A DNA stretch of 64,000 nt from Actinomycetota bacterium (GTDB lineage Bacteria; Actinomycetota; Acidimicrobiia; IMCC26256; PALSA-555), in the NCBI GenBank assembly GCA_016870355.1, contig VGBR01000007.1, positions 62,001 through 126,000 of the forward strand, in the 5' to 3' direction. Numbering within the stretch: the first letter of the stretch is position 1; each line of letters starts with the position of its first letter. Of this stretch, positions 1 to 64,000 are shown in pieces. The position numbers and the translations under genes are program-made. The notes below the pieces were generated by a model. The model was not told where the DNA came from. It worked only from the letters and a program-made list of their open reading frames with translations, and searched no databases.

Positions 1-98
1 ACGACACGCTCGACCTCGGCGATCCCGGCTTCACGTTCCCATTGCGCATGGGCACGCGGGAGACGGGTGAGGACCGGTGTGACGATCCCCAATCGCAT
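1..98 (-). CDS. LLM-class F420-dependent oxidoreductase, N-terminal fragment
   Basis: Only the first 32 codons lie in the window, read leftwards from an ATG at 98. The start MRLGIVTPVL followed by LPRAHAQWE is what is seen in luciferase-like monooxygenase (LLM) family oxidoreductases, which in actinobacteria usually use reduced F420 or FMN. The rest of the gene is off the left edge, so catalytic residues cannot be checked. It begins 18 bp downstream of the ACAD stop on the same strand, so it is probably co-transcribed with that gene. The family call rests on the N-terminal signature alone. Confidence 0.55.
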   Translation of the reverse strand, partial: MRLGIVTPVLTRLPRAHAQWEREAGIAEVERV

Positions 99-116
99 CT
101 GCGTGAGTGGCGCGCG

Positions 117-1325
117 CTACTTGTTCGTCATCAGCGCGCGGTCAGCGATGATGTTCTTCTGCACCTCGGTCGCGCCGGCGCCGATGGTCGTGTACCGCTG
201 GAAGCTGTACGAGCGGGTCCAGGAACCGCCGTCCACCGAGTCGGGTGACCCCTTGGCGAGGAGACCGTTCGGGCCGAGGAGGTCGAGCGCGAGCTCGGCA
301 AGCGCCTGCGCGAGGTAGCTCCATTGGAGCTTCGCGAGCGGCACCTCGGGCCAGTTCTTCTGGCCCTTGAGGATCTTGGTGAGCGCTCGGTAGTTCAGCA
401 GCTTCGTGTGCTCGATCTCGGTGTACAGCCTCGCGATGCGCTCACGGATGGCCGGGTCTTCGAGCGCGTCGGGGTTGACGGCGCGCGCGGCCGAGATCAT
501 CGCCCGGAGATCAGCCGCCATCGTGATCGCTTGACCAGCGGTGCCGACTCGCTCGCGGCCGAGGGTTCCCATCGCTACCTGCCACCCGGCACCTTCGTCA
601 CCGAGACGATCAGTCGCCGGGATGCGCGCGTCGGCGAAGAAGACCTCGTTGAACATCTCTTCACCGGTGATGTCGCGAATGGGTCGGCACTCCACGCCGG
701 GCGTCTCCATGTCGACGATGAACGCGGTGATCCCTTCGTGCTTCGCACCGCGCTCGATCGCCTCAGGATCGGTTCGGAAGAGGAAGAGGCCCCACTTGGC
801 GAGGTGCGCGGTCGAGATCCAGATCTTCTGACCGTTGATGACGTATTCGTCGCCGTCGCGGATGGCAGTCGTGCGCAGGTTGGCGAGGTCGGAGCCGGCC
901 TGGGGCTCGCTGAACCCCTGACACCAGTGGACGTCGGCCGAGAGGATTCCGGGGAGCCAACGCTGCTGCTGGTCTTCGGTGCCCCACGCGATGATCATCG
1001 GACCGATCTGCCAGAGGCCGTTCGCGTTGTAGATGCCGGGTGCGCGGGCTCGCGCCATCTCTTCGGCGTAGATCACGTTCTGAGCCGGGGTCGCGTCGCG
1101 GCCGTTCCAGTCCTTGGGCCAGTTGATCGCGGCCCACTTGCCTTCGTTCAGTCGCCGCTGCCAGTCGCGTCGCCGCTCCTGGGTACGGCCAATCGCCGCG
1201 AGTCGACCACCGCCAGGATCGTCGTCGCTGGTCCAGTCAGCGAGAAACTTCGGAAGGTTCTCGTCGAGCCAGCTGCACAGCTCTTCACGGAACGCGACGT
1301 CTTCAGGGCTGTAGGCGAAGTCCAC
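117..1325 (-). CDS. acyl-CoA dehydrogenase (long form, 402 aa)
   Basis: This is an FAD-dependent acyl-CoA dehydrogenase that desaturates a CoA thioester at C2-C3 and passes electrons to ETF. The N-terminal helical domain begins MDFAYSPED. The flavin-binding stretch GFSEPQAGSDLA lies near residue 140, and the C-terminal helical domain ends with GATEVQKNI. The position equivalent to the MCAD catalytic Glu (IYEGT) reads IGAGAT, so the catalytic base must sit elsewhere, as in other subfamilies. The start is GTG at 1325. Length is normal. The upstream gene on this strand starts 49 bp away and encodes an unrelated membrane protein. The substrate is unknown; the other CoA genes nearby suggest a branched or cyclic acid. 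Confidence 0.93.
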   Translation of the reverse strand: MDFAYSPEDVAFREELCSWLDENLPKFLADWTSDDDPGGGRLAAIGRTQERRRDWQRRLNEGKWAAINWPKDWNGRDATPAQNVIYAEEMARARAPGIYNANGLWQIGPMIIAWGTEDQQQRWLPGILSADVHWCQGFSEPQAGSDLANLRTTAIRDGDEYVINGQKIWISTAHLAKWGLFLFRTDPEAIERGAKHEGITAFIVDMETPGVECRPIRDITGEEMFNEVFFADARIPATDRLGDEGAGWQVAMGTLGRERVGTAGQAITMAADLRAMISAARAVNPDALEDPAIRERIARLYTEIEHTKLLNYRALTKILKGQKNWPEVPLAKLQWSYLAQALAELALDLLGPNGLLAKGSPDSVDGGSWTRSYSFQRYTTIGAGATEVQKNIIADRALMTNK

Positions 1326-1373
1326 GGACGCGACCCTAGGGGCGGCTTCGATGACCCGGCCAGTCCGACGGGC

Positions 1374-2111
1374 TCAGCCGCGCTGCTCCCACTGCTCGAT
1401 GGCCTGCTCGAGCGTGAGCACACCGGCTTGCATCTCCGCGAGCGCGGTCGCGGACTGTGAAAGTGGCTTGTTCGTCTGCGCTAAGGCCTCGTGATAGGTC
1501 TGCGTCCAGAGCGCGACCTGGTTTGCTGCAAGGACCGCGTCGTCGAGCAGCTCGCGCTCCTCGCCGTCGGCTTCACTCGCAAGCTGGGTCAGCACCTCGG
1601 CCTGTCGCTGCATCACCCCGAGCTCTCGGAGCACCACCTCGCTGAACTGATCGATCTCCTCGAACCGAGTGATCTCGGGAAGCGCCGCTTCGGCGGTGTG
1701 AACCGCATCGATGATCCGCTGGGCTGAGCGCACGAACGTGCTCTCGCCGCCACCTCGACCGAGGACGAGCACACCCACGACCACGACCACGAGGAGGAGT
1801 GCTCCGGAGGCGAGCATGACGACGGGCGACGCGGGAGGCCGCTGAGTTCGGGTTCGTTGGCGCGGGAGGCCGCTCGGGTAGCCGTACGGGGGCGCCCCGC
1901 GCCGCGGCACGCCGTACGGCATCGGCGCGGGCCGACGACCGACCGGCGGGGCATACGGAAGGCGTGGGCCGGGTGCTTGCGGACGCCGCACGACCCGTGG
2001 CGACGCGGATCCGTCGGGTGGTCGCGGCCTCGGCATTGCGCCGGGCGGGAGGCGACGCGCCGGTGGCCGCGCGCGGGGAGAGCGCGAGGGGGGCACTTCG
2101 GGCCAATCCAC
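1374..2111 (-). CDS. single-pass membrane protein with Pro/Arg-rich N-terminus
   Basis: I do not recognise the family. The 245 aa protein starts (GTG) with about 100 residues rich in Pro, Arg and Gly, followed by one strong transmembrane helix (about residues 98-120, Val/Leu rich) and a helical C-terminal domain of about 120 residues rich in Glu, Gln and Ala. The basic N-terminus before the helix predicts an N-in, C-out anchor with the helical domain outside the membrane. It is divergent from the ACAD at 2161 (49 bp between starts) and lies upstream of the ACAD ending at 117. Composition is coding-like throughout, and no catalytic motif is visible. Confidence 0.7.
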   Translation of the reverse strand: MDWPEVPPSRSPRARPPARRLPPGAMPRPRPPDGSASPRVVRRPQAPGPRLPYAPPVGRRPAPMPYGVPRRGAPPYGYPSGLPRQRTRTQRPPASPVVMLASGALLLVVVVVGVLVLGRGGGESTFVRSAQRIIDAVHTAEAALPEITRFEEIDQFSEVVLRELGVMQRQAEVLTQLASEADGEERELLDDAVLAANQVALWTQTYHEALAQTNKPLSQSATALAEMQAGVLTLEQAIEQWEQRG

Positions 2112-2160
2112 GGAGCAAGCAGGTTACTGCCCTCGTGGTTCGGACTAGGTTCCCGTCACC

Positions 2161-3255
2161 ATGGACTTCACCTTCTCGGCCGACCAGGACGCACTGCGAG
2201 ACACGGTGCGGTCGTTCCTGACCAAGGAAGCACCCAGCTCCTACGTGCGAGAGATGGCCGACGACGAACGCGGCTTCACCGATGAGATGTGGGCTCGCAT
2301 CGCTGAGATGGGCTGGCCCGGACTTCTCGTACCCGAAGAGCGCGGCGGTCTCGGGCTCGGACTCGTCGACATGGTGGTGGTGATGGAGGAGATGGGGCGA
2401 CTCCCGTTCCCCGGACCGTTCTTCTCGTCGGCGGTGCTGGCCACCCTCGCGGCGACTCGCCTCGGCGCGACCGAACTTCTGGCGCCGCTCGCTGACGGCA
2501 CGCTGCGCGGGACGGTGGCGCTCGAAGAGCAAGGCCACGGGGATCCGGTCGACCGCGTGCGTACGAGGGCGCGCCGCAAGGGCGCGACTTGGATCCTCAA
2601 CGGTTCCAAGCCGGTCGTGCTCGACGGGCACAGCGCCGACTGGGCGATCGTGGTTGCCCGCGTCGAAGAGGGACTGGGTTCGTTCCTGCTCCAGAAGCCC
2701 GAGTGCGAACCGGTCGAGATCCTCGACCCGACTCGGAAGGCGGGACGGCTCGTGCTCTCGGACACGCCGGTCGAGCCGATCGGCCCGCAGGGTGATCACA
2801 CTGCGATCTGGCGGCGGGTCGCGGACGACGCGTCCGCGATGTTGGTGGCTGAGCTCGTTGGCGCGTCGGAAGCAGCGCTGAACCTCGGAGTCGAATACGC
2901 CAAGGTGCGGGTGCAGTTCGACCGACCGATCGCTTCGTTCCAGGCGATCCGACACAAGGCCGTCGACATGTTGCATCGCCTCGAGCTCGCTCGTGTCGGT
3001 GCTCACTACGCCGCATGGGCGTCTGACGTCGACGACCCGGCACGCGAGCACGCAGTCGCGATGGCCAAGAGCGCGGGCGCTGAAGCCGCCATCTACGTGA
3101 GCGCCGAAGACATCCAGATCCACGGTGGCGTCGGCTTCACCTGGGACTGCGACGCGCACTTCTACTTCAAGCGCGCGAAGCAGAACGACACGTTGCTCGG
3201 CTACCAGGGGTGGCAGCGACAGCGGCTCGCCGACCTCGTGCTCGACCCGGTGTGA
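2161..3255 (+). CDS. acyl-CoA dehydrogenase (short form, 364 aa)
   Basis: This is a compact ACAD of the type that often works as half of a two-subunit enzyme in actinobacterial side-chain and ring degradation. The N-terminus MDFTFSADQ, the stretch RVQFDRPIASFQ near residue 256 and HGGVGFTWD near residue 321 are conserved ACAD C-domain elements. The SEP-AGSD flavin motif of the long forms is absent, as is usual for the short partner. The stop overlaps the start of the CoA-transferase-like gene (GTGA), so the two are translationally coupled. Pairing with the long ACAD at 117-1325 is possible but is inference. Confidence 0.92.
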   Translation: MDFTFSADQDALRDTVRSFLTKEAPSSYVREMADDERGFTDEMWARIAEMGWPGLLVPEERGGLGLGLVDMVVVMEEMGRLPFPGPFFSSAVLATLAATRLGATELLAPLADGTLRGTVALEEQGHGDPVDRVRTRARRKGATWILNGSKPVVLDGHSADWAIVVARVEEGLGSFLLQKPECEPVEILDPTRKAGRLVLSDTPVEPIGPQGDHTAIWRRVADDASAMLVAELVGASEAALNLGVEYAKVRVQFDRPIASFQAIRHKAVDMLHRLELARVGAHYAAWASDVDDPAREHAVAMAKSAGAEAAIYVSAEDIQIHGGVGFTWDCDAHFYFKRAKQNDTLLGYQGWQRQRLADLVLDPV

Positions 3256-4937
3256 CCAAGTTGGCATCGCTGCGCGATGCCGTCAGCGAGCACGTTCAGG
3301 GGGGCGACACCCTCCACCTCTTCGTTGGTCACACGCGTTGGACGGCTGCGACACGCGAGCTGATCCGGCAGTGGTGGGGTCGCGATCCCGGCTTCACGCT
3401 GGTGATGCTGAGCCTGTCGAGCCTCGGTGCGCTGTTCTTTCGCGGCGGCCTCGTGCGCAAGGTGATCACCGGCTACTCAGGTGACACCTTTCCCAACTTC
3501 ACGCCGAACCCGATCTTCGCCAGTGCGTACCAGCGCGGTGAGGTCGACGTCGAGCACTGGTCCTTCCTCGCGTTCTCGCAGCGGCTCGAGGCCGCGGCGC
3601 GCGGTCTGCCTGCGGTCGTGACGCGGTCGATCGTCGGATCGTCGATGGAGCACAACGAGGCGTATCAGCGTGTCGACACACCATTTGGTGAGGTGGGCTT
3701 GCTCGCCCCGCTGGTGCCCGATGTCGCGCTGTTGCACGCGCCGATCGCGGACCGCGAAGGCAACGTTGCGCTGCACCCGCCGCTGCTGGAGAACGTCTGG
3801 GGTGCGCTCGCGGCGCGCCGCGGCGCGATCGTCACTGTCGAGCAGGTCGTCGACGATCTCCGACCTTGGTCACACCTCGTGCGCATCCCCGCGCATCGCG
3901 TGCTCGCAGTGTGCGAGACGCGCATGGGTGCGCATCCGGGTGGCCTGTTCACGGGCGCGCTGCCCGTCGAAGGGTACGGCGAGGACTACGAGTTCTGGGT
4001 CGAGGCGCGCGCCGCGACCCGTCGGGACGACTACGACGACTGGATCCAGCACTGGGTGCACGACGTCGACACTCAGGACGACTACTTGGAGCGACTCGGC
4101 GCCGAGCGCGTCACGCACTTGCACGCCAAGGCGGAACCGGACTCGTGGCGCGCTGATCAGGTTGCACACACACCCGATCTCGCCGCGCCTCCGAACCAAT
4201 GGGAGCTCGCCGCAATCTGGGCTGCGCGCCACCTCGCCGAACGCGTGGACGCGATCGAGGCGGACGCTGTGCTTGCCGGCGCGGGCGTTGCGAACCTCGC
4301 GGCGTGGCTCGGAGTCGAAAATGCGCGCGCTGCGGGCAGTGCCGTGCAGCTCACCGCCGAGATCGGGTTGTGGGGCTACGAACCCACACCCGCGGACCCG
4401 TTCGTGCTGAACCATCGGAACTTCCCGCAGTCAGGGATGCTCGGCGATGCCTCGATGGTGCTCGGTTCGCTCGTCGGTGGCGCGGGCACGACCACGCTCG
4501 CGTGCCTTGGTGGCGCGCAGGTCGATCGGTTCGGCAACGTAAACTCGACGCTCATCCCTGGCGGACCGTTCCTGGTCGGGTCGGGTGGTGGCAACGACGT
4601 GGCGTCGGTGTGCGCCGAAGCGATCGTCGTCGCGCTGCTCGCGCCGGAGCGCACCCCCGCCGAGTGTGGCTACATCACATCTCCGGGCCGGGCGGTGCGC
4701 GCGCTCGTGACGGATCTCGGCACCTTCGAGAAGCTCGACCCTGCGGGTGAGCTCGTGCTCACGACCGTGCCCGAAGGTCCCGGTTCGATCAACGACCGCG
4801 TGGACGCCGCGCGCGCCGCCTGCGGCTGGGACCTCGTCGTTGCACCTGAAGTCGGGGAGAACAGCGCTCCCACTACGGATGAAGTCTTGGCACTGCGCGC
4901 CTGGGATCCACAGTCCTGGTTCCTGCGGGACCGTTGA
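3252..4937 (+). CDS. CoA-transferase-like protein, fused alpha and beta domains
   Basis: The 561 aa product joins the two halves of a class I CoA-transferase in one chain. The first about 260 residues are alpha-like, with GGDTLHLF near the N-terminus. The rest is beta-like, with AEIGLWGY at the position of the usual SENG catalytic Glu loop, GGAQVDRFGNVNST and GSGGGNDVAS. The last three resemble the IpdAB group, which opens a ring intermediate of steroid degradation rather than transferring CoA, but those proteins are normally two subunits. I chose GTG 3252, which overlaps the ACAD stop; an in-frame GTG-type start at 3210 would lie inside the ACAD gene. The exact reaction is uncertain. Confidence 0.85.
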   Translation: MTKLASLRDAVSEHVQGGDTLHLFVGHTRWTAATRELIRQWWGRDPGFTLVMLSLSSLGALFFRGGLVRKVITGYSGDTFPNFTPNPIFASAYQRGEVDVEHWSFLAFSQRLEAAARGLPAVVTRSIVGSSMEHNEAYQRVDTPFGEVGLLAPLVPDVALLHAPIADREGNVALHPPLLENVWGALAARRGAIVTVEQVVDDLRPWSHLVRIPAHRVLAVCETRMGAHPGGLFTGALPVEGYGEDYEFWVEARAATRRDDYDDWIQHWVHDVDTQDDYLERLGAERVTHLHAKAEPDSWRADQVAHTPDLAAPPNQWELAAIWAARHLAERVDAIEADAVLAGAGVANLAAWLGVENARAAGSAVQLTAEIGLWGYEPTPADPFVLNHRNFPQSGMLGDASMVLGSLVGGAGTTTLACLGGAQVDRFGNVNSTLIPGGPFLVGSGGGNDVASVCAEAIVVALLAPERTPAECGYITSPGRAVRALVTDLGTFEKLDPAGELVLTTVPEGPGSINDRVDAARAACGWDLVVAPEVGENSAPTTDEVLALRAWDPQSWFLRDR

Positions 4938-4990
4938 GTCGGGACAACGAGCCGAAACGGGCCGTTATTGTGCCCGGCGTCACGTAGCCG

Positions 4991-5000
4991 TCGGGGGGAG
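4991..5000 (+). promoter_or_regulatory. ribosome binding site of the ABC ATPase gene
   Basis: A GGGGGGAG run at 4993-5000 lies 10 bp before ATG 5011. It fixes the start there; the open frame runs upstream to 4747 inside the CoA-transferase gene, but that extension has no support. Confidence 0.6.
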
Positions 5001-5010
5001 TGACCACCAC

Positions 5011-6083
<1,073 letters not shown>

Positions 6084-6087
<4 letters not shown>

Positions 6088-7019
6088 CCGCAACGCTCGA
6101 CGCGAGCGAGCGCCCTGCTGAGATCGACAAGCCGGTGAACACCCGGCGTCGTCGCAAGCTGCGCGAGGCGGGACTCGGTTACTCGTTGCTCGTCCCCGCG
6201 CTGATCATCTTCGGGATCTTCATCTTCTATCCGTTCATCAAGAACTTCATCCTCGCGACGCACCAAGTGCCCCCGTTCCCCGGCCTTCCCGAGAAGAACG
6301 TCGGGCTGGATCAGTTCGGCGACGTGCTCGGATCGAGGGACTTCCTCGACAGCCTGTGGATCACTGTCCTGTTCGCGTTGATGACGGTACCTACGGGCAT
6401 CGCGCTGGGACTCGGGCTTGCGATCCTCGCCCATCAGAAGCTCAAGGGCATCGCCATCTTCCGGACGATCTTCTCGTCGACGGTCGCCACATCGGTCGCA
6501 GTCGCGTCGGTGATGTTCTACACGTTGTTCAACCCGAACATCGGGTTGTTGAAGAGCATCAGTCCGACGCCTCCCTTCTTGGAGAACCCGGGCTGGGCGC
6601 TGATCGCGATCGCGATCGTCACGATCTGGCAGAACCTTGGGTTGAGCTTCATCCTCATGTCGGCCGGGCTCCAGGCGATCCCCGACGAGCTCGTGGAGGC
6701 CGCACAGGTGGACGGGGCTGGCCCGTGGTCGAGGTTCCGCAACGTCACGCTTCCATTGCTCTCACCGACCGTCTTCTTCGCGGTGGTGGTCGGGACGATC
6801 TTCGCGTTCCAGACGTTCGGGCAGATCGACATCCTCACGGAGGGCGGACCGCTCGGGAAGACCAAGGTGCTCACCTACGCGATCTACGAAGCCTTGCGGC
6901 AACCGCCGCCGAATCCTGGCAAGGCAGCAGTGCTCGCGATCGCGCTGTTCGCGATCACGCTCGTGCTGACCATGTTCCAGATGCGGTTCCTCGAGCGTCG
7001 AGTCCACTACCAGCGGTGA
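6084..7019 (+). CDS. ABC sugar transporter permease, MalF/UgpA type
   Basis: The 311 aa inner-membrane permease has about six helices. The first is at residues 33-55 (LLVPALIIFGIFIFYPF). The EAA loop that docks on the ATPase reads EAAQVDGAGPWSRFRNVTLP near residue 208. The start codon overlaps the ATPase stop, which indicates translational coupling. There is no large periplasmic loop of the E. coli MalF kind, so it is closer to the UgpA/LacF form. It forms the pore with the next gene's product. Confidence 0.93.
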
Positions 7020-7033
7020 GGGGGTGAGCTTCG

Positions 7034-7954
7034 ATGTCGACAACTGACGGCGTACTCGCGGCGGGCGTTCCTGAGTTCACGACACCCGCGGCCGCGACCG
7101 CGACGATCGCTGCGCCCAAGCATCGCTGGGGCGTCTTCTGGCGCTATCTCCTGCTCAGCGTCGTTGCTCTGATCGTGCTGTTCCCGATCTACATGACCGT
7201 CGTGAACTCGCTCGTAGAGACCGACGAGTTCTCGAAGAAGTTCTTCCCGACCGACCCGCAGTGGCACACGTACTCCGATGCCTGGACCAACGGCCACGTC
7301 GGCAACTATCTGAAGAACAGCTTCATCGTCACGTTCATCATCGTGATCGGGCAGCTCATCACCGCAACGTTGGCGGCGTACGCTTTCGCCTTCCTCGACT
7401 TTCCCTTCAAGCGCACGTTGTTCATCGTGTTCCTCGCGACGCTCATGATCCCGTTCGAGATCACGATCATCACGAACCTTCAAACGGTGAGCGAGTCCGG
7501 GTGGATCAACGATGTCTTCGGAGTCACGCTGTATGACACCTATGCCGGGCTCGCGATCCCGTTCCTCGCCACCGGATTCGGCGCGTTCCTGTTACGCCAA
7601 GCGTTCCTCGGTGTCCCGCGCGACCTCCAGGACGCGGCGTCGCTCGACGGCTACGGGCACCTTCGGTTCATGGCCCGCGTGGTCGTCCCGCTGGCCCGAC
7701 CCACGCTCGCCGCGCTCGCTGTCTTCTCGTTCCTCTCCGCGTGGAACCAGTACCTCTGGCCGCTCCTCGTGACCAGGGATGATCGTCTTCGCACAGTGCA
7801 GATCGGGTTGAAGCAGCTTCGCAACACCAACCTCCAAGACTTCAACGTCACCTTCGCCGGGGCGATCCTCGCCATCATCCCGCTTGCGGTCTTGCTCCTC
7901 GTCTTCCAGAAGCAGCTCGTGCGGGGCCTGACCGCCGGAGCGGTCAAGGGCTGA
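7034..7954 (+). CDS. ABC sugar transporter permease, MalG/UgpE type
   Basis: The 306 aa permease is the partner of the preceding one, starting 14 bp after it with a GGGGGTGAGC ribosome site. Helix one is around residues 37-60. The EAA loop reads DAASLDGYGHLRFMARVVVPLA near residue 198, and the protein ends in a short basic cytosolic tail. The first about 35 residues (Thr/Ala rich) precede the first helix and are not conserved in the family as far as I know. It acts in the membrane with the MalK-like ATPase. Confidence 0.93.
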   Translation: MSTTDGVLAAGVPEFTTPAAATATIAAPKHRWGVFWRYLLLSVVALIVLFPIYMTVVNSLVETDEFSKKFFPTDPQWHTYSDAWTNGHVGNYLKNSFIVTFIIVIGQLITATLAAYAFAFLDFPFKRTLFIVFLATLMIPFEITIITNLQTVSESGWINDVFGVTLYDTYAGLAIPFLATGFGAFLLRQAFLGVPRDLQDAASLDGYGHLRFMARVVVPLARPTLAALAVFSFLSAWNQYLWPLLVTRDDRLRTVQIGLKQLRNTNLQDFNVTFAGAILAIIPLAVLLLVFQKQLVRGLTAGAVKG

Positions 7955-7992
7955 GACATGATGTACCGATCTACCGTCGACCAGGAGTGAAG

Positions 7993-9387
7993 ATGCGCAC
8001 CTCTCGGAAGCGGCTCGTGGCCGTCATCACTGGCGCGATCGTGCTCGGAACGCTCGCCGTCCCGGCGACCGCGGCCGGCGCGGCTGCCCGGCGGGCCAAG
8101 CTCCCCAAGTGCGCTCTCAGCGCGCTCGACAAGGCCGACAAGCCAGTCGAGATCGAGTTCTGGACCGCGACGAATGCGGCCAACTCGGATGCGCTCGACC
8201 GGATCACGGCGCAGTTCAACTCCTCGCAATCCGACGTCGCTGTCACGATCATCAACCAGACCACGTACGACGATGCGCTGAACAAGTACATCGCCGGGCT
8301 CGGAACGGGTGACCTTCCTGATGTCGTCATGATCGAGGACACCGGTCTCCAGCAGATGATCGACACGCAGTCGATCCTGCCGGCGGCCGCGTGCGTGAAG
8401 GCCGACGACTACGACCTGTCCAGCCACATCGAGCGCGTCGTCAACTACTACACCGTCGACGGCACCCTGTACCCGATGCCGTTCAACGTCTCGAACCCCG
8501 TGTTCCTCTACAACAAGCTCGCCTTCGAGGAAGCCGGCCTCGACCCCGACGCGCCACCCGAGACCTTGGACGAGATCAAGGAAGCCGCGCAGACGATCGT
8601 TGACGCGGGCATCACCAACAGCGGATTCTCGCTGAAGCTTGATCCGTGGTACCTCGAGCAGTTCCTGGCCAAGGCCGGCGAGCCCTACGTGAACAACGGC
8701 AACGGCCGCGATTCTCGGGCGACCGAGGCGGAGTTCGACGTGAAGGCCGGCGTCGAGATCTTCACGTGGATGCAGGACATGGTCGACTCCGACCTCGCGG
8801 TGACGAACGCTCCGGACAACTTCGACAACCTGTTCGCGATCGGCGAGGACAACGCGGCGATGACGATCGACACGTCGGCGTCGCTCGGATCGATCCTTGC
8901 GGTCTTGGGCGGCGGTCAGTACCCGAACGTCGAGATCGGCGTCGCGCCGATGCCCGGACCCGAAGGTAAGGGTGGCGTGCTCGTCGGCGGCGCGGCGCTC
9001 TACATCTCCAACAAGTCCTCTTCGGCCGAGCAAGCGGCGGCGTGGGAGTACCTGAAGTTCCTGAACACTCCGGACGTCCAGGCAGACTGGGCCGCGAGCA
9101 CCGGGTACATCCCGATCGTGGAAGGCGCGACCGAGACCCAGATCATCCAGGACCTCTGGACCGAGTTGCCGTTCTTCAAGGTCGCCTACGACCAGCTGCT
9201 CAGCGGTGCGGAGAACGAGGCCACGGCTGGACCGGTCATCGGCGACTACCAGGGCGTGCGTGACTCCGTGCTCGAGGGCTTCGAGAGCTTGCTCACGCAA
9301 GGCACCAAGCCCAAGACGGCGCTGAAGAACGCGAAGGCCGACGCCGACTCCAAGATCCAGGAGTACAACTCCAGAGTCGGCGCCTAA
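7993..9387 (+). CDS. extracellular solute-binding protein (family 1) of the sugar ABC importer
   Basis: This 464 aa secreted protein captures the substrate for the importer encoded just upstream. A basic start (MRTSRKRLV) and a hydrophobic stretch ending in ATAAGA make a Sec signal peptide. The mature part has the FWTA...N start and GTGDLPDVVMIEDT usual for SBP_bac_1 proteins. There is no lipobox Cys close to the cleavage site, which is unusual for a Gram-positive-type envelope where these proteins are normally lipoproteins. I prefer ATG 7993: AGGAG at 7983-7987 is 5 bp upstream, while the GTG at 7987 overlaps it. The gene ends 26 bp before the convergent thiolase gene. Confidence 0.93.
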   Translation: MRTSRKRLVAVITGAIVLGTLAVPATAAGAAARRAKLPKCALSALDKADKPVEIEFWTATNAANSDALDRITAQFNSSQSDVAVTIINQTTYDDALNKYIAGLGTGDLPDVVMIEDTGLQQMIDTQSILPAAACVKADDYDLSSHIERVVNYYTVDGTLYPMPFNVSNPVFLYNKLAFEEAGLDPDAPPETLDEIKEAAQTIVDAGITNSGFSLKLDPWYLEQFLAKAGEPYVNNGNGRDSRATEAEFDVKAGVEIFTWMQDMVDSDLAVTNAPDNFDNLFAIGEDNAAMTIDTSASLGSILAVLGGGQYPNVEIGVAPMPGPEGKGGVLVGGAALYISNKSSSAEQAAAWEYLKFLNTPDVQADWAASTGYIPIVEGATETQIIQDLWTELPFFKVAYDQLLSGAENEATAGPVIGDYQGVRDSVLEGFESLLTQGTKPKTALKNAKADADSKIQEYNSRVGA

Positions 9388-9412
9388 GAAGTTTTGACGC
9401 CAGAACCTTGGT

Positions 9413-10540
9413 CTAGGTCTTCAGGATGACGACGGCGGCGTTGGCGCCGCGGCCAACGGTGTGCGCGAGCGCGGTGCGTGCGCCGTCGACCTGACGGGCG
9501 CCCGCCGCGCCTCGTAGCTGTGTCGTGAGCTCGACGACCTGACCCAACGCGGACGCGCCGAGGGGTTCGCCCTTCGAGAGCAGGCCGCCGCTCGGATTCA
9601 CCGGGAGCGCGCCGCCACGCGCCGTTGTCCCATCGTCGACCATGCGCGGCTGGTCACCCTTCGCGCACAGTCCGAGCTCCTCGTAGGACAGAAGCTCGCG
9701 GGCGGCATCGGTGTCCTGGCACTCGACGACATCGAGATCGTTGGCGCCGATCCCCGCTTCTTCGTACGCGGCGTTGGCGGCCAACGCGCTTGGCGGCGTG
9801 ATGTCGCTGTCGTCGATCCCACTCATCGGGGTGGCCTCACCGAGCACGGATCCAGGGAGGTGTGACCGCAACACCGCCGCCGCGAGCGTGACGCCGTTCG
9901 CTGAGCTCGCATCGCATTGCAGCACCACCGCGGCGGCCCCTTCGTTCGGCGAGCAGAGCATGTGCAGGTGGAGCGGCTCGCACACCACCCGCGACGCGAG
10001 CACGTCGTCGACGGTGGTGGGCTTCTGGAACATGGCGTCAGGATTGTCCACTCCGTTCGCGCGGTTCTTCACGACGACCTGCGCGAGGTGCTGCTTCGTG
10101 ATCCCTGACTCCCGCATCAGCCGTTGTGCCCGCAGCGCGAAGTACGAGGGCGTCGCGGCCAGCCCAGCTTCCTCGCGCCACGGCTCGAAGAACGACGATC
10201 GGATGATGCCCTTCGGCATCTTCTCGATCCCGAAGACCAGCACGGTGTCGTACTGACCGGCACGGACGGCGCCAGCAGCGAGCATCAACGCGGCACCTCC
10301 ACTCGCGCAGCCCGCTTCCACGTCGACGATCGGCACGCCGGTGAGTCCGAGCGCACCGAGCACCTTGTGGCCGGACGCGACTCCGGCATACGCCGTCGCG
10401 CAGAATGCGGCCTGGAACTTCGGTCGGCCCGCGTCTCGCAACGCCGATTGCACTGCGACGACACCCATGTCGGTCGTCGTCTTGGCATCGAACCGCCCGA
10501 ACGGGTGCAACCCGATACCGGTGATCTGCACCCCGGTCAT
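9413..10540 (-). CDS. thiolase-fold protein, Ltp/SCP2-thiolase type
   Basis: The 375 aa thiolase-superfamily protein probably cleaves or releases an acyl-CoA side chain. The nucleophile Cys is seen in VEAGCASGG (residue 78). The C-terminal loop reads SGGLLSKGEPLGAS, where biosynthetic and degradative thiolases usually have GHP; Glu replaces His. The start overlaps the end of the DUF35 gene by 4 bp. In actinobacterial steroid degradation Ltp proteins form complexes with DUF35 OB-fold proteins and act as aldolases or thiolases, so the pairing here is informative. Whether this one is a thiolase or a retro-aldolase is open. Confidence 0.88.
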   Translation of the reverse strand: MTGVQITGIGLHPFGRFDAKTTTDMGVVAVQSALRDAGRPKFQAAFCATAYAGVASGHKVLGALGLTGVPIVDVEAGCASGGAALMLAAGAVRAGQYDTVLVFGIEKMPKGIIRSSFFEPWREEAGLAATPSYFALRAQRLMRESGITKQHLAQVVVKNRANGVDNPDAMFQKPTTVDDVLASRVVCEPLHLHMLCSPNEGAAAVVLQCDASSANGVTLAAAVLRSHLPGSVLGEATPMSGIDDSDITPPSALAANAAYEEAGIGANDLDVVECQDTDAARELLSYEELGLCAKGDQPRMVDDGTTARGGALPVNPSGGLLSKGEPLGASALGQVVELTTQLRGAAGARQVDGARTALAHTVGRGANAAVVILKT

Positions 10541-10956
10541 TCCGGATCCTTGGCGGGCTCGAAGGCGTAGGTGACGACCTCGTTGCCGTCGGAGTCGGTG
10601 TGGAGTGGCGCGACCACGAGTCCCATGGCCATGCCGAACTCCAGGCGCGCCGGGTCGGACTCGGTGAGGCGGGTGATCACTCGGAGCCCTTCAGGCAGCT
10701 CGACCACGCCGAAGCCGAACGGGACCTCGCCTTCGTATCCCGGAGGCGCGGCGGTGACGGCCGTCCACCCCCAGAGCGTGCCGTGGTCGGAGAGATCGAC
10801 GGCCTCGACGTCCTCGGTTCCCGTGTACGGGCAGGCGGGCAGCAGCGGGAAGTGGTGCTTGCCGCTCGACGGCGAGTAGCCGCCGAGGAGATGCACCGAT
10901 CCGTCGTCGTCGACACGGAACAAGCCGTCGTGGACCGCCCGCGTGGAAGCAGTCAT
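10537..10956 (-). CDS. DUF35 OB-fold protein, partner of the thiolase
   Basis: The 139 aa protein has the DUF35 layout: a short N-terminal rubredoxin-like segment (about residues 22-48) and an OB-fold with VPFGFGVVELPEGLRV near residue 88. The zinc ribbon that normally carries two CxxC pairs is eroded: the segment reads SPSSGKHHFP..PACPYTG, keeping one of four Cys. It overlaps the thiolase gene downstream and the CoA-transferase gene upstream by 4 bp each. The likely role is a structural or substrate-channel subunit of the thiolase-like enzyme. Confidence 0.85.
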   Translation of the reverse strand: MTASTRAVHDGLFRVDDDGSVHLLGGYSPSSGKHHFPLLPACPYTGTEDVEAVDLSDHGTLWGWTAVTAAPPGYEGEVPFGFGVVELPEGLRVITRLTESDPARLEFGMAMGLVVAPLHTDSDGNEVVTYAFEPAKDPE

Positions 10957-12149
10957 ACGACGCCCTCGCTCGACAGTCGGTCGAGGTCGGCGTCGTCGAG
11001 GCCGAGCTCGCCCAGCACCTCGCGCGTGTGGGCACCGAGCCGGGGTGCGCTCGACGGAGCGGTGACGACCTCACCCACGCGACGCGGAAACGGTGCCTGT
11101 TGGCGCAGGGGGCCGACGCTCTCGTCGTCGACGGTCACCAAGTCGCCGCGCTGGGTGATGTGAGGGTCGGCGAAGATGTCGGCCGCCGTGTACGCGGTGG
11201 CGACCGGCACGTCGCAGGCCACACATCGTTCCTCGATCTGTGCGGCGGGAAGGCCGGCCGTCCACTCCGCGACGGTGCTGTTGATCTCGTCGCCATGTTC
11301 GGCGCGGTCGGCGAGGCGCGCGAACCGCGGCTCTTCGAGGAGATCGAGCCGGTCCATCGCCTTGCACAGCCGTGCAAAATTCGCGTCGGAACCTGCGACG
11401 ATGCACACGTACTTGCCGTCGGCGGTGGGGTAGTTGTCGAGTGGCGCGGAGTTCGCAAGCCGGTTGCCTTCACGATTGCGAACGACGCCGAGCTTGTCGT
11501 ATGCGGGCAACGTCCATTCGAGGATCCGCAAGGCCGCGCCATACAGCGACGCATCGATCACCGCACCCGAGCCGTTGCGAGCGTCGCGGGCATAGAGCGC
11601 CGCGCTTGCCGCGTGCGCGCAGAACACACCGGTGAGGTAGTCGGAAATCGTCACGCCGACGCGCACGGGTGGTCGATCGGGATATCCGGTGAGGTGCAGA
11701 AGCCCGCCGTATCCGATGCCGACGCGGTCGAGTCCCGGCCGTCGCGCGTACGGGCCGTCCTGACCGAAGCTGCTGATCCGCACGACGACGAGACGCGCGT
11801 CGAGATCACCGGGCCCGATGTTCCAGTGCTCGAGCGTTCCGGGTCGGAAGTTCTCGACCACCACGTCGGCAGTGGCAGCGAGCCGACGGAACAAGTCCTG
11901 ACCTTCGTCGCGCCGCAGGTCGAGGGTGACGCTCTTGCGGCCGCGCCCCTCCACCGCCCAGAACAAGGAGTAGTCGGCGCCGTCGTGGTCGGGGACGAAG
12001 GGCCCGATCTCGCGCATGAAGTCGCCAGTACCCGGCTGTTCGATCTTGATGACCTCGGCGCCCTGCTCACCGAGGAGACCGGCACAGAACGGAGCCGCGA
12101 TGCGCGTCCCGAGATCGAGGACGCGCAGGCCGTCGAGCGGACCGGCCAC
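10953..12149 (-). CDS. CaiB/BaiF (class III) CoA-transferase
   Basis: This 398 aa cytoplasmic enzyme moves CoA between carboxylic acids. The N-terminus DGLRVLDLGTRIAAP, the core VVVENFRPGTLEHW near residue 97 and the presumed catalytic Asp in VTISDYLTG (Asp170) match the family, and the length is normal. It is the third gene of a five-gene minus-strand operon (ACAD, hypothetical, this gene, DUF35, thiolase), with 4-bp overlap to the next gene and 2 bp to the previous one. The acyl donor and acceptor are unknown. Confidence 0.93.
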   Translation of the reverse strand: MAGPLDGLRVLDLGTRIAAPFCAGLLGEQGAEVIKIEQPGTGDFMREIGPFVPDHDGADYSLFWAVEGRGRKSVTLDLRRDEGQDLFRRLAATADVVVENFRPGTLEHWNIGPGDLDARLVVVRISSFGQDGPYARRPGLDRVGIGYGGLLHLTGYPDRPPVRVGVTISDYLTGVFCAHAASAALYARDARNGSGAVIDASLYGAALRILEWTLPAYDKLGVVRNREGNRLANSAPLDNYPTADGKYVCIVAGSDANFARLCKAMDRLDLLEEPRFARLADRAEHGDEINSTVAEWTAGLPAAQIEERCVACDVPVATAYTAADIFADPHITQRGDLVTVDDESVGPLRQQAPFPRRVGEVVTAPSSAPRLGAHTREVLGELGLDDADLDRLSSEGVV

Positions 12150-12151
12150 CG

Positions 12152-12535
12152 CTAGCTCCCGGAGCTCAGCTGCTTCTCGGCCGCTTTCGCGAGGGCTTTC
12201 AAGTCCTTGAGCGTCGGCGAGAAGTCGTTGCCATACGTCGTCAGGATGCAGACATACGGCCCGCTGAGGAGCTCAACCCCGATCGCCGGCTCGCCACCCT
12301 CGGAGCTTCGCCCGATGGCATGGGAGCCGTCACCGACTTTCGGAACCTTCACCTTCTCGTAGTCGACCGAGGACGACCCCTCAATGAGGTTCTGCACAGT
12401 CCCGCACTTCACGCCGCCCTTGGCGGTCGCCTTGTGGCCCTGGTACGCGGCGCGCGCCGCGTCCTTGACTGCCGTCGACGTGCCGGTTGCATCGACGAGC
12501 ACGACGCCGAGTGTGAGCAGTCCGCCTCGTCGCAT
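12152..12535 (-). CDS. hypothetical protein, 127 aa
   Basis: I do not recognise this protein. It starts with ATG 9 bp after the ACAD stop and ends 2 bp before the CoA-transferase gene, so it is part of that operon. The N-terminal 17 residues are mildly hydrophobic but make a poor signal peptide. Two Cys (in VKCGTV and YVCILT) could pair if the protein were exported. The middle has SSVDYEKVKVPKVGDGSHAIG and the C-terminus is Lys/Ala-rich. The style recalls small exported actinobacterial sensor-type domains, but that is only an impression. Confidence 0.6.
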   Translation of the reverse strand: MRRGGLLTLGVVLVDATGTSTAVKDAARAAYQGHKATAKGGVKCGTVQNLIEGSSSVDYEKVKVPKVGDGSHAIGRSSEGGEPAIGVELLSGPYVCILTTYGNDFSPTLKDLKALAKAAEKQLSSGS

Positions 12536-12544
12536 GCGGTGACG

Positions 12545-13744
12545 CTACCTGGCCTTCGCCTCGTGCTTGGGCTCACGTGGGAGCTCGAGCACCCGCTCGC
12601 CGAGGATGTTGCGCTGGATCTCGTTCGTGCCGGCCCAGATCGACGATGCCTGGTAGTAGAGCCATGACCGTTGCCAGGTGCCGTCGCCCGGGTTGTCGTG
12701 CGCGCCATGCCAGAGCGGCGATGCTGGTCCGAGCACGGCCATGACCGTGTCGTGCAGCCGCTTGCTCATCTCGCTCCAGTAGAGCTTGAGCGCGCTGCCC
12801 TCTGGCCCGGGCGGCTCGCCCTTCGCGACCCTCGAGAGGGTGCGCCAGTTGTGCAGCTGGAACAGGCGGACCTCGACCGCGGCTTGCGCGAGGCGCCGAC
12901 GCAGGCGGGCGTCGTCGAACGCCTCCTGCTCGAGCGCGAGTCGCAGCAGCTCTTCGAGGAGCTGCACGTGGATGACGAGCTGGCGCGGGTTGATTCCGCG
13001 CTCGTGCGTGAGCGTGGAGTTGGCGACTCGCCAGCCTTCGTCGACCGGGCCGACGACCTGGTCATCGGGCACGAACACGTCGGCGAAGAAGACCTCGTTG
13101 AACTCGGTCTCGTCGGTGATCTGTCGGAGCGGACGAACCTCGACGCCCGAGGTCCGCATGTCGATCGCGAGCGCGGTGATTCCCTGTTGCTTGGGCACGT
13201 CGGGATTCGTTCGTGCGAGACAGAGTCCCCAGTCCGCGAACTGTGCGTAGCTGGTCCACACCTTCTGACCGTTGACCACCCAGCCACCCTCGCCGCGCAC
13301 CGCACGGGTCGTGACCGCGGCGAGGTCGCTCCCGGCACCGGGCTCGCTGAACAGCTGACACCACAGCTCTTGGGCCGGGAGGATCTTGGCCAGCCAACGT
13401 TGGCGCTGCTCGGCCGTGCCGTGCGCCAGCAACGTGGGACCGACGAGGTTGATACCGATGCGGCCGACCAGCTCGGGTGCCCGCGCACGTGCGAGCTCTT
13501 CGGTGACGATGAAGTGCTCGACAGCGCCGGCACCGCGGCCGCCGTACTCCTCAGGCCACGGCACTCCTACCCAACGACCGCTCGCGAGCTTCGCCTGCCA
13601 CTCGCGACCGAAGGCGACCTCTTCGGCGAGGTCGTCGAAGCGAGGCGGGAGCCCTTTGCCGTACTCCCAGGGAAGGTGCTCACGAAGCCACGCACGGAAC
13701 TCGGAGCGCAGCGCGGCCTCTTCTTCAGTAGGCGTGAGGTCCAT
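12545..13744 (-). CDS. acyl-CoA dehydrogenase, 399 aa
   Basis: This is the first gene of the five-gene acyl-CoA operon. WCQLFSEPGAGSDLAA near residue 134 is the flavin-binding loop, and GTNEIQRNILGERV near the C-terminus is the usual end of the C-domain. The N-terminus begins MDLTPTEEE. It lies 114 bp downstream of citrate synthase on the same strand, and the 23-bp palindrome at 13764-13786 sits 19 bp upstream of its start, so it probably has its own control. The long-form ACAD domain order is complete. Confidence 0.94.
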   Translation of the reverse strand: MDLTPTEEEAALRSEFRAWLREHLPWEYGKGLPPRFDDLAEEVAFGREWQAKLASGRWVGVPWPEEYGGRGAGAVEHFIVTEELARARAPELVGRIGINLVGPTLLAHGTAEQRQRWLAKILPAQELWCQLFSEPGAGSDLAAVTTRAVRGEGGWVVNGQKVWTSYAQFADWGLCLARTNPDVPKQQGITALAIDMRTSGVEVRPLRQITDETEFNEVFFADVFVPDDQVVGPVDEGWRVANSTLTHERGINPRQLVIHVQLLEELLRLALEQEAFDDARLRRRLAQAAVEVRLFQLHNWRTLSRVAKGEPPGPEGSALKLYWSEMSKRLHDTVMAVLGPASPLWHGAHDNPGDGTWQRSWLYYQASSIWAGTNEIQRNILGERVLELPREPKHEAKAR

Positions 13745-13763
13745 CTCTATGCGGTCGCTCTCT

Positions 13764-13786
13764 GCGGCGCAGGGTACCTGCGCCGC
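13764..13786. promoter_or_regulatory. palindrome upstream of ACAD gene (copy 1)
   Basis: Ten-base perfect arms GCGGCGCAGG and CCTGCGCCGC are separated by GTA. It lies between the 3' end of gltA and the 5' end of the ACAD gene, both on the minus strand. The same arms recur at 20895-20916, again just upstream of an ACAD gene. It could be an operator, a leader hairpin or, for this copy only, part of the gltA terminator; no T-run follows. Confidence 0.5.
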
Positions 13787-13858
13787 GGGCGTTCGCTCCC
13801 TCGGCGAGCTCCTTTGTTGGCTGCGCTCACTTCGTCGCCGCGTTGTCGAGCGCAGTGC

Positions 13859-15157
13859 TCAAGCGCGGTCTTCGATCGGGACGTACGAGCGCTCGGTGGG
13901 GCCGGTGTAGATCTGACGGGGCCGCCCGATCTTCGTCTTCGGGCTCTCCATCATCTCTTTCCAATGGGCGATCCACCCCGGGAGTCGACCCATCGCGAAG
14001 AGCACCGTGAACATGTCGACGGGGAAGCCCATGGCCCGGTAGAGGAACCCCGAGTAGAAGTCGACGTTCGGGTAGAGCCGGCGCTCGATGAAGTACTCGT
14101 CTTCAAGCGCGATCTTCTCGAGCTGACGAGCGAGATCGAGGAGCGGATCCGACTTCCCGAGCTCGCTGATGACCTCATCGGCAGTGACCTGAAGGATGCG
14201 GGCGCGCGGGTCGTAGTTCTTGTACACGCGGTGGCCGAACCCTGACAGTCGGAACGAGTCGTCGGGATCCTTCGCCATCGCGACGTACTTCGCGACGTCG
14301 TCGCCATCGGCGTGGATGCGCTCGAGCATCTCGATGACGGCCTGGTTCGCACCGCCATGCAGCGGCCCCCAGAGTGCGTTGATGCCGGCCGACACCGAGG
14401 CGAACAGGTTCGCCTCGCTGGAGCCGGCGAGCCGGACGGTCGAGGTGGAGCAGTTCTGCTCGTGATCGGCGTGGAGGATGAGCAGCTGCTTCATCGCATG
14501 CACGACGGTGGGGCTCACCTCGTAGGGCTCTGATGGCACCGCGAACATCATCGTGAGGAAGTTCTCGATGAGATCGAGCGAGTTGTTCGGGTAGAGGAAC
14601 GGCTGGCCGATCGATCGCTTGTACGCATAGGCGGCGATCGTCGGCAACTTCGCCATCAGGCGGATGATCGAGAGCTGCACCTGCTCGGGGTCGTGCGGGT
14701 CGGTGCTGTCGGGATAGAAGGTCGACAGCGCGCTCACCACCGATGCGAGCACACCCATTGGATGCGCATCCTTCGGAAAGCCGTCGAAGAACCGCTTCGC
14801 GTCTTCGTGCAGCAACGTGTGCTTGCGGATGCCGTAGCGGAAGTCGTCGAGCTCTTCGAGCGTTGGCAGGTCGCCGTTGATGAGCAGGTATGCCGTCGTG
14901 AGGAACGACGGTTGGTGGCCCTCGACGAGCTGCTCGATCGGGATGCCCCGATACCGGAGAATGCCTTCCTCGCCGTCGATGAACGTGATCGCGGACTCGC
15001 ACGCGCCCGTGTTCATGAACCCGTAGTCGAGAGTGATCAGCCCCGTCTGCGCCCGGAGCTTCGAGATGTCGATACCCAGCTCGTCCTCGGTGCCGCGTAC
15101 GACGGGGAGCTCGATCTCCTTCTCGCCGTAGTGCAGGTGTACTGGTTCATCCGACAT
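13859..15157 (-). CDS. gltA: citrate synthase
   Basis: Condenses acetyl-CoA with oxaloacetate at the entry of the TCA cycle. The 432 aa chain is the hexameric bacterial type, with the N-terminal beta-rich segment (LDYGFMNTGACESAITF, GILRYRGIPIEQL). The active-site His regions LHADHEQNCSTSTVR, GPLHGGANQAV and GFGHRVYKNYDPRA are all present. I chose ATG 15157 (MSDEPVHLHY); the open frame extends upstream to 15568 but that part is an Arg-rich shadow overlapping the divergent ACAD gene. The ACAD at 15280 diverges 122 bp away. Its position among acyl-CoA genes fits a sink for acetyl-CoA, though gltA location varies between genomes. Confidence 0.96.
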   Translation of the reverse strand: MSDEPVHLHYGEKEIELPVVRGTEDELGIDISKLRAQTGLITLDYGFMNTGACESAITFIDGEEGILRYRGIPIEQLVEGHQPSFLTTAYLLINGDLPTLEELDDFRYGIRKHTLLHEDAKRFFDGFPKDAHPMGVLASVVSALSTFYPDSTDPHDPEQVQLSIIRLMAKLPTIAAYAYKRSIGQPFLYPNNSLDLIENFLTMMFAVPSEPYEVSPTVVHAMKQLLILHADHEQNCSTSTVRLAGSSEANLFASVSAGINALWGPLHGGANQAVIEMLERIHADGDDVAKYVAMAKDPDDSFRLSGFGHRVYKNYDPRARILQVTADEVISELGKSDPLLDLARQLEKIALEDEYFIERRLYPNVDFYSGFLYRAMGFPVDMFTVLFAMGRLPGWIAHWKEMMESPKTKIGRPRQIYTGPTERSYVPIEDRA

Positions 15158-15279
15158 GTCCCCGCAGCGTAGTAGCGACCCGATGGGCGTCGAAGATCGT
15201 CCAGTAGCCTGCGCGCCGCGGCGCAAGCGGAACGGATGGAGCGAGCGGAAGTAGTGGAGCGGAAGCGGAGCAGAGGGAG

Positions 15280-16371
15280 ATGAACTTCGAGTTGTCCGAC
15301 GACCAGCTCGCGCTGCGCGACGGTGCCCGCGATCTGCTCGACGGGCTCGCCGACATCGCGCGGGTGCGAGCCGTCGTCGAAGCCTCAGTAGGCGTCGATG
15401 ACGCGCTCTGGAAGGCGATGGCCGAGCAGGGCTGGCCCGGGATCGCGGTCGACGAGTCGCTTGGCGGGCTCGGGTTCGGCACGGTCGAGGTCGCGGTACT
15501 CCTCGAAGAGGTCGGACGGCACGCCGCGCCCGCGCCCGTCGCGTCGACGGCACTCGTGTTGCGCGCACTCATCGACGGCGGCGAGACGGACTGGGCTGCG
15601 CGTGTGCTTGCCGATGGTGGCATCGGGTGTGCCGCATGGAGTCGTGAGGCAGATGCCGTGCGGGCGGAGGGAGCAGCGGGCGCCTGGCGCTTGACCGGGC
15701 GCAGCGACCCGACGCCCTACGCGCCCTCGGCATCGGTCGCGGTCGTCGTCGCTGCTACCCCCGACGGGTCAACAGGTGTGTTTGCCGTCGACCTCGACGA
15801 AGTGGGCCGTCCAGGCGCCGAACCGGCGATGGACCGGACCCGCGAGGTTGGGTGGCTCACGTTCGACGCCACGCACGCGGTCCGACTTGGCGACGAGTCG
15901 GCCGTCATTGCGCTGCTCGATCGGGGCGCGACGTTCGCCTCGGCCGAGATGCTCGGCGGTGCGGCTCGGGCACTCGAGCTCGCCGTCGAGTACGCGAAGG
16001 ATCGCGTCCAGTTCGGGCGACCGATCGGCAGCTTCCAGGCGGTGAAGCATCGGTGTGCCGACATGCTCGTCGACGTCGAAGGCATGCGCTCGACGTCGTA
16101 CTGGGCCGCGTGGTGCATCGGTGCGGCCGACCCGGAGGCGTCCATCGCTGCGTCGACTGCGAAGGTGTGGTGCTCCGACGCCTCGAAGCGGGTGATGGCA
16201 TCCGCGCTCCAGGTACACGGTGGGATCGGCTTCACCTGGGAACACGACCTGCACCTCTTCCTCAAGCGCGGCCAGCTCGATCAGGTGACGTTCGGTGACG
16301 CCGTGTACCACCGCGATCGCCTCGCGGGACTGCTGCGCACGCGTGTGGAGGCCGGCGAGAGCGTCATCTAG
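15280..16371 (+). CDS. acyl-CoA dehydrogenase (short form, 363 aa)
   Basis: This is a short ACAD similar in build to the one at 2161. It starts MNFELSDDQLALRDGARDLL and has RVQFGRPIGSFQAVKHR (about residue 245) and HGGIGFTWEHDLH (about residue 310). The SEP-AGSD loop is missing, as in other short partners. A GAGGGAG ribosome site lies just before the ATG, within a run of AGCGGA-like repeats (15225-15275) that resembles leaders elsewhere in this window. Its 3' end overlaps the convergent GH114-like gene by 8 bp. Confidence 0.92.
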   Translation: MNFELSDDQLALRDGARDLLDGLADIARVRAVVEASVGVDDALWKAMAEQGWPGIAVDESLGGLGFGTVEVAVLLEEVGRHAAPAPVASTALVLRALIDGGETDWAARVLADGGIGCAAWSREADAVRAEGAAGAWRLTGRSDPTPYAPSASVAVVVAATPDGSTGVFAVDLDEVGRPGAEPAMDRTREVGWLTFDATHAVRLGDESAVIALLDRGATFASAEMLGGAARALELAVEYAKDRVQFGRPIGSFQAVKHRCADMLVDVEGMRSTSYWAAWCIGAADPEASIAASTAKVWCSDASKRVMASALQVHGGIGFTWEHDLHLFLKRGQLDQVTFGDAVYHRDRLAGLLRTRVEAGESVI

Positions 16372-17242
16372 GGCAGCGCGGCGGCGAGACGGGCAGCCGC
16401 GCCAAGTCGATGCCCGAGACGAACGAACGTGCACCCGCCGCGCACGCGTTGGCGGTTGCAGCCGCGGCTCCTGCTGTGTCGTCCGCAGCGAAGTAGTCCG
16501 TTGCCGTCACGAACAGTCCTCTCGCCGCGAGGCGTCGCAATGCGTCTAGTGCGCCACGCTTGTCGCCTGGGCGCTGTTCCACGTATCGGCCTTGGTCGAA
16601 GTCGTAGGTTCCGCTCACGTCCTCACGGTTCCACCCATCGAGAGCACCGAGCATCGGCTTGATGACGTCCTCTCCGTTTTGGGCGAAGAGCATGTCGTCC
16701 TGGTTGTGCGTGATCCGAAAGAGGTCGGTGACGAGCCGCACCATGCCGTTGGCCTGTCGCGGATGGGTGCTGATCATGTCCACGTTGTCGAGGAACAACC
16801 CGTCGAACCCGCGATCCAAGATCGACGGCGCGACCGTGTCCGCGATCAGCGCCCGGAAGCTGGGACTGGCGACGTCCGCGTACCACTCATCCCAGTCGTC
16901 CCAATGGTCGAGGCGGTACGGCTTGGCCTCGCCGGTCCATGAGCGGCCCCGCTCGATCGTGCCCACGCTCAGGTACCCGAGCACGATCGTCCCGCCCGAC
17001 TGAAGCTCGCTCACGAGGGATGACGACGCGGTCTCGCCGTCGAGCACGACGAGGTCATATGCGCGCAGTCGCTCAACCACTCTCGAGCGGTCGAGGTCGA
17101 CACCCAAGGCCAGCGCGAACGTCTCGACGGCAGCGAGACGTGGTTCAACGAGTCCTGCCGGCGGGCCGGCCGCGCCTGGGGTCGACAGTGCGAAGTGCAT
17201 CGTGCCGGCGATCACGAGCATCGCCACCGAACGCTTGCGCAC
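16364..17242 (-). CDS. secreted GH114-like (endo alpha-1,4-polygalactosaminidase-type) protein
   Basis: The 292 aa protein has a signal peptide (MRKRSVAMLVIAG..., cleavage near GAAG) and a TIM-barrel style domain. VVLDGE, GTIVLGYLSVGTIE, WYADVASPSFRAL and GFDGLFLDNVDM match the GH114/TM1410 family, whose characterised members cut galactosaminogalactan. The Asp in FLDNVD is a likely catalytic-site residue. I chose GTG 17242; an upstream ATG in frame (17371) would put 43 Cys/His-containing residues ahead of an otherwise clear signal peptide. The true substrate in this organism is unknown. Confidence 0.8.
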   Translation of the reverse strand: MRKRSVAMLVIAGTMHFALSTPGAAGPPAGLVEPRLAAVETFALALGVDLDRSRVVERLRAYDLVVLDGETASSSLVSELQSGGTIVLGYLSVGTIERGRSWTGEAKPYRLDHWDDWDEWYADVASPSFRALIADTVAPSILDRGFDGLFLDNVDMISTHPRQANGMVRLVTDLFRITHNQDDMLFAQNGEDVIKPMLGALDGWNREDVSGTYDFDQGRYVEQRPGDKRGALDALRRLAARGLFVTATDYFAADDTAGAAAATANACAAGARSFVSGIDLARLPVSPPRCPR

Positions 17243-17386
17243 ACATTGAGGGTAGGCGGCCGGATCCGATGTTCTCAGCGTGTGCTCAGGCTCCGCTCGC
17301 GAAGTGATGACAAAGCCGTGACACGCGTGCGCGTTGCGTGCTGCAACCTCGCCGTGATGCATCCACCTCAACGAAGGAGCACAGCA

Positions 17387-18118
17387 ATGACATCACGGCG
17401 AATGCTGATGGGCACCCTTGCGCTGCTGGCTGCGATCAGCGGCGCGTCGATCGTGGCGACGGCCGGGGCTACGAGCGCGGCCGTCGGGCTGCACGAGGAC
17501 CATCATCACGACGACGAGAAGGACAAGAAGAAGGACGACGGCGATTCGGCGTCGGACGACACGACCCACGCCGAGCATGGAATGGCGATCCATGACTCGA
17601 CGGGTGGTCGTGAGCCCACCGACGAGGACCAGGAGAACGCCGACGCGTTCTACGAGTCCGTCGTCGAAGGCATCGCTCGCTACGAGGATCTTCGGGTCGC
17701 GATCGACGACGGGTACGTCGAGACCGAGGGCAGCCAGGACCTGGCGGTCAAGCACTACATGAAGCGCGGCGTGAACGGGGCCGCGCTCGACCCCGAGCTG
17801 CCGTCCGGCCTCATGTACTACGTCGACGAGAACCAGACGACGTTGCTGGGCGCAGTCTGGGTGACGCGGAGCAACGACCCACCGCAACCAGGCGGGCCGC
17901 TGACGGTGTGGCACGACCACTCGCCGATGGGTTGTCCCGAGGCGCATCCGGACTGCCCGGCTGCGTCAGGTGAAGAAACCAACGGGGTGCCGCCGCTCAT
18001 GTTCCACGTGTGGACGTTCGAGGACGCGGTCGATGTGTTCGGCCACGGTTTCCCTGACGCAGTCGGGACCAAGAACGCCGGGCGTGGGAACCGTCCACCG
18101 TTGCCTTTCGACGTCTGA
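17387..18118 (+). CDS. secreted His/Asp-rich protein, paralogue of the 29805 gene
   Basis: Family not recognised. The 243 aa protein has a good GAAGGAG ribosome site 7 bp before ATG 17387 and a Sec signal peptide (MTSRRMLMGTLALLAAISG). Then comes a stretch crowded with His, Asp and Lys (residues about 36-60: HEDHHHDDEKDKKKDD), a helical region (NADAFYESVVEGIARYEDLR) and a C-terminal domain with VWHDHSPMGC, MFHVWTFED and FGHGFPD. The His motifs and their order match the secreted protein at 29805-30578. Metal binding is a reasonable inference, not shown. Confidence 0.8.
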   Translation: MTSRRMLMGTLALLAAISGASIVATAGATSAAVGLHEDHHHDDEKDKKKDDGDSASDDTTHAEHGMAIHDSTGGREPTDEDQENADAFYESVVEGIARYEDLRVAIDDGYVETEGSQDLAVKHYMKRGVNGAALDPELPSGLMYYVDENQTTLLGAVWVTRSNDPPQPGGPLTVWHDHSPMGCPEAHPDCPAASGEETNGVPPLMFHVWTFEDAVDVFGHGFPDAVGTKNAGRGNRPPLPFDV

Positions 18119-18158
18119 CTCCGGTGGCGCAGGCGTGCGCGTGCGGTTGCCTCGCTCG

Positions 18159-19679
18159 TTACGGCGTGGCGGCCGCGCGCGTGCGCAGCGCACCTCGATC
18201 GGCCTTGCCGGCCGCGAGGAGTGGCAGCTCGTCGAGCTCGATGACGCGCTCGGGTGTCTTGTAGCGAGCGATGCCCTGTTCCTCGAACCATGCTCGGCAC
18301 TTCGCGAGGTCGAAGGACCCGTTCGCCACCACGAACGCGCACACGCGCTCGCCGAGGCGATCGTCCGGATACCCGACGGCCACCGCATGTCGGATGTCGG
18401 GGTGGCGTTCGAGCACCGCCTCAACTTCCGCAGCTGCGATGTTCTCGCCGCCGCGGATGATCACGTCCTTGATGCGACCCACAATCGTCACCCAGCCGTC
18501 CTCGTCGACCGTGGCGAGATCGCCGGTGCGGAACCAGCCGTTCTTGATCGCCGCGCGCGTCTGCTCCCGATCGGCATACCCGACGAAGAGCTCGGGGCCT
18601 CGCAGCCAGAGCTCACCCGGTTCACCGGTCGGACGCTCGCGTCCGGTTTCCGGGTCGCTCACCCGCAGCCGAGCGGCGCCGGTGCTGCGACCGTCGGTGT
18701 CCCTCGCTCGCTCGAAGGGATCGTTGGTCATGCTCGTCGTCACCGTCGGGGCCTCGGTCGATCCGTACGTGCGCTTCACGGTGCAGTCGAGGCGACGAGT
18801 TGCTTCCTCGACGAACGCGGGCGTCACTCCGGCACCGCCGCTCGACACCAGCCGCAACGATGTGACGCGCTCGGTATCGAACGTGCGCGCGTCCATCAGC
18901 GACACGAAGAACGTGGTCGGACCGATCATGAACGAGATGCGCTCACGCTCGATCGTCTCAATCGCGGTGTCAGGATCCCAACTCGCCATGAGATGGGCGC
19001 AGATCGGCACCACACCCGGCAGCAGCACCGCATTCAGCAATCCCGACACGTGCGCGAGTGGCGCCGGCATCAGCACGGAGTCGGTGAGATGGAGGCCGTG
19101 AGCCCGCGCCATCACCTGCGCCTTGTACGCGAAGCCGCGTTGGGTGTGCAGTGCCGCCTTTGGCCCACCGGTGGATCCGGACGTGAAGAGCACGGCCGCG
19201 AGATCGCTCGGGCGGGCCGCGGACCGGGTCACGGGGGTCGCGCAGTCGCCGAGCGTCTTGAGTCGAGCGGAAGGACCGCGCACCTCTTCCTTGGGCAGCC
19301 ACACCGTTGGTTCGAGCACTGCGAGCATTCCCTCGACGTCGGTGGGGCCAGCAAGGTGGTGGATCGGGCCGGCGATCGCGCCGAGGCGCCAACACGCGCG
19401 GTAGAGAAGGACGACCTCGTGCCAGTTCGGCGCCTGCCACGCCACAACATCGCCTCGCTTGACGCCGGCCGCACGCAAGCCGCCGGCCAGCGCCGCCACC
19501 CGCGACTCGAGGTGGCGCCCGTCGAGTCTTGTGCCAGTGGTGTCGTCCGCAAGCAGCGTGCCGTTGGACGTGCGCGCCGCTTCGGTGATGAGCACGTCGA
19601 GCGAGGGCACGTCCCAGGGCCCACCGTGCGCCCGGTAGGCCTTCGCCTCCGGGTGTGTGTACGTCGGCTTTAGATCCAA
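18159..19679 (-). CDS. AMP-forming acyl-CoA synthetase/ligase
   Basis: Activates a carboxylic acid with ATP and CoA. The motifs are complete: LFTSGSTGGPKAA (P-loop), YGSTEAPTVTTS (A4/A5), ELWLRGPELFVGY, WFRTGDLATVDEDGWVTIVGRIKDVI (A7-A8 hinge) and a C-terminal catalytic Lys in KADRG. The conserved N-terminus (HPEAKAYRAHGG) has no ATG or GTG ahead of it in frame. I therefore use TTG 19679, which overlaps the end of the upstream ACAD gene by 10 bp; the next in-frame GTG at 19610 would lose conserved residues. It forms an operon with that ACAD. The substrate is unknown. Confidence 0.9.
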   Translation of the reverse strand: MDLKPTYTHPEAKAYRAHGGPWDVPSLDVLITEAARTSNGTLLADDTTGTRLDGRHLESRVAALAGGLRAAGVKRGDVVAWQAPNWHEVVLLYRACWRLGAIAGPIHHLAGPTDVEGMLAVLEPTVWLPKEEVRGPSARLKTLGDCATPVTRSAARPSDLAAVLFTSGSTGGPKAALHTQRGFAYKAQVMARAHGLHLTDSVLMPAPLAHVSGLLNAVLLPGVVPICAHLMASWDPDTAIETIERERISFMIGPTTFFVSLMDARTFDTERVTSLRLVSSGGAGVTPAFVEEATRRLDCTVKRTYGSTEAPTVTTSMTNDPFERARDTDGRSTGAARLRVSDPETGRERPTGEPGELWLRGPELFVGYADREQTRAAIKNGWFRTGDLATVDEDGWVTIVGRIKDVIIRGGENIAAAEVEAVLERHPDIRHAVAVGYPDDRLGERVCAFVVANGSFDLAKCRAWFEEQGIARYKTPERVIELDELPLLAAGKADRGALRTRAAATP

Positions 19680-20872
19680 CCGGCGCTGGTGGTCTTGGCG
19701 CCGCGCACGATCTGGCTGCCGATGAAGTTGCGCTGGATCTCCACCGTGCCGGCGCCGATGCACAGGCCGCGGATGTCGCGATACGCCCGCTCGACCGGGT
19801 ACTCGCGGCTGAACCCGTAGCCACCGAGCAGCTGGATCGCTTCGTCACAGACGAACTTCGCGGCGAGGTTCGCCGCGGTCTTGGCCATCGCGGTCTCGAG
19901 CGCCGGGGGGGTGCCGTGCGGTCCGGCGAGATGCAGCGCTCGCATGAGCAAGAGGCGCGCGCCTTCGAGCTGCGTCGCCATGTCCGCGACCTTCCACTGC
20001 AGCCCCTGGTACTCCGCGATCGGGCGTCCACCAACCGTGCGCTCGTTGATGTACTGCACGGCGTACTCGAGCGCGCCCTGCGCGGCACCGACGCACATCG
20101 CCGCGTTACCGCAACGCTCGTGGTTGATGTGCGAGATCAACGTCTTGAACGACTCGCTGTTGTCAGCCTCGCCTGGGAGCAGCACGTCTTCGGGAGCGAT
20201 CCACACGTCGTCGAACGCGAGCTCCGCTTCGCTCGTGCCGCGCAGCCCCATCTTCACGTGCGTCCCCGCCACCGTCACACCCTCGGATTCCAGGTCGACG
20301 AGCACCGCGCCGATCCCGCGTGCGCCTTCGCTGCCGGGGAACCGGCACCACACGAGGCAGCACTTCGACTTGTGCCCGCCGGTCACGTAGTTCTTGTACG
20401 CGTTCAGCCGGTAGCCATCACCGTCGGCGGTGAGCCGAGCGCGCATGTGCGTGACTGCGGAGCCGGCTTCGGTCTCGCTGATCCCGATGCAGAAGAGGCC
20501 CTCACCGGACGCGGCGAGCGGCAACCACTTCTTCTTCATCGCGTCGTGGCCGAGGTGCTGGATGGCGCGCGGTGGCCCGTTGAAGGTGAGCTGGGCGAGG
20601 ATGGCGCTCGACACGTCGACCCGGGCGAGCTCCTCGAGCACGATCGCCGCCTCGATGTCGCCCATGCCCATCCCGCCGTACTGCTCGTCGATCGTGATCC
20701 CGAACAGCTCGGCCTTGCGGATCGCGTCCCACGACCCCTGCGGGAACTCCTCGCTCTCGTCCCAGTGCCGGGCGTTGGGCGCCAAGTCACGCTCGGCGAC
20801 CTCGCGGGCGAGCGCGCGCAGCGCCTGCTGGTCGTCGGTCTCGGCGAACGGGTCGATGCCGGGGGCGCCCAT
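19670..20872 (-). CDS. acyl-CoA dehydrogenase, 400 aa
   Basis: Flavin enzyme with FCIGISETEAGSAVTHMRA (the SEP-AGS loop) near residue 132, MGLRGTSEAELAFDDV near 205 and QLLGGYGFSREYPVERAYRD near 345. The chain ends with GTVEIQRNFIGSQ. The YGFSREYPVER stretch is typical of short-chain and branched-chain ACADs. It starts MGAPGIDPFAETDDQ. The palindrome at 20895-20916 lies 22 bp upstream, in the divergent region shared with the P450 gene. The downstream acyl-CoA ligase overlaps it, so the pair probably acts on one substrate: activation, then desaturation. Confidence 0.95.
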   Translation of the reverse strand: MGAPGIDPFAETDDQQALRALAREVAERDLAPNARHWDESEEFPQGSWDAIRKAELFGITIDEQYGGMGMGDIEAAIVLEELARVDVSSAILAQLTFNGPPRAIQHLGHDAMKKKWLPLAASGEGLFCIGISETEAGSAVTHMRARLTADGDGYRLNAYKNYVTGGHKSKCCLVWCRFPGSEGARGIGAVLVDLESEGVTVAGTHVKMGLRGTSEAELAFDDVWIAPEDVLLPGEADNSESFKTLISHINHERCGNAAMCVGAAQGALEYAVQYINERTVGGRPIAEYQGLQWKVADMATQLEGARLLLMRALHLAGPHGTPPALETAMAKTAANLAAKFVCDEAIQLLGGYGFSREYPVERAYRDIRGLCIGAGTVEIQRNFIGSQIVRGAKTTSAGWI

Positions 20873-20894
20873 GGGAGCCTGAGGCTACCGAGAA

Positions 20895-20916
20895 GCGGCG
20901 CAGGTACCTGCGCCGC
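20895..20916. promoter_or_regulatory. palindrome upstream of ACAD gene (copy 2)
   Basis: Perfect ten-base arms GCGGCGCAGG and CCTGCGCCGC flank TA. It is the same sequence as at 13764-13786 except for one extra central base there. It lies in the 158-bp divergent region between an ACAD gene and the P450 gene, so it cannot be a terminator for either. A shared operator of an acyl-CoA regulon is the simplest reading. Confidence 0.55.
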
Positions 20917-21030
20917 CGGTCGCCGTGGCCCAAGCGGCCCGGCGCCGCGCGCCCTGAGCGGGAACGGCGGGGCACCGCCCTCGGCGAACCTGACTACCGT
21001 GTCAGCACACGGGGCCATGGGGAGGGGAAC

Positions 21031-22227
21031 GTGACCACGAGTGAAGCCGACGCACCCCAGTTCGATGTCGACGTCGACTTCCTGACCGGGCAGCCCTACC
21101 CGCTGTGGGCGCAGGCGCGCGGCGAGTGCCCGGTCTTCCAGACGCACTCGACGATGGGGTTCACGGATCGCCCGACCTTCGTCGTCACCCGATTCGCCGA
21201 TGTCGAACGAGTGCTGCGCGACACCGAGCACATCTCCTCGTCGATCAACGCCGAGCACATCGGCCAGTACATGGGCGAGCTCATCCTGGCGATGGATGGG
21301 CAGGAGCACCGTTCGTACCGCGGTCTCGTTGCGCACGCGTTCCGGGCGTCGCAGCTGGAGAAGTGGGACGACGCGCTCGTGCGCCCCACGATCGAGCGGC
21401 TGCTCGACGGGATCGCTCCGCTCGGCAAGGCCGATCTCGCGCAGGCAATCACGAGCAAGTACCCGGTACAGGTGATCTGCGGAATCGTCGGCGTGCCATT
21501 GGAGGATGCGGCGCAGTTCCACCAGTGGTCGGAGCTCATCAACGGTGGGCCGATGCACCCAGAAGAGGGGATGGCCGCGTCGCGGGCGATGCGCGACTAC
21601 CTGGCACCCATCGTCGAGGACCGTCGTGTCAACCCGACAGGCGACCTCATCAGCGATCTCGTGCATGCCGAGATCGACGGGCAGAAGCTGACCGACGAGA
21701 AGATCTACGGCTTCCTGCGCTTGCTGCTGCCTGCTGGCGCGGAGACGACCTTTCGCGTGATGGGCAATGCGCTCGTCGCGTTGCTCACCCATCCCGACGT
21801 CATGCAGCGCGTGATCGCCGACCGATCGCTCATGCCCGCGGTGATCGAGGAGACGTTGCGCTGGGAGACGTCGGTCACGCAGGTGAGCCGCTGCGCGACC
21901 GAAGACCTCGAGGTCGGTGGCTGCCCGATTCCGAAGGGTGCGGCGGTGAGCGTGATCACCGGATCGGCCAACCGTGACACCGAACGCTTCGATCACGCGG
22001 ACGAGTTCGACATCGACCGACCGACGGCGAACCACATGGCGTTCGGCACTGGCCAGCACCAGTGCCTCGGCATGCACCTCGCGCGCCTCGAGCTGCGTGT
22101 CGGACTCGACAGCATCCTTTCGAGGCTTCCGAACCTGCGCCTCGACCCCGATCAACCACCGCCCGAGATCATGGGTCTGGCGTTCCGCGGTCCAGAGTCG
22201 ATCCCGGTCCTGTTCGACCCGAGCTGA
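21031..22227 (+). CDS. cytochrome P450
   Basis: This 398 aa soluble P450 hydroxylates an unactivated C-H using O2 and electrons from a ferredoxin. The heme-binding loop reads FGTGQHQCLG with the thiolate Cys at residue 345. The K-helix ExxR is EETLR, and the I-helix oxygen-activation motif reads AGAETT. The GTG start follows GGGGAGGGGAAC. No ferredoxin or reductase gene lies next to it. Being divergent from the ACAD/ligase operon and next to the shared palindrome suggests it serves the same pathway, for example terminal or ring hydroxylation. CYP family not assigned. Confidence 0.96.
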   Translation: MTTSEADAPQFDVDVDFLTGQPYPLWAQARGECPVFQTHSTMGFTDRPTFVVTRFADVERVLRDTEHISSSINAEHIGQYMGELILAMDGQEHRSYRGLVAHAFRASQLEKWDDALVRPTIERLLDGIAPLGKADLAQAITSKYPVQVICGIVGVPLEDAAQFHQWSELINGGPMHPEEGMAASRAMRDYLAPIVEDRRVNPTGDLISDLVHAEIDGQKLTDEKIYGFLRLLLPAGAETTFRVMGNALVALLTHPDVMQRVIADRSLMPAVIEETLRWETSVTQVSRCATEDLEVGGCPIPKGAAVSVITGSANRDTERFDHADEFDIDRPTANHMAFGTGQHQCLGMHLARLELRVGLDSILSRLPNLRLDPDQPPPEIMGLAFRGPESIPVLFDPS

Positions 22228-22340
22228 ATCGGATCGTTCTACAGGGGCCCGATCGTCTTCGCGATAGCTAGGGCGAAGTCACCGCGACCATCACGCTGAT
22301 CGCTCGTCGATGCCGGCGGGGCGCGCGTCCGCAGCGTCGC

Positions 22341-22799
22341 TCACCGCAGGTTCTTCGCGTAGCAACGGCTCAGGGGTGAGCTCTTGTAGACGCCGTAGGG
22401 CTCGATCGACTCGTAGCCGTCTGCTTCGTACAGAGCGATCGCCTCGGGTTGTGCCGTGCCGGTCTCGAGGATGAGTCGTTGGTAGCCCACCGCGCGTGCG
22501 GTCGTCTCGAGCTCGGCCAACACTGCTTGCGCGACGCCGCGTCGGCGCGCCGCTTCGGCGACGAACATTCGCTTGATCTCGCCAGTGGAGTCGTCGATCC
22601 GCCTGAGGCCGCCGCAGCCGACTGCATCGTCGTCGAGCCACGCGACGATGAACGTGCCGCTGGGCGGCGCGAGCTGATCGGGATGCAGGCCGTCGTGCTC
22701 GTCTTCGGCGCCGTACCGAACCACGAGCTCATCGAGCAACGCCTGCGCCAACGTGGTTCCTGGCGCCTCGTCGATCCTTGCTACTTGCAGCGTCAGCAT
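22341..22799 (-). CDS. GNAT family N-acetyltransferase
   Basis: The 152 aa protein has the acetyl-CoA binding segment EIKRMFVAEAARRRGVAQAVLAELE, with the RRxGxA-type loop, and the beta-bulge end LILETGTAQPEAIALYEADGYE. The acceptor substrate is unknown. I chose ATG 22799 (MLTLQVARID); the longer frame from 22931 would run through the GC hairpin at 22881-22906 and has no coding character. It follows the MBL gene on the same strand after a terminator-like hairpin, so it is probably a separate unit. Confidence 0.9.
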   Translation of the reverse strand: MLTLQVARIDEAPGTTLAQALLDELVVRYGAEDEHDGLHPDQLAPPSGTFIVAWLDDDAVGCGGLRRIDDSTGEIKRMFVAEAARRRGVAQAVLAELETTARAVGYQRLILETGTAQPEAIALYEADGYESIEPYGVYKSSPLSRCYAKNLR

Positions 22800-22880
22800 G
22801 GGAGTACTCGGTTCGCCGCGGGCCGGCTTGGCCGGTCCGCAACACACTTCGTTGCGTACCCAGTTGCGTCGGGAGGGGCC

Positions 22881-22906
22881 GGCGGGGAGGGCCTGCCCTC
22901 CCCGCC
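22881..22906 (-). terminator. GC-rich hairpin after the MBL hydrolase gene
   Basis: Twelve-base perfect arms GGCGGGGAGGGC and GCCCTCCCCGCC are separated by only two bases, starting 3 bp downstream of the MBL stop on the minus strand. There is no T-run, as is common in high-GC genomes, so termination is inferred from position and stem strength. Confidence 0.6.
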
Positions 22907-22909
22907 ATG

Positions 22910-23632
22910 TCACCCGAACATCATCCGCCATTGCTCGAGGGTGGGGAGACGGAACACGTAGTTGCGCTGTCGGGTCTCGCCCATCGTGGCGGACGCCTCG
23001 GGGGAGTAGAGGTGGCCCGGATACAGCACGGTGTCGTCGGGCACGACTGCGAGGCGCTGCGTGAGGCTGAAGTACATCTCGTCGGGATCGGCGGTTGGAA
23101 GATCAGTGCGCCCACACCCGTCGAGGAACAGCGTGTCGCCAGCGATGAGCTTGCCGTCGACGACGAAGCACTGGCTTCCCGACGTGTGACCGGGGGTGTG
23201 CATCAGCGTGACCTCGATGTCGCCGGCCATCACCGTGTCGCCGCTTTCGTGGAGCACGAGGTCGGAGTCGGAGACTCCCGTGAACTTCTTCAACCACTCG
23301 GCTTCCGGCGCCTGGATGTGCACCGGTGCCGACACGTCGTCGCGTCCGATGATGTCGGTGATCCCCTCGATCGGGTAGCCCATCAAGTCGCCACCGACAT
23401 GGTCGGCATGCCAGTGCGTCGCGAGCACTCCCGTCAGCCGCAGCCCGTCGGCAGCCAGCAGGTCGATGAGCTCACCCGCGCCGTACGCAGGGTCAACGGC
23501 GAGCGCCTCACCCTTCTCGCGGTCGCCGATCAGGTACACGAAGTTGACCATCTGGCGCGCGACTGGATCGCTCTGTGCGAAGTCGCGGCCGGACAGGAGC
23601 TGACGAAAGTAGAGGCGGTCGGTATCGCCCAT
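22910..23632 (-). CDS. MBL-fold hydrolase, glyoxalase II / persulfide dioxygenase-like
   Basis: The 240 aa metallo-beta-lactamase-fold enzyme has THWHADHVGG (metal site 1 and 2 ligands), HTPGHTSGS, IAGDTLFLDGCGRTD and LYPGHLY. This set of His/Asp residues is that of glyoxalase II and ETHE1-like proteins, which use a mono- or binuclear Fe/Zn centre. I chose ATG 23632 (MGDTDRLYF); the upstream in-frame ATG at 23803 lies inside the SDR gene. The SDR ends 10 bp upstream, so the two are co-transcribed. Thiol-ester hydrolysis or persulfide oxidation are both possible. Confidence 0.92.
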   Translation of the reverse strand: MGDTDRLYFRQLLSGRDFAQSDPVARQMVNFVYLIGDREKGEALAVDPAYGAGELIDLLAADGLRLTGVLATHWHADHVGGDLMGYPIEGITDIIGRDDVSAPVHIQAPEAEWLKKFTGVSDSDLVLHESGDTVMAGDIEVTLMHTPGHTSGSQCFVVDGKLIAGDTLFLDGCGRTDLPTADPDEMYFSLTQRLAVVPDDTVLYPGHLYSPEASATMGETRQRNYVFRLPTLEQWRMMFG

Positions 23633-23642
23633 ATGGGTCCGC

Positions 23643-24437
23643 TCAGTCCTTGCCCATCTGCGCGACGGCGTCGAGGAACGCGTCGCAGTTGCTCGTCTTG
23701 CCAACGACGATGTCGTACTGGCGTCCGACTCCACCAGGCATGTCAGGTGGCACGTAGTACTCGAAGCCGTCACCTTCGATCGCTTCGCAGATGCTCGCCG
23801 CACACTCTGCGGCGGGAACGAAGGGGCCGCCGTACTTGGCCGGGTCGTTGTCGGGCAGATCCCAGATCTCGGTCTCGATCGGACCGGGGAGCGCGAGCTT
23901 CACCTCGACGCCGGTGCCGTGAAGGTCGATCGCCATGACCTCGGTCCATCCGCACAGCGCGAACTTCGACGCGCAGTACGCACCCTCGTGGATGATCCCG
24001 AGGCGACCGCCCATGCTCGACACGTTCACGACACATCCGCGGTCGCGCTCCAACCAGCGCGGGAGCAGGGTCAGCGTCATCCGCACCGGCGAGGTGAAGT
24101 TCACCCGCATGACGGTGTCGACCTCTTCTTTGGTGAGTCGCTCCATCGGCGTGCGCTTGGGGATTGCCGCGTTGTTCACCAAGCAGTCGAGCCCATCGAA
24201 TGCTTCCCACGCTTCGAGTGCGACCCGCTCCGCCGCATCGAGGTCGCCGAGGTCCGTGGCCCAGAGCCGTGAGTCGGGGGCGTGCTCCTGACACGTCGCG
24301 AGCACTTCCTCGAGCCGGTCCTTGCGCCGGGCGACGATGCCGACGGTCGCACCCTTCTCAGCCAGCATCGGCGCCAGCGCGGCACCGATTCCGGACGACG
24401 CGCCGGTGACAAGGATGCTGGAACCTTCGATCTGCAC
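23643..24437 (-). CDS. short-chain dehydrogenase/reductase (SDR)
   Basis: Classical NAD(P)-dependent SDR, 264 aa. The cofactor motif TGASSGIG is at residue 11, followed by DLGDL, the NNAA motif and the catalytic YCASK with Ser in NVSSMGG. The C-terminus is somewhat longer than minimal. The arrangement ARRKDR after the second strand suggests NADP preference. It sits between a 200 aa anchored protein and the MBL hydrolase on the minus strand. The substrate cannot be predicted. Confidence 0.93.
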   Translation of the reverse strand: MQIEGSSILVTGASSGIGAALAPMLAEKGATVGIVARRKDRLEEVLATCQEHAPDSRLWATDLGDLDAAERVALEAWEAFDGLDCLVNNAAIPKRTPMERLTKEEVDTVMRVNFTSPVRMTLTLLPRWLERDRGCVVNVSSMGGRLGIIHEGAYCASKFALCGWTEVMAIDLHGTGVEVKLALPGPIETEIWDLPDNDPAKYGGPFVPAAECAASICEAIEGDGFEYYVPPDMPGGVGRQYDIVVGKTSNCDAFLDAVAQMGKD

Positions 24438-24470
24438 GGCGGCAAGGTACCACCCGTCCGCGACCGCTCC

Positions 24471-25073
24471 TCAGGCTTGTTCGGCCTCCGCGCGCGCGGC
24501 GACGAGTTCGGGAACGGTGTTGAGTCGTTCGAGGAAGTAGACGTAGAAGTCGCCTTGCGTCTCGTTCGTCGCTCCGTACTCGTTTGCAGTCGCGATCAGG
24601 TCGGTGAGCGTCACGGTGTCCCAATCGACGGCATTCAGCCCCTTGCGCGTCACGAAGATCTGCGTGACCGCGGGTGGTTCCTCGCTCGCGTCCACCGACG
24701 GAAGCGGTTCGAGGCACACATCGAAGCTCTTCAGTCCCTTCCACTTCTTGTAGACGAGCGGAAGGAACACCCGTGCGGAATCGGCGAACGCGGCGACGTA
24801 CTCCTCGTCGGTGAACGTGTCGCCAGTGGGCTCCAGATAGATCGCGAGGTGGCGGCCCTTGGGATCGATCGCGTACGAGTCGAGGTTCTGGAGTCGCGCG
24901 CGCGTAACCTCGAAGCCCATGTCCTCGACCTTGGGATCGAAGATGCGCGCCAAGTCCTCGCGGTCGGGCGGCGGCAAGCGACGTTCCGACACGTACGCTC
25001 CCGCGCGCACCGCGGCCACGATCCCGGTCACGACCAAGACCAGCGCGACGACGCGCCGCCGGAAACGGGTCAC
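24471..25073 (-). CDS. membrane-anchored hypothetical protein, 200 aa
   Basis: Not recognised. Residues 1-25 (MTRFRRRVVALVLVVTGIV...) form a signal anchor, and the rest is a compact, acidic extracytoplasmic domain with LAIYLEPTGDTFTDEEYVA, KSFDVCLEPLP and FVTRKGLNAVDWDTV. There is a single Cys. Its start overlaps the L,D-transpeptidase stop by 4 bp, so they are translated together, which suggests a role at the cell wall, but no catalytic motif is visible. Confidence 0.72.
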   Translation of the reverse strand: MTRFRRRVVALVLVVTGIVAAVRAGAYVSERRLPPPDREDLARIFDPKVEDMGFEVTRARLQNLDSYAIDPKGRHLAIYLEPTGDTFTDEEYVAAFADSARVFLPLVYKKWKGLKSFDVCLEPLPSVDASEEPPAVTQIFVTRKGLNAVDWDTVTLTDLIATANEYGATNETQGDFYVYFLERLNTVPELVAARAEAEQA

Positions 25074-25816
25074 GCGAGGATCTCCACCGGCGTTCCGAGT
25101 GGCAGCACTGGCACCAGCTTGGTGATGCTGTCGTTCTTCATGCGGACGCAGCCAGCGGTCACGCTTTGGCCGAGCACCGATTCGTCATTGTTGCCGTGGA
25201 TGCCTAGCTCGCCGTCGCCGCCGTTGAAAGAGGTCAGCACGTCGGAGTAGCCGGACAACGGGTAGGCGTACGGCCCGTAGACGGTGTTCGGTTTCGGCGC
25301 TCTCAGCAGCACGCGCAGGTAGTAGGTACCGGGTGGCGTCGGGGTCTCGGGCTTGCCGACGGCCACGGTTTCCTGCAGGAACACCGCGCCCGCGTTGTAC
25401 ACGGTGATCAGATGCTTGCTCAGCTCGACGACGATCTTGTACGGCGTCTGGGTCATGTTCACGTCACTTGTCTTGATCCACCCGGTCGTGCCGTTCGGTC
25501 GGACGGGTAGGTACACCTCGAGCCAGTCGGCGATGTGGTCCTTGACGAGGAACACCTGCTTGACCGGCTTGTCCTTCTCGTCGTTCACGTACCAGGGGCT
25601 GAACAACCGTCGCGAGGGTTCGCTCGCGCCCGGCCAGTCGTAGATGCCGACGACCGACACGCGCGCTTCCGCAACCAGCGAGATGTAGGACGGCAGCGTC
25701 GTCGTCGTGCTCGGCGCGGGCCCCTTGTCGGCCGAGAGGGTCGGTCGCTCGTCGGCGCCCGAGCATGCAGAGATGCTCAGGGCGAGCGCGGCCAAGAGGA
25801 GGGAGAACCGGCGCAC
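25070..25816 (-). CDS. L,D-transpeptidase (YkuD domain) lipoprotein
   Basis: Cross-links peptidoglycan stem peptides outside the membrane. The 248 aa chain begins with a lipoprotein signal (VRRFSLLLAALALSISAC, lipobox ISAC) and a Thr/Pro spacer, then an SH3-like region (GTTGWIKTSDV). The YkuD domain follows, with KHLITVYNAG, GTYYLRVLL, the catalytic His in GIHGNND and the nucleophile Cys in TAGCVRM. The usual SHGC motif reads TAGC here. The start is GTG 25816; longer frames enter antisense of the DUF6624 gene. It overlaps the anchored hypothetical gene downstream. Confidence 0.9.
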   Translation of the reverse strand: MRRFSLLLAALALSISACSGADERPTLSADKGPAPSTTTTLPSYISLVAEARVSVVGIYDWPGASEPSRRLFSPWYVNDEKDKPVKQVFLVKDHIADWLEVYLPVRPNGTTGWIKTSDVNMTQTPYKIVVELSKHLITVYNAGAVFLQETVAVGKPETPTPPGTYYLRVLLRAPKPNTVYGPYAYPLSGYSDVLTSFNGGDGELGIHGNNDESVLGQSVTAGCVRMKNDSITKLVPVLPLGTPVEILA

Positions 25817-25838
25817 GAGGGGTGATCGTAGTGAAGGG

Positions 25839-26327
25839 TCAGGCCCGTTCTTCGCGCGTGCCGAAGTGGGCGGTTCGACCGTTCCAAAGCTCGGATTCCA
25901 TGCGCCGGGCCTGCGCTGCGAATGGCTCGAGACCGAAGGCCCGGCGCCGCTCGTCAAGGCCGTCGAGGGCCTCGATCGGCCACGGCGCGATCCCGTCGTC
26001 ACCAGCCGCGACGAACTGCGAACCGAACTTCTGTGGTCGCCCTTCCGCCATGCAGATGCGGTCGACCAAGCACGCGTAGTGCGACGGATCCGCGTCGCCA
26101 CCGTCGACTGCGGCTTCCAGGTGGCCGAGCGCGCGCCGCTGGAGGTCCGTGTCCGCAAGTTGCACGATCAACCATGCGGCGTGCTCACCATCAGGGCCGA
26201 CAAGTGTGCGGCCCGGCCAGGCATCGAAGTCGTCGAGGACCGCCCACACCCGATCGGCGCCACGGGGGTCGTCGGGATGCTCGGCCAACCGCAGCAGCTC
26301 GGCGCGCAGGGCCTCGTCTCGGGCCAT
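25839..26327 (-). CDS. DUF6624-type protein, 162 aa
   Basis: Small cytoplasmic protein of unknown function. WPGRTLVGPDGEHAAWLIVQLAD, the following DTDLQRRAL and ICMAEGRPQKFGSQF are features I associate with DUF6624 proteins of actinobacteria, where His, Asp and Gln of the HAAWLIVQ helix are conserved. I chose ATG 26327 (MARDEALRAELL); the upstream open frame overlaps the divergent MFS gene and is not coding-like. It lies 22 bp upstream of the L,D-transpeptidase gene on the same strand. Confidence 0.75.
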   Translation of the reverse strand: MARDEALRAELLRLAEHPDDPRGADRVWAVLDDFDAWPGRTLVGPDGEHAAWLIVQLADTDLQRRALGHLEAAVDGGDADPSHYACLVDRICMAEGRPQKFGSQFVAAGDDGIAPWPIEALDGLDERRRAFGLEPFAAQARRMESELWNGRTAHFGTREERA

Positions 26328-26391
26328 CGATCGAGGATAGGCAGCCATTTCGAGGGGTCGGAACGCGTGGCCCCTCGGTAGGGTCGAGCGC

Positions 26392-27672
26392 ATGGCGCTG
26401 CACCCTCCCGAACCAGCGCCTGAGGACGCGACCGATGCGCTCGTCGACGGCGATCGCGTCTTCGCTCGTGGCACGGCGCAGGCCGCCCTCTCGCACCGGA
26501 CGTTCCGCATCGTCTGGGGTGGCACGTTCGCATCGAACATCGGCAGCTGGATGCAGAACGTGCTGCTCGGCGCGTACGCGCTCCGCTTGACGCATTCGGC
26601 CACCTACGTCGGGCTGCTGTTCTTCGCGCAGCTCGGCCCGCTCTTGTTCCTCTCGAACGTCGGCGGCGTGCTCGCCGACCTCTTCGACCGCCGCGTCCTC
26701 TTGCTCTGGGCCCAAGCCCAGCAGCTCGTGTTCTCCGTCGTCCTCGCCGTGGTGGCGACATCGGACCACCCGTCGCGAGTGGTCCTGTTCGTGTGCGTGC
26801 TGTTGATCGGAATCGGGAACGCGCTTGGAGCGCCGGCACTGAGCGCCATCCTCCCGACGCTCGTGCCGAAGGCAGATTTGCCTGGCGCGGTGTCGCTCCA
26901 GTCGGTGCAGATGAACCTCTCGCGGGTGATCGGTCCGGCGATCGGTGCCGCGCTCTACACGACGGTCGGCGTTGCGCCAGTGTTCGGCCTCAACGCCGCC
27001 ACCTACCTGTTCGCGATCGTCGCGCTGGTCTCGGTGGACTATCCGCGTCGACCTCCCACGCGCACTGACGTGTCCCTGCGGGCCCGGCTGGGGGAGGGCT
27101 TCGCGATCGTCCGTCGCGACCCGCTCGTACGCAGGCTGATGATCACGTTGTTCTCGATGTCGTTCTTCTCGCTCGCGTTCGTCGGGCTGATGCCAGTCAT
27201 CGCGAAGGTCAACCTCGGGATCCCGCCGAAGAGCATCGACTACGGCGTGCTGTACGGAGCGTTCGGCTTGGGCGCCGCATTCGGAGCCGTGAGCGTCGGC
27301 ACATGGTTCGCCCAGATCTCGAAGGCACGCCTCGTGCGTCCGGGGATGCTCGCGTTCGCCGGATTGCTTGCCGCGTTCGCGTTGGTGCGCACACCATGGG
27401 CTGGCTTCGTGTTGGCGCCGATCCTCGGGTACGCGTACTTCCTCGTGATCACGTCGATGTCGACGGTGCTCCAGAGTCACATCGATGATGCCGTCCGCGG
27501 TCGGGTGATCGCGCTCTGGATCATGGGGTTCGGTGGGACGGTGCCGCTCGGGGTGCTCGCAGGCGGTCTCCTCGAAGAGGTCACCTCGATCACCTTCGTC
27601 CTGCTCGTGGGTGCGGTCGCGGCAGTCGTGCTCGCGGCGTACGCCGACCTCGAATCGGTCGCGGCTGACTAA
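26392..27672 (+). CDS. MFS exporter, EntS/MFS_3 type
   Basis: The 426 aa membrane protein has about 12 helices. An acidic cytosolic N-terminus of about 35 residues is followed by TFRIVWGGTFASNIGSWMQNV, and by NVGGVLADLFDRRVLLLWAQ, the GxLaDrxdRR loop 2-3 motif of the family. LGAPALSAILPTLVPKADLPGAVSL is typical of the MFS_3 (enterobactin exporter-like) branch. It is likely a proton-driven drug or siderophore exporter. The TAA stop overlaps by 3 bp the end of a truncated CMD-like gene on the other strand. Confidence 0.93.
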   Translation: MALHPPEPAPEDATDALVDGDRVFARGTAQAALSHRTFRIVWGGTFASNIGSWMQNVLLGAYALRLTHSATYVGLLFFAQLGPLLFLSNVGGVLADLFDRRVLLLWAQAQQLVFSVVLAVVATSDHPSRVVLFVCVLLIGIGNALGAPALSAILPTLVPKADLPGAVSLQSVQMNLSRVIGPAIGAALYTTVGVAPVFGLNAATYLFAIVALVSVDYPRRPPTRTDVSLRARLGEGFAIVRRDPLVRRLMITLFSMSFFSLAFVGLMPVIAKVNLGIPPKSIDYGVLYGAFGLGAAFGAVSVGTWFAQISKARLVRPGMLAFAGLLAAFALVRTPWAGFVLAPILGYAYFLVITSMSTVLQSHIDDAVRGRVIALWIMGFGGTVPLGVLAGGLLEEVTSITFVLLVGAVAAVVLAAYADLESVAAD

Positions 27673-27812
27673 CGCTGCTCGCGCACCGCCAACAGCGATC
27701 GCTTGTACGGGCCATCGATCATCGCGGTCACAGTCGGCAACAGTTCAGGGCGAAGGTTCCACACCTGCTTCGGTGGACCGCCCGGGCCGTCCGGCACGTC
27801 GATGCGTGACAC
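27669..27812 (-). pseudogene. carboxymuconolactone decarboxylase-like remnant (N-terminal 47 aa)
   Basis: From GTG 27812 the frame reads MSRIDVPDGPGG..., then VWNLRPEL and LLAVREQR, and stops at the MFS gene end. In CMD-family proteins of actinobacteria this stretch (xRIxVPDG, then RPEL, then LPVRExE) is only the first quarter of a protein of about 180 aa that goes on to the catalytic Cys-His region. Here it ends exactly where the convergent MFS gene begins, which suggests a deletion joined the two. It could instead be a real short peptide. Confidence 0.5.
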
Positions 27813-27867
27813 GCCACCGAGCCTAGAGTCGGCGCCCCGCACCGCGGACGTGAACGAGGGGGAAGTC

Positions 27868-28683
27868 ATGCGTGCCGAAGGAACTGCACTGGTCACCGGC
27901 GCGAGTCGCGGCATCGGTCAGGGCGTGGCCCTCGAGCTGGCCCGGCGTGGGTTCGACGTCGTGGCAACGATGCGCAACCCCGACGACGGGGCCGACCTCG
28001 CGACGACATTGGGCGATGCCGCAGGTTCATTGCGAGTCGAACGGCTCGACGTCACCGATGCGCAAGCGTTCGACATGCCGTCGCCGCTGCGAGTCGTCGT
28101 CAACAACGCGGGCGTCGAGAAGGCGCACCCGCCGTTCGAGGCGACCCCGATGCGGCTGTGGCGTGAGATGTACGAGACCAACGTGTTCGGCCTCATCGAC
28201 GTGACAGCCCGCGCCATCCCCGCGCTGCGCGCCGCTGGTGGCGGTGTGGTGTGCAACGTGACGTCGTCGTCGATCCTGGCACCCGTGCCGTTCTACGGGC
28301 CCTACCGCTCGAGCAAGGCCGCCGTCAGCGCGATCGGCGAGTCGCTGCGCGCCGAGCTCGCGCCGTTCGGCATTCGAGTGCTGGAGATCATGCCCGGACC
28401 GATCGACACCGACATGCTCGAGGGATCCGACCGCGCGCCCGAAGCCATCGACTTCGACGGCTATCGCGAGATGGCTGAGCGCTACTACGAAGGTCGAAAG
28501 GCAGTGGAGGGTCAGGTCACCTCGACCGAGGACGCCGCGAACGCCATCGCCGATGCGATCCTCGATGACGACGCGCCTTTGCGCGTGGGTTGCGATCCGC
28601 TCGCCGTAGGGATGATCCAGGGCTGGCGCGCGTCCAGCGACGAAGACTTCATGAAGGCGATGCTGCCGAGCTGGACGGGCTAG
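27868..28683 (+). CDS. SDR family oxidoreductase
   Basis: 271 aa. ALVTGASRGIGQG is at the very start, with VVATMRNPDDG after strand two, NNAGVEKAHPP, and the catalytic Tyr/Lys in YRSSKAAVSA. MPGPIDTDML is the usual substrate-loop entry. The start ATG 27868 has GAGGGGGAAG upstream; an ATG 165 bp earlier in frame has no coding support because it would pass through the CMD remnant region. It stands alone on the plus strand, with the convergent Rpf-like gene ending 7 bp away. Confidence 0.92.
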   Translation: MRAEGTALVTGASRGIGQGVALELARRGFDVVATMRNPDDGADLATTLGDAAGSLRVERLDVTDAQAFDMPSPLRVVVNNAGVEKAHPPFEATPMRLWREMYETNVFGLIDVTARAIPALRAAGGGVVCNVTSSSILAPVPFYGPYRSSKAAVSAIGESLRAELAPFGIRVLEIMPGPIDTDMLEGSDRAPEAIDFDGYREMAERYYEGRKAVEGQVTSTEDAANAIADAILDDDAPLRVGCDPLAVGMIQGWRASSDEDFMKAMLPSWTG

Positions 28684-28690
28684 CGCGGAT

Positions 28691-29650
28691 CTAGCAGGTA
28701 CCGCCCCAGGGACCACTGCCTGAGCGCGAGTAGAGCGACCACGCCATGTCGTCCTGGTCGTACACGCTTGCGGTGTGCGGCGGCACACCGATGAGCTCGG
28801 GACGGCCGGCGCGCGTCGCGGTGCCGTTCCATGTTCCCTGGAGAAACTGGTACGCGCCCATGTATGGGCCGGCCGGGTTGTACGACCCGTAGCCGCCGTC
28901 GTGCAGGCCGTTGCGGTTGCGGTCACCGCGGTCTGACTCGCGGCTCCGAATGCAGATCATCGCCGGGTGCGCGTGCTGTGGGTGGGAACCGGGCGTAGGT
29001 GTGTAGTCGATTGGCGCGGATGGCGCCGGAGCACCGGGGCTCGTTGGGTTGACCGGTCGGGGAGGCACGGCGCGCAATGCGGCGGCGCGATCCTCCGCGG
29101 CCTGGAGCTTGGCGTCGATGTCCCGTCCTTGGGCCTCGAGCTGATCGAGCGCCGCTTGGAGTGCAGCGCGCGCGGCCTGGAGATCGGCGCGTTGTGCTTC
29201 GAGATCCTCCGTCACACGGGCGAGCTCATCGAACAGCTCTGTGTCCTGCGCGTTGAGCTCCTCGAGCAGGTGAGTGCGCCGCATGAGCGACACGACGTCG
29301 GTGGCGCCGATCACGGCATCGAGCTCGGTACCGCCACGCTTGTACGCGGCGACGGCGCGCTTGCGGGCTCGCGCACGAAGATCACGGCGCTGAGCCGCAA
29401 GCTCAGGAAGCCGAGCCTCGATCTCGGCAATCTGGGTCTCGAGCGCCTGCGCGTGCACGAGCGTGTCGACGTAGTCCTGGTACGCCTGCGTGGCAGAGGC
29501 TCGGAGCGCGGCGATCTCGGCTTCGGCATCGGCAAGCGAGCCGGCTCCGGCCGGGCTGCCGGGCACCATCAGGCCGGCAACCGTGAGCGCCGCGGCGACC
29601 CGAAGGAGGGTCCGGGCGCGGCGGCCGGTTCGGCGAGGGGTGGGCAGCAC
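28691..29650 (-). CDS. secreted coiled-coil protein with Rpf/transglycosylase-like domain
   Basis: 319 aa, exported (hydrophobic stretch VAAALTVAGLMVPGSPAGAG after an Arg-rich start). Residues about 38-195 are a long Ala/Glu/Leu/Arg coiled coil like the N-terminus of RipA and EnvC-type proteins. A Pro-rich spacer follows, then a C-terminal domain with CIRSRES, YMGAYQFLQGTWNG and GSGPWGGTC. This is the resuscitation-promoting-factor fold, with Glu in RSRESD as probable catalytic acid and two Cys for a disulfide. It likely remodels peptidoglycan during division or regrowth. Confidence 0.88.
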   Translation of the reverse strand: MLPTPRRTGRRARTLLRVAAALTVAGLMVPGSPAGAGSLADAEAEIAALRASATQAYQDYVDTLVHAQALETQIAEIEARLPELAAQRRDLRARARKRAVAAYKRGGTELDAVIGATDVVSLMRRTHLLEELNAQDTELFDELARVTEDLEAQRADLQAARAALQAALDQLEAQGRDIDAKLQAAEDRAAALRAVPPRPVNPTSPGAPAPSAPIDYTPTPGSHPQHAHPAMICIRSRESDRGDRNRNGLHDGGYGSYNPAGPYMGAYQFLQGTWNGTATRAGRPELIGVPPHTASVYDQDDMAWSLYSRSGSGPWGGTC

Positions 29651-29804
29651 GCGGGCTCCTGGCGCAGCGGGGGACCGCTCAGCACGCGGTCGAGCAGCGG
29701 TATCGATGCGCCTTCGAGAGTACTCGTGGACCCTCTGGGGTCCCGCCCCTCAGGGCTAGGCTCTGTGCACACGCCCTAGTGGGGCGGTCTTCTCGGGGGC
29801 ACCG

Positions 29805-30578
29805 ATGCGCACACCTTGGCTCGCCGTCATCCTGGCGGCATTCGTGGCGGGTGCCGGTCTCGTGCTCCTCGCCGACCCCGGCACCACCGAGCCGCGGGTG
29901 CTGGTCACAGCTTCGGGCACCGATCACGCGCAGCACGCGACCGCCATCAACGGCCAGAAGATCACGGGCGTGAAGCTCCAGGACATCGCGCACGAGAACG
30001 TGCCGGATGTTCCGTTGAGTCCAGAAGACCGTGACCTGATCGCGTTCCAGCTCGTGCAGGCGCGCGACGCCGCGATGCGCTACCCAACGGTCGCCGACGC
30101 GCTGGCCGCGGGCTACTACCTCGCCGGTGGGTTCGCCCCGGGGAGCGGTGCGCACTACATCGGCGGCAACACTCTCGGGGGGAGCGGCACGCTCGACATC
30201 GAGCACCCGGGTTCGCTGATCTATGCCGGTGTCGAGCCCGACTCCGAGATCGTCGGTCTCATGTACCTGGGTGGTGGCGAGGAATCGCCGGAAGGGTTCG
30301 CAGGGCCGAACGACCACTGGCACCGCCACAGCAACGTGTGCATCCGGCGCGGTGCGAACGGCATCGAAATCCCGTTCCCAGCGGATGCCGACATCACGCG
30401 AAAGATGTGCAACGACGTGGGCGGCAGCTTCATGAGCATCACCACCTGGATGGTGCACGCGTGGGTCGTGCCGGGGTGGGAGAGCCCGCTCGGCGTGTTC
30501 TCACACGACAACCCCAACATCCGCTGCGCCGACGGCACGTACAACACCGACAAGGCCGGGTTCTGTCAAGGGCTCTGA
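29805..30578 (+). CDS. secreted protein, paralogue of the 17387 gene
   Basis: 257 aa, signal peptide MRTPWLAVILAAFVAGAGLVLL. The mature part has helical FQLVQARDAAMRYPTVADALAAGYY, then GGNTLGGSGTLDIEHPGSLIYAG, HWHRHSNVCIRRG, WMVHAWVVPGWESPLGVFSHDNP and a C-terminal Cys pair region (IRCADG, GFCQGL). The order WHxHSxxC, HxW, FxHxxP is shared with the protein at 17387. His-rich pockets suggest metal binding. Start AUG has GGGGGCACCG upstream. No known domain name can be given. Its stop codon is in the same frame as the aat homology that follows. Confidence 0.82.
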   Translation: MRTPWLAVILAAFVAGAGLVLLADPGTTEPRVLVTASGTDHAQHATAINGQKITGVKLQDIAHENVPDVPLSPEDRDLIAFQLVQARDAAMRYPTVADALAAGYYLAGGFAPGSGAHYIGGNTLGGSGTLDIEHPGSLIYAGVEPDSEIVGLMYLGGGEESPEGFAGPNDHWHRHSNVCIRRGANGIEIPFPADADITRKMCNDVGGSFMSITTWMVHAWVVPGWESPLGVFSHDNPNIRCADGTYNTDKAGFCQGL

Positions 30579-30704
30579 CCCACGCCGACCGAACCATCGC
30601 CTACACCCTGGGCGCTCCCTGATCCTTCCGAGACCGACGACGATGTCGTCGGTCTCGGTGCTGATCTGGAGCCAGGCACCCTGCTCGCCGCGTACCGAAG
30701 CGGC

Positions 30705-31244
30705 TTGTTCCCGATGCGCGTGCGTCGAGGCGGCCCGATCGCGTGGTGGTCGCCCGACCCACGCGGAGTGATCCCGCTCGACGGCTTTCACGTGAGCCGA
30801 TCGCTGCGCGGCTCGTGCAACCGCTTCGATGTGCGGGTCGACACGGCGTTCCCCGATGTGATGCGCGCGTGCGCGGATCCATCACGACCATCGGGCTGGA
30901 TCGACGAGGAGTTCATCGAGGCCTACACGCGACTGCACGAGCTCGGCTGGGCGCACAGCGTCGAGGCGTGGACCCGCGACTCAGATCCAGCTCTAGTGGG
31001 CGGAACGTACGGCGTCGCGATCGGCGGTCTCTTCGCCGGAGAGTCGATGTTCCATCGTCAAACCGACGCGGGGAAGGTCGCGGTCGTCGGCCTCGTCGAG
31101 CGCCTGCGCGCAGGTGGCGGCAGCCTCTTCGACGTGCAGTGGCTCACCCCACACCTGGAGACACTCGGCGCGACCGAGATCCCGCGTGCCAACTACCTCG
31201 CGCAAGTCGCAGGCGCGATCACGCGCCCGCAGCTCAGCCTCTAG
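30705..31244 (+). CDS. aat: leucyl/phenylalanyl-tRNA--protein transferase (start uncertain)
   Basis: Adds Leu or Phe from aminoacyl-tRNA to N-terminal Arg/Lys of proteins for N-end-rule turnover. GPIAWWSPDPRGVIPLDGFHVSRSL and GGTYGVAIGGLFAGESMFHR are diagnostic, and WLTPHLETLGATEIPR closes the domain. Family homology continues upstream of the first usable codon (TTG 30705), through WALPDPSE at about 30609, GADLEPGTLLAAYRSGLFP and so on, but no ATG, GTG or TTG lies in that stretch; CTG 30666 is the only near-cognate choice. The frame is also open back to the stop of the preceding gene. Unusual start, recoding or a sequence error are possible. Confidence 0.85.
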   Translation: MFPMRVRRGGPIAWWSPDPRGVIPLDGFHVSRSLRGSCNRFDVRVDTAFPDVMRACADPSRPSGWIDEEFIEAYTRLHELGWAHSVEAWTRDSDPALVGGTYGVAIGGLFAGESMFHRQTDAGKVAVVGLVERLRAGGGSLFDVQWLTPHLETLGATEIPRANYLAQVAGAITRPQLSL

Positions 31245-32371
31245 ACGCTGGCGGCCTCGCGGTCGGCGGCGACCGCGTCGAGGATGGCGTACTCAGTCTC
31301 GGTGTCCGGCGCGTCTTCGAACTCGATCACACCAATCTCGGTGAACTTGTCACGCAACCAAGCGTCGCCGGCGTCGAGCAGCCCGAGCTTCTTGCAGTTC
31401 GGCACGATCTTGGAGAACAGCGCGGCCTGGAAGGGGTTCACCCCGGGCTTGTGGATCTCGAACAGCATCTCGGTGATCGCCTTGCGATTGATGCCGCAGC
31501 GTTCCCACACCGCTTGCATCATCAATCGGTCACGCATGCGGAGCGCGGCGTCGTACGCGAACTCCTGGCGTTCGCGGATCTCGGAGCCGCTCAAGCCCTC
31601 GTAGTACTCCTTCAGTGAGAGCACACCGAACGCCACGTGACGCGCTTCGTCGCTCATCACGTACCGGAGCATCTTCTTGAGCAACGGTTCTTGCGTGACA
31701 GCGTGCATGAAGCCGAAGGCCGCGAGTGCGAGGCCCTCGACCATGATCTGCATGCCCATGTACGTCATGTCCCAGCGGTTGTCGCCGAGGATGTCGTCGA
31801 TCAACAGCTGAAGCGCGGGATTGACCGGGTAATGCCCCTCGAGCTTGGTGTCAAGGTAGCGGGCGAACACCTCGACATGACGGGCTTCGTCCATCACCTG
31901 GGTTGACGCGTAGTACTTGGCGTCGATCCAAGGAACGGTCTCCACGATCTTGGCGGTGCAGAGGAGCGCACCCTGCTCACCGTGCAGGAAGTTGCTCATC
32001 CGCCAGTTGAAGGCCTCGACCGCGAGGTTCGTCCACTCGTCCTCGGTCCAGGTCTTGAGGGGAGAGTTCGGGAGATCGGTGAGGCGTTGACGCAGGTGCG
32101 CGATCGCCGACTGCATCTCACGGGCCACGAACTCGACGTCGACGTCGATCGACCAGTCGAGGTCGGTCGACCCGTTCCACTGCGACGACTTCGCGCGCTC
32201 GTAGAGCTTGGAGAGGCCGGCGCGGCTGCGCTCGTAGTCCCAAGTGAAGATGGCGTCGGCGCCGACGGCCGTGGTGTGCGCGAGGTCGCCGAAGTCGATG
32301 GCGTCGTCGGCCAGGATCGACTCGACGCTGTTGACGTCGTTGCGGCCAAGGGCCTTGTACTCCACACTCAT
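31241..32371 (-). CDS. ferritin-like di-iron oxidase/oxygenase
   Basis: The 376 aa protein has a four-helix di-iron core. The ligand pattern is complete: Glu132 in GEQGAL, Glu162/His165 in MDEARHVEVF, Glu212 in MVEGLALAAF and Glu242/His245 in SDEARHVAFG. This is the layout of R2-like and ferritin-like oxidases. It lacks the radical-Tyr context that would make it a ribonucleotide reductase subunit with confidence, and no large subunit is nearby. The substrate is unknown. Its leader, 2 bp upstream of ATG, is a 51-nt element repeated upstream of the ACAD at 32900. The stop overlaps aat. Confidence 0.85.
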   Translation of the reverse strand: MSVEYKALGRNDVNSVESILADDAIDFGDLAHTTAVGADAIFTWDYERSRAGLSKLYERAKSSQWNGSTDLDWSIDVDVEFVAREMQSAIAHLRQRLTDLPNSPLKTWTEDEWTNLAVEAFNWRMSNFLHGEQGALLCTAKIVETVPWIDAKYYASTQVMDEARHVEVFARYLDTKLEGHYPVNPALQLLIDDILGDNRWDMTYMGMQIMVEGLALAAFGFMHAVTQEPLLKKMLRYVMSDEARHVAFGVLSLKEYYEGLSGSEIRERQEFAYDAALRMRDRLMMQAVWERCGINRKAITEMLFEIHKPGVNPFQAALFSKIVPNCKKLGLLDAGDAWLRDKFTEIGVIEFEDAPDTETEYAILDAVAADREAASV

Positions 32372-32372
32372 G

Positions 32373-32423
32373 GTCGACTTCGCTTCGCGCTCCCGGTCGT
32401 CCGACCAGCGCTGCGCTGCGTCT
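32373..32423 (-). repeat. 51-nt leader repeat, copy A
   Basis: The element lies immediately upstream of the ferritin-like gene and is 46/51 identical to copy B at 32841-32891 when both are read towards their downstream genes. It runs from AGACGCAGCG to GTCGAC and has an internal dyad GGTCG-GA-CGACC. Together the two copies form an inverted pair around arsC. Confidence 0.8.
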
Positions 32424-32484
32424 GCGTAGTGGCCATCTCGCCTCCAGAAGCCTGCGCGGGTTACTCCACGGTAGCCTGACCCAC

Positions 32485-32841
32485 ATGGCCGACATCACCG
32501 TGTACCACAACCCCGTCTGCTCGAACTCCCGGGGCACGCTCGACCTTCTCGACGACCGCGGCGCCGATGTCGAGGTGATCGAGTACCTCCACGAGCCACC
32601 TGATCGTGCCCTGCTCGAGCGGATTCTCGATGCGATCCCCGATCCGCCGTCGGTGCTCGTGCGCCACGACAAGAAGTTCGAGGAGCTCGGACTCGACCCG
32701 AACGGCTACGAGGACCGCGAATCCGTGATCGACGTGCTGCTCGAGCACCCAGAGCTCATGCAGCGCCCTGTGGTGTTCAAAGGCGACAAGGCGATGATCT
32801 GCCGCCCGCCCGAGAAGGTCTTCGAGCTGCTCGACTCATGA
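32485..32841 (+). CDS. arsC: ArsC-family reductase (arsenate reductase-like)
   Basis: 118 aa, thioredoxin-fold glutaredoxin-coupled type. NPVCSNSRGTL carries the nucleophile Cys12, and QRPVVFKGDKAMICRPPEKV near the C-terminus holds the Arg (RPP) used for oxyanion binding. The family reduces arsenate to arsenite, though members of the Spx/YffB side have other roles. There is no arsenite pump or ArsR next to it. It is flanked on both sides by the 51-nt leader repeats. Confidence 0.88.
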   Translation: MADITVYHNPVCSNSRGTLDLLDDRGADVEVIEYLHEPPDRALLERILDAIPDPPSVLVRHDKKFEELGLDPNGYEDRESVIDVLLEHPELMQRPVVFKGDKAMICRPPEKVFELLDS

Positions 32842-32891
32842 GACGCAGCGGAGCACTGGTCGGACGACCGGGAGTGCGCAGCGGAGTCGAC
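32841..32891 (+). repeat. 51-nt leader repeat, copy B
   Basis: Begins at the last base of the arsC stop codon and ends 8 bp before ATG 32900 of the ACAD gene. It shows five mismatches to copy A over 51 nt. It includes ACTGGTCGGACGACCGGGAG, which can fold as a short hairpin. Confidence 0.8.
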
Positions 32892-32899
32892 CCGTTGTG

Positions 32900-34171
32900 A
32901 TGACCACCCTCACCGTCGACGACTCGCGCACCGAGGTTCGTGCGTTCCTCGCCGAAGCCTGGGACCCCGACCTGACCGTCGCGCAGTGGTGGGAACGACT
33001 CGGCGAGTCCGGTTGGGCCGCACCGACATGGCCACTGGAGTGGTTCGGCAAGGGACTCGGCCGTGACGCCGCGGCGATCGTCAATGACGAGCTGCGCGCT
33101 GCGGGCGCGATCGGCGGCCCGTCAGGGCTCGGCATGTTGCTCGCCGGTCCGACGATCCTCGCCCATGGCACCGAGGAACAGAAGGAGCGCTACCTCCGTC
33201 CGATCGTCACCGGTCAAGAAGGTTGGTGCCAGCTCTTCAGTGAACCGGGGGCCGGATCCGACCTCGCAAGCCTCCAGACCAAGGCCGAGCGCGATGGCGA
33301 CGAGTGGATCATCAACGGCCAGAAGGTGTGGACGTCGGGCGGCCAGGTCGCCGAGCTCGGCATGCTGCTCGCCCGCACGGATCCCGACGCGCCGAAGCAC
33401 AAGGGCATCAGCTACTTCGCGTTCCCAATGGAGCAGGCCGGCGTCGAGGTGCGTCCGCTGCGTGAGATGACGGGTCGCGCGCTCTTCAGCGAGGTGTTCT
33501 TCGACGACGCCCGCGTGCGCGGCGACGCGCTCATCGGTGGCGAGAACAAGGGGTGGATCGTCGCCAATACCACGCTCGCCAACGAGCGCGCCGGGCTCGG
33601 TTCGGGTGGTGGCGGCGCGGGTGGCGCCGCGTTCCCTGGACGCAAGGCCGGGATGCTCGAGGTCCGTGTTGGCGAGCTTGGCGAGCGAACGTCGCGCAGC
33701 GGAGTGCAGCCGGCGAACTTCGGGCGCGCATTCGGGCTGCTCCGCACGATCGCCGAGAAGGTTGGACGGAGCGACGACCCGATCATCCGTCAGCGTCTCG
33801 TCGACCTGTACTCGATGAACGAGGTCGGGCGGATCACCGGACTGCGGATCAAGGGCGCCCTTGCGTCCGGTCGGGGACCCGGTCCGGAGGCGAACACGGC
33901 CAAGCTGATGATGAGCCGCATCTGCCGGCTCGTGCGCGACCTCGGCCCGGAGCTCCTCGGGCCTGAGGCGATGATCACCGGCTCCGACACCACCGGCGGT
34001 GGCGTCGTGCAGGAGCTGGTCCTGTTCGCGCCGGCCCCGTCGATCTACGGCGGCAGTGACGAGATCCAGAAGAACATCATCGGCGAGCGCGTGCTCGGGC
34101 TTCCGAAGGAACCGGGACCCGACAAGAGCACGCCGTTCCGAGAGCTCAAGGTCGGCACGCAATCGGCGTGA
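32900..34171 (+). CDS. acyl-CoA dehydrogenase, 423 aa with Gly-rich insert
   Basis: Long-form ACAD with WCQLFSEPGAGSDLAS near residue 110, NGQKVWTSGGQVAELGMLLAR, and C-terminal SIYGGSDEIQKNIIGERVLG. The GSDEIQ end keeps the usual acyl-pocket segment. Around residues 233-252 there is a Gly/Ala-rich insert (GSGGGGAGGAAFPGRK) not seen in the other ACADs here. The ATG at 32900 directly follows an in-frame GTG at 32897; either may initiate. The stop overlaps the AlaX gene (GTGA), an unusual partner for an ACAD. Confidence 0.94.
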   Translation: MTTLTVDDSRTEVRAFLAEAWDPDLTVAQWWERLGESGWAAPTWPLEWFGKGLGRDAAAIVNDELRAAGAIGGPSGLGMLLAGPTILAHGTEEQKERYLRPIVTGQEGWCQLFSEPGAGSDLASLQTKAERDGDEWIINGQKVWTSGGQVAELGMLLARTDPDAPKHKGISYFAFPMEQAGVEVRPLREMTGRALFSEVFFDDARVRGDALIGGENKGWIVANTTLANERAGLGSGGGGAGGAAFPGRKAGMLEVRVGELGERTSRSGVQPANFGRAFGLLRTIAEKVGRSDDPIIRQRLVDLYSMNEVGRITGLRIKGALASGRGPGPEANTAKLMMSRICRLVRDLGPELLGPEAMITGSDTTGGGVVQELVLFAPAPSIYGGSDEIQKNIIGERVLGLPKEPGPDKSTPFRELKVGTQSA

Positions 34172-34875
34172 GCGGCACCGAGCTGGTCTTCCTGCGCGAC
34201 GCATACCTGCGCGAGCTCGATGCGCACGTCATCACGACGGATGAAGGTCGCATCGCGCTCGACCAAACGATCTTCTATCCGACGGGTGGCGGTCAACCGC
34301 ACGACACCGGCACGATCGAGGGCACGCCCGTCACCGACGTGCGCAAGGACGGGGATCTGGTCTGGCACACGCTCGACGGAGACATCCCTGCTGAAGGCGC
34401 CACCGTGCACTGCGTCGTCGACTGGGAGCGTCGCCACGCCCTGATGCGCACGCACACCGCGCTGCACGTGCTGTGCGGCGTCATCTGGAACCAGTGGGGG
34501 AAGGCAGTCACCGGCGGGAACATGGAGCCGCTCGAAGCGCGCATGGACTTCGAGTTCGACCCACTGCCCGAGGGCTTCGGAGCTGATGTCGAGGAGCTCG
34601 TCAACGCTGCACTCGTCGCCGATCACCCGATCGAGGTCTCGTTCCTGCCCCGCGCCGAGGCCGTGCTCGACGAAGACCTGATCCGAACCAAAGTGAACCT
34701 GATCCCCGAGTCGGTGCAAGAGATCCGCGTCGTCGACATCGTCGGTCTCGACAAGCAAGCCGACGGCGGCACGCACGTGCATTCAACTGCTGAGGTCGGC
34801 CGCATCCAAGTCGTCAAGACCGAGTCCAAGGGCAAAGGCAACAAGCGCATCCGCCTCAAAGTCACCGACACCTGA
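34168..34875 (+). CDS. alanyl-tRNA editing protein (AlaX-like)
   Basis: Free-standing AlaRS editing domain that hydrolyses Ser-tRNA(Ala). The 235 aa protein starts with a short TGS/beta-barrel part (IFYPTGGGQPHDTG) and has the zinc motif RTHTALHVL (His96, His100). A second metal site lies at ADGGTHVHSTAEVG. In AlaRS the last motif reads CGGTHV; here Asp199 takes the Cys place, with His203 kept. It is translationally coupled to the ACAD gene and followed by a DUF559-like gene. Confidence 0.92.
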   Translation: MSGTELVFLRDAYLRELDAHVITTDEGRIALDQTIFYPTGGGQPHDTGTIEGTPVTDVRKDGDLVWHTLDGDIPAEGATVHCVVDWERRHALMRTHTALHVLCGVIWNQWGKAVTGGNMEPLEARMDFEFDPLPEGFGADVEELVNAALVADHPIEVSFLPRAEAVLDEDLIRTKVNLIPESVQEIRVVDIVGLDKQADGGTHVHSTAEVGRIQVVKTESKGKGNKRIRLKVTDT

Positions 34876-34916
34876 CCAGCCCATGTCGGCGCGTCGCACT
34901 CGAGTGTCACACCTCG

Positions 34917-35858
34917 GTGCTCTTGTTGAAGCATGAGCGCCGCTCAGCGAGCATCCGCTTCAACAAGAGCCAGTTGCGCGCGCTTCTTGGGAGGCAGCTC
35001 GGCCTCATCACGGGTCAGCAATGGATCGAACTTGGCTTCAGCGCGTCCGGGCTGAGGCGAGCATGTGACCGTGATGAGTTCGTGCGCGTCCTTCCTGCCG
35101 TGTACCGCTCGACATTGGTCCCGCCTTCGTTGCACGCGGGCGGGCTTGCTGCGGTGTTGTGGGCAGGTGACGGTGCACGCGTGTCGCACACGACCGCGGC
35201 GCGCACCTACGGAGCCGAACTCCCGGGGAATAAGCCACACATCTGGGTGCCGCCGGATCGAGCACCGAAGTCTGAGCTCGTCGTCGTTCATCGCGGTGTC
35301 GTCGCCAAGAACGATCGCTGGATGCGAGAGGGGGTTCCTCTCACGTCACCGGCCAGGACACTCATTGATCTGGCAAGCATGCTGGATTGCGAGACGCTCG
35401 AGGCCGTTGCGGAGGACTTCTTCCACCGCGCGGTGACGACGCCGATGTCGGTGCAGCGGTGCCTCGACGCGAGCGGCGGGACCGGGCGCGCCGGGTCGCA
35501 ATCGCTTCGCTCGATCCTTGAGAATCGCGACCAAGCACCACTCCAGAAGCGGCTCGAGGTGAAGCTCTCTCGGCTTCTGCTCGGCGCTGGGCTGCGCCCG
35601 GTTCGTCAGTTCAAAGTTCGGGTGGCGAACCGGACTTCCTTCCTCGACTTCGCGTTTCCCGCGCTGAAGGTGGCGGTGCAAGGCCACGGCTTCGTTGCTC
35701 ACGGCGGGCGCATGCACCATCGCGACGATGCTCGCCGTCTGGCCGATCTCGCCAGCGTGGGTTGGACGATCGTGCCGGTCACTTGGGAGGCGGCGACCGG
35801 TGAGCCGGACGTGGTGATCGATCAGGTTCGCAGCGCCCTTGCGGAGGCTGCGGCCTGA
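34917..35858 (+). CDS. AbiEi-like HTH plus DUF559-like nuclease-fold protein
   Basis: 313 aa. The N-terminal half (LGRQLGLITGQQWIELGFSASGLRRACDRDEFVRVLPAVYR) matches the winged-helix start of the AbiEi-type proteins common in actinobacteria. The C-terminal part (EVKLSRLLLGAGLRPVRQFKV..., FLDFAFPALKVAVQG...H, GWTIVPVTWE) matches the DUF559/Vsr-like endonuclease fold. The expected E-x-D pair after the third strand (usually VEVDG) reads VAVQGHG, so the nuclease centre is probably dead. No partner toxin is adjacent. The GTG start at 34917 is not well supported; a downstream start is possible. Confidence 0.75.
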   Translation: MLLLKHERRSASIRFNKSQLRALLGRQLGLITGQQWIELGFSASGLRRACDRDEFVRVLPAVYRSTLVPPSLHAGGLAAVLWAGDGARVSHTTAARTYGAELPGNKPHIWVPPDRAPKSELVVVHRGVVAKNDRWMREGVPLTSPARTLIDLASMLDCETLEAVAEDFFHRAVTTPMSVQRCLDASGGTGRAGSQSLRSILENRDQAPLQKRLEVKLSRLLLGAGLRPVRQFKVRVANRTSFLDFAFPALKVAVQGHGFVAHGGRMHHRDDARRLADLASVGWTIVPVTWEAATGEPDVVIDQVRSALAEAAA

Positions 35859-35876
35859 GAGTGCGACGATGAGCCG

Positions 35877-36602
35877 GTGAGCGAGGTGGAGTTTGTCGCG
35901 TGTCCTTCGGGTGGGCGGCAGGTCGAGGCGACGCGGCGGGTGCGGCTTGGGGATGTGAGCGCATCCGGTCGGCTGCGCCTCGATGCGCTCGCTGAGTACC
36001 TCCAGGATGTTGCGGCCGACGATGTCGACGACGTGGGCATCCCCGGTGCGTGGGTCCTCCGCCGACTCGCTCTCAAATTGGGAGAGCTGCCGCGATTTCG
36101 AGACGATGTGCGGCTCGTCACGTTCTGCAGCGGGATCGGCAGCCGATTCGCTGAACGGCGCACGACCGTCTTGTCCGGCGACGAGGTCGCGGTCGAGTCG
36201 GTCTCGATCTGGGTCTACATCGACGAATCGGGCAAGCCCGCGCCGCTCGATGAGTGGTTTCGCAAGTACTACGAGGTGGCCGCCGGTGATCGAAAGGTCA
36301 GTGGCCGCTTGCGGCACTCACCACCACCGCCGGACGCGGTGAAGCGAACGTGGCCGATGCGTGTCGCCGACTTCGACCTGCTTGCGCACGCCAACAACGC
36401 AGCGGCATGGCAAGCCATTGAAGAGGAGATTGCCCGGTTGGCCAAAGGACGCCGGTTGGAGAGCGCCGAGATCGAGTACCGCGCCGCCATTGACATAGGT
36501 GACGAGATCGAGATCGCAACGACGTTCGACGATCGAGAGCTGCGGTGCTGGCTGACGCGTGACGCCGACATGCGGGTGTCGGCAGTGGTGCGCGTTTCCT
36601 AG
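35877..36602 (+). CDS. acyl-ACP thioesterase (FatA-like double hotdog)
   Basis: 241 aa. Two hotdog repeats can be seen: RRVRLGDVSASGRLRLDALAEYLQDVAADD... with RFRDDVRLVTFCSGIG in the first, and VADFDLLAHANNAAAWQAIEEE in the second. The D-x-N-H/HANN segment holds likely catalytic residues. These enzymes release fatty acids from ACP in plants and some bacteria. GTG start 35877 is 18 bp after the preceding stop. Its 3' end overlaps the XRE regulator by 4 bp in convergent orientation. Confidence 0.85.
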   Translation: MSEVEFVACPSGGRQVEATRRVRLGDVSASGRLRLDALAEYLQDVAADDVDDVGIPGAWVLRRLALKLGELPRFRDDVRLVTFCSGIGSRFAERRTTVLSGDEVAVESVSIWVYIDESGKPAPLDEWFRKYYEVAAGDRKVSGRLRHSPPPPDAVKRTWPMRVADFDLLAHANNAAAWQAIEEEIARLAKGRRLESAEIEYRAAIDIGDEIEIATTFDDRELRCWLTRDADMRVSAVVRVS

Positions 36603-38683
36603 TGACGAGCGACTTGGAACGAGTCGATCGTGACTTCGGTGGTCGCCCACGCTTGCACGCCGACGCGCGTGCCACGGCATGGCGGACGCCCGAGCTCGAT
36701 CGAGCAGCGGCTCAACGCCGGCACGGTGAGGACGGGGTCGTTGTCGACGATCACGCTGAGCTGGTCCGCGCGCACTGACACCCAGACGGTGTGGCGGCCG
36801 AAGAGCAACGTCGGGTCGGTGACGCCGGCCTGAGCGATCGGGCGCCAGTGCTGACGGTTGTCCTCCCACTGGCGGACGAGGTAGCCGCCACCACCGGCGA
36901 TCGGGTCGATGTCGAACGAGTAGCCGCTCACGCGCTCGGCCTCGTCGACCGACGCCCGGAAGAGGATCCCGAACCCTGCACCGGCGCTGAAGTCGACGAC
37001 GGCTTCGACGGTGAAGTCGCCGGGTGCGTCGAGGTCGGCCAGCGCCCAGCGGGCATCGGCACGCCGCAACGTAAGTGCACCGTCGTCGGCCATGGCGGTG
37101 GCGGGGAAGATGCCGCCCACTCGCCAGTTCGAACCGGCGCGCTGGAAGCCGGAGCCCGGCGAGGCGGTCTCAGCCGGCTGTTCGTGCGCCATCCATGCGA
37201 TCGGCGGAACGCCAGGCGTCGGTACGAGTGGAACTTCGGGGATGACGAACGGTTGTCCGGTGGCGGGGGTCTCGATGACGGGTGCCGCGGCGACCGCAGC
37301 CGCGACCGGCGGTGCGACGAACGCAACCGGAGGCGCCGCGGGCGGCGCCGGCGGACTTGGTGGCGCGGGGACCGGCGGTGGTGCGAGAGCGACGGCTGGC
37401 GGCTCGGGAAGGACGACCCGCGGCTCCGGTGCACCGAGCGGTTCGAACTCCGCGGGCGGTACTTCGTCGACGTCGATGACGTCGAGTGCATCAGGCAGTG
37501 GAGCTTGCAGCGGCTGGCGGCGGGGAAGTGGTTCAGCGTCCACCCACTCATCTTCGGGAGGTTCGCTGAATGGGCCGGGTGTGAAGATCTCGGCGTTCTC
37601 GACGGAGGTCGGAACGAACGAGATCGGTTCGGGCGCGTCCGCGGGCGGTGACGGCGGCCAGGGCGCAGGTGGTTCCTCGGCGAACGCGGGCACTGCGTCC
37701 GTGAAGATGGTTGGTTCTTCGGTGTCATCGCGTTCGATGGCGGCGTCCGGCCTGTAGGAGACGGGAGGCAACGGTGCCGCGAACGGATCCTTCGGAACCG
37801 GCTCGGGTTCCAGCATCACGGGCTCCGGGTCCGCCATCGCGGTGTCGGGCTCGATGACCGGCAGCGGCGCGCCGTACGAGATCGGCATTGAATCGAACGA
37901 CGACATCGGATCGACCGGTGCAATCGGCGCAACCGGCGCGACGGGCTCGACCGGCATGGCGGCTGGCGTCGAGAACGTGTCGGTCCATCCCGCGGTCGCG
38001 GGCTGCGCGCCTGGCGGGGGCGGCGGCTCGAACACGTCGGGTGCGCGCGGCGTCGAGAAGAAGTCCACCACGGCGGCGTCGGCATTCGGCGCGTGCAGTC
38101 CAAAGTACACGTCTCCAATCACGTCACCAGTCGCGATCGTGCCAGCCGAGAGCTCGTTGCTCGGCATGATCATCGAGCGAAGACGCGCCGCCTCTTCACG
38201 CGAAATGCCGATCAGCTCGACCAGACGCGCCTCGATGCGCTCAGGGCTCCCGCCCAGCGCATCGGCGAGCGACATCAGGTCGCGCTCGCGCAGCGGGATC
38301 TTGCTCCCGGGTGCGAGGTTACGAAGCTCGTAGATCATCGCGAGGTACTCGCGCAGCATCTCGTCGTCGACGGGGTCGCGCAGGTAGCGGATGCTGTCGC
38401 CGATGGCGAGGAGGTTGAGGTCCGAGCTCACCTTGACCGGCGCACGATCGGGAAGCAGCTCGGCAACATCGACGCCGCACGATCCGGCCAGGCACCAGAG
38501 GTCGCTCTCGGGCACCGCGGCCCTACCGCTCTCGTAGGCCGCGAGCTCGCGTCGGGTCAGGCCCGCGGAGCGCGCCACCTCACTGCGCGACAGCCCTTGC
38601 TTCCGGCGGATGTGCCGGAGCTGGCGGCCGACCTCCTTGGGCGCCGAACCATCGGATTGGGCGCGATCGGCAGTCCTGGCCAT
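36599..38683 (-). CDS. XRE-family regulator with long Pro-rich linker and ConA-like C-terminal domain
   Basis: 694 aa, no signal peptide or membrane helix. Residues about 16-78 are a Cro/C1 helix-turn-helix (RHIRRKQGLSRSEVARSAGLTRRELAAYESGR). Residues 85-190 are helical (LMSLADALGGSPERIEARLVELIG). About 215-505 is a Pro/Ala/Glu-rich low-complexity linker. From about residue 510 there is a beta-rich domain (GDFTVEAVVDFSAGAGFGILFRAS, GGYLVRQWEDNRQHWRP, HTVWVSVRADQLSVIVDNDPV) that looks like a laminin-G/ConA-like or DUF1080-type sandwich, normally an extracellular sugar-binding fold. The start is ATG 38683; the longer frame is antisense to the SDR. The target is unknown, with SDR 38750 divergent 66 bp away. 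Confidence 0.82.
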   Translation of the reverse strand: MARTADRAQSDGSAPKEVGRQLRHIRRKQGLSRSEVARSAGLTRRELAAYESGRAAVPESDLWCLAGSCGVDVAELLPDRAPVKVSSDLNLLAIGDSIRYLRDPVDDEMLREYLAMIYELRNLAPGSKIPLRERDLMSLADALGGSPERIEARLVELIGISREEAARLRSMIMPSNELSAGTIATGDVIGDVYFGLHAPNADAAVVDFFSTPRAPDVFEPPPPPGAQPATAGWTDTFSTPAAMPVEPVAPVAPIAPVDPMSSFDSMPISYGAPLPVIEPDTAMADPEPVMLEPEPVPKDPFAAPLPPVSYRPDAAIERDDTEEPTIFTDAVPAFAEEPPAPWPPSPPADAPEPISFVPTSVENAEIFTPGPFSEPPEDEWVDAEPLPRRQPLQAPLPDALDVIDVDEVPPAEFEPLGAPEPRVVLPEPPAVALAPPPVPAPPSPPAPPAAPPVAFVAPPVAAAVAAAPVIETPATGQPFVIPEVPLVPTPGVPPIAWMAHEQPAETASPGSGFQRAGSNWRVGGIFPATAMADDGALTLRRADARWALADLDAPGDFTVEAVVDFSAGAGFGILFRASVDEAERVSGYSFDIDPIAGGGGYLVRQWEDNRQHWRPIAQAGVTDPTLLFGRHTVWVSVRADQLSVIVDNDPVLTVPALSRCSIELGRPPCRGTRVGVQAWATTEVTIDSFQVARH

Positions 38684-38749
38684 ACGAGCGTATCGGCCAC
38701 GAACGCCTGTCACTAAAGGGCTGAGTGGCATCCCGGTAGGGTCGATCGC

Positions 38750-39526
38750 ATGAGTGGTGCGGGGGAAGGCCAGGAGTTCGCCGATCGGGTCGCCCTGGTG
38801 ACCGGGGGCGGATCGGGATTGGGCCAGGCGGCATGCCGCTTGCTGGCCGAACGGGGTGCCCGGGTCGTCGTCGCCGACGTGAACGACGACGGTGGCGCGG
38901 CCACGGTGGCACAGTGCAAGGAGGCGGGCTCGGAGGCGCAGTTCGTCCATGCCGACGTCACCAAAGAAGAGGATGTGATCGCTGCGGTGGCCGCAGCGGT
39001 CGACACCTGGGGCCGGCTCGACGCGGCCATCAACAACGCGGGGACGACCGGTCCGTCGGCGCGGACGGCCGACTACACGCTCGAGCAATGGAACGGCGTG
39101 ATCGCGCTCAACCTCACCGGGGTCTTCCTCTGCCTCAAGCACGAGATCCCGCAGATGATCAAGCAGGGCGGCGGTGCCATCGTGAACACGTCGTCCGGCG
39201 CCGGGCTGATGGGCTTCGCGGGTCTTCCCGGTTACGTGGCCAGCAAGCACGGAGTGGTCGGGATCACCCGGGCCGCTGCGCTCGAGTACGTGAAGGCCGG
39301 CGTGCGCATCAACGCCGTCTGCCCGGGCAGCACGCGCACACCGATGCTCGAGGGCTTCATGGGCGGCGACCCGGTGATCGAGAAGGCAATGGAGCAGTCG
39401 GCGCCGATCGGGCGACTGGCGCGACCCGAAGAGATCGCCGAAGCGATGGTTTGGTTGCTCTCCGATGCGGCGTCGTTCATGGTCGGACACGCACTCGCCG
39501 TCGACGGCGGCGCGGTGGTGATGTAG
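38750..39526 (+). CDS. SDR family oxidoreductase
   Basis: 258 aa, classical fold: LVTGGGSGLGQAA, VVADVNDDGG (Asp after strand two favours NAD), NNAGTTGPS, catalytic Ser in NTSSGAGL and YVASKHG, then CPGSTRTPML. LVALSD-type ending AVDGGAVVM is typical of FabG-like and steroid-type SDRs. It is divergent from the XRE regulator, so it is a candidate for control by it. The stop is adjacent to the convergent PhyH gene. Confidence 0.94.
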   Translation: MSGAGEGQEFADRVALVTGGGSGLGQAACRLLAERGARVVVADVNDDGGAATVAQCKEAGSEAQFVHADVTKEEDVIAAVAAAVDTWGRLDAAINNAGTTGPSARTADYTLEQWNGVIALNLTGVFLCLKHEIPQMIKQGGGAIVNTSSGAGLMGFAGLPGYVASKHGVVGITRAAALEYVKAGVRINAVCPGSTRTPMLEGFMGGDPVIEKAMEQSAPIGRLARPEEIAEAMVWLLSDAASFMVGHALAVDGGAVVM

Positions 39527-40339
39527 CTAGATCTGACCCCAGACCATTGGGTCTCGGTCCGACGCGGCGCCCAACATCTCCGCGGGGTCGCGCTTGTTGA
39601 TGTGCCCCATCAGGCCGCTGTAGATCCCGTAGCCGCACAGCTCGCGCAGGCGCGGTGAGAACCCGGCCGCGACTTCGCGGGGGATGCCGAGCTGCTGGTT
39701 CTCTTGTTGACGGATCCATCCAGCGCAGTAGTTCATCGCCACGCCAACTCTGCGCGCGTCGGTCGTGTTCGCGCCACCGCCGTGCCACAGGCTGCCGTGC
39801 CACACCAACACGCTGCCCTTCGACATCTCGGCCGGGATGCTGTCGTACGGCGCGCCGTACTCAGGCGAGCGGTCGGCGAGATGCGATCCAGGAATGATGC
39901 GAGTTGCCCCGTTCGCCTCGGTGAAGTCGGTGAGCGCCCACATCGAGTTGCACACGGTGGGCACATGCGGCTTGTCGAGTGGGATCAGCTGATCGTCGGC
40001 GTGGATGGGCTGCGCGGATTCGCCGGGATCGATGCTGATCGACGACAACGACGACACCAGACAGCCACGGTCGAGCACCCCTTCGACAACAGGAAGCACG
40101 TGCTCGTGCACCGGAATGGCCTCGTAAGGCTTGCCGAACGCGAGCAGGTTGTAGATCCGCACCGTCCGAGCGCCTTCGAAGCTGTTGTCGGATGGCACGA
40201 CCTCGTATTCACGCTCGAGTCGTACGAGGTCGTCGTAGAGGGCTTCGACGAAGTCGGGCTCGATTGCATCCTCGACGATCGTGTACCCGTCGCGTGCGAC
40301 GGCGTCGACATGCCGTTCGATCGTGTCGGCATCGAGCAC
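39527..40339 (-). CDS. phytanoyl-CoA dioxygenase (PhyH) family protein
   Basis: 270 aa, non-heme Fe(II)/2-oxoglutarate fold. The facial triad is visible: HADDQ (His-x-Asp) near residue 118 and the distal His in WHGGGANTTDARRVG, followed by the Arg that binds 2-oxoglutarate. ATRIIPGSHLADRS is the family loop. PhyH members hydroxylate acyl-CoA or small molecules. I chose GTG 40339 (MLDADTIERH), because the frame above it runs into the divergent carbonic anhydrase gene. Confidence 0.88.
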   Translation of the reverse strand: MLDADTIERHVDAVARDGYTIVEDAIEPDFVEALYDDLVRLEREYEVVPSDNSFEGARTVRIYNLLAFGKPYEAIPVHEHVLPVVEGVLDRGCLVSSLSSISIDPGESAQPIHADDQLIPLDKPHVPTVCNSMWALTDFTEANGATRIIPGSHLADRSPEYGAPYDSIPAEMSKGSVLVWHGSLWHGGGANTTDARRVGVAMNYCAGWIRQQENQQLGIPREVAAGFSPRLRELCGYGIYSGLMGHINKRDPAEMLGAASDRDPMVWGQI

Positions 40340-40398
40340 ACCCCGAAGGATAGGTACGAGAAGAGAGGAGACGCAGCGCAAGCGGTACGGTCGGGGGT

Positions 40399-40929
40399 GT
40401 GCCGATCTACGCGCTGGGTGACGTCGAGCCCGACATCCATCCCGACGCATTCGTCCACCCGGATGCGACAGTCATCGGCAACGTCGTGATCGGCTCCGAG
40501 TCGACGATCTGGGCACAGACGGTGCTGCGCGGCGACTACGGCGAGATCCGCATCGGGGCGCGCACGTCGATCCAGGACGGATCGGTGGTCCACACGACCC
40601 GCGAGCTGCCGACCATCGTCGGCGACGACTGCGTGGTCGGACATCTCGCCCACCTCGAGTGCTGTGTGGTGGAAGACGGCTCGCTGGTCGGCTCGAACTC
40701 CGTGGTGTTGCATCGGGCAATCGTCCGATCCGGCGCGCTGGTCGCAGCTAGCGCGTTCGTCCCGAACGGCATGGAGATCCCCGCGCGAGCGATCGCGATG
40801 GGCGTACCGGCCAAGCTGAAGCTCGACGCCGTCGATCCGGCCTTCATTGCCGCGCTCGCAAAGGGGTACGTCGAGAACGGCCGCCGCTACAAGACCGAGC
40901 TCCGCCGCCTCGACCAGCCCTTCACGTAG
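40399..40929 (+). CDS. gamma-class carbonic anhydrase-like hexapeptide protein
   Basis: 176 aa left-handed beta-helix. IHPDAFVHPDATVIGNVVIG and SIWAQTVLRGD start the coil. The three zinc His are consistent with VVHTT, VVGHLAH, the last two five residues apart. ALVAASAFVPNGMEIPARAIAMGVPAKL closes the helix, and a helix packs at the C-terminus. CO2 hydration is typical but many members are of unproven activity. The 3' end overlaps the NTF2-like gene by 43 bp in convergent orientation. Confidence 0.9.
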   Translation: MPIYALGDVEPDIHPDAFVHPDATVIGNVVIGSESTIWAQTVLRGDYGEIRIGARTSIQDGSVVHTTRELPTIVGDDCVVGHLAHLECCVVEDGSLVGSNSVVLHRAIVRSGALVAASAFVPNGMEIPARAIAMGVPAKLKLDAVDPAFIAALAKGYVENGRRYKTELRRLDQPFT

Positions 40930-41276
40930 GCGAGCTTCTCGGCGACCTTGCCGTCGCGGATGGTGAACACGTCGACGCCGCGGAGGTGCCGCGCCTGTCC
41001 GTCTTCGGTCCAGGTGTAGAGCCAGCGCACCACGCATCGGTCACCCGTGGCGATCGTCTCCTCGGCGTCGAAGTGCGCGTCGGGCGACGTGGCGAAGAAC
41101 GCCTCCCACGTGGCGCGCACCGCCTCGGCACCCTGGTGCCGGTCACCGTCAGGTGGGCTGGTCGACTCGAAGACGGCGTCGTCGGTCATCGCCGCCATTA
41201 CCGCATCCACGTCATGTGCGTTGAATGCCTCGTTGAACCGCGCGACCGCCGCAAGCGTCGCGTCCGTGTCGGTCAT
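40887..41276 (-). CDS. NTF2-like/SnoaL-type protein
   Basis: 129 aa alpha+beta barrel: FNEAFNAHDVDAVMAAMTDDAVFESTSP, YRHQGAEAVRATWEAFFATSPD and VDVFTIRDGKVAEKLAYVKGW are the family's helices and strands. Such proteins are isomerases, dehydratases or binding modules, and there is no clear catalytic pair here. The start overlaps the CDF transporter stop by 4 bp, and the gene is likely co-transcribed with it. A 43-bp overlap with the carbonic anhydrase 3' end is unusually long. Confidence 0.83.
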   Translation of the reverse strand: MTDTDATLAAVARFNEAFNAHDVDAVMAAMTDDAVFESTSPPDGDRHQGAEAVRATWEAFFATSPDAHFDAEETIATGDRCVVRWLYTWTEDGQARHLRGVDVFTIRDGKVAEKLAYVKGWSRRRSSVL

Positions 41277-42205
41277 GCGCGTGTCTTGGGTGGATCGTGG
41301 TCGGGTCGGAACTCGTCAGGCTCGACGTAGATGAGCGTCGCGTGAGGGATGGCCTCGCGGATGCGGGCTTCGAGCGCGTCGATCGACGTGTTGACCTGAC
41401 GGTCAGCCGCGGCGGTGAAGTCGACCTTGATGGCCACGAGAAGATCCTCGGGGCCGAGGTACTCGGTGCGAAGGTGGATCAAGCGATTGACGTCGGGAGA
41501 GGTATCGATCGCCTTGGTCATGGCGTCGACCTCGTCGGGGCTGGCGCCTTCGCCCATCAGCAGGCTCTTGGTCTCGATCGCCAGCAGTACCGCGATCACA
41601 CCGAGCAGGAGCCCGATCGAGATGCTTCCGATCGCGTCGAACGCAGGCTCATCGGTGATCGTGGCCGTGGTGACACCGAGCAACGCGAACACGAGCCCAG
41701 TGAGAGCGCCGATGTCCTCGAGCAGCACCACGGGCAGCTCGGGGCTCTTCGACGTGCGGATGAACTGCCACCAACTCTTCGAGCCGCGCACCTTGGCCGC
41801 TTCGTGCACGGCAGTCCGTAACGAGAAGCTCTCCAAGACGATCGCAATCGTCAGGACGCCGAAGGCCCACTCGGGAGACTCGATCTCGTGTGGATGAACG
41901 AGCTTCTCGATGCCCTCGTAGGTAGCGAACAGCGCGCCAAGCGAGAACAGCACGAGCGCGACCACGAATGCCCAGAAGTACCGCTCGCGGCCATGACCGA
42001 ACGGGTGACTCTCACTAGGCGCGCGTCGCGCCCGCTTCCCACCGAGGAAGAGCAGTCCCTGGTTGCCGGTGTCCGCGAGGGAGTGGATCGACTCGGCCAG
42101 CATCGATGCCGCGCCGGTCGCCAGGAAGGCGACGAACTTCGCGATGGCGATGCCGAGGTTGGCGACGAACGCGGCCGCGATCGCCTTCCTGCTGCCCTCG
42201 TGCAT
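41273..42205 (-). CDS. cation diffusion facilitator (CDF) family transporter
   Basis: 310 aa, six helices, exports divalent metals (Zn, Mn, Fe or Co). ASMLAESIHSLADTGNQGLLFLGG carries the first-shell ligands, HPFGHGRERYFWAF is the conserved loop of the TM2-3 region, and the C-terminal cytosolic domain (DVNRLIHLRTEYLGPEDLLVAIKVDF) is the dimer domain. The central segment VRGSKSWWQFIRTSKSPELPVVLLED between helices 4 and 5 is typical of the long-loop subgroup. Metal specificity is not readable. Confidence 0.93.
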   Translation of the reverse strand: MHEGSRKAIAAAFVANLGIAIAKFVAFLATGAASMLAESIHSLADTGNQGLLFLGGKRARRAPSESHPFGHGRERYFWAFVVALVLFSLGALFATYEGIEKLVHPHEIESPEWAFGVLTIAIVLESFSLRTAVHEAAKVRGSKSWWQFIRTSKSPELPVVLLEDIGALTGLVFALLGVTTATITDEPAFDAIGSISIGLLLGVIAVLLAIETKSLLMGEGASPDEVDAMTKAIDTSPDVNRLIHLRTEYLGPEDLLVAIKVDFTAAADRQVNTSIDALEARIREAIPHATLIYVEPDEFRPDHDPPKTRA

Positions 42206-42227
42206 CGGCGGAGGCTACCGAGTGCGG

Positions 42228-42752
42228 CTAGCGGTCGATGTCGAGGCGCGGGCGCTCGTCCCAGCCGTACTCGAGGTGGCCGTCGACCGTGAGCTGCGGC
42301 GGATGGCCCACCTGCACGCCGAACTCCTCGTATGACGCGGCGAGCTTCTCCGCCCGGGCGTCGCCGCAGAACTCGTTCGTGGCGTCGAGGAGCAGTCGCG
42401 TGAAGGCACGGCCGTGGTGCGCGAGGTGCGGTTGGTCGCACAGCGCCCAGTGCGCCAGCTCGTGCAGGACCACTCCCTTGGTGCGGTAGCGCCGCGGCAG
42501 GGTGATCGAGAATCCACCATCGTCTTCCTCACGGAAGAACGCCTGACGCGCGCCCTTGCCCGGACGGAAACGCGGCATCTTGTCAAGCGTGTGCTCGGGA
42601 AACCTCGAGTGCCACCACAACGTGCCCACGACACGGTCCGCGAACGCGGCGCACGCCTCGAGACCGGGGAGCGGACTCGCGGGCATCGGTGTCTCCGCGC
42701 GGTAGACGCGCGCTCGTTGCGCGTCGCGCGGTCGCGGAACGTCGTAGGACAC
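42228..42752 (-). CDS. HEXXH metallohydrolase, TIGR04338-like
   Basis: 174 aa cytoplasmic zinc hydrolase. VVLHELAHWAL is the HExxH site (Glu in HELAH) and HGRAFTRLLLDATNEF gives the third ligand (H-x-x-x-F). The build (RVYRAETPMPASPLPGLEACAAFADRVVGT...) matches a small family of mycobacterial and related proteins of unknown substrate. The start is GTG. It has no sign of export. Confidence 0.78.
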   Translation of the reverse strand: MSYDVPRPRDAQRARVYRAETPMPASPLPGLEACAAFADRVVGTLWWHSRFPEHTLDKMPRFRPGKGARQAFFREEDDGGFSITLPRRYRTKGVVLHELAHWALCDQPHLAHHGRAFTRLLLDATNEFCGDARAEKLAASYEEFGVQVGHPPQLTVDGHLEYGWDERPRLDIDR

Positions 42753-42797
42753 CGCAACAGGACAGCACGCCGCGCGCGCCGAGTGGTGGACCAGATG

Positions 42798-43628
42798 TCA
42801 GTGCTGAGTGCCGGGGTAGGGCATCGGATTCTCGGTGTTGATGCCACCCATCGGCGTGTGTTCGCGTGAGACGCGCGTCGCCATGATGCCGTGGTCGGCG
42901 CGCAGGCGGGCCATGCTCTCGTTGCGGCCCGTGTACGACGACGGCTGCTGCAACATCCAGAGGATGCCTTCGGCTGCTACCTCGCTCGGCTCCCAGTCGG
43001 AGTGGTCGAACTCGGGCGCGTTGGCGAGGAACCCTTCGGATGCCACCGGCACATCGATGCGGAATGTGTTCACCGCGATGTTGAAAGGGGCGAGCTGCAC
43101 GGCAGCCGAGACCGTGAGGTGCTCCAACGCGACCTTTGACATCCCGTAGGCCATGAGGCTGGGGAAGTAGTTGAGGCCGGCGAGCGACGATACGTTCACG
43201 ATGGCGCCTTCGCCCTGCTCCTTCATGGCCGGAGTGACGGACTGGATCGCGACCAGAGGGGCCCGAGTGTTCACGGCGAAGATGAGGTCGTGACGCTTCA
43301 CCGGGAGATCGAGGTCCCCCGGAAAGGTGATGGCTGCGTTGTTGATGAGCGCATCAACCCGGCCGAAGCGATCGAGCGTGGTCGACACCATTCGCTCGAT
43401 CTCGTCGATGACCGCGAGGTTCGTCGGGACCGAGATCGCCTCGCCGCCCGCGTCGGTGACCTTGCGGACCGTCTCATCGATCGTGCCAGGGAGCGGGAGG
43501 GGCGTCTCGTCAGTTGCACGGGCTGCGCACGCGACGCGCATCCCGGCGGCGGCCAACGCGACCGCGGTCGCGGCGCCGACGCCGCGCGACGCGCCGGTGA
43601 CGATCGCGACCTTGCCGTTCAGCTCCAC
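42798..43628 (-). CDS. SDR with extended C-terminus
   Basis: 276 aa. ELNGKVAIVTGASRGVGAA at the start, NNAAITFPGD, catalytic residues in NVSSLAGL and YGMSKVALEHL. The C-terminal about 60 residues (FDHSDWEPSEVAAEGILWMLQQPSSYTGR... GGINTENPMPYPG) are longer than in a minimal SDR and may cover the substrate site. I chose GTG 43628; the frame upstream overlaps the LigD gene, which ends 10 bp away. NAD/NADP preference is unclear. Confidence 0.88.
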   Translation of the reverse strand: MELNGKVAIVTGASRGVGAATAVALAAAGMRVACAARATDETPLPLPGTIDETVRKVTDAGGEAISVPTNLAVIDEIERMVSTTLDRFGRVDALINNAAITFPGDLDLPVKRHDLIFAVNTRAPLVAIQSVTPAMKEQGEGAIVNVSSLAGLNYFPSLMAYGMSKVALEHLTVSAAVQLAPFNIAVNTFRIDVPVASEGFLANAPEFDHSDWEPSEVAAEGILWMLQQPSSYTGRNESMARLRADHGIMATRVSREHTPMGGINTENPMPYPGTQH

Positions 43629-43638
43629 GTTCGAGACG

Positions 43639-44550
43639 CTACTCAGCGCTGAGCCGCGGCAGCTCATGTGCCTGGGTGAGGTTCGGCTCGTAGAGATCGC
43701 CGAGCGACGCGACGCGGTCCAGCACGGCATCGGTCTGCAGGTCGAGCCCGTTCGGGTCGCCCGACTCGAGCGCCGCGCTCACCTCGTCCCACGAGACCGG
43801 TGCCGACACCGAAGGTCGCGTGCGTGCCCGCAGCGAATACGCGCACACGGTGGTCTTGTGGCGATCGTTCTGGCTCCAGTCGACGAAGACCTTCCCGCGC
43901 CGTTGGTCGCGCGCCATGATCACAGTGACGCGCTTGGGATCCCGCTCCACGAGCACTTCGCCGAGCGCGCGGGCGAACGTCTTCGTCTCTTCAGCTGTTG
44001 CACCGCGGACCGGCACCGCCAGGTGCAACCCCTTCCCGCCCGATGTCTTGACGACCGACGTGAGGCCGACCTCGTCGAGAAGCCCGCGCAGATCGAGGGC
44101 AACACGACAGCAGTCGAGGATGCTCGCCGGCGCACCCGGATCGAGGTCGAGGACCAACGAGGTGGGGTGCTCGGAATCGTCGACGGTGGCTTGGAGCGTA
44201 TGGAGCTCGAGCGCCGCTAGGTTCGCCATCCACACCAATGTCGGCACGTCGTCGACCACGCACGCGATCAGCTCGTCACCCGCCTCGACCTGGGCGGTCT
44301 GGACCCAGTCGGGAGCATGGGGCGGGCAGCGCTTCTCGAAGAACGAGGGCCCTTCGACCCCGTCGGGCCAGCGCACCATGGTGACGGCCCGTCGGCGCAG
44401 GTGCGGCAACATCACCGGGGCGATGCGGGCGTAGTAGTCGATGACCCCGGCTTTCGTAAGGCCTGTAGCCGGGTACATGACCTTTTCGAGGTTCGAGAGC
44501 GTGAGGCGACGCCCCTCGATCTCGGTCACAGTCTTGGACGACTCGGCCAC
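43639..44550 (-). CDS. LigD-type polymerase/primase domain protein (NHEJ)
   Basis: 303 aa, stand-alone PolDom of LigD that fills gaps at Ku-bound ends. ALELHTLQATVDDS..., SLVLDLDPG (catalytic Asp pair), VVKTSGGKGLHLAVPV (conserved Ser/Gly/Lys loop) and GKVFVDWSQND are the family motifs. There is no ATP ligase or phosphoesterase domain in this chain, so a separate ligase is needed. The start is GTG 44550. It is divergent from the Ku gene, 118 bp between starts, a common NHEJ arrangement in actinobacteria. Confidence 0.93.
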   Translation of the reverse strand: MAESSKTVTEIEGRRLTLSNLEKVMYPATGLTKAGVIDYYARIAPVMLPHLRRRAVTMVRWPDGVEGPSFFEKRCPPHAPDWVQTAQVEAGDELIACVVDDVPTLVWMANLAALELHTLQATVDDSEHPTSLVLDLDPGAPASILDCCRVALDLRGLLDEVGLTSVVKTSGGKGLHLAVPVRGATAEETKTFARALGEVLVERDPKRVTVIMARDQRRGKVFVDWSQNDRHKTTVCAYSLRARTRPSVSAPVSWDEVSAALESGDPNGLDLQTDAVLDRVASLGDLYEPNLTQAHELPRLSAE

Positions 44551-44668
44551 GCTCTGCGAACCTAGTAGCGCCTCGATCCAGCGACGCTTGCCGGAGGACC
44601 GCCGAGCGAGCGCCGCGAGACGGGTATCCCGGCTCGCAGCGAGCGAGGCCATGAAGGAGGTGGAGAAC

Positions 44669-45511
44669 GTGCCGAGTGCCATTTGGAGCGGAAACATCGG
44701 GTTCGGGCTCGTGAGCGTGCCCGTGAAGGTGGTCTCCGCCACCAAGAGCCGCGACGTGCGGTTCAACCAGCTCGAGGCCGAGACGGGTGCTCGCATCCGA
44801 TACCGGAAGGTCTCCGACGCCACCGGCAACGAGGTGTCGCAAGAGCAGATCGTGAAGGGCTACGAGGTCGCGCCCGGCCAGTACGTGGTCGTCGAGGACG
44901 AGGACCTCAAGGCGCTCGCGCCCAAAGCGAGCCGCATGATCGAGATCGAGGACTTCGTGGATCTCGACGAGATCGACCCGATCTTCTTCGAGAACCCGTA
45001 TTACCTGTCACCCGAGCCGGGCGCAGCGAAGGCGTACCGGTTGCTCGTCGAAGCGATGACGCAGCTCCGCAAGGTCGCAGTCGGTCGCGTGGTGATGCGC
45101 TCGAAGGAGAGCCTGGTCGCGATCCGTCCTCTCGATGGCATCCTCTGTCTGGAGACGATGCGTTACGCCGACGAGATCAACTCGGCGGACGGGGTGATGC
45201 CCGACGAGAGCGTGCCCGAGCCGACTGAGCGCGAGCTCGAGATGGCCAAGCAGCTGATCGACGCGCTGACGTCGGAGTTCGACCCGACGAAGTACGAGGA
45301 CCAGTACCGCGAGCAGCTGCTGTCGCTCATCGAGGCGAAGGCCGCGGGGCACGAGATCGTGGCCGAGCCGATGGTCGAGGATCAGGGCAAGGTCGTCGAC
45401 CTCATGGCCGCACTCGAAGCCAGCCTCGCCCGCGCCGGTCGAGGTGGCGCCGCAGCCGAAGAGAAGCCCGCGGCGGAGAAGCCGAAGAAGCGGTCTCGCA
45501 AGTCCGCCTAG
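44669..45511 (+). CDS. ku: Ku protein (bacterial NHEJ)
   Basis: 280 aa, homodimeric ring that binds DNA double-strand ends. SAIWSGNIGFGLVSVPVKVVSATKSRDVRFNQLE is replaced in part elsewhere, but the N-terminal Ku core (AIWSGNIGFGLV, RYRKVS, GYEVAPGQYVVVED) and the beta-barrel bridge segment (RVVMRSKESLVAIRPLDG) are clear. A Lys/Ala-rich tail (EKPAAEKPKKRSRK) follows, as in mycobacterial Ku. An excellent AAGGAGG ribosome site lies 8 bp before GTG 44669. It acts with the divergent LigD-Pol. Confidence 0.95.
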   Translation: MPSAIWSGNIGFGLVSVPVKVVSATKSRDVRFNQLEAETGARIRYRKVSDATGNEVSQEQIVKGYEVAPGQYVVVEDEDLKALAPKASRMIEIEDFVDLDEIDPIFFENPYYLSPEPGAAKAYRLLVEAMTQLRKVAVGRVVMRSKESLVAIRPLDGILCLETMRYADEINSADGVMPDESVPEPTERELEMAKQLIDALTSEFDPTKYEDQYREQLLSLIEAKAAGHEIVAEPMVEDQGKVVDLMAALEASLARAGRGGAAAEEKPAAEKPKKRSRKSA

Positions 45512-45581
45512 CGCGCGTGCGTCGCACCGTGCGTTCCCGGCCGGCGGGGCGCCGACCCCGCTGCTCGTGTCCGACTGTTGC

Positions 45582-46472
45582 TCATGAGGCGAGACCCGGC
45601 CATGGAGTGAGCGGCAAGCCCTTGGTGGGCATGGACTCCCAGGCCCAGAGTCCGCCCGGAACCGCGTCCGTCGCATAGAGGGTGCGGCCGTCGTCGCCGC
45701 CGAAGCAGCAGTTGGTGGTGACGCCGGCGCCGGGGAGTGGCAGCTCTTCGACGACCGTGCCGTCAGGCTCCAGGATCGTGACGCCGTGGATCCCGCCGGC
45801 CACGTACAAGCGCCCGTGGACGTCGACGCAGAAGCCGTCACCAGTGCGCTCGACGAACCGATCGAGCTCGCCGTCGTCGTGCACCCGCACGAGCCCGAAG
45901 TGCGGCCGACCCATCAGCCCGTTCTCGACGATGACGATCGTGCCGTCAGGCTCCAGCCCGATGCCGTTCGGGTAGTAGAGCCCGTCGGCGACGAGCGACA
46001 GCTCACCGTCGCGACCGAGCGCCCACACGCGCCCACGCGCGTCGGCGGGGAGCGGATACGCGGGTGGGTCGGTGAAGTACACGGTGCCGTCGCGCGCCAC
46101 GACGAGGTCGTTCGGTGCTTGGAGCGCGTCAGGTGTCACGTAGTGGACTTCGCCATCGGTGGTGACGCATTGGAGACCCGAGCGCGTCGGTCGATAGGGC
46201 GGTGGGTGCTCGAACAGCCCGACGGCTTCGAAGTCGAGTCCGCCGTTCTGGGTCACGAGGAAGCCGCCGTCGACGCACGGCGCGGCTCCGTTTGGCCCGC
46301 CATCGGTCTCGGCGAAGCGCGTGCTGGCTCCCGCGGCAACGTCGATGCGGAAGAGCGCACCCTCGGAGACACTCGTGCACACGATCGATGCGGGTTGGTC
46401 GGCGGTCGCGGCACACCACACCGGACCCTCGCCGAACGGCGGTGAGTCGCAGACCCGCAGCGGGCCGTTCAT
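45582..46472 (-). CDS. SMP-30/gluconolactonase-like beta-propeller
   Basis: 296 aa, cytoplasmic. The blades show FGEGPVW, ETDGGPNGAAPC, APNDLVVARDGTVYFTDPP and YYPNGIGLEPDG, with Glu, Asn and Asp metal ligands of SMP-30 (lactonase). The start (MNGPLRV) overlaps the stop of the upstream binding-protein gene in an ATGA. It ends a four-gene operon with cytochrome b-like, cytochrome c and PBP-like genes. Lactone hydrolysis is the family role; the natural lactone is unknown. Confidence 0.88.
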   Translation of the reverse strand: MNGPLRVCDSPPFGEGPVWCAATADQPASIVCTSVSEGALFRIDVAAGASTRFAETDGGPNGAAPCVDGGFLVTQNGGLDFEAVGLFEHPPPYRPTRSGLQCVTTDGEVHYVTPDALQAPNDLVVARDGTVYFTDPPAYPLPADARGRVWALGRDGELSLVADGLYYPNGIGLEPDGTIVIVENGLMGRPHFGLVRVHDDGELDRFVERTGDGFCVDVHGRLYVAGGIHGVTILEPDGTVVEELPLPGAGVTTNCCFGGDDGRTLYATDAVPGGLWAWESMPTKGLPLTPWPGLAS

Positions 46473-47527
46473 GCGCTCGTGTCGACCTGCACCGTCTTGC
46501 CGTCGCGCCACTCCCGAAGCACGAGGTACTCACCCTTCAGGGCCGCGTGATCCCAGACGCCGAATCCCATCGTCGTGCCCTCGCGACCGCAGGTCGCAGG
46601 CAGCTGCTTCACGCGCTCTAGCGCTTCACGAAGACCGTCGCGGGTGAGGTGATCGGCGCGCGCGATCGCTTCGCCCACAAGGCGGCCGATGTCGTACACC
46701 GCGCACGACACCGGTCCCGCGGCGATCGCGGCTTCCTGTTCCCGCAGCTGCGCGCGCATCACGTTGTCGTCAGCGATCGCGTCGAGGTACTCCCAACCGC
46801 GCCACCCGTCGCGCCAGTCGGGGCGCGCGTATCCGAACATGAGCGCGCTGTTGGCCACAACGGGCACGTCCCACGAGAGCTCTTCCAACGCGACCGCGAC
46901 CGCGTGCGACGCCATGCCCAGTCCGAGGTACACGAGCGAGTCGGGCCCGAGATCGCGGAGGCGCGCGATCGGCGCGCTGAGGTCCTCGGACATCGGAGAG
47001 ATCGCGATCGATCCAGCCGTCTCGAGGCCGAGTGAGCTCCGTGCGTCGTCGAAGCACTCGGCGTAGCGCTTGCCGACGGGCGACTGGTCGTGGACGATCG
47101 CGGGCCGCCGCAGCCCTCGCTGCGCAAGACGCGCCGCGAGCACCGCTGGCTCCTCTTCGAGCGAGCCGACTTGGTAGTGGAACCCGAAGACGCCTCGGGT
47201 CCGCTCGCCCCCGGTGTAGTTGATGCTGGGCAGGCCGAACTCGTCGAAGCGCGGCTGGGTGATGAGCCCGTTGTCGCTGATCGACGGGCCGACCACGAGG
47301 AGGCAGCCCGATGTCTCGAGCTCGCGGAACGACGTGATGACGTCGTGCTCGGTGCCCGCGGGGAGCCCGCGCGCGTGGTTGGCGACCAGCTCGAGCTCCC
47401 GGTCGACGCGACCTTGGGAAGCCACGGTGTCGAAGCCAAGGCGGAACGCGGTCTGCAGTGCCGCGCCGCCGTCACCCTGCGGGAAGTCGTAGAGGAACCC
47501 GATTCGAAGGGGCGCGGCGCCGGGCAC
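46469..47527 (-). CDS. type 1 periplasmic-binding-like protein without signal peptide
   Basis: 352 aa, folds like branched-chain amino-acid/amide receptors: PLRIGFLYDFPQGDGGAALQTAF, GCLLVVGPSISDNGLI, LRRPAIVHDQSPVGKRYAE, YLGLGMASHAVAV and the C-terminal RDGLREALERVKQLPATCGREGTTMGFG. It begins PGAAPLRIGF with no export signal, so it is likely cytosolic or an unusual receptor. No permease is adjacent. It starts 2 bp after the cytochrome c stop and is coupled to SMP-30. Ligand unknown. Confidence 0.82.
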   Translation of the reverse strand: MPGAAPLRIGFLYDFPQGDGGAALQTAFRLGFDTVASQGRVDRELELVANHARGLPAGTEHDVITSFRELETSGCLLVVGPSISDNGLITQPRFDEFGLPSINYTGGERTRGVFGFHYQVGSLEEEPAVLAARLAQRGLRRPAIVHDQSPVGKRYAECFDDARSSLGLETAGSIAISPMSEDLSAPIARLRDLGPDSLVYLGLGMASHAVAVALEELSWDVPVVANSALMFGYARPDWRDGWRGWEYLDAIADDNVMRAQLREQEAAIAAGPVSCAVYDIGRLVGEAIARADHLTRDGLREALERVKQLPATCGREGTTMGFGVWDHAALKGEYLVLREWRDGKTVQVDTSA

Positions 47528-47529
47528 TG

Positions 47530-47856
47530 CTACTTGAGAGAACGCGTGTATTCGACGACCTGGCGGATCTCGTCGTCGCTGAGCGAACCGGAGAAGCCAG
47601 GCATCGCGCCCTGGCCTTCCTCGACGAACGCGATCTGGTCTTCGATGTCGGGGTACTTCTCCTCGACCACGCCCGCAAGCTGCGGGCCGAGCCCGCCACC
47701 GCCGTCACCGCCGTGACAGCTCGCGCAGTTCGCGTCGTAGACCGCTGCGCTCGGGGTCAGCGTGCCGCCACCTTCGTTGCCGAACAGCATGACGACGAAG
47801 AACAACGCCCCGGCGAGGGCCAAGACCTCGATCACCGTCACGATCCGCTTGAACAT
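47530..47856 (-). CDS. membrane-anchored mono-heme cytochrome c
   Basis: 108 aa. An N-terminal anchor (FKRIVTVIEVLALAGALFFVVMLF) is followed by the c-type domain with CASCHGGDG (heme-binding CxxCH) and MPGF, a probable distal Met. ATG 47856 lies 2 bp after the stop of the b-type gene. Together they probably form a small quinol- or metal-linked electron carrier outside the membrane. Its electron donor and acceptor are unknown. Confidence 0.93.
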   Translation of the reverse strand: MFKRIVTVIEVLALAGALFFVVMLFGNEGGGTLTPSAAVYDANCASCHGGDGGGGLGPQLAGVVEEKYPDIEDQIAFVEEGQGAMPGFSGSLSDDEIRQVVEYTRSLK

Positions 47857-47858
47857 GA

Positions 47859-48440
47859 TCAGAACGCCGGGTTGGGTGCGTCGGACGAGGTGAAGAACCA
47901 CAGGCTGCTCGTCAGGAACAGCACGACGAGTGCTGCGAACACGAGCCCGCCCACGACAGGAAGCGTCCAGTCAGGCAGCCCGTGTAAGCGCACGGCGAGC
48001 ACCTTCGTCACAAAGGCGCCATAGAAGATGCATCCGACGATCGAGTGGATGAACACCCGAGTGGAGCCCGATTGGAAGCCGAGCGACCACAGACACTGGT
48101 AGGCGACGGGGAGCGTCACGACGAACGCGAGCGTGCCCGTGAGCCGGTGCGCGTCTCCCAGCCATGGCGGCATGGTCTTCGGCCACTTGAGCTTTCCGTA
48201 CAGCCGCATCGCGAGGAGCACCTGGACGACGGCGAGCAGCACCGCGATGGTTGCGAGCGACGCCTTCATCTGGATGGTGCCGCTCCAGATGAAGTCGTAC
48301 GGGAGCTTGTTGGCGACGGGTGTGTGCTCGTGCGCGTAGACCCCGAGGAGCACGGAGACCGCCGCGCCGGCGAGGAAGATGCCGAGCGGCTTGGGGCTGA
48401 TCGCAGGCTTTACGCTCGCACCCACCGTCGTCGCCGTCAT
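47859..48440 (-). CDS. DUF6529-like multi-pass membrane protein (possible cytochrome b)
   Basis: 193 aa with five membrane helices, e.g. LGIFLAGAAVSVLLGVYAHE, ATIAVLLAVVQVLLAMRLYG and LPVVGGLVFAALVVLFLTSS. His in AHRLTGTLAF and FIHSIVGC are spaced on adjacent helices and could ligate heme b, as in small b561-type proteins. It is the first gene of the operon with the anchored cytochrome c, which supports an electron-transfer role. Heme ligation is inference. Confidence 0.75.
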   Translation of the reverse strand: MTATTVGASVKPAISPKPLGIFLAGAAVSVLLGVYAHEHTPVANKLPYDFIWSGTIQMKASLATIAVLLAVVQVLLAMRLYGKLKWPKTMPPWLGDAHRLTGTLAFVVTLPVAYQCLWSLGFQSGSTRVFIHSIVGCIFYGAFVTKVLAVRLHGLPDWTLPVVGGLVFAALVVLFLTSSLWFFTSSDAPNPAF

Positions 48441-48499
48441 GCGCGTGCATCCTGTCGCAGGCAGGCACGCACCGACAACCTCCGCGTAATGTGCCGCCC

Positions 48500-50389
48500 G
48501 TGAAGCCGATGCGGCGGTCGGTGGGGCAGAAGGTTCGGTACCGGTTCGACAACACGATCGCCCGCGGGACGTTGCCGGTCATCGGCTACCTCGCCCTGCT
48601 CACGTTCGGTCTCGTGTTCTTCGCGGCGCTCATCCTCGCCGTCACGGGCACGGGCATCAACGAGAAGAAGACCGGGCTCGGCGAGGCGTTCTGGCAGAGC
48701 CTCCTGCGCATCCTCGACCCCGGCACGTTCTCGGGCGACAACGGCTGGTTCCTGCGCATCGTCATGCTGGTCGTCACGCTGATCGGCATCTCGATCGCGG
48801 CGGTGCTCATCGGTCTGATCGCGAGCGGTATCGAGCAGCGCATCGATCAGATGCGCCGAGGCCGTAGCGCCGTCGTCGAGAAGGACCACACGCTGATCCT
48901 CGGCTTCTCGCCACGCATCTACACGGTTGTGTCCGAGCTTTGCATCGCCAACGAGAACCGCAAGAAGCCGGCCATCGTGGTGCTCGCCGATCGTGACAAG
49001 CAGGAGATGGAGGATGAGCTCGCGACGCGCATCGAGGAGCTGCGCGGGACACGCGTCGTGGTCCGCACCGGCAGCCCGTCAAGCCTGCACGACCTTGCCA
49101 TCGCGAACGTGGGCGAGGCGCGTTCGGTGATCATCCTCGGCAATGACGACGATTCGGGTGACGCGGGAGTCGTGAAGGCCGTGCTCGCGGTGCTGCACGC
49201 GGTCGACCCTACGCACGGCACTCCGATCGTCGCTGAAGTCAACGATGCCGCGACGGCACGGGCGCTCGCCGAAGCGAGCGCAGGGCGCGTGCTCACCGTC
49301 CGCGCCACTGATGTCATCGCGCGGATCACGGCACAGGCATGCCGACAGGCCGGTCTCAGCGCGGTCTGTCAGGACCTGCTCGACTTCGATGGCGATGAGC
49401 TCTACTTCTCGCCAGCGACGCCACTGGTCGGGAAGACCTTCGGCGAAAGCCTCCTTGCGTACGAGGAGTCGTCCATCATCGGTGTGCGCCACGCGGACGG
49501 GAGGATCGCGGTCAACCCGCCGATGGAGACCGTGCTCGCCGACGGCGACGAGGTGATCGCCCTCGCCGAAGACGACGACCGGGTGGTCTTCACGGGCGTT
49601 CGAGAAGAAGCCGCGGGAGATGTGACGCTCGGCCCGTCACAGAGCGGACCCGAGCAGCTCCTGGTCGTCGGTTGGAACTGGCTCGGGCCGGCGGTGCTCA
49701 CCGAGCTCGATCAGTTCGTGCCGCCGCGGTCCGCCGTCGACGTGCTCGTGGATCCCGACTTGGTGCCCCCCGAACAGCTCGAAGAGCTGCCGGTCCAACG
49801 CTTGCGGGTGCGGTTCGAAGCCGAGCGCGCCGATCTCGACGAGCTCACCGACACCGTGAGCGGCCGGACCTTCGACCACGTCATCATCCTCGGGTACCGC
49901 GACGGCTTGACCCCGTCAGAAGCCGACGCGCGCACGCTCCTCACCTTGTTGCTGCTGCGCCGGGCTCTGCGCGAGTCCGCCGTGAAGGGTGGTCAGTGCC
50001 GCATCGTCACCGAGCTGCTCGACGCGGGTGACGTGGAGCTTGCGCAAGCGACGGGCGCCGACGACTTCGTGGTGAGCGACGCGCTCTCGAGCTACATGCT
50101 CACGCAGCTCTCGGAGAACCCCGAGCTCGATCCGGTGTTCACCGACCTCTTCGACGCCGAAGGCTCGGCGATCGGGCTGAAGCCCGCGATGTGGTACGTG
50201 CGTGAGAACGGTGAAGTTCCGTTCGCACGACTCGTGGCCGCGGCGCGTGCGCGCGGAGAAATCGCGGTCGGGTACCGGCGCACCCACGGTGCTGATGGCG
50301 GACCCGAGGTGGTGATGAACCCGCCGAAGTCCAGCGGCGTGGCGCTGACGGCGGAGGACCAGCTCGTGGTCATCGGACCACCGGAGTGA
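48500..50389 (+). CDS. CASTOR/POLLUX-like ion channel with two RCK-type domains
   Basis: About 629 aa. Two N-terminal helices (VIGYLALLTFGLVFFAALILAV, FLRIVMLVVTLIGISIAAVLIGLIA) flank a pore-like loop (FWQSLLRILDPGTFSGDNGW), and the DPGTFSGD stretch is diagnostic. Two TrkA-N/RCK-like Rossmann modules follow (HTLILGFSPRIYTVVSEL; LLVVGWNWLGPAV), each with a regulatory C-part. Plant relatives are nuclear-envelope cation channels; bacterial ones are poorly studied. The start is GTG 48500, with another in-frame GTG at 48491. Its stop overlaps the acyltransferase start. Confidence 0.88.
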   Translation: MKPMRRSVGQKVRYRFDNTIARGTLPVIGYLALLTFGLVFFAALILAVTGTGINEKKTGLGEAFWQSLLRILDPGTFSGDNGWFLRIVMLVVTLIGISIAAVLIGLIASGIEQRIDQMRRGRSAVVEKDHTLILGFSPRIYTVVSELCIANENRKKPAIVVLADRDKQEMEDELATRIEELRGTRVVVRTGSPSSLHDLAIANVGEARSVIILGNDDDSGDAGVVKAVLAVLHAVDPTHGTPIVAEVNDAATARALAEASAGRVLTVRATDVIARITAQACRQAGLSAVCQDLLDFDGDELYFSPATPLVGKTFGESLLAYEESSIIGVRHADGRIAVNPPMETVLADGDEVIALAEDDDRVVFTGVREEAAGDVTLGPSQSGPEQLLVVGWNWLGPAVLTELDQFVPPRSAVDVLVDPDLVPPEQLEELPVQRLRVRFEAERADLDELTDTVSGRTFDHVIILGYRDGLTPSEADARTLLTLLLLRRALRESAVKGGQCRIVTELLDAGDVELAQATGADDFVVSDALSSYMLTQLSENPELDPVFTDLFDAEGSAIGLKPAMWYVRENGEVPFARLVAAARARGEIAVGYRRTHGADGGPEVVMNPPKSSGVALTAEDQLVVIGPPE

Positions 50390-51009
50390 TCTCGCTTGAG
50401 AGGGGAGGCTTGGTTCGGCGCGTCTGGGAGCTGATGGTGCGGCGAGGCGCGATCACGCCTCGTTCGTTCGCGGCTCGCAAGTTCCGCGGGTTCGGTGCGG
50501 GAAGTGCGATCTGCTTCCCAGTCGGCGCGCTCTTCGGCGAGCGTTACATCACGATCGGCGAGGGCACGATCATCGGTCCGTTCTCGGCGGTCTCAGCTGG
50601 TGTCTCTCCGGAGCACGAGCTCGGTGACGTCGAGATCCTGAAGATCGGCAGCAACTCGCTGATCGGTCGCGGCTCGTCAGTGGTCGCGCACGAGCGCGTC
50701 GTCATCGGCGACGACGTGTTCACCGGACCGAACATCTACGTGACCGACGCGAACCACGGCTACGAGGACATCGACACGCCCATCGGTCGGCAGTTCGCGC
50801 CGTCGAAGCCCGTCCACATTGGTGACGGATCGTGGCTCGGGCACGGTGTGGTCGTCCTTCCGGGCGTCACGATCGGCGCGCACGTCGTCGTGGGCGCGGG
50901 CTCGGTCGTGACCCACGACCTTCCCGACCGCTGCGTCGCCGTCGGCAACCCCGCCACGGTCATCCGCCGCCACGACGGCCAAGCCTGGGTCGACGTCGAC
51001 GAGCTGTAG
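50386..51009 (+). CDS. hexapeptide-repeat O-acyltransferase
   Basis: 207 aa, left-handed beta-helix of the LbetaH superfamily. IGEGTIIGPFSAVSAGV, IGSNSLIGRGSSVVAHERVVIGDDV, the catalytic His in DANHGYED and GHGVVVLPGVTIGAHVVVGAGSVV are clear. It resembles maltose/xenobiotic acetyltransferases. GTG 50386 overlaps the channel stop (GTGA), so they are translated together, an odd pairing. It ends right against the pirin gene on the other strand. Confidence 0.9.
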   Translation: MISLERGGLVRRVWELMVRRGAITPRSFAARKFRGFGAGSAICFPVGALFGERYITIGEGTIIGPFSAVSAGVSPEHELGDVEILKIGSNSLIGRGSSVVAHERVVIGDDVFTGPNIYVTDANHGYEDIDTPIGRQFAPSKPVHIGDGSWLGHGVVVLPGVTIGAHVVVGAGSVVTHDLPDRCVAVGNPATVIRRHDGQAWVDVDEL

Positions 51010-51714
51010 CTACGCGGTCTCCCAGATGAGGACTTCGGCGCCGTCGCCGCCGGCGGTGAGGTTGAGGGAGCCGGCTTCGGTGAAGCGGGCGGCGTCGCCG
51101 GTGTCGAGGTCGCCCGCGCCGTCGAGTGCGGCCGACCCGGTCGCGACGAACACGTGGGCGTTCGGTGCGTCGGGCACCTTCACCTCGTCGCCAGCGCGAA
51201 GCCGCCCGACCCAGAGCACCGCGTTCTCTTGGTGCATCGAGATCGCCCCATCGTGACCGCGTCCTGACGCCACCGGCACGAGCCCGCCGCGTCCGAGCGC
51301 GTCGGAGAGGTCCCGCTGCTCGTAGCTCGGCTCGACCCCCTTCACGTCTGGGAGCACCCACATCTGCACGAGGTGCACCTCGTTCGTCGCGCTCGCGTTC
51401 ACCTCGGAGTGGCGGATGCCGCGCCCGGCGCTCATGCGTTGGGCGAGGCCCGGGTAGATGACGTCGTGCGTGCCGATGCTGTCGCGATGCTCGAGCTCTC
51501 CATCGAGGACCCACGTGACGATCTCCATGTCGGCGTGCGGATGTGAACCGAATCCGCCACCCCCGGCGATGCGGTCGTCATTGCTCACGAGCAGCAATCC
51601 GTGGTGCGTGTTCTCGGGGTCGTAGTGACCGCCGAAGCTGAATGAATGCCACGAATCGAGTCATTCGATCTCGGTGTGGAACCGCGTGCCGGCGCGTCGC
51701 ACATCAATGACCAT
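51010..51714 (-). pseudogene. pirin-family gene with in-frame TGA at codon 18
   Basis: Read from ATG 51714 the frame gives MVIDVRRAG, then EIE-stop-LDSWHSFSFGG, and continues without another stop through HYDPENTHHG, FGSHPHADMEIVTWVLDGELEHRDS, QRMSAGRGIRHSE and the C-terminal cupin to 51010. Pirins usually have Trp where the TGA (51661-51663) stands. The iron ligands (H-P-H, E and later H) are all kept. No good start lies between the stop and the conserved region (TTG 51597 would remove the first strand). So this is a recent nonsense mutation, a read-through gene or a base error; TGA is a normal stop elsewhere here. Confidence 0.7.
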
Positions 51715-51777
51715 GCGCCAAGCATAGAAACCCCTACGCGCAGCGACGTCGTGTGGCTTTGCCGCCGACGTTGCGGC

Positions 51778-51802
51778 GGAGACGCAGCTTGCGGAGTCGA
51801 CC
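51778..51802 (+). repeat. possible internally deleted copy of the leader repeat
   Basis: GGAGACGCAGCTTGCGGAGTCGACC reads as the two ends of the 51-nt element (AGACGCAGC and GCGGAGTCGAC) with the middle missing. It lies 41 bp upstream of ATG 51844. This is a short match and may be chance. Confidence 0.3.
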
Positions 51803-51843
51803 ATCGAGGCGATTCGTGAGGCAGCGCCGGTAGCCTCGGTGTC

Positions 51844-52575
51844 ATGACCCTGCCGCCCACCGGACGCGCCGCGCGACGGCAGACCCAGAAGCGGCGCCGG
51901 ATGGCGCTCGGTGCAGGCGCACTCGGGGCCGTCGTCGTCATCGGCGGTGTGGCGGTCGCCCTCGGTGGTGGTGGTGGCGACAACGACACCAAGGAAGCGA
52001 CGAAGCCGACGACCTCGACCTCATCGTCCACGACCTCGACGACGGTGCCGGTGCCCACAACCGTCGTGCCGAAGTCCTCCAACCTCGTGACTGCGCTCGC
52101 ACAGCAGTACGACGGTTACTACGAGGGCACGTTCACGAACACGAGCTTCGACACCACCGGTACCGCCACGCTGCTGCTGCGAATCGATCCGGTCGCGAAC
52201 ACGATGACGATCACCTCCGACTTCGACGGAGACATGTTCGGCGGTGGGGCGAAGGAGATCCGCAAGATCGAGTCCACGATCCAGCTTGGCGATCCGAACG
52301 CGACCGTGGCCACCCGGACGACCGCGTTCGGCGCCGTGACCGGTCGGATCGACCCGAGCCTCGCGCTCATCCTCACCGCGCCCGACGTTCCCGGCGCCCA
52401 GGTGGCGAGCTTCGAGCTCACCGGAACCCTGAAGGCAGATCGCACGGGCTTCGACGCCACCTACAGCGTGATCTTCGAGGACGGGTCCACGGCCGACGGC
52501 ACCGTGACCCTCACCTGCTCGGCCAACAAGCAGCGGCCCAGCGAGGTGCAGACGCTCTGTACCCCACCGGCATGA
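51844..52575 (+). CDS. anchored extracytoplasmic protein with Thr/Ser linker
   Basis: Not recognised. 243 aa: basic N-terminus (RRQTQKRRR), one membrane helix (MALGAGALGAVVVIGGVAVAL), a Ser/Thr/Pro linker (TKPTTSTSSSTTSTTVPVP), then a beta-rich domain with regular strands (YYEGTFTNTSFDTTGTATLLLRIDP... FELTGTLKADRTGFDATYSVIF). Two Cys near the end (LTCSAN, TLCTPP) could form a disulfide. The domain looks like a small beta sandwich or lipocalin-like fold. The start is ATG 51844. Confidence 0.78.
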   Translation: MTLPPTGRAARRQTQKRRRMALGAGALGAVVVIGGVAVALGGGGGDNDTKEATKPTTSTSSSTTSTTVPVPTTVVPKSSNLVTALAQQYDGYYEGTFTNTSFDTTGTATLLLRIDPVANTMTITSDFDGDMFGGGAKEIRKIESTIQLGDPNATVATRTTAFGAVTGRIDPSLALILTAPDVPGAQVASFELTGTLKADRTGFDATYSVIFEDGSTADGTVTLTCSANKQRPSEVQTLCTPPA

Positions 52576-52648
52576 GGCGAGCCGTCACGTGCACAGGAGT
52601 GCTCCTTGCCACGATTGCTGTGGTCGAAGCCAGGACCGCGGGCCCGAG

Positions 52649-52795
52649 ATGGTGGTCGGCTACCGATCTGAGGGCACCGGTCAGATCATCGACCTCGACG
52701 TCGTCGCGCTCACCGACGAAGGCGGTGTGTTCGTCGTGCACGAGGGCAAGAAGATGAAGACCGAGAAGGCACAGATCCCCGTAGGTGACCTGTAG
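52649..52795 (+). CDS. small ORF, 48 aa, ahead of the phosphatase gene
   Basis: Reads MVVGYRSEGTGQIIDLDVV and ends HEGKKMKTEKAQIPVGDL. Balanced, charged composition and the TAG-GTG junction with the phosphatase gene make a real translated peptide plausible. No homologue comes to mind. The next longer frame (from 52589) begins with a Cys/Arg-rich stretch that is not coding-like. Confidence 0.4.
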   Translation: MVVGYRSEGTGQIIDLDVVALTDEGGVFVVHEGKKMKTEKAQIPVGDL

Positions 52796-53347
52796 GTGCC
52801 GCACATCGTCTTTCTCTGCACCGGCAACGCAGCTCGATCGGTGATGGCGGGCGCGATCCTCGCGGCGCACGTCCCTGACACCGAGGTCCAGGACTTGGAG
52901 ATCACCACGGCCGGCACGCACGTCATCGAAGGCATGCCGATGAGCTGGCGAACCCGCAGTGCCCTCGAGGGGCTCGAGCTCTCCGCGCCGACGCACCGCA
53001 GCATGCAGCTGCGCGATCCCCACGTTGCTTCGGCAGACCTCGTGGTCGGACTGGCGTGCGAGCACGTCGCGTACGTGCGACGAGTGCATCCCGAGGCCGC
53101 CGCTCGCACGGCCACGTTGCGCCGTCTCGCGCGTGACCTCCCGGACCAGGAGGGCTCGTTCGCCGAGCGAGTCGCCGCACTCGCACTGGGTGAAGTGGAG
53201 CTCGAGCCATGGGAGGACGTGGTCGACCCGGCTGGCGGCGACCTGCCCGAGTTCGAAGCGTGCGCCCGCGACATCCACGATCTTCTCGCGCTGCTCGCGC
53301 CGACGATCGGTGGCGACCGACCTCCACTGGCGAGCCAAGGGGCCTAG
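52796..53347 (+). CDS. low-molecular-weight protein tyrosine phosphatase-like protein
   Basis: 183 aa. FLCTGNAARSVMA is the P-loop (Cys8, Arg14) and VDPAG near residue 144 supplies the general-acid Asp. The family dephosphorylates Tyr-P proteins or acts as an arsenate reductase-like enzyme. The segment between (HVIEGMPMSWRTRSALEGLEL, ADLVVGLACEHVAYV) is the usual core. The GTG start directly follows a TAG. There is no Tyr kinase nearby. Confidence 0.9.
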   Translation: MPHIVFLCTGNAARSVMAGAILAAHVPDTEVQDLEITTAGTHVIEGMPMSWRTRSALEGLELSAPTHRSMQLRDPHVASADLVVGLACEHVAYVRRVHPEAAARTATLRRLARDLPDQEGSFAERVAALALGEVELEPWEDVVDPAGGDLPEFEACARDIHDLLALLAPTIGGDRPPLASQGA

Positions 53348-53365
53348 ATCACGGTCGCGCTCGCT

Positions 53366-53388
53366 CGCGGCCGGGATACCCGGCCGCG
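53366..53388. terminator. 10-bp stem hairpin after the phosphatase gene
   Basis: Arms CGCGGCCGGG and CCCGGCCGCG with loop ATA, 19 bp after the phosphatase stop. A stable stem without a T-run, so it may end the transcripts arriving from the left. Confidence 0.5.
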
Positions 53389-53534
53389 CCCTTCGGGACG
53401 CTCGCCTGCTCTACAGCTAGAGCCCGCCGCGGAAATGTGACATAGCAGAAGATTGCACGCGACGCGAAAGCGCAGGTCAGACGTTACCTACCGCCCTCGC
53501 GACCCCCTCCGTGGTCACGGAATGGTCACGGGCG

Positions 53535-54320
53535 TCAGCCGAGGAGACCGCCGTCGACGAAGACGGGTCGGCCGGTCATGTAGGACGAGGCCGGGCTGGA
53601 GAGGAAGATCGCGGCGCCCACGAGGTCGTCGGGCTCGCCCAGGCGCCCGATCAGGTTGCGGGCGCCGTACTCCTCGACGAACCGGGCCCGCTGGTCCGGG
53701 TCGCGCGGCAGGATCATGTCGGTCGCGACCGACCCGGGCACCAGCACGTGCACCCGCACGTTGCGGCTCGCCCACTCGCGCGCCATCGTCACCGACCAGT
53801 TCGCCATCGCGGCCTTCACTGCGCCGTACGCGCCGATCCCCTCCATCGGGTTGAACGCGGCGAGCGCGCCCACGTTGATGATGACGCCGCCGTCTCCCGC
53901 CGAGAGGGCATCGAGCGCCGCCACCGAGAGGAACACCGGGCCGCGGAGGTTGACGTCGAGCAGTGCGTCGAGCTCGGCGGACGTGACCTTCTCGGTGAAG
54001 TGTGGCTTCAGGGTGCCCGCGTTGTTGACCAGGACGTCGAGCGCCCCGAAGCGGTCGACGACGCTCGCGACGAAGTCAGCGTGCGATCCGCCGTCGGTGA
54101 GGTCGAGTCGCAACGCCGCCGCGCGGCCACCGTTGGCCTCGATCTCCGACGCGACCGCCTCGCAGGCCGCGAGGTCGCGTGCCGCGGCCACGACCGCCGC
54201 GCCCGCGCCGGCGAGGCCCGTCGCGAGCGCGCGGCCGATGCCCCGACTGGCGCCCGTGACGACCGCGACCTTGCCGTCGAGCCGGAACCGCCCGACCCCG
54301 TCGTCGCCCGGCCGGCTCAC
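53535..54320 (-). CDS. SDR, downstream gene of the EchA20-like operon
   Basis: 261 aa. VAVVTGASRGIGRAL, NNAGTLKPHF, Ser in NVGALAAF and YGAVKAA. The catalytic Ser appears as Gly-Ala in NVGALA, so the Ser is not where expected, while Tyr and Lys are kept. GTG 54320 overlaps the next SDR's stop (GTGA). The set resembles the SDR genes seen with IpdAB/EchA20 in steroid CD-ring degradation, but the assignment is by neighbourhood only. Confidence 0.9.
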   Translation of the reverse strand: MSRPGDDGVGRFRLDGKVAVVTGASRGIGRALATGLAGAGAAVVAAARDLAACEAVASEIEANGGRAAALRLDLTDGGSHADFVASVVDRFGALDVLVNNAGTLKPHFTEKVTSAELDALLDVNLRGPVFLSVAALDALSAGDGGVIINVGALAAFNPMEGIGAYGAVKAAMANWSVTMAREWASRNVRVHVLVPGSVATDMILPRDPDQRARFVEEYGARNLIGRLGEPDDLVGAAIFLSSPASSYMTGRPVFVDGGLLG

Positions 54321-55099
54321 GTCGCGCGCGGCTTCCCGGCGAGTACGCCGCCGTCGGCTGCGTAGTCGGCGCCGGTGCAGTACGACGACTCGTCGGACGC
54401 GAGGAACACTGCGACGGCCGCGACCTCCTCGGGCTCGCCCCGGCGACCGAGCGGGTAGCCGCCGTACGCCGCGTCGTAGTCGGCGTCGGTCCACCCCTTG
54501 CGGTGCGTCATCGCGGTGCGGATCGGACCGGGCACGAGGCAGTTGACCCGGATCCCCAACGGACCGAGCTCGATCGCGGCGGTCCGGGTGAGGCCGCGAA
54601 CGCCGAACTTCGAGGCCGTGTAGGCGGACATCCCCTCCCGGCCCTCGATGCCCTGGGGTGACGACACGTTGACGATCGAGCCGCCGCCGTGCTCGATCAT
54701 GACCGGTGCGACGTGGCGGATCCCGAGGAACGCCGAGACGAGGTTGGTCTCGAGGACGGTACGGAAGAGGTCGAGGTCGGTCTCCAGCAGCGGCACCACC
54801 CGGATGATCCCGGCGATGTTGCACAGCACGTCGATCGGACCGAACCGGTCGACCGTGGTATCGACGAGCGTGCCCCACGCATCGTCGGTCGTGACGTCGG
54901 TGGGCGCGGAGAGCGCCACCTCCGCGCCCGCGTCGGCGTTGATCGACGCCACCACCGCATCGCCGAGCTCGTGGCGGCGGTCGGCCACGACGACCCGCGC
55001 ACCCTCCGCCGCGAACCGGCGCGCCGTCGCCTCACCGATGCCCCGCGCGCCGCCGGTCACCACGGCGACCTTCCCCGCGAGGCGTCCCGTCGCCGTCAC
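54317..55099 (-). CDS. SDR, middle gene of the EchA20-like operon
   Basis: 260 aa. VAVVTGGARGIGEATARR, ADRRHE, cofactor-loop NIAGIIRVV, catalytic Ser in NVSSPQGI and YTASKFGVRG, and VPGPIRTAM. GTG 55099 overlaps the crotonase stop (GTGA) and its own end overlaps the first SDR, so three genes are translated as one coupled unit. It is likely a beta-hydroxyacyl-CoA or hydroxysteroid-type dehydrogenase. Confidence 0.94.
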   Translation of the reverse strand: MTATGRLAGKVAVVTGGARGIGEATARRFAAEGARVVVADRRHELGDAVVASINADAGAEVALSAPTDVTTDDAWGTLVDTTVDRFGPIDVLCNIAGIIRVVPLLETDLDLFRTVLETNLVSAFLGIRHVAPVMIEHGGGSIVNVSSPQGIEGREGMSAYTASKFGVRGLTRTAAIELGPLGIRVNCLVPGPIRTAMTHRKGWTDADYDAAYGGYPLGRRGEPEEVAAVAVFLASDESSYCTGADYAADGGVLAGKPRAT

Positions 55100-55878
55100 C
55101 GGTCGGCGTCCTTGGTGACCACCCGGGTGCCGGCCATGAACTCGTCGCGCGCCGCGCTTCCGTCACCGTGGAGGTTCAGCTCGTAGGTGAAGCCCTGCTC
55201 GAGGCGGTAGTGCTTCTGCATCTCGTAGATGTCGATCAGGTTCAGCGCGTGCTTGGCCGCCCGGACGACCCGGGACCGCTTCTCGCAGATGCGCAGCGCG
55301 GTCTCGTGCGCGGCCGCCAAGAGCTCCTCCGGCTCGCACAGCTTGTAGACGGTGCCCCACTCGTAGAGCTGGGCCGCGGTGACGGGCTCGCAGGTGAGCA
55401 CCATCTGGCGCAGCTTCATCGGTGGCACGAGCTTGGCGAGGTGCGAGGCGCAGCCCAGCGCCCCGTTGTCGACCTCGGGCAGGCCGAATCGGGCCGACGT
55501 GGAGGCCACGACGATGTCGCAGCTCCCCACCAGACCCACGCCGAGCCCCATGCAGAAGTCGTTCACCGCGGCGATCACCGGGGCCGGGGTGAGGTAGATC
55601 TGCTCGAACGCGGCGAAGCACGCCGCGCCCGAGCCGAGCAGGTGGTCGAACCCCGACGCCGACTGCATCTCCTTGATGTCGATGCCCGCGTTGAAGCCGC
55701 GGCCCTCGGCCGTGAGGATGACCGCCCGCACGTCGGGATCGGCACCGAGCGTGGCGAACGCGTCGCGGATCGCCCACGTGTCGGCCACCGTGATCGCGTT
55801 CACCGGTGGGTGGTGCATCGTCACGAGCGCGATGCCGTGCTCGTCGACACTGGTCTCGATCGTCATGCGGGTCATCAT
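55096..55878 (-). CDS. enoyl-CoA hydratase/isomerase family, EchA20-like
   Basis: 260 aa crotonase. AEGRGFNAGIDIKEMQ, GLGVGLVGSCDIVVAS, FGLPEVDNGALG and the C-terminal RVVRAAKHALNLIDI with YRLEQGFTYELNL closely resemble the EchA20 protein of mycobacteria, as far as I recall it. EchA20 hydrolyses the ring of a late steroid intermediate rather than hydrating an alkene. The resemblance is from memory and covers most of the length. ATG 55878 (followed by ATG-Thr) starts the operon with two SDRs. The divergent PPOX gene lies 116 bp away. Confidence 0.9.
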   Translation of the reverse strand: MMTRMTIETSVDEHGIALVTMHHPPVNAITVADTWAIRDAFATLGADPDVRAVILTAEGRGFNAGIDIKEMQSASGFDHLLGSGAACFAAFEQIYLTPAPVIAAVNDFCMGLGVGLVGSCDIVVASTSARFGLPEVDNGALGCASHLAKLVPPMKLRQMVLTCEPVTAAQLYEWGTVYKLCEPEELLAAAHETALRICEKRSRVVRAAKHALNLIDIYEMQKHYRLEQGFTYELNLHGDGSAARDEFMAGTRVVTKDADR

Positions 55879-55961
55879 GGGTCACCTCGGGGCCGGGAGC
55901 ACGCGCGAGATCGCCCGCCACTGATCGGCCTGACCGATGAATGCGGCCGGACTCTTCGTTG

Positions 55962-55979
55962 CACCCGGTCACCCGGGTG
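55962..55979. promoter_or_regulatory. inverted repeat upstream of the PPOX gene
   Basis: CACCCGG-TCAC-CCGGGTG, seven-base perfect arms, 15 bp before ATG 55995 in the divergent region with the EchA20-like gene. A plausible operator, perhaps for the LysR regulator nearby; no proof. Confidence 0.35.
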
Positions 55980-55994
55980 TGTTGTGCTGGGCCC

Positions 55995-56423
55995 ATGCCG
56001 TCGGAGCTGTCGCCGCGGGCCCGGGAGCTGCTGACCCAGGCGCACTTCGGCCACCTCGCGACGCTCATGCCGGGGGGCGAGCCGAAGGTCGATCCGGTGT
56101 GGGTCGGGCTCGACGGCCTTCGGGTCCTGGTCGCGACCGATGCCAAGTCCCTGAAGGCCCGCAACGTCGGGGCCGACGCCCGGGTCGCGCTCTCGGTGAC
56201 CGCGTTCGAGAATCCGTACGAGCAGCTCCTCGTGCGGGGGGTCGTCACCGAGGTCCGGGCCGACGACGACCTGGCCGTCCTCGACGAGATGTCGCTGCGC
56301 TACCTCGGGACGCCGTTCCCCCGCCGCCGGTGGAGCAGCCGGGTGGTCCTGGTGGTCGACCCGCTCGTCGTGCGGCACTACGCGTCGGCGTTGCACGACC
56401 CGCGGCTCCCGGACGGGGGTTGA
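55995..56423 (+). CDS. PPOX-class F420-type oxidoreductase
   Basis: 142 aa split-barrel flavin/F420 protein. HFGHLATLMPGGEPKVDPVWVG, LVATDAKSLKARNV and VALSVTAFENPYEQLLVRGVV give the three strands and the cofactor groove. Use of F420 rather than FMN fits the actinobacterial setting. ATG 55995 is preferred over an upstream in-frame ATG (55941), which lies in the promoter region. The LysR gene begins 2 bp after it. Confidence 0.88.
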   Translation: MPSELSPRARELLTQAHFGHLATLMPGGEPKVDPVWVGLDGLRVLVATDAKSLKARNVGADARVALSVTAFENPYEQLLVRGVVTEVRADDDLAVLDEMSLRYLGTPFPRRRWSSRVVLVVDPLVVRHYASALHDPRLPDGG

Positions 56424-56425
56424 AC

Positions 56426-57340
56426 GTGGACCTCCGCCAGCTCGAGTGCTTCCTCGCCGTGGCCGACACGCTCCACTTCGGCCGGGCGGCCGGGCGGGTG
56501 CACCTGTCGCAGTCGGCCGTGAGCGAGGCGGTGCGTCGCCTCGAGCGCGAGCTCGGCGGCCCGCTGTTCACGCGGACGACCCGCACGGTCACAATGACTC
56601 CACTGGGTCGGGCGTTCCTGGATGGGGCGGGCCCCGCGTACGCGCAGGTGGAAGACGCCTACCGCACCGGCCGGCGCCTCGCGCGCGGGGAGCGCACGAC
56701 CATCCGGCTCGGGCACGCGATGGACCCGGGCGATCACCTGCTCGGCCTCGTGCCCGAGCTCCGCGCCTGCTGCCCCGATGCGGTCCTCACCCTCCACCCG
56801 CTCGGGACGGCAGCGCAGCTCGACGCGGTCGAGCGCCGCCGCCTCGATGCCGGACTCTGCTGGCTGCCGGAGCGGCGGGACGCATTGGAGTACGTGGAGC
56901 TCGGATCTGCGCCACTCGTCGCGGTCGTCCCCCTCGACCATCCGCTGGCCGGCGACGAGCGCACCGCCCTGCGTCGTCTCGCCGACGAGCCCCTGATCGG
57001 GTGGCCGCGCGCCGTGCACCCGCAGCTCTACGACGCGTTCCGCGAATCGATGGACGCGCTCGACGCGTCGTGGAGCCTCGTCGGCGTGGCCGTCGGGTTC
57101 CAGAACGTCGCGTCGCGCGTCCTGGCCGGGCAGGGCGTGGGTATGGTCCCCGAACCCGTGACGGGTGCGCGCACGGTGCCTGGGCTCGCGTACGTGGCGG
57201 TCGACGACGGTCCGCGCTTCGGCCGGTTCGGCGTACGCCGGCACGACGCGGCCGATCGGGTGCTCGACGTGCTGTTCGACCTGGTGCGGCACCGGCTGGC
57301 CGGCGCGCCGCGCGGACTGGCCGAGGCGGTGCCCGGGTGA
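56426..57340 (+). CDS. LysR-family transcriptional regulator
   Basis: 304 aa. N-terminal winged helix DLRQLECFLAVADTLHFGRAAGRVHLSQSAVS with the family start LRQLxxFxAVAE; GPLFTRTTRTVTMTPLGRAFLD follows. The C-terminal co-inducer domain has IRLGHAMDPGDHLL, LPLDHPLAG-type VPLDHPLAGDE and VGFQNVASRVLAGQGVGMVP. GTG 56426 starts 2 bp after PPOX and the stop overlaps the MaoC-like gene by 4 bp. It is a likely activator of this catabolic block, including the divergent EchA20 operon. Confidence 0.93.
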   Translation: MDLRQLECFLAVADTLHFGRAAGRVHLSQSAVSEAVRRLERELGGPLFTRTTRTVTMTPLGRAFLDGAGPAYAQVEDAYRTGRRLARGERTTIRLGHAMDPGDHLLGLVPELRACCPDAVLTLHPLGTAAQLDAVERRRLDAGLCWLPERRDALEYVELGSAPLVAVVPLDHPLAGDERTALRRLADEPLIGWPRAVHPQLYDAFRESMDALDASWSLVGVAVGFQNVASRVLAGQGVGMVPEPVTGARTVPGLAYVAVDDGPRFGRFGVRRHDAADRVLDVLFDLVRHRLAGAPRGLAEAVPG

Positions 57341-58191
57341 ACCGCCCTGCCGCGCGCGACGCGACGGAGCACGGGTTCCGCGGTGCCGTGCGGGAGTTCG
57401 CGGTCCCGGTCGAGCAGGGACTCGTCGCCGCGTTCGCGCACGCCGTGGGCCAGCCCGACCCGTCGGTGCCGCCGCCGACCTTCGCGGTCGTCGCCGACCG
57501 CTTCGACCCGGAGTACCCCCGGCGCCCACCCGTCGGCCGGGGCTGGGTCGACGGCGTTCCCGCGACGTGGCTGCACGTCGAGCAGTGGTTCACCTTCCAC
57601 GCGCCGGTGCCCGTCGGACCCACGCTCACCGCCCGACGGGGGCCGGGCCGCACCTGGCACCGCGACGGTCGGTCCGGCGGGCTGACGTTCGTGGAGGAGC
57701 GCACCGAGCTCGTCGACGCCGGCGGCCGACTGTGCGTCGCGACGGGTTGGGTGGACGTGCAGACGGAAGCCGACCACACGGGACTCACGAACGCGCAGCG
57801 GGCGCCGGACCCGGGGCCAGTCGTGCGGGGGCGTGACGGGGAGCACGTGCTGGTCGATCCATTGACCGCGACCCACATCGTCCTCTACGTGGCCGCGGCC
57901 GGCGACTTCCACCCGCTGCACCACGACGACGCGTACGCGCGCGCGGAGGGCTACCCGTCGATCTTCGCTCCCGGCATGCTCACCCTCGCGCTCACCGCCG
58001 GGGCACTCCTGGCCGCGCGACCCGCTCGGCCGGTGCAGGAGCTCACCGCGCGCTTCCGGGCGCAGGTGTGGCCCGGCGACACCCTCTTCGCCTCGTGGGC
58101 GGAGGCCGACGACGGCGCCTGGTCGGTGCGCACCCGGAACCAGCACGACACTACCGTGCTCGAGCTGCGCGCGAGGTGCGCGCCCGCGTGA
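57337..58191 (+). CDS. MaoC-like double-hotdog hydratase
   Basis: 284 aa with two hotdog halves. The N-terminal half has PPTFAVVADRF and HVEQWFTFHAPVPVGPTLTAR, as in FAS1-type dehydratase domains. The C-terminal half has YVAAAGDFHPLHHDDAYARAEGYPSIFAPGM, the MaoC catalytic Asp/His region. Such fusions hydrate enoyl-CoAs in mesaconyl/steroid pathways. The start is GTG 57337, overlapping the LysR stop. The stop is 11 bp before the amidohydrolase. Confidence 0.88.
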   Translation: MNRPAARDATEHGFRGAVREFAVPVEQGLVAAFAHAVGQPDPSVPPPTFAVVADRFDPEYPRRPPVGRGWVDGVPATWLHVEQWFTFHAPVPVGPTLTARRGPGRTWHRDGRSGGLTFVEERTELVDAGGRLCVATGWVDVQTEADHTGLTNAQRAPDPGPVVRGRDGEHVLVDPLTATHIVLYVAAAGDFHPLHHDDAYARAEGYPSIFAPGMLTLALTAGALLAARPARPVQELTARFRAQVWPGDTLFASWAEADDGAWSVRTRNQHDTTVLELRARCAPA

Positions 58192-58202
58192 GGAGGACGA
58201 CC

Positions 58203-59402
58203 ATGGACGACGACCGCCTCATCGTGCTGTCGGCCGACGGCCACGTCGGTCCGCCGATGGAGCACTACCGGCCGTACCTGGACCCGTCGACGCGCGACGC
58301 GTTCGACGGGTTCCTCGCCGGGCACGCGCTGCGCTGGACGCCCGAGAGCCCCGACTCGATGTTCCGGGCCTCGACCCGCGACGTGCAGCGCGCGCACCCG
58401 CGTGCCACCGACGACGCCTACACGAGCCTGTTCGATCCCGCCCGCCGGCTGGCAGAGCTCGACGCCGATGGGATCGTGGCCGAGGTGCTGTTCCCCGACG
58501 ACCAGAACGCCAACACGCCACCGTGGCTCGCCGGCGTGGCCCCCGAGGCGCTGGATCGCGTCTACCCCGCCGACCTCCGCCTCGCCGGCGCGCGGGCGTA
58601 CAACCGCTGGCTCGCCGAGTTCTGCCACGCCGCGCCCGACCGGTTCCTCGGGCAGATCCTCCTCGGCGCCCTGGCCGACGTCGACGGCGCCGTCGCCGAG
58701 GTGCGGCGTGCGCACCGTGACGGGTTGACCAGCGGCCTGTTCCTGCCCCTGAGCTACGACCTCCCGCTGTACCACCACCCGCGCTACGAGCCGCTGTGGG
58801 ACGTGTGCGACGAGCTCGGTGTCACGGTCACGGTGCACGCGAGCGACGGCGGACCGCCGTGGTTCGGCGAGGGATGGCGGGCATCGGCCGTCTACCTGTC
58901 GGAGATCAACTTCTACGCGCAACGCCCGCTGTGGTGCTTCATCTTCGGCGGGGTCTTCGAACGCCACCCCGACCTCCGGGTGGTGTTCACCGAGCAGGGG
59001 TCGTCGTGGGTGCCCGACCTCCTGCGCCGGCTCGACGGCACCGCGCAGTCGACGATGATGAAGTGGACCGAGGTCGACCCGCTCCCCGCGCTCCCGAGCG
59101 AGCTGTTCGCGCGGCACTGCACGATCGGCAACTCGCTGATGACCCGGGCCGACATCGACGCGCGCGCGGCGGTGGGGACCGGGGTGCTCGCGTGGGGCAG
59201 CGACTTCCCGCACCTCGAGAGCAGCTGGCCGCACGTGACCGACACGCTGCGCGCCCTGTTCGCGGGCGTACCGGAGCCGGAGGCACGGGCGATCCTCGGG
59301 ACGAACCTCGCCGAGGCGTACCGGCTCGACGGCGCGGCACTCGCACGACGCGCCGCGGCCATCGGTCCGACGCCCGCGGCGCTCGACCTCAAAGAGGCCT
59401 GA
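58203..59402 (+). CDS. amidohydrolase 2-type metal-dependent hydrolase/decarboxylase
   Basis: 399 aa TIM barrel. DGHVGPPMEHYRPYLDP at the start has the Asp-x-His metal pair, VTVHASDGG and FTEQGSSWVPDLLRRLD are later metal-site segments, and SDFPHLESSWPH closes the site. The family includes ACMSD-like decarboxylases and C-C hydrolases used for ring fission products. ATG 58203 is chosen with AGGAGG upstream (58189-58194); the longer frame is inside the MaoC-like gene. The next gene starts 2 bp later. Confidence 0.9.
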   Translation: MDDDRLIVLSADGHVGPPMEHYRPYLDPSTRDAFDGFLAGHALRWTPESPDSMFRASTRDVQRAHPRATDDAYTSLFDPARRLAELDADGIVAEVLFPDDQNANTPPWLAGVAPEALDRVYPADLRLAGARAYNRWLAEFCHAAPDRFLGQILLGALADVDGAVAEVRRAHRDGLTSGLFLPLSYDLPLYHHPRYEPLWDVCDELGVTVTVHASDGGPPWFGEGWRASAVYLSEINFYAQRPLWCFIFGGVFERHPDLRVVFTEQGSSWVPDLLRRLDGTAQSTMMKWTEVDPLPALPSELFARHCTIGNSLMTRADIDARAAVGTGVLAWGSDFPHLESSWPHVTDTLRALFAGVPEPEARAILGTNLAEAYRLDGAALARRAAAIGPTPAALDLKEA

Positions 59403-59404
59403 CC

Positions 59405-60463
59405 ATGGAGCAGCGCCGGCTCGGCGGGACCGGCATCACGGTCAGCGCCTACGCACTCGGGGCGATGTCGTTCGGACCGCTCGGCAACTTCGACGTCGAC
59501 GATTGCGTCCGGATCGTCCACCGAGCCCTGGACCACGGCGTCAACGTCGTCGACACCGCCGACATCTACTCGGCCGGCGAGTCGGAGCGGATCGTCGGGC
59601 GCGCACTCGCCGACCGCCGCGACGACGTCGTGCTCGCGAGCAAGTGCTTCTGGCCGATGGGGGCCGACGTCAACCGCGCCGGGTCGTCGCGCCGGTGGAT
59701 CGTGCGGGCCTGCGAGGAGTCGCTCTCCCGCCTCGGCACCGATCACCTCGACGTGTACTACCTCCACAAACCCGATCCGGCGACCGACCTCGACGAGTCG
59801 CTCGGGGCGATGTCGGATCTGGTGCACCAGGGCAAGGTCCGAACCGTCGGCATCTCGACGTTCCCGGCCGACGGCATCGTCGACGCGGTGTGGACCTCCG
59901 AGCGCCGTCACCACGTTCGGCCGCGCGTCGAGCAGCCGCCGTACTCGATCCTCAACCGTGGCATCGAGCGCGACGTCCTGCCGACGTGCGCGCGCTACGG
60001 CCTCGGCGTCATGGTGTGGGGCCCACTCAACGGCGGATTCCTCACCGGCAAGTACACCGGTGCCGAGGCCCCACCCGACTCGCGCGCGGTGCGGTGGGAG
60101 CGGCAGCGGGCGACGTTCGACGCGGAACGGCCGGAGGTACGACACAAGCACGCGATCGTCGCCGCGCTCGGTGCGATCGCCGACGACGCGGGCGTCTCCC
60201 TCACCCATCTGGCGCTCGCGTTCGCCGCGGAGCACCCGGCCGTGTCATCGGTCCTCGTCGGGCCTCGCACCGTCGAACAGCTCGATGACCTGCTCGACGC
60301 CGCCGACCTGGTGCTCGAGCCCGAGGTGCTCGATGCGATCGATGCGCTCGTCCCGCCCGGCATCGACGTCGATCCGGTGACCGACGCGGGGTGGACCCGG
60401 CCGTGGCTCGCCGACCCCGCCGCCCGGCGCCGGGTCAGAGGGGCTCGAGCAGGAACGTCGTAG
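59405..60463 (+). CDS. aldo/keto reductase
   Basis: 352 aa (beta/alpha)8 NADPH enzyme. RRLGGTGITVSAYALGAMSFGP, the catalytic Asp/Tyr in NVVDTADIYSAGESE, Lys in LASKCFWP and His in YYLHKPDP are present, and SSVLVGPRTVEQL binds the cofactor. The family reduces aldehydes or ketones. ATG 59405 follows the amidohydrolase by 2 bp. The 3' end overlaps the frameshifted PIG-L gene by 29 bp. Confidence 0.92.
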   Translation: MEQRRLGGTGITVSAYALGAMSFGPLGNFDVDDCVRIVHRALDHGVNVVDTADIYSAGESERIVGRALADRRDDVVLASKCFWPMGADVNRAGSSRRWIVRACEESLSRLGTDHLDVYYLHKPDPATDLDESLGAMSDLVHQGKVRTVGISTFPADGIVDAVWTSERRHHVRPRVEQPPYSILNRGIERDVLPTCARYGLGVMVWGPLNGGFLTGKYTGAEAPPDSRAVRWERQRATFDAERPEVRHKHAIVAALGAIADDAGVSLTHLALAFAAEHPAVSSVLVGPRTVEQLDDLLDAADLVLEPEVLDAIDALVPPGIDVDPVTDAGWTRPWLADPAARRRVRGARAGTS

Positions 60464-61126
60464 CGGCCGCAACCCCGCACTCGGCGCCCATTGCTTCGGC
60501 CATGCCCCGCAGGAACGGCTCGGGGTCCTTGCCGGCGGTCCCATCGGCGAGGTTGTCGAGGTACACCGCGTGCTCGCGCAGCGACGTGACCCCGCGGTCG
60601 ATGGTGCTCGTGACGTCGACGTAGTGGGTGGCTTCGGGCGCACCGCCGAACAGCGCGAACCGCACGCCACTCCACGGGTCACCCCCCGCGCCGGTGAAGA
60701 CCCAGCGGTTGGCGGCGTCGCGGGCCGCGTCGAGGAGCGCGATGCCCACTGCCCGGTGATCGGCGTGGTTGAGCCCGCCGGGCCAGCGGTCACCGAAGTG
60801 GATCGAGATCAGGACCTCGGGCCGGTGGCGGCGGAGCGCGATCGACGGCTCCACCAGGCCGTCGGGGTGGGCGAGGAACTCCACGGTGTCGACGCCCACC
60901 ACCGCGGCCGACCGGCGCTCCTCGTCCTGACGCAGTCGGGCGGACTCGTCGGGGGCGATGGCGTCGATCCCGGCCTCGCCGGAGGTGGCGAGTACGTAGC
61001 CGACCCACTTGCCCTGGTCGGTCCGGCCGATGCCGCGCCGTACTCGAGGTCGTCGGGATGCGCGACGACCGCGAGCGCGCGCGACCAGTCCTCGGGGACG
61101 GGCTCCAGCCCGGGTCCGTTGCTCAC
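60435..61126 (-). pseudogene. PIG-L family deacetylase gene, frameshifted
   Basis: From GTG 61126 the frame reads LAVVAHPDDLEYGAASA, the PIG-L metal motif HPDDxE, then turns into Pro/Arg-rich nonsense. From about 61050 another frame carries TDQGKWVGYVLATSGEAG, DESARLRQDEERRSAAV, NHADHRAVG (second metal site) and runs to 60435. The two halves make one protein of about 230 aa. Against the family (about three extra residues such as VARW expected here) a deletion of about 10 nt near 61050-61060 would explain the shift. Mutation or sequencing error. Confidence 0.75.
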
Positions 61127-61409
61127 GGGGCCACTCCAGGGGCCTCCTTCCCTCGACCCATCAAGGTGCTGAGGGGTGGCGCCCTGTGGGACTGGCGAGC
61201 AGTCGAACGTTGGGCAGAGTCAACGGGTCGACTGCAAGGGGATCGTGCCAGGGCGAGGCGCCCCTCGTCTGGGTGACGGGCGGGCGTGATCGTGTGTGCG
61301 TGTGTGTTTGAGTACCCGCCAAACCTGGGTTCGCACTGCTTGCGGATTTGAGTACGCCGAACCGGGCTCAGGCGGAGCGCCACGTCACGGGGACCACCGT
61401 CCGGCCCGG

Positions 61410-61438
61410 TCCGCAAACAGTCCGCAAGACGTTGCGGA
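61410..61438. promoter_or_regulatory. TCCGCAA inverted repeat with an extra half-site
   Basis: TCCGCAA at 61410-61416 and 61421-61427, and TTGCGGA at 61432-61438. The last two form a perfect 7-bp inverted repeat with a 4-bp spacer (GACG). A further TTGCGGA lies at 61340-61346. Looks like an operator cluster. Confidence 0.4.
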
Positions 61439-61555
61439 ACGGTGCGAGACAACGAGGAGATCGAACCGCCGTTTTCGCAGGTCAGCGGGCATGTTGCGAC
61501 CCCGTGTGAGTCAGCGAGTACCGGGAACGCAGTCTCCTGAGAACCGCCGCGACCG

Positions 61556-61583
61556 TTGCGCCGCTAGGTTTCTGACATAGCAT
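61556..61583 (+). promoter_or_regulatory. candidate sigma-70-type promoter of the liv-type operon
   Basis: TTGCGC (61556-61561), 16-bp spacer and TAGCAT (61578-61583) match the -35 and -10 boxes at four of six bases each. The gene start at 61615 is 31 bp downstream. Confidence 0.35.
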
Positions 61584-61614
61584 CAGATTCGCCGTTGAGT
61601 TGGGGGGAGCTTTG

Positions 61615-62430
61615 GTGGCAGCGGTTGAGAGCGTGCCCACGCCTGCTCCCGTTGCGCCCTCGGGCGGTGCTGCGCTCGCTCTGCACGATGTCACCGTCCG
61701 CTTCGGCGGCATCATCGCCCTCCAGGACGTCAGCTTCTCGGTGGGTCGAGGAGAGGTCCTCGGGCTCATCGGTCCGAACGGTGCGGGCAAGACCACTCTC
61801 TTTGACGTGGTGTCCGGTGTGCGCATCCCCGACAGCGGGCGTGTCGACCTCGACGACGTCGATGTCACCAACCAGAACGCGGTGGCGCGCGCTCGGCGCG
61901 GGATGCGGCGCACCTTTCAGCGAGTGCAGATGTTCGGGTGGCTCTCGGTCGAGGACAACGTCCTCGCTGCACTCGAATGGCGCGGCGGCGGCGGCGGCAT
62001 GCTCGCCGATCTCGTGTCGTTCCCGACCCGGCGCCTCCGAGAACGCGAGCGCCGGGCTCGGGTCGCCGAGGTGCTCGAGCAGTGCGGGCTGACGTCGGTG
62101 GCCAAGGACCCGTCGGGCTCCCTCCCTATCGGCTTGGCGCGCATGGTGGAGGTCGCGCGCGCCATCGTCGACGAGCCGAAGGTGCTCCTGCTCGACGAGC
62201 CGACGTCGGGGCTCGAAGAGGGAGAGGTCGAGCGGCTGGGCGACCTCATCCAGACGATTCGCAAGGACGAAGCCTGCGCGGTCGTGCTCGTCGAGCACGA
62301 CGTGGGCTTCGTCATGCGCCAGTGCGACCGCATCGTGGTACTCGACCTCGGTCGAGTGCTCGCGACGGGCGCGCCGGCCGAGATCCAGGCCAACGCCGCG
62401 GTGCGGACCGCGTACCTCGGTGAGGGCTAG
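61615..62430 (+). CDS. branched-chain amino-acid type ABC transporter ATPase (LivG-like)
   Basis: 271 aa. Walker A GPNGAGKTTLFD, RRTFQRVQMFGWLSVEDNV (the LivG-specific QxxxxF region), Walker B KVLLLDEPTSGL and switch His in LVEHDVGFV. The signature segment reads LPIGLARMVEVARA instead of LSxGQ. GTG 61615 has GGGGGGAG (61602-61608) upstream. It is the first gene of the operon, followed by the binding protein and a LivH-like permease. Substrates of such systems range from amino acids to aromatic acids and urea. Confidence 0.93.
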   Translation: MAAVESVPTPAPVAPSGGAALALHDVTVRFGGIIALQDVSFSVGRGEVLGLIGPNGAGKTTLFDVVSGVRIPDSGRVDLDDVDVTNQNAVARARRGMRRTFQRVQMFGWLSVEDNVLAALEWRGGGGGMLADLVSFPTRRLRERERRARVAEVLEQCGLTSVAKDPSGSLPIGLARMVEVARAIVDEPKVLLLDEPTSGLEEGEVERLGDLIQTIRKDEACAVVLVEHDVGFVMRQCDRIVVLDLGRVLATGAPAEIQANAAVRTAYLGEG

Positions 62431-62469
62431 GAGCAATATCGCATTGATGGACACACAAGGGGGGATCCC

Positions 62470-63750
62470 ATGAAGCGAAGAAAGCTGGTGACCGTGATCG
62501 CGGTCACCGCGGCGATGGGGCTCGCGCTCGGAGTGGGCGGGGTCGCCAACGCACGCGTGAAGAGCCAGGAGGTGCGCGGCATCACCGACGACGAAGTGCT
62601 CGTCGGTGGCCTCGGGCCTTCGTACCCATTCCGGGAGTTCGGTGGCGAGACGGGCGTGCTTGCCCGCTTCGAGGTCGAGAACCAGAACGGTGGTGTGAAT
62701 GGTCGCGAGCTCACCTATGTGGGGTGGGGGGATGACCAGAACAGCGCCGACACCAACCTCGCCGAGGCCCGTCGCCTCGTCGAGCAGGAGGGTGTGGCCG
62801 CACTCGTGCCGGTGCTCTCACCCAACTACCTCTCGGCCGCGGAGTACGCCGAGCAGCAGCACGTACCAGCCTTCGGGTGGGGCATCTCGCGCGGGTTCTG
62901 CGAGACCACCTACGCGTTCGGCTTCAGTGGCTGCCTGACGCCGCCGCCGCCGGTGAAGGTCGCCAGCAACACGTGGGGCAGCCTCATCGACGAGGCGTTC
63001 AAGAGCGAGGGTGACGCCGACGGTGCCGACGGGAAGACCGCGGCGGTCATCTCCGAGGACAACGACTCCGGGCGCGCCGGCAAGGTCGTGGTCGTGGCGA
63101 CCGCCGAGGCCGTGGGGATGGAGATCGTCTACGACGAGTCGTCGCTGCCGCCGCCGGACCCGGCGCCGGTGACCGACTTCTCGCCGTACGTGACCGAGCT
63201 GATGACGGCGAACGACGGCGAGCCGCCCGACGTCATCTTCCTCGTGATCTCCCAGGACAACCTCCAGGGCGGGTTCCAGGTTGCGCTGAACGACGCCGGC
63301 TTCGACGGCATCGCGACCAACGCGGTGCTGTATTCACCGCTCGCAACCGGCTTGGTGACGGGTGGCTCGGTGCTCACGCAGTTCGCGACGCCCGAGGCGG
63401 CCGCCGATGTTCCGGCCGTGCAGGAGTTCCTCGACGCGGTCGAGGCCGTTGCTCCCGGTGAGGTGATCAACCAGCCGACCATCGCTGGTTACGTCGCGGC
63501 GGACATGTTCATCCAGGCGCTGGAGGCGGCTGGCAAGAACCCGACGCCGGAGAAGATCCAGAAGGCGGCGGCGAAGATGACCTACGGGATCGACGGTTTC
63601 GTCGGCCCGACGAAGTACCCGAAGGGCTTCAAGGCCGGGACGCCCTGCGGTCAGCTCGTGGCCAGCGATGGCACCGAGTGGACGGTCCAGGTCCCGTTCC
63701 AGTGCTTCTCGAACATCAAGATCCCATCGTTGAAGAAGATCAAGTACTGA
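62470..63750 (+). CDS. branched-chain amino-acid type ABC substrate-binding protein (LivK-like)
   Basis: 426 aa, exported: MKRRKLVTVIAVTAAMGLALGVGG signal, no lipobox Cys. Type 1 periplasmic-binding fold with VGGLGPSYPFREFGGETGV, NGGVNGRELTYVGWGDDQ, AALVPVLSPNYLSAAEYAEQQ and NQPTIAGYVAADMFIQALEAAG. Four Cys (two pairs, e.g. GFCETT/SGCLTP and PCGQ/QCFSN) probably form disulfides. RBS AAGGGGGG precedes the ATG. Works with the LivG ATPase upstream and the permease downstream. The ligand is not predictable from this. Confidence 0.93.
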   Translation: MKRRKLVTVIAVTAAMGLALGVGGVANARVKSQEVRGITDDEVLVGGLGPSYPFREFGGETGVLARFEVENQNGGVNGRELTYVGWGDDQNSADTNLAEARRLVEQEGVAALVPVLSPNYLSAAEYAEQQHVPAFGWGISRGFCETTYAFGFSGCLTPPPPVKVASNTWGSLIDEAFKSEGDADGADGKTAAVISEDNDSGRAGKVVVVATAEAVGMEIVYDESSLPPPDPAPVTDFSPYVTELMTANDGEPPDVIFLVISQDNLQGGFQVALNDAGFDGIATNAVLYSPLATGLVTGGSVLTQFATPEAAADVPAVQEFLDAVEAVAPGEVINQPTIAGYVAADMFIQALEAAGKNPTPEKIQKAAAKMTYGIDGFVGPTKYPKGFKAGTPCGQLVASDGTEWTVQVPFQCFSNIKIPSLKKIKY

Positions 63751-63767
63751 TCCCGCGGGAGTCGTGA

Positions 63768-63808
63768 CGACGACGGCGGCCGGGTTCTTTGCCCGGCCGC
63801 CGTTGTCC
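63768..63808 (+). terminator. strong hairpin between binding-protein and permease genes
   Basis: Perfect 12-bp stem ACGGCGGCCGGG / CCCGGCCGCCGT, extendable to about 16 bp with one G-T pair, loop TTCTTTG. It lies 18 bp after the binding-protein stop. In such operons this type of stem gives more binding protein than permease, by partial termination or by protecting the 3' end of mRNA. Confidence 0.65.
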
Positions 63809-63842
63809 GTTCGGTTCCTGTAGCGAGCGAGGTCGATCAACA

Positions 63843-64000
63843 GTGGAGCGGTTCCTCAACCTGACCGTGTCGGGCCTGGTGACGGGCGCCATCTACTCGA
63901 TCATGGCGTCGGGTCTCGTGCTGACGTATCAGACCTCGGGGATCTTCAACTTCGGTCACGGCGCAGTCGCGTTCGCCGTGGCGTACTTCTACTTCCAGCT
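63843..64000 (+). CDS. branched-chain ABC transporter permease (LivH-like), 5' part
   Basis: Only the first 52 codons are present. From GTG 63843 the frame reads ERFLNLTVSGLVTGAIYSIMA, then LTYQTSGIFNFGHGAVAFAVAYFYFQ. The FNFGHGA segment after helix one is diagnostic of LivH permeases. The gene runs off the right edge, and LivM and LivF are expected beyond it. Confidence 0.88.
   Translation, partial: MERFLNLTVSGLVTGAIYSIMASGLVLTYQTSGIFNFGHGAVAFAVAYFYFQ

Follow-up and report, generated by a model that had tools for sequence, protein, structure and literature searches.

What kind of signal would be read by a protein that joins a DNA-binding domain and a lectin-like domain in a single cytosolic chain? 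The initial annotation of such a gene in the 64,000-nucleotide stretch of DNA analysed here (the window) had suggested a regulator that senses a glycan or oligosaccharide inside the cell. The open reading frame lies on the minus strand at positions 36599-38683 and encodes 694 residues with 0 internal stops. The features of the locus are as follows.

36599..38683, minus strand: complete gene of 694 residues, with a helix-turn-helix (HTH), a BldD-type C-terminal domain (CTD), a Pro-rich linker and a lectin-like beta sandwich
38456..38635, minus strand: XRE HTH, residues 17-76 (Pfam HTH_31 and profile A4 against the BldD DNA-binding domain)
38168..38452, minus strand: predicted BldD-type CTD, residues 78-172 (NF050110, profile A5 and AF2 model)
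38279..38323, minus strand: RNL-X8-RERD, residues 121-135, the counterpart of the BldD signature RXD-X8-RXXD with Asp116 replaced (ungapped alignment with BldD)
37160..38167, minus strand: low-complexity linker rich in Pro, Ala and Glu, residues 173-508, with four D.F..P motifs (composition)
36602..37159, minus strand: predicted ConA-like/CBM66-like beta-sandwich domain, residues 509-694 (AF2, Foldseek and a sub-threshold match to PF06439)
38690..38716, minus strand: promoter-like element TTAG-N15-GCCGATAC, with 6 bases between its end and the ATG
38750..39526, plus strand: divergent SDR gene, a neighbour in genera g1, g3 and g4 only

The full domain order was found at one syntenic locus in five other genomes of the family (G001, G003, G005, G006 and G008), all Acidimicrobiia, and was partly kept at the same syntenic locus in a neighbouring family. 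Genes for an SDR, PhyH, a gamma-carbonic anhydrase, a thioesterase and an acyl-CoA dehydrogenase flank the locus in varying subsets. Because the same order and flanking genes recur in independent assemblies, the gene is real and not an assembly artefact; the joining of two genes by misassembly, which the initial annotation had considered, is ruled out. These results support a conserved architecture in which a soluble XRE regulator is fused through a Pro-rich linker to a confidently predicted ConA-like domain.

The XRE HTH was borne out by Pfam HTH_31, which matched residues 17-76 above its cut-off (36.9 bits against 27, E=4.7e-09). The best PDB match of profile A4 was the DNA-binding domain of BldD (2ewt/4ob4, E=7.6e-10), and the AYERG segment of the HTH is common to BldD. 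The profile that matched the structures of the DNA-binding domain and CTD of BldD was built from 19 relatives. On the other hand, HTH_25, the RodZ-type model, remained below its cut-off (13.1 against 24.6 bits).

The "helical segment" that had been noted behind the HTH is recognisable as a BldD-type CTD. BldD is a regulator of actinobacterial development that is switched by c-di-GMP. The BldD model NF050110 spans residues 16-157 (E=1.9e-9) with 37.4 bits against a curated cut-off of 250, a strict test, since BldD of the same genome, a separate gene, scores 157.4 and 250 is not attained in any genome of the class. Profile A5, which covers the CTD only, matched the BldD CTDs 5tzf, 2mc4, 4oaz, 4oay and 5khd with E values of 1e-5 to 1e-4, and only BldD CTDs were significant. 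The AF2 model of residues 1-172 was moderate (pLDDT 78.5, pTM 0.61), and a Foldseek search with it returned HTH structures, with no BldD CTD among the best matches. The assignment of the CTD therefore rests on sequence profiles, and by these the middle domain is of the BldD type.

BldD and the window protein align without gaps through the c-di-GMP signature (SQRGDYNGKVLSIRQDD in BldD and ELRNLAPGSKIPLRERD here). The complete signature RXD-X8-RXXD is absent, since the window protein reads RNL-X8-RERD. Across the relatives scored, the form R-x-[not D]-X7/8-R-x-x-D was found in 35 of 35; the script searched for two Arg and one Asp, so that the result is that the counterparts of Arg114, Arg125 and Asp128, three of the four signature residues, are in register in all 35, and that the counterpart of Asp116 is present in none (0 of 35). 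The X7 spacing occurs in two relatives (L023 and L172); for L170 the script chose an overlapping X7 match, and the X8 reading gives Gln. The Asp116 position is mostly L, A, Q, T or V in the paralogues. In an independent alignment of 19 rows, R80, R121, R132 and D135 were among the 11 invariant columns.

In BldD, motif 2 together with Arg114 holds one intercalated c-di-GMP dimer, and Asp116 contacts the other dimer (PMC4151990); BldD can dimerise with just one c-di-GMP dimer bound (PMC11082216). With Asp116 replaced, the paralogues may bind c-di-GMP differently or not at all. A laboratory counterpart is the BldD CTD with Asp116 changed to Ala (PDB 5tzf/5tzg, chain SQRGAYNGKVLSIRQDD), in which the residue that these proteins naturally lack was replaced by design; that change concerns one residue and gives Ala only. 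Because the BldD-like middle domain keeps three of the four signature residues, a cyclic dinucleotide appears a likelier small-molecule input than a glycan. The window protein is thus like Streptomyces BldD in its HTH and CTD, but the family lacks Asp116, scores far below the NF050110 cut-off and forms a separate clade, and its members carry an extension, which is long and contains the lectin in the window protein and consists of a membrane helix and a tail in its relatives.

The linker is as rich in Pro, Ala and Glu as the initial annotation had described (25.5%, 16.3% and 8.3% of residues 184-508). D.F..P motifs at residues 207, 216, 235 and 299 gave a count of 4 against a shuffle mean of 0.25, which is suggestive only, the pattern having been picked post hoc. 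The claimed lack of a membrane helix also held, the 19-residue hydropathy maximum being 1.91 at residue 452, within the linker and interrupted by proline; full-length homologues of the lectin type reached maxima of 1.19-1.56. The linker changes fast, whereas the lectin is 61-87% identical to that of the other full-length members of g1, g3 and g4.

Relatives across the order consist of an HTH, a BldD-type domain, a hydrophobic stretch, often preceded by a basic cluster (RRK/RRR), and a Thr/Pro-rich tail, and the hydrophobic stretch is probably a membrane-spanning (TM) helix. The same TM plan recurs in further orders of the class, and a few genomes outside the class have it as well. The tails often end in motifs such as DDPPVSILPGE and IGDAIVIERGD; in the membrane-type relatives L040, L043, L044, L171 and L172 these recur as DDPPV(S/G)ILPGE or (I/V)GDA(I/V)VIERG.

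In a maximum-likelihood tree of 38 sequences, the BldD rows separated from the others and the seven rows of the lectin lineage grouped together, each with 100% bootstrap, and TM rows surrounded the lectin clade. One of these seven rows, L046 (G011), ends with its contig before the expected lectin and was included by lineage. Since the lectin form is a single clade among TM relatives, with BldD as the outgroup, the membrane anchor was probably exchanged once for the linker and the lectin. A search of the open-access literature found no description of such a family, and the lectin form is a clade-specific variant within an apparently undescribed family of BldD paralogues.

The modules have been lost separately in several lineages. 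G007 and G009 keep only a lectin protein of 222-223 residues at the same locus and with the same promoter-like element, which indicates that the lectin does not need the HTH. Neither of these two genomes (L038, G007:C79; L039, G009:C41) has a BldD match, and both have whiG. In G012 the HTH and the lectin remain and the BldD-type domain is not recognisable. G004 and G002 are without the lectin, both assemblies being incomplete. The relatives L116, L119, L122, L023, L164, L168 and L172 have a BldD-type domain and a membrane helix without a recognisable HTH, and the DNA-binding part is therefore dispensable in some lineages. Taken together, the lectin-only proteins and the HTH-less TM relatives indicate that the modules are not strictly coupled, and the lectin-only proteins count against a simple one-protein sensor.

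For residues 509-694, the initial annotation had suggested a ConA/laminin-G-like fold, and structure prediction agreed. An AF2 model made with nine homologues had a pLDDT of 90.2 and a pTM of 0.89 and consisted mostly of strands. In Foldseek searches of the PDB, ConA-like, CBM66 and galectin folds were the top matches, with CBM66 of Bacillus subtilis levanase first (E 2e-7, TM 0.60-0.71) and galectin-8 next. The region is thus confidently predicted to be a ConA-like beta sandwich, for which the levan-binding module CBM66 is the best PDB match. The likeness to CBM66 of SacC (4azz, 4b1m) is one of fold: sequence identity to the window domain is 14-15%, and the SacC module belongs to an extracellular levanase. 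PF06439, the 3-keto-disaccharide hydrolase domain, matched 8 of 9 domain sequences weakly (best E 2.4e-6), and the window sequence remained below its gathering score (18.9 against 26.8 bits). Residues of the lectin that are invariant, numbered as in A1, are R32, R33, R37, W38, D72, R76, D83, D85 and W105. A ConA-like sandwich may lack sugar binding, as that of BT1760 did not bind (PMC6560043).

By sequence the domain is rare, being confined, among 395 genomes of the class, to the ten with this type of locus and two distant matches. A pattern scan of 84,980 species, which reaches close relatives only, found six loci, all in metagenome-assembled genomes of Acidimicrobiia/Actinomycetota. When the lectin by itself was compared with PDB sequences, matches to armadillo-repeat designs centred on one stretch of 26-30 residues and were discarded as chance, and the pilus-protein matches of profile A1 were rejected because no single stretch passed.

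Outside the clade, the lectin has its nearest relative by sequence (E=2.3e-15) in L058 (G027:C39, frame 1), a protein of 675 residues in which a sigma-70-like (ECF) factor, a zinc-finger-like segment, a membrane helix, a Thr-rich stretch and the lectin follow one another. L059 (G074:C504, 359 residues) begins like a type IV pilin (GFALLELVVALLVVSILTGVAIPTF), and a distant relative of the lectin domain comes after this N-terminus. Except for the lectin, the domain names of L058 and L059 were read from the sequence. In L058 the lectin is joined to a sigma factor rather than an HTH and lies beyond the membrane helix and the Thr-rich stretch, and is therefore probably outside the cell; this protein, from a neighbouring family, may be a membrane sensor. 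From their sequences, the lectins of both L058 and L059 are probably extracytoplasmic.

Directly before the start codon, six lectin-type loci align at YWYAG-N15-G(C/T)CGATAY. The window element TTAG-N15-GCCGATAC matches the sigma-28/WhiG sequence TAAA-N15-GCCGATAA at 9 of 12 positions. In the upstream regions of 27 orthologs, which include lectin-type, TM and HTH-less members, the summed best match to TAAA-N15-GCCGATAA was 221, compared with 162 +/- 3.9 for shuffled regions (maximum of 1000 shuffles, 177). The score depended on the spacing, with 228 at 16, 221 at 15 and 206 at 14 nucleotides and 181-193 at the other spacings from 10 to 21. Five of the 27 regions (L045, L048, L022, L116 and L024) scored 7 or less and had no convincing element. 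As a control, 225 genes of these loci were scored; 9 matches out of 12 were reached by 9 genes, of which 7 were orthologs of the window gene. Relatives at the class level have similar sites in part. In its lectin-type form the pattern has a single match in the whole genome, at the window gene, and strict sigma-28 patterns had no match in the genome.

TAAA and GCCGATAA are the flagellar-type consensus that was used to find WhiG targets in Rubrobacter, and RsiG was present in 3 of 4 Acidimicrobiales species examined (PMC8325347). The genome carries a whiG gene above the FliA/WhiG cut-off (TIGR02479, E=8.7e-81), as do 10 of the 12 genomes of the family when the cut-off is applied to them. This sigma factor gene is followed by a peptidase-like gene, rpsB, tsf, pyrH and frr, the gene identities having been read from the sequence. 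The position of whiG beside rpsB-tsf-pyrH-frr is that of the classical Streptomyces whiG locus. An order-wide conserved upstream element resembling a sigma-WhiG promoter is well supported, and control of the gene by WhiG is likely. Since the element is retained in members without an HTH, a role as an autoregulatory operator is unlikely. ACNCWGNGT, the BldD operator consensus, had no match near the gene and, where 7.5 were expected, 1 in the whole window. The pattern TNAR-N15-GCCGAT had 72 matches and its reverse 18, an excess that codon usage may explain, and it was rejected as a genome-wide regulon list. Elsewhere in the window, a CoA-transferase family III gene (10953-12149, minus strand) has a sigma-28-like GAAA-N15-GCCGAGAA with 10 of 12 matches 51 bases upstream of its start, which may be chance.

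The SDR gene, which had been put forward as a possible target, is indeed divergent from the window gene, but this arrangement holds for part of the family only: the SDR is a neighbour in g1, g3 and g4 and not in G011 or G012. It is therefore a weak candidate for a regulatory target.

We propose that the window protein is a soluble BldD paralogue, controlled by WhiG and dimerised by c-di-GMP, that binds DNA and carries a lectin arm in place of the membrane anchor, a reading which in our judgement has an even chance of being correct. WhiG would bring about production of the protein, and c-di-GMP would dimerise its BldD-type domain. The resulting dimer would contact DNA or a partner, and the lectin on its flexible arm would tether the complex to a carbohydrate-containing component of the cell, as a counterpart of the membrane helix that would hold the relatives at the membrane. 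DNA binding, binding of a c-di-GMP dimer and sugar binding by the window protein are all inferred. Several observations stand against this proposal: Asp116 has no counterpart, and c-di-GMP binding may have changed or gone with it; outside the clade, the proteins nearest to the lectin in sequence look extracellular; G012 has no recognisable BldD-type domain, and modules are lost in G007, G009 and several TM relatives; the upstream element matches only 9 of 12 positions of the sigma-28 consensus, the stricter form of which is absent from the genome; and the N-terminal AF2 model is moderate, with Foldseek matches that lack the BldD CTD.

The glycan regulator first suggested, in which the lectin would bind a cytosolic sugar or oligosaccharide and directly alter DNA binding by the HTH, perhaps at the SDR gene, agrees with the ConA-like fold nearest to sugar-binding modules, the HTH above the Pfam cut-off, the soluble chain and the divergent SDR conserved in g1, g3 and g4. 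It is nevertheless unlikely, because a long low-complexity linker would give poor coupling between lectin and HTH, G007 and G009 retain lectin-only forms at the locus, G011 and G012 have no SDR beside the gene, and the sandwich may, like that of BT1760, lack sugar binding. The lectin-only forms of G007 and G009, which have neither HTH nor CTD, would fit a protein that is a cytosolic scaffold and not a transcription factor, with the HTH as a protein-binding or weak DNA-tethering module and with the linker motifs and the lectin recruiting partners at the envelope or a storage granule. RodZ-type proteins have the general plan of an HTH, a linker and a C-terminal beta domain, and the window protein resembles them in this plan; however, it has no membrane helix, its HTH does not reach the HTH_25 cut-off and its middle domain is of the BldD type. 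Such a RodZ-like role would fit the membrane anchoring of the relatives, the retention of the BldD-type domain and TM helix in several that lack the HTH, and the repeated D.F..P motifs. It too is improbable, since the HTH is well conserved, shares AYERG with BldD and has the BldD DNA-binding domain as its best PDB match.

The absence of Asp116 in all relatives, the piecemeal loss of modules and the lack of the lectin in the incomplete assemblies G004 and G002 could also be taken as signs of a degenerate relic. On that view the BldD-type domain would have given up nucleotide binding, the modules would be in the course of separating, and fusion with the lectin would be a chance local event with little functional value. 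We consider this very improbable, because the lectin has stayed similar among the full-length members of g1, g3 and g4 while the linker changed fast, the three remaining signature residues are invariant and the promoter-like element is kept across the order. The soluble, c-di-GMP-dimerised BldD paralogue with a lectin arm is therefore the reading that we prefer.

The gene is more informative than it appeared at first reading. In actinobacterial development c-di-GMP acts at two checkpoints, BldD and WhiG, and most of what is known of them comes from Streptomyces. If the proposal is true, a BldD-derived family with a consistently altered c-di-GMP signature and a WhiG-like promoter would join both checkpoints in a large, mostly uncultured class. 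The natural loss of Asp116 leads to the sharp prediction that one c-di-GMP dimer would be bound instead of two, and, with a lectin standing where relatives have a membrane helix, the family offers a clean natural domain swap for asking what the anchor does. A wider view, which we put forward as doubtful, is that the family is widespread in Acidimicrobiia, that it is made under WhiG control, that its naturally altered c-di-GMP site bridges two subunits with a single c-di-GMP dimer, and that in the one lineage where a cytosolic lectin replaced the anchor the c-di-GMP-WhiG network would act on or at an intracellular carbohydrate. The replacement of the membrane anchor by a linker and a sugar-binding-type domain suggests an unexplored link between c-di-GMP signalling and carbohydrate inside the cell.
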